From a virus, in IMG/VR virus record IMGVR_UViG_3300050136_000123, positions 1-24,213 of that record: DNA of 24,213 bases; one strand, given 5' to 3'. Below are positions 1 through 24,213 of the stretch, in pieces. The position numbers and the translations under genes are program-made. Below the pieces are notes generated by a model, which saw only the letters and a program-made list of their open reading frames with translations, ran no database searches and was not told where the DNA came from. Position 1 is the stretch's first letter; every line of letters begins with the position of its first letter.

Positions 1-435
1 GCCGCGACGACGCCGGAGTGGATTGTTGCGCCTGACGAAAATCTGCCGATCGATGAGAAGGCGTCGTGGGATGGCCCGGCAGCGGCCGAGCGGATGCTCG
101 ATGAGGCCGGCTTCAACGGTGACAGTCCGGATCCTGCGAAGGCGCGCCGCGGCTTCCTCACTTACGATCATCACAATCCGAAGCTCAAGGGCAGCTATAA
201 GCTGCCGTTCGCCGATATGGTCGATGGCAAGCTGACGGCGTTCAAGAGCGGCATCGATGCGGCGGCGAGCCGTTTGCCCGACACGGATATTCCCGACGAC
301 GTCAAGACCAAGGCGCGCGCTGTCATCGACAAATATGAAAAGCGCATGAAGCCCGACGACGACGACGCCGCAGCGGCGGCGAAGACGGCAAAGGCGCGCG
401 CGCGGCTACGCGTTGCCGCAGCGGAGGCTGCCTAA
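1..435 (+). CDS. C-terminal part of a prohead protease-region protein (5' truncated)
   Basis: The reading frame is open from the first base of the window, so this is the last 144 codons of a longer gene. The visible part contains a conserved block (WDGPAAAERM near the beginning, then YDHHNPKLKGSYKLPFAD, then RLPDTDIPDDVKTKA) that I know from proteins encoded just upstream of HK97-type capsid genes, resembling DUF6582-type domains found at the end of prohead protease or scaffold-like proteins. The tail is acidic (a run of Asp) followed by Ala/Arg/Lys-rich sequence. The position directly before the capsid genes supports a role in capsid maturation or scaffolding. The catalytic part, if it is a protease, lies outside the window, so the enzymatic function is inferred from context only. 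Confidence 0.6.
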   Translation, partial: AATTPEWIVAPDENLPIDEKASWDGPAAAERMLDEAGFNGDSPDPAKARRGFLTYDHHNPKLKGSYKLPFADMVDGKLTAFKSGIDAAASRLPDTDIPDDVKTKARAVIDKYEKRMKPDDDDAAAAAKTAKARARLRVAAAEAA

Positions 436-439
436 AGCC

Positions 440-679
440 ATGCCGCGGCAAAAGCGAGCGCAACGCGCGGTTCTGAGCATGCCGGTCATCGTGCGGACGC
501 GGCAAATGATCGCTGGTTCGGACGAGCATGCCGCCATCGTCACCCGCGTTCTGGCAAATTCTGCCGTCGACGTCCTGCTCATGCCGAGCGGCGGCGAGCC
601 CTATCCGGTGACGTCGGTGCCTTACGCGGAACATCCGAGCGCCGGCGCGGTCTCCTGGCGGTTTCCGCCGCGCTCCTGA
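440..679 (+). CDS. Small phage head-region protein, unknown function
   Basis: A 79-residue protein between the protease-region gene and the capsid gene. I chose the ATG at 440, four bases after the preceding stop; a GGAGG lies at 422-426 but is rather far away. An internal ATG at 479 (MPVIVRTRQM) is an alternative and fits better the usual beginning of such proteins. The body has a short beta-rich pattern (HAAIVTRVLANSAVDVLLM) and ends in PYAEHPSAGAVSWRFPPRS. Small proteins of this kind, with 'H-A-A-I-V-T-R-V' followed by a hydrophobic strand, are common in phage structural clusters, but I cannot name a function. Its place suggests a minor virion or assembly role. Confidence 0.55.
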   Translation: MPRQKRAQRAVLSMPVIVRTRQMIAGSDEHAAIVTRVLANSAVDVLLMPSGGEPYPVTSVPYAEHPSAGAVSWRFPPRS

Positions 680-795
680 AATTCATCGATCGGGGCCCGC
701 CGCCGTCGCGCCCTGGTTATTCAACCCAAAACGTCCTTCGGCAAGACGCTCGGCCCGTCGTGAGACGCGCCAATCCCATAGATGGAGCCCTTGAT

Positions 796-2139
796 ATGCG
801 TTCCAAGGAATTGCGCGCAAAACGCGCCAAGCTGATCGAAGACGCCCGCGCGCTGATCGCTGTCGACGCACCGGGCGCGGAAGCTCACGCCAAGTTCGAC
901 CAGATGATGAAAGAGGCGGACGATCTCAAGGCGCAGATTGATCGGCTCGAAATCGCTGACACGCGCACTGCCGAGCAGGCGGAAACGCTGCGCAATCGCG
1001 CCCGCGAGAACGGCACGAGCTCCGACGAGGAAGGCGAAGTGGCGCTGCTCGAAGAGCGTGCCTTCGGCAACTGGCTGCGCCGCGGTCCCTCTGCGCTCAA
1101 TGAGGAAGAGCGCGCGGTCTATCAGCGCGCCTTCGAGGCTCCGTCTCAGAACGGCACCGATGCGGCGGCGGGCTGGCGTTTGAACTCGCGGCGCCGACTG
1201 ATGGCCGGTTCGGCCGATCTGGCTGCAGCGCGGACTGTCGCTGCCATCAGGGCGGCTCTCGGTGTCGGCACTGACACCGGCGGCGGCTTCACGGTCCCGC
1301 AGGGCTTCTATGATCAACTGATCGATGCCGAGAAAGCCTACGGCGGCATGATCGATGCGTCTTTCGTGTTCGACACCACGACCGGCAATGCACTGCCGAT
1401 CCCGACCGACAACGACACGACCAATACCGGCGCCATCCTCGGCGAAAACACGCAAGTGTCTCCGCAGGATGTCACCTTCGGCGCCGTCACCATGAACGCC
1501 TATACCTACTCGTCCAAGCTGGTGCTGGTGTCCAATCAGCTCCTGCAGGACACGGCGTTCAATCTCGATGCGTGGCTGTCGGGCAAGCTCGGCACGCGGC
1601 TGGGCCGTATCACCAACACGCATTTCACGACCGGCACTGGCGCCAGCCAGCCGGCCGGCGTGGTGACCGGTGCGACGCTCGGCTACACTGCGGGCAACTC
1701 GACCTCCAGCGGCGAAACCACCTCGATCGTGTTCGACGATCTCGTCGAGTTGGAGCATTCCGTCGATCCGGCCTACCGCAAGAAAGCGGTATTCATGATG
1801 GCGGATTCCAGCTTGAAGGTGATCAAGAAGCTCAAGGATGGTATCGGGCGTCCGTTGTGGATGGCCGGGCTCGCCGTCAAAGAGCCGGACACCATCAACA
1901 GCTATCCCTATGTCATCAATCAGGACATGGCGGCGATGGCTGCGTCGGCGAAGTCGGTGCTGTTCGGCGATTTCAGCAACTACTTCATCCGCCGCGTTGC
2001 CGGAATCCAGATACTGCGCCTGACCGAGCGCTATGCCGATTACAACCAGGTCGGCTTCCTCGCGTTCCAGCGTTGGGACGGCCAGCTCGTCGACGCCGGC
2101 ACGCATCCGATCAAGTACCTGCAGCACAGCGCGACCTAA
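796..2139 (+). CDS. Major capsid protein, HK97 fold
   Basis: A 447-residue protein forming the icosahedral head shell. The start is the ATG at 796, preceded by GGAG at 784-787 with good spacing; a GTG at 760 in the same frame would add 12 residues but has no better ribosome site. Residues 1 to about 70 are charged and heptad-like (MRSKELRAKRAKLIEDA...), as in the N-terminal delta/scaffold domain that is removed by the prohead protease in HK97-type phages. The core then begins around LGVGTDTGGGFTVP, the typical entry to the HK97 fold, followed by a stretch rich in LPIPTDNDT, the spine-helix region AWLSGKLGTRLGRITN, a TGTGASQPAGV loop, and a C-terminal FGDFSNYFIRRVAGIQILR strand pair. Length and order fit the family well. 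No lysine-asparagine crosslink can be judged from sequence alone. Confidence 0.93.
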   Translation: MRSKELRAKRAKLIEDARALIAVDAPGAEAHAKFDQMMKEADDLKAQIDRLEIADTRTAEQAETLRNRARENGTSSDEEGEVALLEERAFGNWLRRGPSALNEEERAVYQRAFEAPSQNGTDAAAGWRLNSRRRLMAGSADLAAARTVAAIRAALGVGTDTGGGFTVPQGFYDQLIDAEKAYGGMIDASFVFDTTTGNALPIPTDNDTTNTGAILGENTQVSPQDVTFGAVTMNAYTYSSKLVLVSNQLLQDTAFNLDAWLSGKLGTRLGRITNTHFTTGTGASQPAGVVTGATLGYTAGNSTSSGETTSIVFDDLVELEHSVDPAYRKKAVFMMADSSLKVIKKLKDGIGRPLWMAGLAVKEPDTINSYPYVINQDMAAMAASAKSVLFGDFSNYFIRRVAGIQILRLTERYADYNQVGFLAFQRWDGQLVDAGTHPIKYLQHSAT

Positions 2140-2160
2140 GCGCTGTCGGTCAGCGGGTAA

Positions 2161-2184
2161 GGGCGCGGCCATCCAGCCGCGCCC
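2161..2184 (+). terminator. Perfect 9-bp GC hairpin after the capsid gene
   Basis: Bases 2161-2169 (gggcgcggc) are perfectly complementary to 2176-2184 (gccgcgccc) with a 6-base loop. It lies 22 bases after the capsid stop and about 50 bases before the next start. There is no T-run after it, so it is not a classical rho-independent terminator. A partial terminator or an RNA-stabilising 3' end of a highly expressed capsid mRNA would both fit. The function is inferred. Confidence 0.4.
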
Positions 2185-2236
2185 CGTTCAACCATCCATT
2201 CATCATTTTGGCACGCAGCCACAAGGGAGCATCCCA

Positions 2237-2680
2237 ATGCGCCAGTACGATCTTCACGACAGCATCAGAGTTGTTCGCACAATCTCGCCGCAAAACGTTG
2301 GCACCACGGGCACCGGTCAGACCGGCAAAGTGGTTGACCGAGCGGGTGCCCAAGCCGTCGAGCTCGTGGTCGGCTACGGTTCCGTCACGGCCACCAACGC
2401 GACCATCACGCCCACGCTTATGGAAGGTGACGCCACCGGCGCGATGACGTCGGTTGCGGACTCCAACATGATCCCGAACGCCAGCGGCGAGTCTCTTGCA
2501 GCCATCGCCGCGGCCGCGGTGCGCACCTCTGGCGTGTCCAAGAACGTCACTCACCGTATCGGTTACATCGGCACCAAGCGTTATGTGTCCGCCAACGTCA
2601 AATCGACGGTTACGGCTGGGACACCGGTCCACGCCGAATTCATCCTCGGCAGCCCGAACAACGCGCCGACCGTTTCGTAA
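2237..2680 (+). CDS. Capsid-adjacent structural protein, possible head decoration
   Basis: A 147-residue protein starting at ATG 2237 after a GGGAG ribosome site at 2225-2229. The open frame extends upstream, but that part overlaps the capsid gene in another frame and reads as noise. The protein is beta-rich and Ser/Thr/Gly/Asn-rich, opening with YDLHDSIRVVRTISP and carrying VGYGSVTATNATITPTL and a late HRIGYIGTKRYVSANV motif. That last motif recurs in small proteins coded next to capsid genes of many phages of Gram-negative bacteria. The position right after the capsid gene and the composition suggest a virion surface or decoration protein; no enzymatic motif is visible. Confidence 0.7.
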   Translation: MRQYDLHDSIRVVRTISPQNVGTTGTGQTGKVVDRAGAQAVELVVGYGSVTATNATITPTLMEGDATGAMTSVADSNMIPNASGESLAAIAAAAVRTSGVSKNVTHRIGYIGTKRYVSANVKSTVTAGTPVHAEFILGSPNNAPTVS

Positions 2681-2703
2681 GGTCTGTTGCGGAGCGTTGC
2701 GTT

Positions 2704-3501
2704 ATGTCGTCAATGAACATGGCGCAGTTCGAGCGGCGCTTTGACGCGCTGCCGGTGCCGGATCACGTCGTCATCGTAGGCCTCGGCCCCTCGGCCGAGG
2801 CCTATATGGACATCGTTAAGCGCACGGGTTCGCGTCATGCGTTTGCCGATGAAGTATGGACGATTAACGCGCTGGGCGATGTGCTGCAGTGCGATCGCAT
2901 CTTCCACATGGACGACGTTCGCATTCAGGAAATCCGCGCGACGGCTCGGCCGCAAAGCAACATCGCCAACATGCTCACGTGGATGCGCAAGCATCCGGGG
3001 CCGATCTATACCAGCCGCAAGCATCCCGATTATCCCGGCCTTGTCGAGTTTCCGCTCGAAGCGGTGATCAATTCTTGCGGCCACGCTTATTTCAACAACA
3101 CGGCGGCGTATGCAGTGGCCTATGCCACGCACATCGGCGTCAAGCGGCTCTCGATGTTCGGGTGCGACTACACCTACCCAAATGCGCACGATGCCGAGAA
3201 GGGCAGGGCGTGCACGGAGTTTCACCTCGGCATCTTCGCCGAACGAAACAGGCGCCGGCGCCCTCGCATCGTTGACCCCTTGGGCGTTCCTTGCGGGACG
3301 TCGCTTTTGGATTCCATCTGCACCGAACAAGAGCGCATGTACGGTTACGATACGCTCGATCTTGCTGTGAGCGGCGGCCATGGCAAGCCGACGGTCGTCA
3401 AATTCACGCCGCGTGAAAATATCCCAACCGCGGACGAAATTGAAGCGCGTTACGATCACTCCAAACATCCATCCCCCCTGGTGAAGGAAAACACACCATG
3501 A
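2704..3501 (+). CDS. Rossmann-type protein, MptE/DUF115-like, unknown role
   Basis: A 265-residue protein starting at ATG 2704, with GGAG at 2690-2693. Near the N-terminus there is a beta strand and glycine loop, VVIVGLGPSAEAY (residues 22-34), typical of a nucleotide- or sugar-nucleotide-binding Rossmann fold. Later come FNNTAAYAVAYA (130-141), LSMFGCDYTYPNAHDAEKG (149-167) and ERMYGYD (210-216). The combination of GxGPS with a later 'FG-D-Y' block resembles MptE-like/DUF115 (motility accessory factor) proteins, a group that includes glycosyltransferase-like enzymes. It is out of place among structural genes and overlaps the next gene by ATGA, so it is co-expressed with the virion proteins. 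A role in virion or surface glycan modification is inference; substrate and activity are unknown. Confidence 0.6.
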   Translation: MSSMNMAQFERRFDALPVPDHVVIVGLGPSAEAYMDIVKRTGSRHAFADEVWTINALGDVLQCDRIFHMDDVRIQEIRATARPQSNIANMLTWMRKHPGPIYTSRKHPDYPGLVEFPLEAVINSCGHAYFNNTAAYAVAYATHIGVKRLSMFGCDYTYPNAHDAEKGRACTEFHLGIFAERNRRRRPRIVDPLGVPCGTSLLDSICTEQERMYGYDTLDLAVSGGHGKPTVVKFTPRENIPTADEIEARYDHSKHPSPLVKENTP

Positions 3502-4115
3502 CCGCTGCAGCCGTGTCCGATCCGACAATTGCCACGAAAATTCAGCACGTCACCCAGGGCGACGCTCTTGTCGTCAAAAACGGCGGCACGTTCAACGTCG
3601 AGAGCGGCGGCGCGCTGCAGATCGGTGGCACCGATATCACCGCGACGATGAAGGCGCTGGCCAACAACGCCGCGCGCTATGTGGCGGCAGGCTCGACGCT
3701 TACCCTCACGGCGGCAAACGACAAACAGACGATCGAGCTCAACGCTACCGGCGGTTCGGTCGTCACATTGCCGGCGGCGACCGGGTCCGGCGTCAAATTC
3801 AAATTCCTGGTCACGGCGCTCGCGACCTCGGCCAGCCACAAGGTCCAGGTGCCGAATTCGACCGATTTCATGATTGGCCTCATCAGCGGCTCGCGTATCG
3901 ACAGCACCAACGTCGTGCTCGGCTTTGCCGCTGCGAACAGCGGCACCGTCTCGACCAACTCCGACACCATCACCTTGAACCGTTCGACGACCGGATCGGT
4001 GTCGGTCGGCGAATGGTTCGAGCTCGAGGACGTTGCCGCGAACACCTGGAGCGTCAACGGCATGCTCAGCGCCACCGGCGCGTCGTTCGGATCGCCGTTT
4101 ACGGCCGCCGTCTAG
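3498..4115 (+). CDS. Beta-rich head decoration/fibre-like protein
   Basis: A 205-residue protein whose ATG overlaps the stop of the preceding gene (ATGA), with AAGGAA upstream as ribosome site. It is rich in Ala, Thr, Ser, Gly and Val and appears all-beta. An N-terminal repeat-like strand pattern (VVKNGGTFNVESGGALQIGG) is typical of phage head or tail fibre proteins, and is followed by AAGSTLTLTAANDKQTIELNA and a C-terminal FELEDVAANTWSVNGML. No catalytic motif, signal peptide or membrane segment is seen. From its position between the capsid and connector genes I infer a capsid-attached decoration or fibre protein; a receptor-contact role is possible but not shown. Confidence 0.65.
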   Translation: MTAAAVSDPTIATKIQHVTQGDALVVKNGGTFNVESGGALQIGGTDITATMKALANNAARYVAAGSTLTLTAANDKQTIELNATGGSVVTLPAATGSGVKFKFLVTALATSASHKVQVPNSTDFMIGLISGSRIDSTNVVLGFAAANSGTVSTNSDTITLNRSTTGSVSVGEWFELEDVAANTWSVNGMLSATGASFGSPFTAAV

Positions 4116-4163
4116 TAGCGCGGCTGGCTCTATTTTCTCCCACTCGGCGCGGAGCGCGGCATC

Positions 4164-4430
4164 ATGGCTGACAAGTTCTCAGAATACGCCGGCGCTGCGC
4201 CGGGCGGTCCGATGACCGGCGGCTTCGCCATCACCAAGAGCGACACTACGGTGTTCGCGCAGCCGACCCGCGCAGTGTGGGTCGGCGGCGCTGGCAATCT
4301 CGCGGTGGTCTATCTCGATGGCACGACCGACACTATTACGGGCGTGCCCGCAGGAACGATGCTCAACATCCGTGTTACGCAGGTCATGTCGACCAATACG
4401 ACCGCGTCCGAAATCTCTGGCCTCTACTAA
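4164..4430 (+). CDS. Small conserved phage structural protein
   Basis: An 88-residue protein starting at ATG 4164, with GGAG at 4151-4154. The sequence ITKSDTTVFAQPTRAVWVGGAG followed by GVPAGTMLNIRVTQV and a final TASEISGLY is a pattern I recognise from short phage proteins found near capsid and connector genes. It has the form 'R-a-h-w-V-G-G-a-G-n-h-a-V', predicted as a compact beta-barrel. It has no characterised function that I can name. It sits 48 bases after the preceding gene and 8 bases before the connector gene, so it belongs to the same head operon and is probably a minor virion component. Confidence 0.7.
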   Translation: MADKFSEYAGAAPGGPMTGGFAITKSDTTVFAQPTRAVWVGGAGNLAVVYLDGTTDTITGVPAGTMLNIRVTQVMSTNTTASEISGLY

Positions 4431-4438
4431 GATCGGTC

Positions 4439-5095
4439 ATGCTGGAGTCCCTTATCAGCGTCACGACGCCGGCGAGCGATCTGACGCTGCTCACGATCAC
4501 GGAGCTGCGTGCGGCTGTTGGCGTCACCAACAACAGCCAAGACGTCGCTCTCAATCGTCTGGGCACCCGCGTTGCGGACGCAATCACGCAGGCCTGCAAG
4601 ATTGCCGCCGACGGCGCGACGCCGCCGACGCTGCGGCAAGAAAGCATCACGGAAACTTTTCGCCTCAATCGCTGGTGGAACCGTCGCGATCACATGACGG
4701 CGCAGAGCGAATTGATCCTGGCGCGCCGGCCGATTGTCTCGGTAGGTTCTGTGGTGGAGGCCGGCGTTACGCTTGTTGCCGGAACGGACTTCGAGGTTCG
4801 GCCTTCGACCGGAATTTTGCTGCGCCTCTTCAACGACGCGCCGTCGCATTGGGCTAAGGACCTGATCACGGTGCCTTACGTCGCAGGTTGGGCGACGGTG
4901 CCGGAGGGGTTGAAGCGAGCTGCCGAGAAGCTTTTGCGCATCTATTGGTCGGAGATCGGCAAGGATCCGTTGCTGCGTTCCGTGAACGTTCCCGGCGTCG
5001 TCGAGAAAACCTACTGGATAGGGTCGCCGACCGACCCGTCGATCCCGCAGGACGTGATGGACGATCTCGGCCCTTACATCAATCCGCTGGCGTGA
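4439..5095 (+). CDS. Head-tail connector protein, gp6-like
   Basis: A 218-residue protein starting at ATG 4439, eight bases after the preceding stop. The reading frame runs further upstream, but that part overlaps the preceding gene and is not credible. The layout matches gp6-like connector/adaptor proteins: an N-terminal helical part (LLTITELRAAVGV, then LNRLGTRVADAITQACKI), a beta section with LARRPIVSVGSVVE and TDFEVRPSTGILLRLF, a strand pair ending VPYVAGWATVPEGLKRAAEKL, and a C-terminal helix with the usual proline-rich end. The 'YvaGw..vPeglk.A..kl' motif is highly characteristic. In the virion this ring sits under the portal and receives the tail. Some relatives are longer than HK97 gp6, as here. 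Confidence 0.82.
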   Translation: MLESLISVTTPASDLTLLTITELRAAVGVTNNSQDVALNRLGTRVADAITQACKIAADGATPPTLRQESITETFRLNRWWNRRDHMTAQSELILARRPIVSVGSVVEAGVTLVAGTDFEVRPSTGILLRLFNDAPSHWAKDLITVPYVAGWATVPEGLKRAAEKLLRIYWSEIGKDPLLRSVNVPGVVEKTYWIGSPTDPSIPQDVMDDLGPYINPLA

Positions 5096-5108
5096 GAGGG
5101 AAAATCAG

Positions 5109-5516
5109 ATGGATAATCCCGGTCCCTATACGCTGGCGGCGCTCGCGGTCACGGCGCCGCTGACGGCGCAGGTCCAGACGCCGATCACCGATCTTGACGG
5201 AATGCTTGGGCTGACGCTCGAGGCATCCTGGAGTGGCGGAACAGGCGGCACGAGCGTCACTGCGGACGTGCAAACCTCGCTCGATGGCGGCACGACTTGG
5301 CGCGACATCGCGCGGTTCGATTTCACGACTGCTGCCGACGTCAAGCAGTGCAATCTTTCCGGGCTGCTGTCGAAGGCGATCGGGGATTATGCCCCGCTCA
5401 GCGCCAATACCGTCAACGATGGCATCCTCGGCGATCAGCTCCAGGTGGTCATCACCAGCGTTGGGACTTTTACTGGCACCGGCGGCACTCTGACGGTCCG
5501 CGCAGTCGCGCGCTGA
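5109..5516 (+). CDS. Small beta-rich phage structural protein
   Basis: A 135-residue protein starting at ATG 5109, with a purine-rich AGAGGGAAA upstream. The sequence is predicted all-beta and contains DVQTSLDGGTTWRDIARF (about residues 54-71), a pattern shared with small phage structural proteins in which a 'S-L-D-G-G-x-x-W-x-D-I-A' strand is conserved. It ends with a strand pair LQVVITSVGTFTGTGG and TLTVRAVAR. There are no membrane, signal or catalytic motifs. Its place between the connector and the neck genes points to a minor head or neck component; the exact role is unknown. Confidence 0.65.
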   Translation: MDNPGPYTLAALAVTAPLTAQVQTPITDLDGMLGLTLEASWSGGTGGTSVTADVQTSLDGGTTWRDIARFDFTTAADVKQCNLSGLLSKAIGDYAPLSANTVNDGILGDQLQVVITSVGTFTGTGGTLTVRAVAR

Positions 5517-5519
5517 GAT

Positions 5520-5909
5520 ATGAGCGAGGCGGACGACGCGATCGCCGATCTTGATTCAGCCCTGGCCGATTATGGGCAGGACATCGTTTTGCGGCGCGTC
5601 GTCGGGCTTGGCGCCAACGTGGCTAATCTTGACGTCAAGTGCCGCGCCAGCGTGCGCACCTGGCGTTTGAAGGAAGAGCAGATCGTCGCCGGCGTCGAAC
5701 AGGCAGTGGTGATCGTGGTGATTTCGCCGACGCAGATCGCCAACGCACAATGGCCCGGCGGATCGACACCTGGCCAGTCGATCGATCCTTCGATCCCGCG
5801 GCGGAACGACAAGCTGGTCATCGCCGGTCGCCTGCAGAACATTGACGCCGTCGAGACGATCCGGATGGGCAGCCAGGCGGTGCGCTTCGAAATGTCGGTT
5901 GCCGGCTGA
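5520..5909 (+). CDS. Head closure / head-tail joining-like protein
   Basis: A 129-residue protein starting three bases after the preceding stop. It begins with acidic sequence, then LADYGQDIVLRRVVG, VDV-like strand NLDVKCRASVRTWRLKEEQI, then VVIVVISPTQI and NDKLVIAGRLQNIDAVETI, ending in a beta strand with VRFEMSVAG. This is the usual course of small head-closure or stopper proteins (HK97 gp7 / SPP1 gp16-like position): 'v-h-L-R-R' opening, a 'I-S-P-T-q-I' centre and a 'D-x-h-x-h-x-G-r-x-x-x-I' end. Its stop overlaps the next start (TGATG), so the two neck genes are translationally coupled. The family assignment rests mainly on position and pattern. Confidence 0.6.
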   Translation: MSEADDAIADLDSALADYGQDIVLRRVVGLGANVANLDVKCRASVRTWRLKEEQIVAGVEQAVVIVVISPTQIANAQWPGGSTPGQSIDPSIPRRNDKLVIAGRLQNIDAVETIRMGSQAVRFEMSVAG

Positions 5910-6601
5910 TGGGACTGACGGTCAAGGTCGAGCCGATTGATCGCGACGTCGCGGTCATGCTGGCCGAAGACCTTTCGCCGGCGGCGCGCAGCGCGACGCT
6001 TGCGGAATTTGCGCGGCAAGCGCTCGCCGATGCCGAAGCGACGAATGAGGCGGCGCTCAGTTTCGATCCGCCCTTCGATACTTTCGTCGATGGTAGTCAG
6101 GGTAAGAGCGAGGATCAGGTCAGCCCCGATGGCGTGATCGTTTATCAGTTCAAGTTGGTGAACGACATCATCGAGTGGGTCAGGGTCGCGCTTGAGGAAA
6201 GCTCTCCAATTGGTTCGAAGCGCGATCCCCATCCTGGGCTCTATCAGAGATCACACGAACTCTATGCCGATGGCTCGCTCGTCGATGGAGACGAAGTGCC
6301 GCCCGCATCGGAATATGTATTTCTCAACATTACGCCTTATGCGCGCAAGATCGAGCAGGGCGAAAGCCCACAATTTCCAGATGGCGTTTACGAGGGAGTT
6401 GCGGCGGTGGCTGCCAGCAAGTTCGGAAATATCGCCAAGATAGAATTCACCTATAGGGGCCTGATTTCCGGAGTTATATTCGGCAAGTCCGGGCCGCGAC
6501 CGCGGACGGGACCTAAAGTTGGGCGAAAATCGAGCCGACCCGCAGCCGCCCAGAACAAGGCCGACATAAGACAGCCCGCAATCGTCATCCGGCCCTACTG
6601 A
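5909..6601 (+). CDS. Neck / tail-completion protein
   Basis: A 230-residue protein whose start overlaps the preceding stop by one base (TGATG). The N-terminal half contains FARQALADAEATNEAA and a DGSQGKSEDQVSPDGVIVYQF stretch. The C-terminal half has FLNITPYARKIEQGESPQFPDGVYEGVAA, a motif that recurs in neck proteins of the gp10-like class ('Y-A-R-x-I-E-x-G-x-S-x-Q-x-P-x-G-V-Y'). The last 40 residues are basic and Pro/Ala-rich (GPRPRTGPKVGRKSS), as in flexible tails. It lies between the closure protein and the tail terminator, which fits a protein joining head and tail. A biochemical role is not proven by the sequence. Confidence 0.65.
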   Translation: MGLTVKVEPIDRDVAVMLAEDLSPAARSATLAEFARQALADAEATNEAALSFDPPFDTFVDGSQGKSEDQVSPDGVIVYQFKLVNDIIEWVRVALEESSPIGSKRDPHPGLYQRSHELYADGSLVDGDEVPPASEYVFLNITPYARKIEQGESPQFPDGVYEGVAAVAASKFGNIAKIEFTYRGLISGVIFGKSGPRPRTGPKVGRKSSRPAAAQNKADIRQPAIVIRPY

Positions 6602-6621
6602 CATTTAGCGCGGCAGAAAAC

Positions 6622-7032
6622 ATGGCACAGCAGGCTGTCGTCGATGCGGCCGTAGCCCGGCTGCAAGCCAACTGGTCAACGACGTCGATCATCCTTCCCA
6701 ATCAGGATCCGGCGGCGCCGGCCGATGGTTCGGCATTCGTCACACTTCAATTTCCGACGGCGCGGGAGACCATCATCAGCATGGCCGCGGTCGGCTCGCG
6801 CACGGTGCGCGAAGAGGGAACGATCCGCATCGTCGTGAGCGTGCCGAGCGGCCAGGGCCTTGATACCGGTCTGGGCTACTGCGCGACGCTCGCTGCCTTG
6901 TTTCGCCTGCAGACCTTCAACAGCGTCGTCTGCTTCGAAGCCTCGCCGCCGATCGACAATGATTCCGGCGACGATGGCAATTACTGGGTGCTGTCGACGT
7001 CAATCTCCTACCAATACGATTTTTTCGCATAA
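6622..7032 (+). CDS. Tail terminator-like protein (DUF4128-like)
   Basis: A 136-residue protein starting at ATG 6622. It begins with a helix (AVVDAAVARLQANW) followed by a strand SAFVTLQFPTARE and then TVREEGTIRIVVSVPSGQGLDTGL, a helix with ATLAALFRLQ, and a final strand pair WVLSTSISYQYDFFA. This alpha-beta order with 'E-E-G-x-h-x-h-x-V' and a terminal 'Y-x-Y-D' strand fits tail terminator proteins (lambda gpU-like/DUF4128), which cap the tail tube and limit its length. The position directly before the tube gene agrees. The ribosome site is weak (purine-rich only). Confidence 0.68.
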   Translation: MAQQAVVDAAVARLQANWSTTSIILPNQDPAAPADGSAFVTLQFPTARETIISMAAVGSRTVREEGTIRIVVSVPSGQGLDTGLGYCATLAALFRLQTFNSVVCFEASPPIDNDSGDDGNYWVLSTSISYQYDFFA

Positions 7033-7044
7033 GGAACGAAAGCA

Positions 7045-8487
7045 ATGGCAACGCCTGGCGCAAGTTCACGATCCAAAACCGGATATGTCGCCGAGAGCAC
7101 GATCGGGACAATCCCGACGTCGCCGGCGATCAAGAATTTGCGGGTGACGAGCTCGCAGCTTGCTTACACGCCGTCGCGCACCACCTCGAATGAAATCCGC
7201 GCCGATCGGCAAATCCCGGCGCAAATCCTCACCAAGCTCGAGGCCGGCGGCAACGTCGGTTTGGAATTGTCGTTTTCCGCCTATGACGACATGATCCAAG
7301 CGGCGGCGCAGGGCGCTTGGGTGAACAATCCCTCGGCGAGCGTGACGGCGTTGACTACGACCACGATGACGGTCGGATCGGGAACGCCGTTCAAGACGGG
7401 AATGCTGGTGCTGACGTCAGGCTTTGCGACGGCGGCGAACAACGGCCTGTTCGTTGTTGCGTCGTCCGGATCGACGTCGGTGGTGTTTGCTTCGTCCACC
7501 TTCACCGCGGAAGCGTCACCTCCTGCCGCCGCCATGGTGCGGGTGATAGGTTTCCAGGGAGCATCTGGCGATATCACCGCAACGGCGACGGGGCTTGCTT
7601 CGACCACGCTCGACTTTACCACGCTCGGCCTCAACATCGGCCAATGGCTCAAGATTGGCGGCGATGCTTCGGCGATGCAATTCGCCACGGCGGCATGCAA
7701 CGGCTGGGCGCGGCTCAGCGCGATTGCGGCGCATGCTCTGACGTTTTTCATCCTGCCGGCCGGTTTTACCACAGACGCCGGAACCAGCAAGACCATCGAG
7801 GTGTTCGGCGGCGACTTTCTCACCAACGGCACGACGGTGCAGACCTTCACCTTCGAGCGCCAGCAGCAGGATTTGGCGTCACCGTCTTACGAATACTTCA
7901 CCGGGATGCAGGTCAACACGCTATCGCTCGCGGTCAAGGCGAGTGCGGTTCTCACCGGCACGCTCGGCATGACGGGCATGGGGGCAAGTGCCACGACCAC
8001 GCGCGCCTCCGGCGCGTCCGATGTCGCCGCGCCGACCTATGGCGTTCTCAACGCATCCTCCAATGTCGGCGAGATTTTTGAGAACGGCCTCGCCGTCGGC
8101 GGTCCGTCCTATGTCAGCGAGATCGGGCTCGATATCAAAAACAATCTCTCGACGCAGTTCGCGGTCGGTTCGATTTCGCCAATTGGCGTGCTCTCTGGCG
8201 AGTTCGAAGTCTCCGGCACACTGGTGGCCTATTTCGGCGACCTGACGTTGCTCAACCAGGTGCTTAACGACAATGACGTGTCGCTGATGTTCCGCGGCGG
8301 CCGTCCGGACGGCAACCGCGAAAGCTACGTCTTCGACGTGCCGAGCATGAAAGTGTCCGGCACTTCTCCGGTCGACGCCAAAAACCAGAGCCGCATGTTC
8401 AACGGCACCTTCGCCGGCAAGGTGAATTCGGTGCTCGGCTATACGCTCTCGGTCGGGCGCTTCTGGTATCTGCCGGTCGCCGATTAG
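7045..8487 (+). CDS. Major tail tube protein
   Basis: A 480-residue protein starting at ATG 7045 with AAGGAACG upstream. The opening reads SKTGYVAESTIGTIPTSPAIKNLRVTSSQLAYTP, then TSNEIRADRQIPAQI and VGLELSFSAYDDMIQAAAQGAW. This is the hallmark of the Phage_tube_2-type tail tube family ('T-s-n-E-i-r-s-D-R-q' followed by 'f-s-y-x-x-y-D-x-h'). The protein is longer than minimal tube proteins (about 150-250 residues) and probably carries one or more inserted beta-domains in residues 90-270, possibly displayed on the outside of the tail. The C-terminal part (FDVPSMKVSGTSPVDAKNQ) returns to the tube fold. It forms the non-contractile tail tube through which DNA passes. Confidence 0.85.
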   Translation: MATPGASSRSKTGYVAESTIGTIPTSPAIKNLRVTSSQLAYTPSRTTSNEIRADRQIPAQILTKLEAGGNVGLELSFSAYDDMIQAAAQGAWVNNPSASVTALTTTTMTVGSGTPFKTGMLVLTSGFATAANNGLFVVASSGSTSVVFASSTFTAEASPPAAAMVRVIGFQGASGDITATATGLASTTLDFTTLGLNIGQWLKIGGDASAMQFATAACNGWARLSAIAAHALTFFILPAGFTTDAGTSKTIEVFGGDFLTNGTTVQTFTFERQQQDLASPSYEYFTGMQVNTLSLAVKASAVLTGTLGMTGMGASATTTRASGASDVAAPTYGVLNASSNVGEIFENGLAVGGPSYVSEIGLDIKNNLSTQFAVGSISPIGVLSGEFEVSGTLVAYFGDLTLLNQVLNDNDVSLMFRGGRPDGNRESYVFDVPSMKVSGTSPVDAKNQSRMFNGTFAGKVNSVLGYTLSVGRFWYLPVAD

Positions 8488-8526
8488 AGGCGCGGTTCTT
8501 TTCTCGTTTCATTCAGGAGTGGCACC

Positions 8527-8925
8527 GTGAAGCTATCGGATATTCGCGTGGACGTTGCAGCCATCGAGGCTGGAGATTGGGTCGAAGACCTTCCCTTTGA
8601 AGGCCTAGACGGCGTTCGCTTGAACGTCCGTGGCACCGGCAACGCCGATTACAAGCGGCTGCACTCGAAGCTGTTCCGCGACGCTGGGACAAGGCGCTTC
8701 GACGCCGACAAGGTCGCGGTCGAATTGCTCCACCGGACCGTATTGCTCGGCTGGGACGGCATCTTCGAGGAAGATGAGAAGACGCCGCTCGCGTTCAACT
8801 CGGAGCTGGCGTTGAAGCTGTTATCGGATCCGTCGCTTCCTGCCTTTCGTGCGGCAGTGTCTTATGCCGGCAATCTGGTAGCGAGCAGGCGTAAGGAGCC
8901 AGCGGAGCAAGCCGAAAAAAACTGA
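8527..8925 (+). CDS. Tail assembly chaperone, first frame (gpG-like)
   Basis: A 132-residue protein with a GTG start at 8527 preceded by AGGAG at 8515-8519. It sits between tube and tape measure genes, where lambda-like phages code their G and G-T chaperones. The sequence (DLPFEGLDGVRLNVRGTGNADYKRLHSKL and LLHRTVLLGWDGIFEEDEKTP) is typical of this class, in which a small alpha-beta protein ends in charged helices. Just before its TGA stop the gene reads A AAA AAC, a -1 slippery heptamer, so a minority of ribosomes should slip into the following frame. The chaperone binds the tape measure protein during tail assembly and is not expected in the finished virion. Confidence 0.82.
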   Translation: MKLSDIRVDVAAIEAGDWVEDLPFEGLDGVRLNVRGTGNADYKRLHSKLFRDAGTRRFDADKVAVELLHRTVLLGWDGIFEEDEKTPLAFNSELALKLLSDPSLPAFRAAVSYAGNLVASRRKEPAEQAEKN

Positions 8926-8961
8926 CGGCGCGGGTCGAATGGGATTTGGAATTCGGCCCGC
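8916..8961 (+). promoter_or_regulatory. Programmed -1 ribosomal frameshift signal
   Basis: Bases 8916-8922 are A AAA AAC in the correct phase (zero-frame codons AAA at 8917 and AAC at 8920), directly followed by TGA at 8923. Seven bases later, 8930-8940 pairs with 8951-8961 to give an 11-bp GC-rich stem with one G-U pair and a 10-base loop. Heptamer, spacer and stem meet all the usual requirements for -1 frameshifting. The downstream -1 frame is open from 8895 (stop at 8892-8894) to 9248, so the overlap window is only about 30 bases and the heptamer lies inside it. The loop bases 8941-8946 could also pair with 9005-9010 to form a pseudoknot; this is speculative. Confidence 0.85.
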
Positions 8962-9248
8962 ACGCAAAGTGGCTGGCGCAAGCCGCGCTCGATCGCGGCG
9001 ATGCAATCCCCGAAGATGCGATCGCGCCTGACCTTCCGGCTGAGTTAACTTTCGCTTACGCGGCGTTCTGTGCGCTGGACGGCGACCGTGAGGCCGGGTT
9101 TGGCATCGGGCCGATCCGTTTCACCGCGATTGACGCCTATGCGCGGCGCTACCGCATCATCGGCCTTGATGATTTTGATCAGTTTGCAGCCGACGTTCGT
9201 CTGATTGACCGCATCTATCTCGACGCGTCCAAAAAATCGACCGAATAG
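8922..9248 (+). CDS. Tail assembly chaperone, -1 frameshift extension (gpGT-like)
   Basis: This frame has no ATG and no ribosome site; the only nearby candidate start is a TTG at 8946. Its continuation from the slippery site at 8916-8922 gives LTARVEWDLEFGPHAKWLAQ at the junction, joined after the first 132 residues for a predicted fusion of about 240 residues. The T-like part adds about 108 residues, with a DLPAELTFAYAAFCALDGDRE stretch and a C-terminal helix (FDQFAADVRLIDRIYLDA). In lambda the fused gpGT links the tape measure to tail tube subunits, and the same is inferred here. Independent translation from TTG is possible but less likely. Confidence 0.75.
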   Translation: MTARVEWDLEFGPHAKWLAQAALDRGDAIPEDAIAPDLPAELTFAYAAFCALDGDREAGFGIGPIRFTAIDAYARRYRIIGLDDFDQFAADVRLIDRIYLDASKKSTE

Positions 9249-9254
9249 GTTTTC

Positions 9255-11960
9255 ATGGCGACCGTCGACACCATCCGCCGCATTACGATCCAGGCCTCGA
9301 CGACCGGCGTCGATACGGCCACGGATTCGTTAAACAAGCTTGCCGACGCGCAAAAGAATGTCGGCACCGCGAGCGGCGCAACTGCGACCGTTACCGATAC
9401 CAGCGCCAGCAAACAACTCTCGGCGCAGGGCGCTTACGACAAGCTGCGCACCTCAATCGACAGTCAGTACAAATCGCAGCAGCAGCTCGCCAGGGGACAG
9501 TCGGTTCTGACGAATGCGCTCAACCAGGGGATCATAACAACTGCGACCTACGCGCAGATGCACGAACTGCTCAATGCGAAGTACGGCCAGAGCACGACGC
9601 TGAGCCAGGCGTTCTCAAGTGCGATCGGCGGCGTCAAGACGCAGATGATCGCGCTGTCGGCCGGCATGGGACCGGTTGGCGTATTGCTCGCCGGGTTTGG
9701 CCCCGCAGGCCTTGCAGGCGCCGCCGGCGTCGCGCTCATCACCTCGGCTATCGACTATATGGTCACCGAAGCGAACCGGATGGGCGATGTCGCGCAACAA
9801 GTGCGCAACGTCTCGGAAGTTACCGGGCTCGCTACCGGCGATTTGCAAAAGCTCTATCTCGCTGGTGCCAGCGTCGGCATGAGCAATCAGCAGGTAGGCC
9901 AATCCTTTGAGCGCTTCGAGGTTCAGATCGGGAGCCTGCACGAAGGCACCGGGCAACTCTATACCGATCTGATGAAGATCAATCCGGCGCTGGCGCTGCA
10001 GATGGCGTCGACCCGCGATGCGACCTCCGCGTGGAATTTATTGGCGCAAGCCTATGTGCAGGCGGACCAGCAGCAGCAAGCAACGCTTGCGCATGCGGCG
10101 GCCGGCGGCCGCGGCGGCTCGCTCGGCGCTGGCAATCTGTTGGCCGCGACGGCGGCTGCCGGCGGAATACAGGGCCTTTCCGCCCCGGCTTCCCTTCTGC
10201 CCAAGGACGAGATCGACCAATGGGCAAATCTACGGACGCAGATCGAGGAGGCGAAGAGCGACACTGAAAATCTGATGGCATCCACCTGGACGAGCGAGGT
10301 TCTGCAGCGCGAATTGCAGGCGGCACAATATGCCGAACGCGTCGCCGCCGCAGTCAAGGGAATTGCCGATCAGCAATCAAAAATGGGTTGGTTCGACGCC
10401 CTCATGGACAAGGTTGGGCGTTTCGGTCTGGCAGAAGGCGGCATGCAGTTTCCCGACATGCCGCAGTCTTCCGACGCGCCGTCGATCAATCTTCGGCGGC
10501 CGGCCGGCGGCTCCTACGACAATCCCTTTGACAGCGGTGGATTTGACGCGACCGGCGCGATGGCGGCGCTCAATTCCTCGTACAAGGAAAGAATTTCGCT
10601 GTTGGGGGATGCCGCGACGGCGACCGAGAAATACCAGGAGCGCGTCAACGCGCTCAACATGGCACTCACCAAGTCGAACGGCCAGCCGGGCAGCTTCACG
10701 CAGCAGGATTACAATCGGGGTATGAGTGCGGCGAGCCTCGATCTGCAGATTTCGCAAACGAGCGCTTACGTCGGGGCGCTCGGCCCCATGGTGACGATCG
10801 AAGATGCAGTGACGCAAGCGACGCAACGGCTGCAGCGGGCGCAGCAGCAAGGTGCGCACTACACCCAAGATCAGATCGACGGCGTCAGGATTTCGGCGCA
10901 GGCGACCGCCGAGTGGGGCTTGGCAAGCCAGCAGGCGAGCGTCGGTGTGTTCGACCTCGGAAGTGTTTCTGCGGCGACGGCCGATCAGTTGAAGGCGTGG
11001 CAATTGCAGGGCTTGCTCGATCCGAAAAATCCGCTGCAGATGGCCAACGCCGTCGACATTCTCGCTGCCAGGATGCGCGCGCTCCAGCAATCCGCCGAAG
11101 ATGCAAATCCCGCGACCAAGGCGCTGTTCGATCTGCAATTCCAACGCTCGACGGCGACCATGTCGCAGGGCGATGCGGCGGCGGCGACGACGTCGCGGCA
11201 GCTCTACGGCAATGATTGGCAGGATCACCTAAACGAACCGGCGCCGCAGATGGCGGCGATGAACGAAAATCTCAAGGAGTCCAGCAGTCTCGCTTCGAGC
11301 TTCGCCGACAGCTTCGCCCAGGGAATGGCGCGCGGCGAGACGTCGGCGAAGGTTTTGACCTCGGCGCTGCAGGGCCTCGAAAACCAGTTGATGAGCATGG
11401 TGTCGAAGCAGCTCGTCAATCAGTTGTTCTATGGCGCGGCGGGGGGAGCGCCGGGATCGGCGCCAGGCGGGGCGCCGACCGGCGGATTGTATTCGCTATT
11501 CGGGTCGATGTTCGGGACATCCTCGACGCTCGCGATGTCAAATTCCTTTGCGACCGGCGCCAACCCCAGCGATCTGGCCTACGCATTCCATAGCGGCGGC
11601 ATCGTCGGCGACGGCGGCGCGCCGCGCTATATACATCCGGCTTACTTCGACGATGCGCCGCGCTTTCACTCCGGAGGTCTTGCGGGCGATGAGGTACCGA
11701 TCATCGCGCAACGCGGCGAGGGCGTTCTTACGCGCGCGCAGATGGCGGCGATGGGCGGCGGCTCGCCGAACGTCAACGTCAATGTCGTCAACAATCACTC
11801 TTCCGCCGGGGTCGGTATTACGCAGCAGAAGCGCGCCGATGGCGGCGTCGATATTTATGCGACCATCACCGATACGGTGAACAGGCATCTGGCGAGCGGG
11901 GGCGCGGACGGCGTTCTGCGCTCGCGCTTCGGCGTCGCGCTGCGGCCGAAACCACGCTGA
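9255..11960 (+). CDS. Tail tape measure protein
   Basis: A 901-residue protein starting at ATG 9255, six bases after the chaperone frame ends. Its length, its position after the chaperone and its composition (Ala, Gln, Ser and long helices such as SQYKSQQQLARGQSVLTNALNQ) identify the tape measure. A hydrophobic segment lies at about residues 130-170 (LSAGMGPVGVLLAGFGPAGLAGAAGVALITS), which may insert into the host membrane during DNA entry. The C-terminal part carries the typical FHSGGIVGDGGAPRYIHPAYF and FHSGGLAGDEVPIIAQRGEGVLTRAQM motifs. No lysozyme or peptidase domain is recognised inside it. At about 0.15 nm per residue the tail would be near 135 nm long (inference). Confidence 0.93.
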   Translation: MATVDTIRRITIQASTTGVDTATDSLNKLADAQKNVGTASGATATVTDTSASKQLSAQGAYDKLRTSIDSQYKSQQQLARGQSVLTNALNQGIITTATYAQMHELLNAKYGQSTTLSQAFSSAIGGVKTQMIALSAGMGPVGVLLAGFGPAGLAGAAGVALITSAIDYMVTEANRMGDVAQQVRNVSEVTGLATGDLQKLYLAGASVGMSNQQVGQSFERFEVQIGSLHEGTGQLYTDLMKINPALALQMASTRDATSAWNLLAQAYVQADQQQQATLAHAAAGGRGGSLGAGNLLAATAAAGGIQGLSAPASLLPKDEIDQWANLRTQIEEAKSDTENLMASTWTSEVLQRELQAAQYAERVAAAVKGIADQQSKMGWFDALMDKVGRFGLAEGGMQFPDMPQSSDAPSINLRRPAGGSYDNPFDSGGFDATGAMAALNSSYKERISLLGDAATATEKYQERVNALNMALTKSNGQPGSFTQQDYNRGMSAASLDLQISQTSAYVGALGPMVTIEDAVTQATQRLQRAQQQGAHYTQDQIDGVRISAQATAEWGLASQQASVGVFDLGSVSAATADQLKAWQLQGLLDPKNPLQMANAVDILAARMRALQQSAEDANPATKALFDLQFQRSTATMSQGDAAAATTSRQLYGNDWQDHLNEPAPQMAAMNENLKESSSLASSFADSFAQGMARGETSAKVLTSALQGLENQLMSMVSKQLVNQLFYGAAGGAPGSAPGGAPTGGLYSLFGSMFGTSSTLAMSNSFATGANPSDLAYAFHSGGIVGDGGAPRYIHPAYFDDAPRFHSGGLAGDEVPIIAQRGEGVLTRAQMAAMGGGSPNVNVNVVNNHSSAGVGITQQKRADGGVDIYATITDTVNRHLASGGADGVLRSRFGVALRPKPR

Positions 11961-11964
11961 GACA

Positions 11965-13830
11965 ATGACCGCCGCGTTCCCGTCCTGGATCAGCCAGGTG
12001 GTCCTACAGGACGCCTATGGCGAGGCGCCAGAAACCAATCAGGCTGCTTTCAAGCCGGAGGTCGGACCGCCGAAGCTTCGGCGGCGTTCCTCGATCTCGC
12101 AGGATATTCTGTCTTGCAAGATGTGGCTGAACTCCTCCGACTGGGAGGATCTTGAAGGCTTCTATCGCTCGACGCTGCTCGACGGCAGCCAGCAGTTCAT
12201 CTGGAAACACCCGCGCACCGGCGTCGCAGGGGTATTTCAATTTGAGGGTGACGCGCCGAAGGTTACGGGCACGTTCGGGACAACCTTCGAGGTCCAATTC
12301 GCAATTCGGCTGATCTCTGGAGGTGTCGTCCTTCCGACCGTCTTGTCGATCTCGCCGACCGTCGGGGTGCCAGGCGCTCCGGTCACCATCACCGGCACCG
12401 GTTTTAACGGCGCGACGGGCGTCACGATCGGCGGCGCCGCGTGCACCGACGTCACGGTCGTCAATGCGACGACGATCACGGCGAACAGCCCTCTGGTCGC
12501 GCCGGCCGGCGCAGTCGATGTGGCGGTCACCACGCCAAGGGGAACTGGCACCGGGAGCGGGCTGTATTTGTTCTTTTCGCACTTCGCCGACTTCACCACT
12601 GAGGGCGGCGCAGATGATTACCTCTATAACGGCGCGACCTATGCCGGTTTTGCGGCGTGGCTCACCGCTATCGGCGGCACATTCTCCCGCTCGTCGTCGG
12701 CATATTATACCAATTCGTCGGGATTGCTGGCGTCAGCATCATCGGGTGTGTTGCGCTTCGACCACGATCCGATCACGCTCGCACCGAAAGGGATTTTGCG
12801 CGAAGGGGCGAGCACGAACCACTTTGAGTATAGTCAGACTTTTACCAATGCGTATTGGGGACAATATAATGGAGCAGTCGCAGGGTCGGCTGGAACCGCT
12901 CCCGATGGCACCACCACAGCATCGTCGTTCACCGCAAGCGGTTCGACCACGCCTGAGATCTACGTTTCGGGGATCACCGCAACAGCAAATACCGTCTATA
13001 CCAAAAGCGTTTATGCCAAAGCGGGGACCAACCCCTACTTCGCTTTATCGGTCGGTGACGGCACCAATTATGTTGCGGCCGTCTTCAACCTCGCGGCCGG
13101 AACGGTAACTCAGACCAGCTCAAGCGGGAACGGCACACTCGTTTCGTCTGCCGCATCGAACACCGGCAACGGCTGGTATCGCTGCAGCATCACATTTTCT
13201 TTCGCGACCACGGTCGGTAAAGAGGTTCAGTTCGTCATCGCCGCCGCGCCGACTGGCAATACATTTACAGGGTATGGGGAAGTCGAAGTCGGCCCGACCA
13301 GCGGAACGACATATCTGTGGGGAGCTCAACAGGAGCCTCTTGCCTTCGCCTCGTCTTACATCCCGACCACATCATCGAGCGCGACGCGGGCGCCTGACGT
13401 TCTGGATTTTCCATGGACCGCGACGACTGGCACCGCCGTCGTCAAGACACAGGGTATTCTCGGTGGCAACGGCTCGCCGAAGTTTATTGGCGTTAACGGC
13501 GCAGACACGCCGCTCTTTTACCAAAACCCGACAGAGTTTGGTTCTTACAATGGGGCGGCGGTGTATCATACGCTGCCGGCGTCGGGAGCCTTCGCTGGTC
13601 TCCACGCCATTGGTAGCGCGGGCAATCTTTCCGGCCTTATCCTCGGCGCTGACGGCGATACTCCAACGTCGGATGCAACGGCTTGGGGCGTAGGCAGCAC
13701 GCCGTCCACGATGTATCTCGGCGGCGACGGCGGCTCCAATGAAACTTTCGGCTGGTATCTCCGGCTCGGATTGTATGCCGGTACGGAGCTGACCAGCGCG
13801 CAACTACAAAGCCTGTTGGCGGGATTATGA
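11965..13830 (+). CDS. Distal tail protein with IPT/TIG and spike-fibre domains
   Basis: A 621-residue modular protein. Residues 1-119 (MTAAFPSWISQVVLQDAYGE, MWLNSSDWEDLEGFYRS, FEVQFAIRLIS) look like a lambda gpM-type minor tail protein. Residues 123-203 form an IPT/TIG immunoglobulin-like domain (VLSISPTVGVPGAPVTITG, then GFNGATGVTIGG). From about 208 onward the sequence follows the phage spike/fibre beta-sandwich type: FDHDPITLAPKGILREGAST near 265-284, SQTFTNAYW, PDGTTTASSFTA, GNGWYRCSITFSF, and SSYIPTTSSSATRAPDVLDF. Such modules are commonly carbohydrate-binding or receptor-binding. It overlaps the next gene by ATGA. I infer a tail-tip-attached receptor-binding or side-fibre protein fused to its own attachment domain. 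Confidence 0.72.
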   Translation: MTAAFPSWISQVVLQDAYGEAPETNQAAFKPEVGPPKLRRRSSISQDILSCKMWLNSSDWEDLEGFYRSTLLDGSQQFIWKHPRTGVAGVFQFEGDAPKVTGTFGTTFEVQFAIRLISGGVVLPTVLSISPTVGVPGAPVTITGTGFNGATGVTIGGAACTDVTVVNATTITANSPLVAPAGAVDVAVTTPRGTGTGSGLYLFFSHFADFTTEGGADDYLYNGATYAGFAAWLTAIGGTFSRSSSAYYTNSSGLLASASSGVLRFDHDPITLAPKGILREGASTNHFEYSQTFTNAYWGQYNGAVAGSAGTAPDGTTTASSFTASGSTTPEIYVSGITATANTVYTKSVYAKAGTNPYFALSVGDGTNYVAAVFNLAAGTVTQTSSSGNGTLVSSAASNTGNGWYRCSITFSFATTVGKEVQFVIAAAPTGNTFTGYGEVEVGPTSGTTYLWGAQQEPLAFASSYIPTTSSSATRAPDVLDFPWTATTGTAVVKTQGILGGNGSPKFIGVNGADTPLFYQNPTEFGSYNGAAVYHTLPASGAFAGLHAIGSAGNLSGLILGADGDTPTSDATAWGVGSTPSTMYLGGDGGSNETFGWYLRLGLYAGTELTSAQLQSLLAGL

Positions 13831-14261
13831 TCGATTATCTGTTGAACTTTCAAACGGAGGCCGCTGCGCAGGCCGATCCGATTGTGGGTGCGTACTGGCT
13901 CGCGGGCGCGAACGGCAATCCCGGCTCATGGCGTGGCGACGTGTGCATTGCGAATGTCGAGGTCTGGAGCCCGGCGCAGGATGCACCGGGTACGCCAACG
14001 ACGAGACCAGGAGGCCGCACGATCGTTGCTGCGCCGGTTCATTCCTACCTGCCCGGCTGGTTCATCTGGATCTCGAGCGCCGCCGCCAGTGCGGCGCTGG
14101 CAAGCCATCCGGCGCTCGAAATCTCGGCCGATAGCGAAATCGCCGACAGCGGCGCGCCGGCAGCGCAATACGTCACTTATTCCAAGCAGCCGCTCGCGAC
14201 CGTTCTCAGCTTTATGCTGAGCAATATGTTCGCCGGGCGGAAATATCAGTTCGGGCAATAG
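13827..14261 (+). CDS. Tail protein of unknown function
   Basis: A 144-residue protein starting in an ATGA overlap with the fibre-like gene. It opens MIDYLLNFQTEAAAQADPIVGAYW and has PGWFIWISSAAASAALASHPALEISAD in the middle, ending with a helix ATVLSFMLSNMFAGRKYQFGQ. No catalytic motif or signal peptide is seen. Because it sits between the fibre-like protein and the L-like protein and is translationally coupled upstream, it may be a small tail-tip component or a chaperone for the preceding fibre. That is inference from position; I do not recognise the family. Confidence 0.6.
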   Translation: MIDYLLNFQTEAAAQADPIVGAYWLAGANGNPGSWRGDVCIANVEVWSPAQDAPGTPTTRPGGRTIVAAPVHSYLPGWFIWISSAAASAALASHPALEISADSEIADSGAPAAQYVTYSKQPLATVLSFMLSNMFAGRKYQFGQ

Positions 14262-14270
14262 TCCCAATCC

Positions 14271-14774
14271 ATGCGCACCATCAGCGCGGGCTTCCGCGAC
14301 GAGATCGAATCCACCAACGGTCAGGACGTCATCGTCATTTTCGCGACGATCACGCACCCGGCCCTGGAAAGCCCGATCTACGTCTGCAGCGATATCGTCG
14401 ATTACGTCTATGGCGGCAACACCTATCGCGGCGCCGGCTTTTCGATCTCGTTCGTGAGCGACGACGAGAACCCGCCGCAAGCGAAAGTCACGCTGCCCAA
14501 CGTGCATCGCAAGATCGGCGAGGCGCTGCTGGCGATCTCCGATGCGCCGCAGATCGGGCTGCGGCTTCTGGTGAAGTCGGACTTCACCGACGACGATCCG
14601 CGCCAGCCGATCGGTTCGCCGTCGCCAGAATACATCGCGGCGGCGCTGTTCCTGCGCAACGTGCAATGGGATGCGAGCCAGTTTACCGGCGACATTTTCA
14701 GTTACGACATTTCGACGGAGCCATGGCCGAAGATCAGAACGACGCCGACCGACACGCCAGCACTGTTTCGATAA
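14271..14774 (+). CDS. Minor tail protein, DUF1833-like (lambda gpL position)
   Basis: A 167-residue protein starting at ATG 14271. It has the course of DUF1833-type tail proteins: an N-terminal helix (SAGFRDEIEST), a strand block VIVIFATITHPALESPIYVCSDI, a VYGGNTYRGAGFSISFVSDDE segment ('Y-r-g-x-x-F-x-I-x-h'), then AKVTLPNVHRKIGEALLAI ('h-x-h-x-N-h-x-r-x-I') and LLVKSDFTDDDP. Its place before the NlpC/P60 peptidase and the J-like protein matches lambda gene L, whose product is a tail-tip protein. Its last 52 bases overlap the next gene in another frame. Confidence 0.7.
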   Translation: MRTISAGFRDEIESTNGQDVIVIFATITHPALESPIYVCSDIVDYVYGGNTYRGAGFSISFVSDDENPPQAKVTLPNVHRKIGEALLAISDAPQIGLRLLVKSDFTDDDPRQPIGSPSPEYIAAALFLRNVQWDASQFTGDIFSYDISTEPWPKIRTTPTDTPALFR

Positions 14775-15175
14775 AGGTGCCGTCGTGGGCCGGGCGCTTC
14801 ATCGGCATTCCCTACCAGGATGACGGCTACGACTTCGACGGCTGCAACTGTTTCGGCATCGTGCATCTCGTCCTCAAGCACCAGGCGAGGATCGAGATCG
14901 ACCCGCAGGCCGACGTTTCCGCCGATGACGTAGCGCGTGCGACCGAACGCGCGCTGAGCGTCGCCGGCAATGCGCCGTGGCAGGCCGTGAACGGCGAGCC
15001 GCGGTTATTCGACGTTGCGCTGTTGCGCGGCAATCCCTTGCATACCGGCATCGTCATCGCGCCGCGCATTCTGCTGCATGTCTGGAGATCGCCGATGTCG
15101 GTTGCGATGAGCTTCGATAATCCGCGCTTGCGCACGCGCTTTATCGCGTTCTACCGCCATGCGGCACTGGCATGA
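14723..15175 (+). CDS. NlpC/P60-type tail tip peptidase (lambda gpK-like)
   Basis: A 150-residue protein if started at ATG 14723; the upstream GGAG at 14717-14720 is too close to be ideal, and a GTG at 14777, just after the preceding stop, is an alternative. The core has FIGIPYQDDGYDFDGCNCFGIVHLVL with the probable catalytic cysteine C43 in the NCFG motif, and H107 in HTGIVI as the probable catalytic histidine. This is the arrangement of NlpC/P60 cysteine peptidases, which cleave peptidoglycan stem peptides. In tail tips they open the cell wall locally during DNA injection. The gene lies between the L-like and J-like genes as expected, and ends in an ATGA overlap with the latter. Confidence 0.8.
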   Translation: MAEDQNDADRHASTVSIKVPSWAGRFIGIPYQDDGYDFDGCNCFGIVHLVLKHQARIEIDPQADVSADDVARATERALSVAGNAPWQAVNGEPRLFDVALLRGNPLHTGIVIAPRILLHVWRSPMSVAMSFDNPRLRTRFIAFYRHAALA

Positions 15176-18000
15176 ATGCACCGCTTCGTCATCCCGTCGC
15201 GGTCCTCAAGGAGCGGCCGTTCGACGGCCCGCTGCGCATCCTGCCGGTCGATTGGTCGGCCGAGCGCACGCCGTCGATCGCCGAGATCCTCGGCGCGCAA
15301 TCCGATCTGCCGCCAGGCTTTCGCGAGCGATGCGTCGCCCGCGTCAATGGCGAACTGGTGCCGCGCGCGATGTGGCCGCATGTGCGGCCGAAGCCATGTT
15401 GCGTCCGCGGCGGCAAGCCGATCGACGTCGTCGTGATCTTCTCGCTGCCGCTCGGCAACGGCGGCGGCGGTGGTAGTAGCGGCGGCAGCTCCGGCGGCGC
15501 GCGCAAAAATCCGCTAACGTCGGTCGCCACGATCGCCGTGCTGCTCGCAGCGACGGCGGTCACCGCCGGCGCCGCGGCGCCGCTGCTCGGCGCCAGCTTT
15601 GCTGCCTCCACCGTCGGCGCGGCGATCGCCGGCACCGCGATCGGCATCGGCGGCGCGCTCGCCATCGCGGCTCTGTCGCCGCCGCCGTCGCTGCGCGCCA
15701 ATCAGGGTACCGTCTCGTCAGACCGCGGCACCGACGCGGCGGCGTCGCTATCCGGCAACGTCTTAAGCAAGGGCGGTTCGATCCCGCGCGTCATCGGCAC
15801 CATGCGGGTGTTCCCGGCGATCATCTCGCCGCCGTTGATCGAGATTGTCGGCGACACTACCGTTGCGGAATGCGTTTATGGGCTGGCCGGCCCTCACCAA
15901 CTGAGTGCCGTCGAGATCGGCACCACGGCCGAAACCAATATCCCCGAATTGCAGACCGAGATTCAGGAAGGCTTGCCGAACTCGCCGATCCTCGGGCTCG
16001 TTCAGCGGCAGAGTTATACCGACGCCACCGCGACGGTCGAGTTGAGCCAGCATGTCATCGACCTCTCGACCGGCGGCGACGGCGTCAATCTGCTCAATCA
16101 GACCGATCCGGCGCTGTCCTGCCCGCAATGGGACGGCGTCACCAGCCGCGTCGCGCCAGACGAGATCTGGATCGCGTTCAACTTTCCTTCTGGACTTTCG
16201 AGCACCTCCGGCGCTGCCACGTTCACGCCGTTCCGCATCCGCATGCGGCAGTTTGGACAAAGCAGCTGGATCAACCTGCCGGAATTTCACGTTGTACGCA
16301 CGACCACGGCGTCGTTCCAGGTCGCGGCAAAACTGATGTGGCAGGCGGCGCCGCCGACGCAGAATGTCATGCCGAATTCCGGCGGCCCGGTGCGGGCGTT
16401 CACGAGCGTGCCAACGCAGAACGTGGCGCCGATTGGGAGTGGCGGCTGGACCGCCGATAGCTATTTCTATGCCGGTTCGGGCGATACTTATTTCTATTAC
16501 GATAATATCGGCACCACGTCAGGGGTGATCAACGTCGACTGTTTCACCGACAAGATCCAGTTCTACCTCAATAACCCCACCAAGTTTCCGCAAAGCGGCA
16601 ATTGGGAAATCCAGGCGATCCGCGGCCAGACGATATACGATGCCAAGTTTAATACGTCGGATTATTTCTCGGCCGGCGCCGGCGATCCGATCTACGATTT
16701 CTTCGGCTACGTCACCAGCGCCGGCACCTATCAGACAGTCTACGATCAGCGGGCTTTCGCCGACCCGGTCGAGCTGGCGCGGCTCTCGTCGATCTGGAAC
16801 ACGCCGCCGGTGCCGAACCCGGCGGCGTTTGCCGTCATCGCGGCGAAGGTTACCAACCGCTCGATCGACCAGCTCTCGGTCCTGGCGTCGAGCTACGTCA
16901 AGGATTGGGACGGCGCCGGCTGGAACACTGTGACGACGACGTCCAATCCGGCGCCGCATATCTACGACGTCCTGACCGGCACCCAGGGCGGCTCGCCGCT
17001 GCCGCCATCGATCGTCGACAGCGCCGGCCTGGTTGCCTTCCGCAGCCATTGCAGCGCTCTCGGCTATAGCTGCAATGCCGTCGTCGAGGGCAAGACCTAT
17101 ATCGACGTCGCCACCATGATCGCGGCGTCGGGTTACGCGCAACTCACCCACAGCGAATTGTGGGGTGTGATGCTCGATCAGGACCGCTCGGCGATGTCGC
17201 CGGTCCAGGTGTTCACGCCACGCAATATGAGCGGCTTTTCGGTCAGCAAGGCCTTCGCCCGATTGCCGACCGGCATCCGTGCGAGCTTCCAGGACGCCAG
17301 CAACAATTATCTGGCGAACGAGGTCATCGTCTTCGCCGATCCGAACAATCCGGATTCCTCGCGGCTCGAGCAAATAGCCTATGACGGCCTGGTCAACGCG
17401 ACCGACAATATCGCCGTTCCGGGCATTGGCGTCGAAACGCGCGCCGCCTACGATCTGTTGCAGGCGCAGTTGCGACTCACCTTCTATAAGGGCAAGAGCG
17501 ATTTCGAATCCATCGTCTGCCAGCGCGGCGACCTGGTCGGCATCCAGACGGACATTTTCGACAATTATGCCGGCTACGCGCGCATCCAGTCGGTCCAATC
17601 GAGCGGTGGCAATATTACCGGGCTCACGCTCGACGGTTCCTTGCGCGTCAATACCCAAGCGGGGATTTTCTCTCAGGCGCACCTGTTCACGGCGCCTTCG
17701 ATCTTCGATCTCGGCGGCAAAACCGGGCTGTGCATCCGCCTCAAGGGCGGCGAGGGCATTTTCACTCAACAGGTCACCGCCGCGACGAATGGCGATGAGA
17801 CCACGCTGACGTTCGCGACGCCGTTCGCCGACCCCGGCGTGGATTCCGCCGGCAACGAACAGATCGACGTTGGCTGCCTGTGCACCAGCGGGAGGCTCGG
17901 CACGGAATATCGCCGCCTGATCGTCTATGCCGTCACGCCGCAGACCGATGGGACCGCCGACATGACGTTTGTCGATGAAGCGCCGGAGCTCTGGACATGA
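15172..18000 (+). CDS. Tail tip / host-specificity protein J homologue
   Basis: A 942-residue protein overlapping the peptidase gene by ATGA. The first 90 residues are a small globular domain ending in a strand (IDVVVIFSLPLG). A Gly/Ser-rich linker (96-109) and a long hydrophobic segment (about 115-169) follow, an arrangement seen at the N-terminus of lambda gpJ/TipJ-type proteins. Then comes NVLSKGGSIPRVIGTMRVFP (196-215), the usual 'G-x-x-I-P-x-V-x-G-x-x-R' entry to the hub domains, and a long beta-rich body. The hydrophobic part may contact the host membrane on injection. The C-terminus ends at the start of the terminal fibre gene, which it overlaps by ATGA. It forms the tail tip and contributes to receptor choice. 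Confidence 0.83.
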   Translation: MNAPLRHPVAVLKERPFDGPLRILPVDWSAERTPSIAEILGAQSDLPPGFRERCVARVNGELVPRAMWPHVRPKPCCVRGGKPIDVVVIFSLPLGNGGGGGSSGGSSGGARKNPLTSVATIAVLLAATAVTAGAAAPLLGASFAASTVGAAIAGTAIGIGGALAIAALSPPPSLRANQGTVSSDRGTDAAASLSGNVLSKGGSIPRVIGTMRVFPAIISPPLIEIVGDTTVAECVYGLAGPHQLSAVEIGTTAETNIPELQTEIQEGLPNSPILGLVQRQSYTDATATVELSQHVIDLSTGGDGVNLLNQTDPALSCPQWDGVTSRVAPDEIWIAFNFPSGLSSTSGAATFTPFRIRMRQFGQSSWINLPEFHVVRTTTASFQVAAKLMWQAAPPTQNVMPNSGGPVRAFTSVPTQNVAPIGSGGWTADSYFYAGSGDTYFYYDNIGTTSGVINVDCFTDKIQFYLNNPTKFPQSGNWEIQAIRGQTIYDAKFNTSDYFSAGAGDPIYDFFGYVTSAGTYQTVYDQRAFADPVELARLSSIWNTPPVPNPAAFAVIAAKVTNRSIDQLSVLASSYVKDWDGAGWNTVTTTSNPAPHIYDVLTGTQGGSPLPPSIVDSAGLVAFRSHCSALGYSCNAVVEGKTYIDVATMIAASGYAQLTHSELWGVMLDQDRSAMSPVQVFTPRNMSGFSVSKAFARLPTGIRASFQDASNNYLANEVIVFADPNNPDSSRLEQIAYDGLVNATDNIAVPGIGVETRAAYDLLQAQLRLTFYKGKSDFESIVCQRGDLVGIQTDIFDNYAGYARIQSVQSSGGNITGLTLDGSLRVNTQAGIFSQAHLFTAPSIFDLGGKTGLCIRLKGGEGIFTQQVTAATNGDETTLTFATPFADPGVDSAGNEQIDVGCLCTSGRLGTEYRRLIVYAVTPQTDGTADMTFVDEAPELWT

Positions 18001-18851
18001 CCGCGGCGCAACGCAAGACGCCAACGCAAGCCAACGGCGGCTCCGACGATGGCGTGACCTATACCAACGACGTCGATGCCGAAGTTCAGGCGCTGTGGAC
18101 GGTTTCGTTCGGCTTTCTCGTCAGCGTCGGCGGCACCGGCAACGCCATCACGGCGACGAGCGACGCGGCGCTGGTTGCGGCGATCGCCGCCTATGCGCGG
18201 CCGATGGGATTTTATTATGTCCCGACCGCAGCTAACACAGCCGCGGCGACGATCAATATCGATGCCGTCGGCGTCATTTCCATCAAGGACAAGCTCGGCA
18301 ATGCGCTGGCAGGCGGCGAATTCGCCGTTGGCGGCCTCTATCCGCTGGTCTTTGACGGCACCAATCTTCGCGCCATCACCATCACGTCAGGTGCCGCCAA
18401 CACCGAGACGACCGCACCCGACATCATTCTGCAGGATCAGAAAACATCCGGCACCGCAGGCGGCACCTTCACCTCCGGCGCCTATCGCCAGCGCACGCTG
18501 ACAACGGCGGTCCGCAACGTGATCTCCGGCGCCTCTCTCGCCAGCAATCAGATCACGCTGCCGGCGGGCACCTATTACGCGGAATGGCGCGCGCCGGCAG
18601 CTAGCGTCTCATATCACCAGAGCCGTCTCTATAACGCCACCGACAGCGCACTTATCGCCTACGGATCATCCGCCTATTGCGGCGCCGGCGTCCAATCCGG
18701 CTCCGTTGGTCAGGCGGTATTCACGCTTACCTCAAGTAAGGCGATCGAGCTCGATCACCAATGCAGCTCGACCGAAGCCACTAACGGGTTTGGTCTGCCG
18801 GCAAGCTTTAACACCGAGATTTATGCCGAACTGCGGATCTGGAAACAGTAA
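17997..18851 (+). CDS. Terminal tail fibre protein
   Basis: A 284-residue protein that starts in an ATGA overlap with the J-like gene. Residues 1 to about 140 (FGFLVSVGGTGNAITATSDAAL, then GFYYVPTAANTAAATINIDA and GGLYPLVFDGTNLRA) are typical of phage fibre shafts attached to the tail tip. The distal half (TSGAYRQRTLTTAVRNVIS, PAGTYYAEWRAPAASVSYHQSRLYN, ELDHQCSSTEATNGFG, ending EIYAELRIWK) resembles the compact jelly-roll, C1q-like tip domains that contact receptors. It probably forms a trimer and contributes to adsorption. It is the last plus-strand tail gene and is followed by an oppositely oriented gene. Confidence 0.75.
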   Translation: MTAAQRKTPTQANGGSDDGVTYTNDVDAEVQALWTVSFGFLVSVGGTGNAITATSDAALVAAIAAYARPMGFYYVPTAANTAAATINIDAVGVISIKDKLGNALAGGEFAVGGLYPLVFDGTNLRAITITSGAANTETTAPDIILQDQKTSGTAGGTFTSGAYRQRTLTTAVRNVISGASLASNQITLPAGTYYAEWRAPAASVSYHQSRLYNATDSALIAYGSSAYCGAGVQSGSVGQAVFTLTSSKAIELDHQCSSTEATNGFGLPASFNTEIYAELRIWKQ

Positions 18852-18881
18852 GCCGCAGCCCTTCCACAATCCGACCCGATA

Positions 18882-19725
18882 TCAGTCCCGGCGTTTACTG
18901 GCTGACCTGCTGAACACCATGCTGGCCATGACCGAAGGCGCTGGCGCATTCTTGTGCGTAAGCGGCAGATCGTGATCGGCGGCAAACACCAATCGGTAGC
19001 CGAGCGTTTCAACGTCCGCGATTAAATCGCGGCGGTTGAAAACCCAAGAGGCGATTGTCGCGCGCGGCACGTTGAGCTGCTGCCGCGCGTAGGTCGGATG
19101 ATCGCTCACCGGCGTTTGCGATATGATCAGATGATCGGGTACGAGTGCAAGCAATCGCGACAGCGTGGCTCGGTAATCCGAAATGTATTGCAGGGCGCTG
19201 CCGGCGCTGATGATCGATCGTGAGGCGCGCATTACCGAAGGAATGCTGTCGAGAATTTCGACAAAATCGGAGCTGCCGTGCCGGTGCATTAGAATTTCGC
19301 GCAGCGGTTTTTCGATGGCCCTGCACAATGCCGGCGTCTCGACGAGAATATAGCGGAACGTCGCGAGATCGAGCCCGCGCACCTGTGCGAGAATATCGAT
19401 CAGTCCGACCGCGGGCCCGGCGCCGAAATCGATCACCGTAACGGGTTCGCCGATCAGGTGAGAGACCGTCAGCGGCAACAGCGACGCTCCGGTTGCATCA
19501 GTCTTGGCTGCCCCCGATTTTGGCCCAGCGCAGCGCGCAAGTCGCAGCCGATCGGGCGGCGAGTTCATCATTATTAAAGCGGTCCGTTCCACAGGGCGCG
19601 TCCGCTAGCGAGGGATAGCAGCCCTCGAAAGTGTGAATGCCGATTCCTCGCGCACGATGCCACAGGCGCAGCGCTGGCCGCAGAACGATGGCCGGCGTGA
19701 GGTCGGACGCAAGTTTTCGCAGCAT
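18882..19725 (-). pseudogene. TIGR04325-like methyltransferase, split by a frameshift
   Basis: Two overlapping minus-strand frames together make one protein. The first (ATG at 19725, stop at 19498) reads MLRKLASDLTPAIVL, HTFEGCYPSLADA and ends RWAKIGGSQD. The second (18882-19592) holds VIDFGAGP (S-adenosylmethionine loop), YILVETPALCRA, SAGSALQYISDYRATL, QTPVSDHPTYARQQLNVP and ASWVFNRRDLIADVETLGY. This is the order of the TIGR04325 putative methyltransferase family. Removing one base from the run of five C (plus strand 19511-19515) joins the frames as RWAKIGAAKTDATG, giving about 280 residues. The gene may be inactive, restored by slippage, or a sequencing error; the second part alone could start at 19592 but would lack the N-terminal region. 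It lies antisense to all neighbours, like a phage moron; the substrate is unknown. Confidence 0.7.
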
Positions 19726-19802
19726 TCGGCCATTTTAGGCGGTCGCGGTCGGTGCCCGCAACCATTGTTCCTTGCGCTGTCAACAACCGAAAAGGTGACC
19801 TG

Positions 19803-20357
19803 ATGCGAACCTTCCTCGCAACGCTGATCTGTTGTCTTCCACTGTGTGCTGGAAATGCCGCCCAGGCACGTTCATGGCATCGAATCGCGCCGCATCCCGT
19901 CGCGGCGCCGGAACTGCCTTATCTCGGCGTCGGCGATCAGGTGATGAGCGTCATAGCGATTCCGATGCGCGTCGGGGTGGCCATCGTCTCCGGCGTGGTC
20001 AGCGGTTCCGGTCCGGCCGACGGCGTCCATGAGGCCGTGACCGCGGCGGCGCTCGCCGCCGGCGTGCCGATCAGCATCGCGCATGCCGTCGTGAGGATGG
20101 AGTCCGGCTACAATCCGCGCGCGCGCTCGAGCTCCGGCGCGGTCGGCGTCATGCAGGTGTTGCCGCATACCGCCGCAGCGATGGGCGAAAATCCCTATAC
20201 GTTCGACGGCAATTTGCGCGCCGGCATGAAATATCTGGCGCTGGCGTTGCGCAGCTCGTCGGATCTGTGCGCGGCGATCTCCGGCTACAATCACGGCATC
20301 GCCGGTCGGCCTTATTGCACCGCGTATGGGCGGCGAGTTTTGGCGATGGCCAGATAG
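19803..20357 (+). CDS. Secreted lytic transglycosylase (SLT type)
   Basis: A 184-residue protein starting at ATG 19803 with AAGGTGA upstream; an in-frame ATG at 19752 has no comparable site. Residues 1-22 form a signal peptide ending in AAQA. The SLT domain occupies about residues 80-184: HAVVRMESGYNP with probable catalytic E100, GVMQVLP (115-121) and AISGYNHG (158-165). These are the goose-lysozyme-like transglycosylase motifs that cleave glycan strands of peptidoglycan. It is the first gene of the plus-strand lysis region. It may be a signal-peptide-exported endolysin or help tail assembly and entry; the signal peptide favours action in the periplasm. Confidence 0.85.
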   Translation: MRTFLATLICCLPLCAGNAAQARSWHRIAPHPVAAPELPYLGVGDQVMSVIAIPMRVGVAIVSGVVSGSGPADGVHEAVTAAALAAGVPISIAHAVVRMESGYNPRARSSSGAVGVMQVLPHTAAAMGENPYTFDGNLRAGMKYLALALRSSSDLCAAISGYNHGIAGRPYCTAYGRRVLAMAR

Positions 20358-20359
20358 CG

Positions 20360-20611
20360 ATGGGCGGCCGGCTTGATCTCTTCAACGCCGCGAAACGCGA
20401 ACGGCTGCGCATCATCAATCCGGAAGTGCAGCCCGACGCGGCGTTGGGCGACGTCGGCTATTTCGTCCCGCCGCTCGATGAGCTCGACCGCGACATGGCG
20501 TGGTGGCGCTGCCGCATGGTGAGGATCGCTGCGGCCATCGTCGGCGTGTTCGCCGTGGCGTTGATCGCTCTTGTGCTGTTCGCGTGTTGGATCGGCGGCT
20601 GGCGAGGGTGA
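20360..20611 (+). CDS. Small single-span membrane protein
   Basis: An 83-residue protein with ATG 20360, two bases after the preceding stop, so translation is probably coupled; the frame extends upstream only inside the preceding gene. The N-terminal 55 residues are soluble and charged (LFNAAKRERLRIINPEVQPD, YFVPPLDELDRDMAWW), followed by a strongly hydrophobic helix (MVRIAAAIVGVFAVALIALVLFACWI, about residues 54-79) and a short tail. This resembles a type of tail-anchored inner membrane protein. Its position between a lytic enzyme and an exported protein suggests a role in lysis or envelope modification, but I recognise no family and see no spanin features. Confidence 0.55.
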   Translation: MGGRLDLFNAAKRERLRIINPEVQPDAALGDVGYFVPPLDELDRDMAWWRCRMVRIAAAIVGVFAVALIALVLFACWIGGWRG

Positions 20612-20612
20612 C

Positions 20613-21008
20613 ATGATCGGACGGCGCGGCCTTATTGTATTTGCAATCTTCATCGCCGCGATCACGACGTTTGTCGCGTTCGCCTTCGGCGCGATGGCGC
20701 ATGACGACGGCCGCTATGCGGATTCCCCGCTCAAGCCGTGGTTCGACAGCCTGCAGGGCACCGGCACCGGGCCATGCTGCTCGTTCGCCGACGGGCTGCA
20801 GATCGAAGTCGACGATTGGGACAACCAGGGCAAAGTCGACGACGTGAATTCCGGCTATCGCGTGCGCCTCGACGGCCAATGGATCGACGTGCCGAAAGCC
20901 GCGCTCGTCACCGTGCCGAACAAGGCCGGTCCGGCTTTCGTGTGGCCGTATCAGGATGGCGACGGCAAGACGCAGATCAGGTGCTTTCTGCCGGGAGCGG
21001 GCGCGTGA
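20613..21008 (+). CDS. Exported small protein with a Cys-Cys motif
   Basis: A 131-residue protein starting at ATG 20613, one base after the preceding stop. Residues 1 to about 28 are a signal peptide or membrane anchor (LIVFAIFIAAITTFVAFAFGAMA). The mature part has WFDSLQGTGTGPCCSFADGLQ, with a pair of adjacent cysteines, and GYRVRLDGQWIDVPKAALV. The pattern 'h-x-x-L-x-x-x-x-G-x-x-C-C-x-x-x-D' followed by 'W-I-x-V-P' is familiar from short exported proteins of rhizobia and their phages, but I know no function. The cysteines suggest a disulfide in the periplasm. It overlaps the next gene by GTGA. Confidence 0.65.
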   Translation: MIGRRGLIVFAIFIAAITTFVAFAFGAMAHDDGRYADSPLKPWFDSLQGTGTGPCCSFADGLQIEVDDWDNQGKVDDVNSGYRVRLDGQWIDVPKAALVTVPNKAGPAFVWPYQDGDGKTQIRCFLPGAGA

Positions 21009-21391
21009 CTGCGGACATCGCTGAAGTGTTGCGCGTCGCCGAAAGCATCGCACACACTAAGCGCAGCATATCCTATCCGTCTGGCGTCGCAGCGCAGCAT
21101 GTGCGCGACGTGATGCGCGATCTTCTCGAATTGCAACGCTGGCAGACGGCCGACGCTGCGCCGAAAGACGGCTCGCACATTCTCGTTTGTCGCGGTCCCT
21201 ACGGTACGCATTGGGGCTTCAATCAATCGCCACCGATGGTGGTTCATTGGTGGGGCAATCCCGGCGAGGAAGGCTTTTATCTGAGCGGCGGCATCGTGCA
21301 GGATTCCTATAATGATGCGCCGGTCGAATTCACGCATTGGCGTCCGTTGATCGGCACCGAGCCGCGCGATGATGCGCCTCGCCGATCTTGA
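21005..21391 (+). CDS. DUF551-like small protein
   Basis: A 128-residue protein with GTG 21005 overlapping the preceding stop (GTGA). The open frame continues upstream but inside the preceding gene. The C-terminal half reads WQTADAAPKDGSHILVCRGP, then MVVHWWGN, and ends FTHWRPLIGTEP. This 'W-x-x-h-x-x-A-P-k-D-G-x-x-h-L-h' to 'T-H-W-x-P-L' course is characteristic of DUF551-type proteins common in phage accessory regions. The family has no established biochemical function. The N-terminal helix (VLRVAESIAHTKRSISYPS, RDVMRDLLELQ) is extra. It overlaps the following DUF6527-like gene by 23 bases. Confidence 0.65.
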   Translation: MTADIAEVLRVAESIAHTKRSISYPSGVAAQHVRDVMRDLLELQRWQTADAAPKDGSHILVCRGPYGTHWGFNQSPPMVVHWWGNPGEEGFYLSGGIVQDSYNDAPVEFTHWRPLIGTEPRDDAPRRS

Positions 21392-21701
21392 GCCGCGATG
21401 GACCGTCCGACGCCTGGACGTCGGCCGCACCGATTATTCGCTGTGGCCAGAGCCGCTCTTTGCTACCGGGGTCACGTTCCTATGCCCTCACTGCGGTAAA
21501 GAGCGCCTTGGCGTCCAGTTTGAGCCGGCCCTCGATCCGGCCGGTATTCTCCCGACGTTTATTGACCCGCCATGGGATCGCGATCGGCCTATCTGGAAAC
21601 GAACCGGCGACACTTTTGAAACGCTGACGCTCACGCCGTCCGTCGACGCGAGCAAGAGCGGCCATTGGCACGGCTTCATCACGAACGGCGAGATCAAATG
21701 A
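21369..21701 (+). CDS. DUF6527-like protein, first copy
   Basis: A 110-residue protein starting at ATG 21369 (or ATG 21372, one codon later). It has LADLEP near the start, GVTFLCPHC (C39 and C42) and a C-terminal WHGFITNGEIK after LTLTPSVDASKSG. This is the DUF6527 pattern: a CxxC pair plus a Cys/His near the end, suggesting a small zinc-binding fold. The usual cysteine three positions before the final His appears to be Gly here, so metal binding may be altered. A relative lies at 21903-22232, with a short gene between. It overlaps the next gene by ATGA. Function unknown. Confidence 0.65.
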   Translation: MMRLADLEPRWTVRRLDVGRTDYSLWPEPLFATGVTFLCPHCGKERLGVQFEPALDPAGILPTFIDPPWDRDRPIWKRTGDTFETLTLTPSVDASKSGHWHGFITNGEIK

Positions 21702-21922
21702 CCGCCGACGTCAAGACCTTCAAGCTCAAGGCGCGCGGCGATCATGACTCCGGCAAGAGCGAGTTGCTGACCGCGTTCGCGCACCTGGCGCGGCAATTCG
21801 GCATGACCGTAGAGCTGGTCGAGAAAGATCATCATCTGATCGTCACGTCGACCAAGGAACAGCGCGAGCGGGTGTGGAAAGCTAATCAGAAGCGAGCGGC
21901 GCATGAAGCTCGCCGAACTTGA
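21698..21922 (+). CDS. Small charged protein, unknown function
   Basis: A 74-residue protein with its start overlapping the preceding stop (ATGA at 21698). It reads VKTFKLKARGDHDSGKSEL, then FAHLARQFGMTVELVEKDHHLIVTS, and ends in a basic helix (RERVWKANQKRAAHEARR). The pattern suggests a small alpha-beta fold with a basic tail, which might bind nucleic acid, but I do not recognise a family. It is coupled with two DUF6527-like genes on either side, and overlaps the second by 20 bases. Confidence 0.55.
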   Translation: MTADVKTFKLKARGDHDSGKSELLTAFAHLARQFGMTVELVEKDHHLIVTSTKEQRERVWKANQKRAAHEARRT

Positions 21923-22232
21923 GCCGGTCTTTCTCAAGCGCGATAGCGCGCGGGAATTTCATTGCGTGCCGGACCTGGCCGGTGCCGACGGCATCGAATT
22001 CCTATGTCCGAAATGCTTTCGCGAGAAGATAAAGGACGCGCGCGGCGGTCACGTCGTCATCTGTTGGGCTCCGCAGGTTCCGCAGGATACGGCACCGACG
22101 CCCGGCCGATGGACGATGCAAGGCACTGGCGTTCACGACCTCACACTCGTCGCCGGTTCATCGTCAGTTCTTTTGACGGCCGCCTGCAAGGCTCACTTTT
22201 TCGTCCGCAACGGCGAAATCGTTGACTGCTAA
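21903..22232 (+). CDS. DUF6527-like protein, second copy
   Basis: A 109-residue protein starting at ATG 21903, overlapping the preceding gene by 20 bases. It resembles the protein at 21369-21701: LAELEP at the start, IEFLCPKC (C35, C38), a tryptophan-centred segment before DLTLVAGSSSVLLT, and the end ACKAHFFVRNGEI with C94 and H97. Unlike the first copy it keeps all four expected metal ligands (two Cys, then Cys and His). The two copies are diverged, so the duplication is not recent. The function is unknown; a small zinc protein is inferred. Confidence 0.67.
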   Translation: MKLAELEPVFLKRDSAREFHCVPDLAGADGIEFLCPKCFREKIKDARGGHVVICWAPQVPQDTAPTPGRWTMQGTGVHDLTLVAGSSSVLLTAACKAHFFVRNGEIVDC

Positions 22233-22247
22233 ATTTTGGAGATCGCC

Positions 22248-22946
22248 ATGACCATCATCATCGATACCAATGTCGTCCTGACGGCAAAGCTTCCGGCGCT
22301 CAAGGCGCTCGCCAACGGCGACTTGATCGGCGGCCGCTATCTCGACCGGCTCGACGTGAACAATCCGAAGGTCATCAAGCCTGCGGAAGCCCGCGCATTC
22401 GCCGCGGCCGGCGTCCCGCTATTCCTGATCTACGAAATCGGCGGCAAACCGTCAGGCGCCCCGCAAGGGCAGCTCGATCGCGAATGGTGCGAGAGCTATC
22501 TGCCGACCATCGGCATGCCGAGCGACAGCGCGATCTACAGCGCGATCGATTATGACGCGCCGGCGGCCGACATGCCGGGCATCGTCGCCTACCACAAGGC
22601 ATTCCAGTCGCAACGCTACCGCTCTGGCGGCTATGGCTCCGGCTATACGCTGAGCCAGTTGACGGCGAACGGCGTGATCACACTGCGCTGGATAGCGGAA
22701 TCGACCGGCTTTTCCGGCACCAAGGAAGCCACGCTCGCCGGTCAATACGATCTCCTGCAAATGATCTCGCCGCCGATCGATGGCGTCGACGTCGACGTGA
22801 GCCGGGTGCGCGTGCCGGGCTTCGACTTTGGCGCGCGTGTGCCGTTCGCCGTGGCGCCGCCGATCGCGCCCATCGCTGCCGCGCCGATGACGCCGGCCGA
22901 ACACGAAGGCTTCCTCGCGAAGCTTCGCGAAATCATCACCGGCTGA
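22248..22946 (+). CDS. DUF1906 glycoside-hydrolase-like protein, candidate endolysin
   Basis: A 232-residue protein starting at ATG 22248, with GGAG at 22240-22243 (a TTG at 22236 is less likely). Residues 3-170 follow the DUF1906/Rv2525c-like TIM-barrel: IIDTNV with D6, GGRYL (28-32), KPAEARAFAAAGVPLFLIYEIGG with E63, AIYSAIDYD with D101 and D103, SGGYGSGYTL (126-135), and LRWIAEST followed by QYDLLQM. The family is thought to act on peptidoglycan and appears in phage lysis modules. The last 40 residues are Pro/Ala-rich and end in a short helix (EHEGFLAKLREIITG). There is no signal peptide, so a holin or other route would be required. The catalytic residues are inferred from the family. Confidence 0.75.
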   Translation: MTIIIDTNVVLTAKLPALKALANGDLIGGRYLDRLDVNNPKVIKPAEARAFAAAGVPLFLIYEIGGKPSGAPQGQLDREWCESYLPTIGMPSDSAIYSAIDYDAPAADMPGIVAYHKAFQSQRYRSGGYGSGYTLSQLTANGVITLRWIAESTGFSGTKEATLAGQYDLLQMISPPIDGVDVDVSRVRVPGFDFGARVPFAVAPPIAPIAAAPMTPAEHEGFLAKLREIITG

Positions 22947-22950
22947 AGCC

Positions 22951-23202
22951 ATGAACAAAATTCTGATTTATGTGCTGGGTGCCGCCATTGCGGTCGGTCG
23001 CATCTTTATCGCACCGCGCCTGACGGGCATCCCGTCAATCGAGGGTTCTTACGAGGCCGTCGCGCATATCGTCGTCGGCTTTCTAATCATCGTGCCGTTC
23101 TACGATCGGAAGCAACAACTCGGCCCATCGCACCTCTACGGTTGCATCGGCTGGGCGCTAGCGCTTTGGGAGCTTGGCTGGTTCCTCGCTCAGAAACTAT
23201 GA
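22951..23202 (+). CDS. Small three-span membrane protein
   Basis: An 83-residue protein starting at ATG 22951, four bases after the preceding stop. It has hydrophobic segments at about 4-20 (ILIYVLGAAIAVGRIFI), 35-50 (AVAHIVVGFLIIVPFY) and 63-81 (LYGCIGWALALWELGWFLA). The size, location after the endolysin candidate and number of helices would allow a holin or antiholin, but there is no family signature. It overlaps the start of the PAP2-like gene (ATGA), so the two membrane proteins are made together. Confidence 0.6.
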   Translation: MNKILIYVLGAAIAVGRIFIAPRLTGIPSIEGSYEAVAHIVVGFLIIVPFYDRKQQLGPSHLYGCIGWALALWELGWFLAQKL

Positions 23203-23813
23203 CGCCCTTCGACCGGGGCATCGAAGTCGCCATGACCGTCGTTCTGATAATCGGCGGTTATCAGTTTTACTTTTGGGCGCAGCGCCGCCGCTGGTTTGCC
23301 GCGCGCTGCCTCGAAACGCGCTTTGACGCGATGATCGGCTACGATCCGCGATGGGTGTGGGTCTATAGCGGCCTCTATTATCCGATGATCGTGCTCGCCG
23401 CATGGTCGGTGCCGAACTGGCGCGATTATGCCTTCGCCGTCGGCTGCTATCTCGCGCTGCTCGCCGTCCAGATGACATTCTTTCTGTTCCTGCCGGTCGA
23501 AATCCCGATCTACTGGCGTGAGGCTTACCGGCCGGCGTGGCACGGCACGCTGTCGCAGCGTTTCCTCGATTTCGTCTGGTCATTCGACAAGCTGCGCAAT
23601 TCGATGCCGTCGATGCACGTCAGCGTGGCGACGGTGACCGATCTCACGATCGGGAGAAACTGGCCGCTCGCCGGTCATGTCGGAATTCTGTTCCCGATCC
23701 TGATCGCGATCTCGGCGCTCAAAACGAAACAGCATTTCGTGGTCGACGTCGTTCCCGGCGCTGCATGCGGCGCCTGCGTGTTCTGGGCTTGGGCGCAAGT
23801 CGCCACGCCGTAG
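23199..23813 (+). CDS. PAP2-superfamily membrane phosphatase (PAP2_3-like)
   Basis: A 204-residue membrane protein starting at ATG 23199 in an ATGA overlap. Several hydrophobic helices are visible (around 8-25, 52-70, 78-99, 158-173 and 184-200). The PAP2 motif C2 appears as RNSMPSMHVS, with PSMH at 137-140, and C3 as SALKTKQHFVVDVV, with H179 and D183. The classical first motif (KxxxxxxRP) is not seen, which is usual in the PAP2_3/inositolphosphotransferase-like branch. Such enzymes remove or transfer phosphate groups on lipids in the membrane. In a phage it may alter lipid A, undecaprenyl phosphate or other lipids of the host; this is inference. It lies between a small membrane protein and a holin-like gene. 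Confidence 0.78.
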   Translation: MTPFDRGIEVAMTVVLIIGGYQFYFWAQRRRWFAARCLETRFDAMIGYDPRWVWVYSGLYYPMIVLAAWSVPNWRDYAFAVGCYLALLAVQMTFFLFLPVEIPIYWREAYRPAWHGTLSQRFLDFVWSFDKLRNSMPSMHVSVATVTDLTIGRNWPLAGHVGILFPILIAISALKTKQHFVVDVVPGAACGACVFWAWAQVATP

Positions 23814-23856
23814 AAGCCGCGCCCGGCCGGCTGTCGGGCAAATCAAGGAGTCACCC

Positions 23857-24213
23857 ATGAAAAAGCTTGCCCGTTCGGCGGCGTGCTTCGGCTCGCCGTT
23901 TCCGATTGTTGTGCGCGTTCCGTTTTGCAATCCGTTCGCGATCGTCATGTGCAGCGCGCTCATTCTGATGCTCGCCGTGATGTTCACCGCGTCTGCGTTC
24001 GCGCAGGGCGCGGTCGCTTCTGCTCCGGTCGGCGACGGCGTGACCGGCGGTCTGATTTCGCTATGGGGACCGCTCCTCGGTGTCCTGGTCGCGCTCGTCA
24101 CTTTCTGCGATCGGCTGGCGAAGGTCATTCCGAACTCGACCACGAGTTCGATCCTCAACGCCATCCGCATCGTCGCGACGGTGCTAGGCGCGAAGGTCCA
24201 GGACAAGCAGTAA
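23857..24213 (+). CDS. Holin-like two-span membrane protein
   Basis: A 118-residue protein starting at ATG 23857 with a strong AGGAG site at 23846-23850. The first helix is at about 26-48 (PFAIVMCSALILMLAVMFTASAFA) and may be cleaved after AFA like a signal peptide; the second is at about 66-84 (LISLWGPLLGVLVALVTFC). The soluble end (KVIPNSTTSSILNAIRIVATVLGAKV) is a pattern seen in phage membrane proteins near lysis genes of alphaproteobacterial phages. Two helices, small size and position favour a holin or an exported membrane protein. The assignment rests on topology and context. Its stop is the last three bases of the window. Confidence 0.6.
   Translation: MKKLARSAACFGSPFPIVVRVPFCNPFAIVMCSALILMLAVMFTASAFAQGAVASAPVGDGVTGGLISLWGPLLGVLVALVTFCDRLAKVIPNSTTSSILNAIRIVATVLGAKVQDKQ

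Follow-up and report, generated by a model that had tools for sequence, protein, structure and literature searches.

A very probable G/GT-type signal for programmed -1 ribosomal frameshifting in the tail assembly chaperone gene of a phage

We have examined a 24,213-nucleotide stretch of viral DNA (IMG/VR record IMGVR_UViG_3300050136_000123, positions 1 to 24,213; hereafter the window) and conclude that its tail assembly chaperone gene very probably contains a G/GT-type signal for programmed -1 ribosomal frameshifting (Table 1). This reading had been put forward in a first-pass annotation made from the sequence by itself, and it is now supported by the domain families of the two halves, by a heptamer conserved at 100 of 100 junctions, by compensatory changes in the downstream stem and by a localised structure signal. 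The sequence elements, their conservation, the stem compensation and the continuity of the protein over the junction are all direct observations.

Slip site, reading frames and gene products

The 3' end of the first ORF reads GCC GAA AAA AAC TGA, which sets A_AAA_AAC in phase with the upstream frame (codons A8916, AAA8917-8919, AAC8920-8922 and TGA8923-8925). A TAA at 8892-8894 closes the -1 frame, which is then open from 8895 to its stop at 9246-9248; the two frames overlap in the -1 direction across 8895-8925 with the heptamer inside. The elements that the first-pass annotation had listed (the phase of the heptamer, the adjoining stop, the 7-base spacer, the 11-bp stem and the opening of the -1 frame at 8895) were all recovered from the sequence. 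AAAAAAC occurs once in the window, both strands counted, against about 1.1 expected; for this single copy, in-phase placement within the ~30-nt overlap would arise by chance on the order of 1e-4. Stems of at least 11 bp are not rare in the GC-rich window (12 seen versus about 6 expected). Because the heptamer count is at chance level and such stems are not rare, the anatomy alone is suggestive, and it is phase, position and the comparison with relatives that carry the argument.

Table 1. Coordinates of the predicted frameshift signal, its products and the flanking genes in the window
Feature	Position	Strand	Basis or remark
Tail tube protein gene, upstream neighbour	7045..8487	+	PF18906 Phage_tube_2, E 1e-39
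G-like tail assembly chaperone ORF, 132 aa, predicted normal product	8527..8925	+	GTG start, AGGAG upstream; phrog_313
GGAG, 8 nt 5' of heptamer; possible Shine-Dalgarno-like stimulator, tentative	8904..8907	+	
Slippery heptamer A_AAA_AAC	8916..8922	+	In phase; A_AAA_AAC or G_GGA_AAC at 100/100 distinct junctions
Predicted -1 extension with the T-like domain (108 aa), translated from C8922 once the ribosome has slipped	8922..9248	+	PF23812
0-frame TGA stop, adjoining heptamer	8923..8925	+	Immediate stop at 71/100 junctions
7-nt heptamer-stem spacer	8923..8929	+	Best stems of relatives start mostly at +6 to +9
5' arm of 11-bp stem	8930..8940	+	Two compensatory pairs in L003
10-nt hairpin loop	8941..8950	+	RNA folding
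TTG, sole in-frame start of -1 ORF; thought unused	8946..8948	+	Absent from L010, L011, L016 and L121
3' arm of 11-bp stem	8951..8961	+	RNA folding, pairing in relatives
Probable tape measure gene, downstream neighbour, 901 aa	9255..11960	+	Weak phrog_9483 match, E 0.0026; position

The two halves fall in tail chaperone families and are continuous as one protein. For the first ORF the match is phrog_313 'Tail assembly chaperone' (E 9.9e-14) and for the -1 frame PF23812 Phage_TAC_18 (E 2.6e-13, well over the cut-off), while the 240-aa fusion matches phrog_8233 unbroken through the junction (residues 60-238, E 6.3e-24), scoring 85.9 bits versus 24.9 and 44.4 for the separate halves. The overlapping frames lie between the tail tube gene and the probable tape measure gene, and a tail terminator gene is also among the neighbours. 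AlphaFold models reach a pLDDT of 83.8 for the first ORF and 87.4 for the T-like domain, whose helix begins at residue 2. Neither predicted domain had a significant match when searched against solved structures, and thus we make no fold-level claim; the public record of phage Siara cites, as its own annotation, an HHpred match to 2OB9 for the first half.

We infer that slippage occurs as follows. Most ribosomes would translate 8527-8925 and stop at the TGA, releasing the 132-aa G-like chaperone. A minority would be paused by the hairpin with AAA in the P site and AAC in the A site, slip back one base on A_AAA_AAC and continue with CTG ACG GCG, yielding the 240-aa G-T fusion. If the roles follow those in lambda, the G portion may act as a coat on the tape measure protein, while the T portion may bring in the tail tube protein. 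The predicted junction reads AEKN-LTARVEW after tandem slippage or AEKK-LTARVEW after P-site-only slippage, so that the junction peptide first suggested for detection, AEK followed at once by LTARVEW, was one residue short (it lacks the Asn or Lys incorporated at the point of slippage). Trypsin would leave only NLTAR (or LTAR) as a junction fragment of the predicted fusion, with KEPAEQAEKNLTAR as the missed-cleavage form. Upstream of the heptamer, a Shine-Dalgarno-like element shows a weak synonymous-level signal in the family (mean z about -0.4), which is mostly accounted for by the encoded amino acids, and a stimulator role for GGAG stays tentative.

Conservation of the junction and its downstream hairpin

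We assembled 100 distinct homologous junctions, the window included, from phage records, IMG/VR contigs and one prophage-like plasmid locus. All carry an in-phase heptamer, divided between A_AAA_AAC (50) and G_GGA_AAC (50) with no others; as the search accepted any X_XXA_AAN or X_XXU_UUN within 30 nt, the AAC-only outcome was not forced. AAC persists in L017 to L019, where the following -1 codon specifies a residue other than Leu, so a requirement for Leu is not the sole reason for keeping the C. The 0-frame stop adjoins the heptamer at 71 of the 100 and otherwise lies 1, 4 or 13 codons on. The distance of 13 codons is that of a YuA-like group (L021 JM2, L022 MW2 and L039 YuA), which shows that an immediate stop is common and not essential. 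Homology in the -1 frame begins at the slip site in nearly all junctions.

The closest relative, L003, is 61% identical in the first half and 70% in the second, followed by L010, L011, L016 and L121. The second domain is present in hundreds of phage-record entries. No DNA-level similarity to phage records was found, and a scan of bacterial genome contigs with either half found no relatives. Joined CDSs are annotated in the RcSimone, RcRudolph, RcThunderbird, Loki, KL1 and Siara records. In Achromobacter phage JWT (L029, 625-1143), the annotation misses the -1 frame and a reverse-strand CDS covers it, and the record of phage YuA lists no CDS over the -1 frame and marks a promoter inside it. The same junction, here GGGAAAC TAA, recurs in a prophage-like tail module on Azospirillum brasilense plasmid p4 (L038), where the record lists its halves as two separate hypothetical proteins.

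A second group of IMG/VR contigs (L120, L122, L124-L127, L129, L132 and L133) shares the same AAAAAACTGA junction and the LxARxxW start, and continues into a short second domain of another kind (about 80-98 aa in complete copies) that gave no Pfam or PHROG match among the members scanned. Several members have a perfect covarying hairpin, CGCGCxTCG/CGAxGCGCG, and L129 matches phrog_313 in its first half.

The arms of the window's predicted stem, GCGGGTCGAAT and ATTCGGCCCGC, form 11 contiguous pairs, one of them G-U. The RNA fold of 8923-8970 has an energy of -21.5 kcal/mol (z -3.3), which none of 200 shuffles equalled; a longer fold, 8923-9020, keeps the same hairpin in its minimum-energy structure, at an energy ordinary for its composition (z -0.7). 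Relatives had been named at the outset as a check on the heptamer and stem, and that comparison did not refute the proposal: no junction has lost the heptamer, and the stem shows compensatory changes. The window and L003 differ at four positions in the 32-nt hairpin, which together make up two compensatory pairs and nothing else, each a change from G-C to A-U; those in the 5' arm alter the -1 protein and those in the 3' arm are silent. Among six close relatives, pairing is kept in 90.9% of stem cells, versus 23-52% in slid registers, and two stem pairs vary on both sides, a result matched by 11 of 500 shuffles. The stem is weakened in one close relative, L010, where 3 of 11 pairs are broken and the synonymous-shuffle test gives no folding signal.

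For that test, synonymous codons were permuted within the -1 frame and folding just 3' of the heptamer was compared. Folding proved stronger than in the shuffles across 99 loci (mean z -1.9) and across 38 representatives below 60% identity (mean z -1.6, t -6.5), statistics that are non-independent and overstate independence, since the tested loci share kinship; the signal fades past about +48. Pairing in distant members is mostly one codon out of register (arm offsets sum to 44 versus 47). Family-wide covariation is 0.220 versus 0.139 in shuffles and also exceeds all slid versions, and part of the family has weak stems only. Thus, on these comparisons, the predicted hairpin is a family feature whose exact pairs drift. 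With a stem 7 nt 3' of the heptamer, where about 5-8 nt is expected of such sites, and evolutionary support for it, the site belongs with stem-loop-stimulated signals. Additionally, relatives show a second, weaker structure signal at +61 to +96 past the heptamer (mean z -0.85, t -3.4; 38 representatives), which is absent from the window at the matching offset (8983-9018). An Rfam search of the region gave no credible match.

A more elaborate proposal, made in the first-pass annotation, is that frameshifting is stimulated by a pseudoknot and highly efficient; we consider this improbable. The complementarity on which it was built does exist, in that the loop bases GGGATT (8941-8946) can pair with all six bases of AATCCC (9005-9010) and L003 could form six such pairs, one of them G-U. 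However, it is neither above chance nor conserved: synonymous shuffles do equally well in 41 of 300 cases for the window and 177 of 300 for L003, the six-pair match is missing in L010, L011 and L121 and lost in most relatives, and there is no family-wide pseudoknot signal (mean z 0.28). The 3' partner also codes for a conserved Ile-Pro, a further point against the proposal.

Slippage efficiency and competing readings

The forecast of high efficiency fares no better. It drew on a likeness to dnaX, but the dnaX heptamer is A_AAA_AAG (PMC5009743) and the one here ends in AAC, which sets it apart from dnaX-like high-efficiency sites with cognate A-site re-pairing. A_AAA_AAC is named a low-efficiency heptamer in E. 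coli (PMC4066793), and A_AAA_AAG is much shiftier than A_AAA_AAC in that species (PMC5009743). As A_AAA_AAC is a poor slip motif in E. coli, a low yield is the better forecast, in agreement with the lambda product ratio of about 30:1 (PMC5009743), and slippage here is probably inefficient.

Synthesis of the downstream domain as a separate gene, from TTG 8946 by re-initiation or coupling after TGA 8923, is very unlikely, even though that codon sits 21 nt past the stop and begins a 100-aa ORF, and several public records give the halves as separate CDSs. It is the only start codon in the -1 ORF and has no good ribosome binding site. A start there would drop eight residues that belong to the conserved LTARxxW segment and to a confidently predicted helix and, because the second domain starts with that helix, would cut a folded element. 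In L010, L011, L016 and L121, the earliest -1-frame start codon lies at residue 38-57, so that the full domain in these relatives needs a frame change. Restart at TTG 8946 was rejected for the lost residues and for these four relatives, and two separate genes would leave the conservation of the heptamer at every junction unexplained.

Transcriptional slippage, in which RNA polymerase would add one A on the seven-A run at 8915-8921, is more doubtful still. Seven As do precede the C, and an added A would give the same reading frame; however, G_GGA_AAC, with only three As, serves half of the family (50 of 100), which leaves polymerase slippage unsupported, and a hairpin 6-9 nt 3' and in-phase placement suit ribosomal slippage. 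We therefore rejected it. Adjacent ORFs sharing one protein family can also look like the outcome of a sequencing error, a frameshift mutation or gene decay, but the relatives already refute this, as the frame relation and heptamer are constant at 100 distinct junctions and the stem shows compensatory changes.

Within the favoured reading, a programmed ribosomal frameshift, the AAC-only usage across the family is the one mildly surprising point: AAG-type heptamers, the most efficient in E. coli, occur at none of the 100 junctions. AAC-only heptamers, motifs that by measurement give poor slippage on bacterial ribosomes, the usual adjoining stop and the covarying hairpin could together constitute a distinct, deliberately low-output design, in which the stop and hairpin, and not A-site re-pairing, set the dose; we offer this as a possible but rather unlikely account.

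These results set a likely gene model for the phage, with products of 132 and 240 aa from one start, and extend it to many records that give the halves separately or miss the second. They also supply family-scale evidence of hairpin selection. Neither hairpin covariation nor the AAC-only rule was found published for this family in open-licence papers. The AAC-only rule raises a testable question, namely how so many phages manage with a motif that performs poorly in E. coli.

Relation to known frameshift systems

The lambda heptamer is G_GGA_AAG, versus AAC here. Lambda G/GT (Levin 1993; Xu, Hendrix and Duda 2004, as cited in PMC5009743) and the present site are alike in arrangement: each has a -1 shift near the end of the first chaperone frame, a site between the tail tube and tape measure genes and a long product with an extra C-terminal domain. 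Frameshifting is demonstrated in lambda, whereas here it is predicted. The E. coli dnaX site is similar in its A-rich heptamer, downstream stem-loop and possible upstream Shine-Dalgarno-like element, and differs in its much shiftier A_AAA_AAG (PMC5009743), its product and its purpose.

The arrangement itself is already known. G/GT frameshifting has been recognised for a long time and is conserved across a wide range of long-tailed phages (PMC5009743), and the same arrangement has been published for relatives. In Acinetobacter phage vB_AbaS_Loki gp12/gp13, AAAAAAC adjoins the stop codon and a -1 frame fusion is proposed and annotated (PMC5313236, 2017), although its protein sequence is distant and its stem and host are different. 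For Burkholderia phage KL1, a GGGAAAC abutting the TGA and a predicted stem-loop have been reported (PMC3483164, 2012), and we confirmed this slip site in record JF939047. Like the window, KL1 has its chaperone pair (gp18/gp19) between the tail tube and tape measure genes, its heptamer directly before the TGA of the first ORF and a predicted stem-loop, and its joined CDS is annotated. Unlike the window, it uses G_GGA_AAC, carries an additional tail completion gene ahead of the one for the tape measure protein and has a Burkholderia host.
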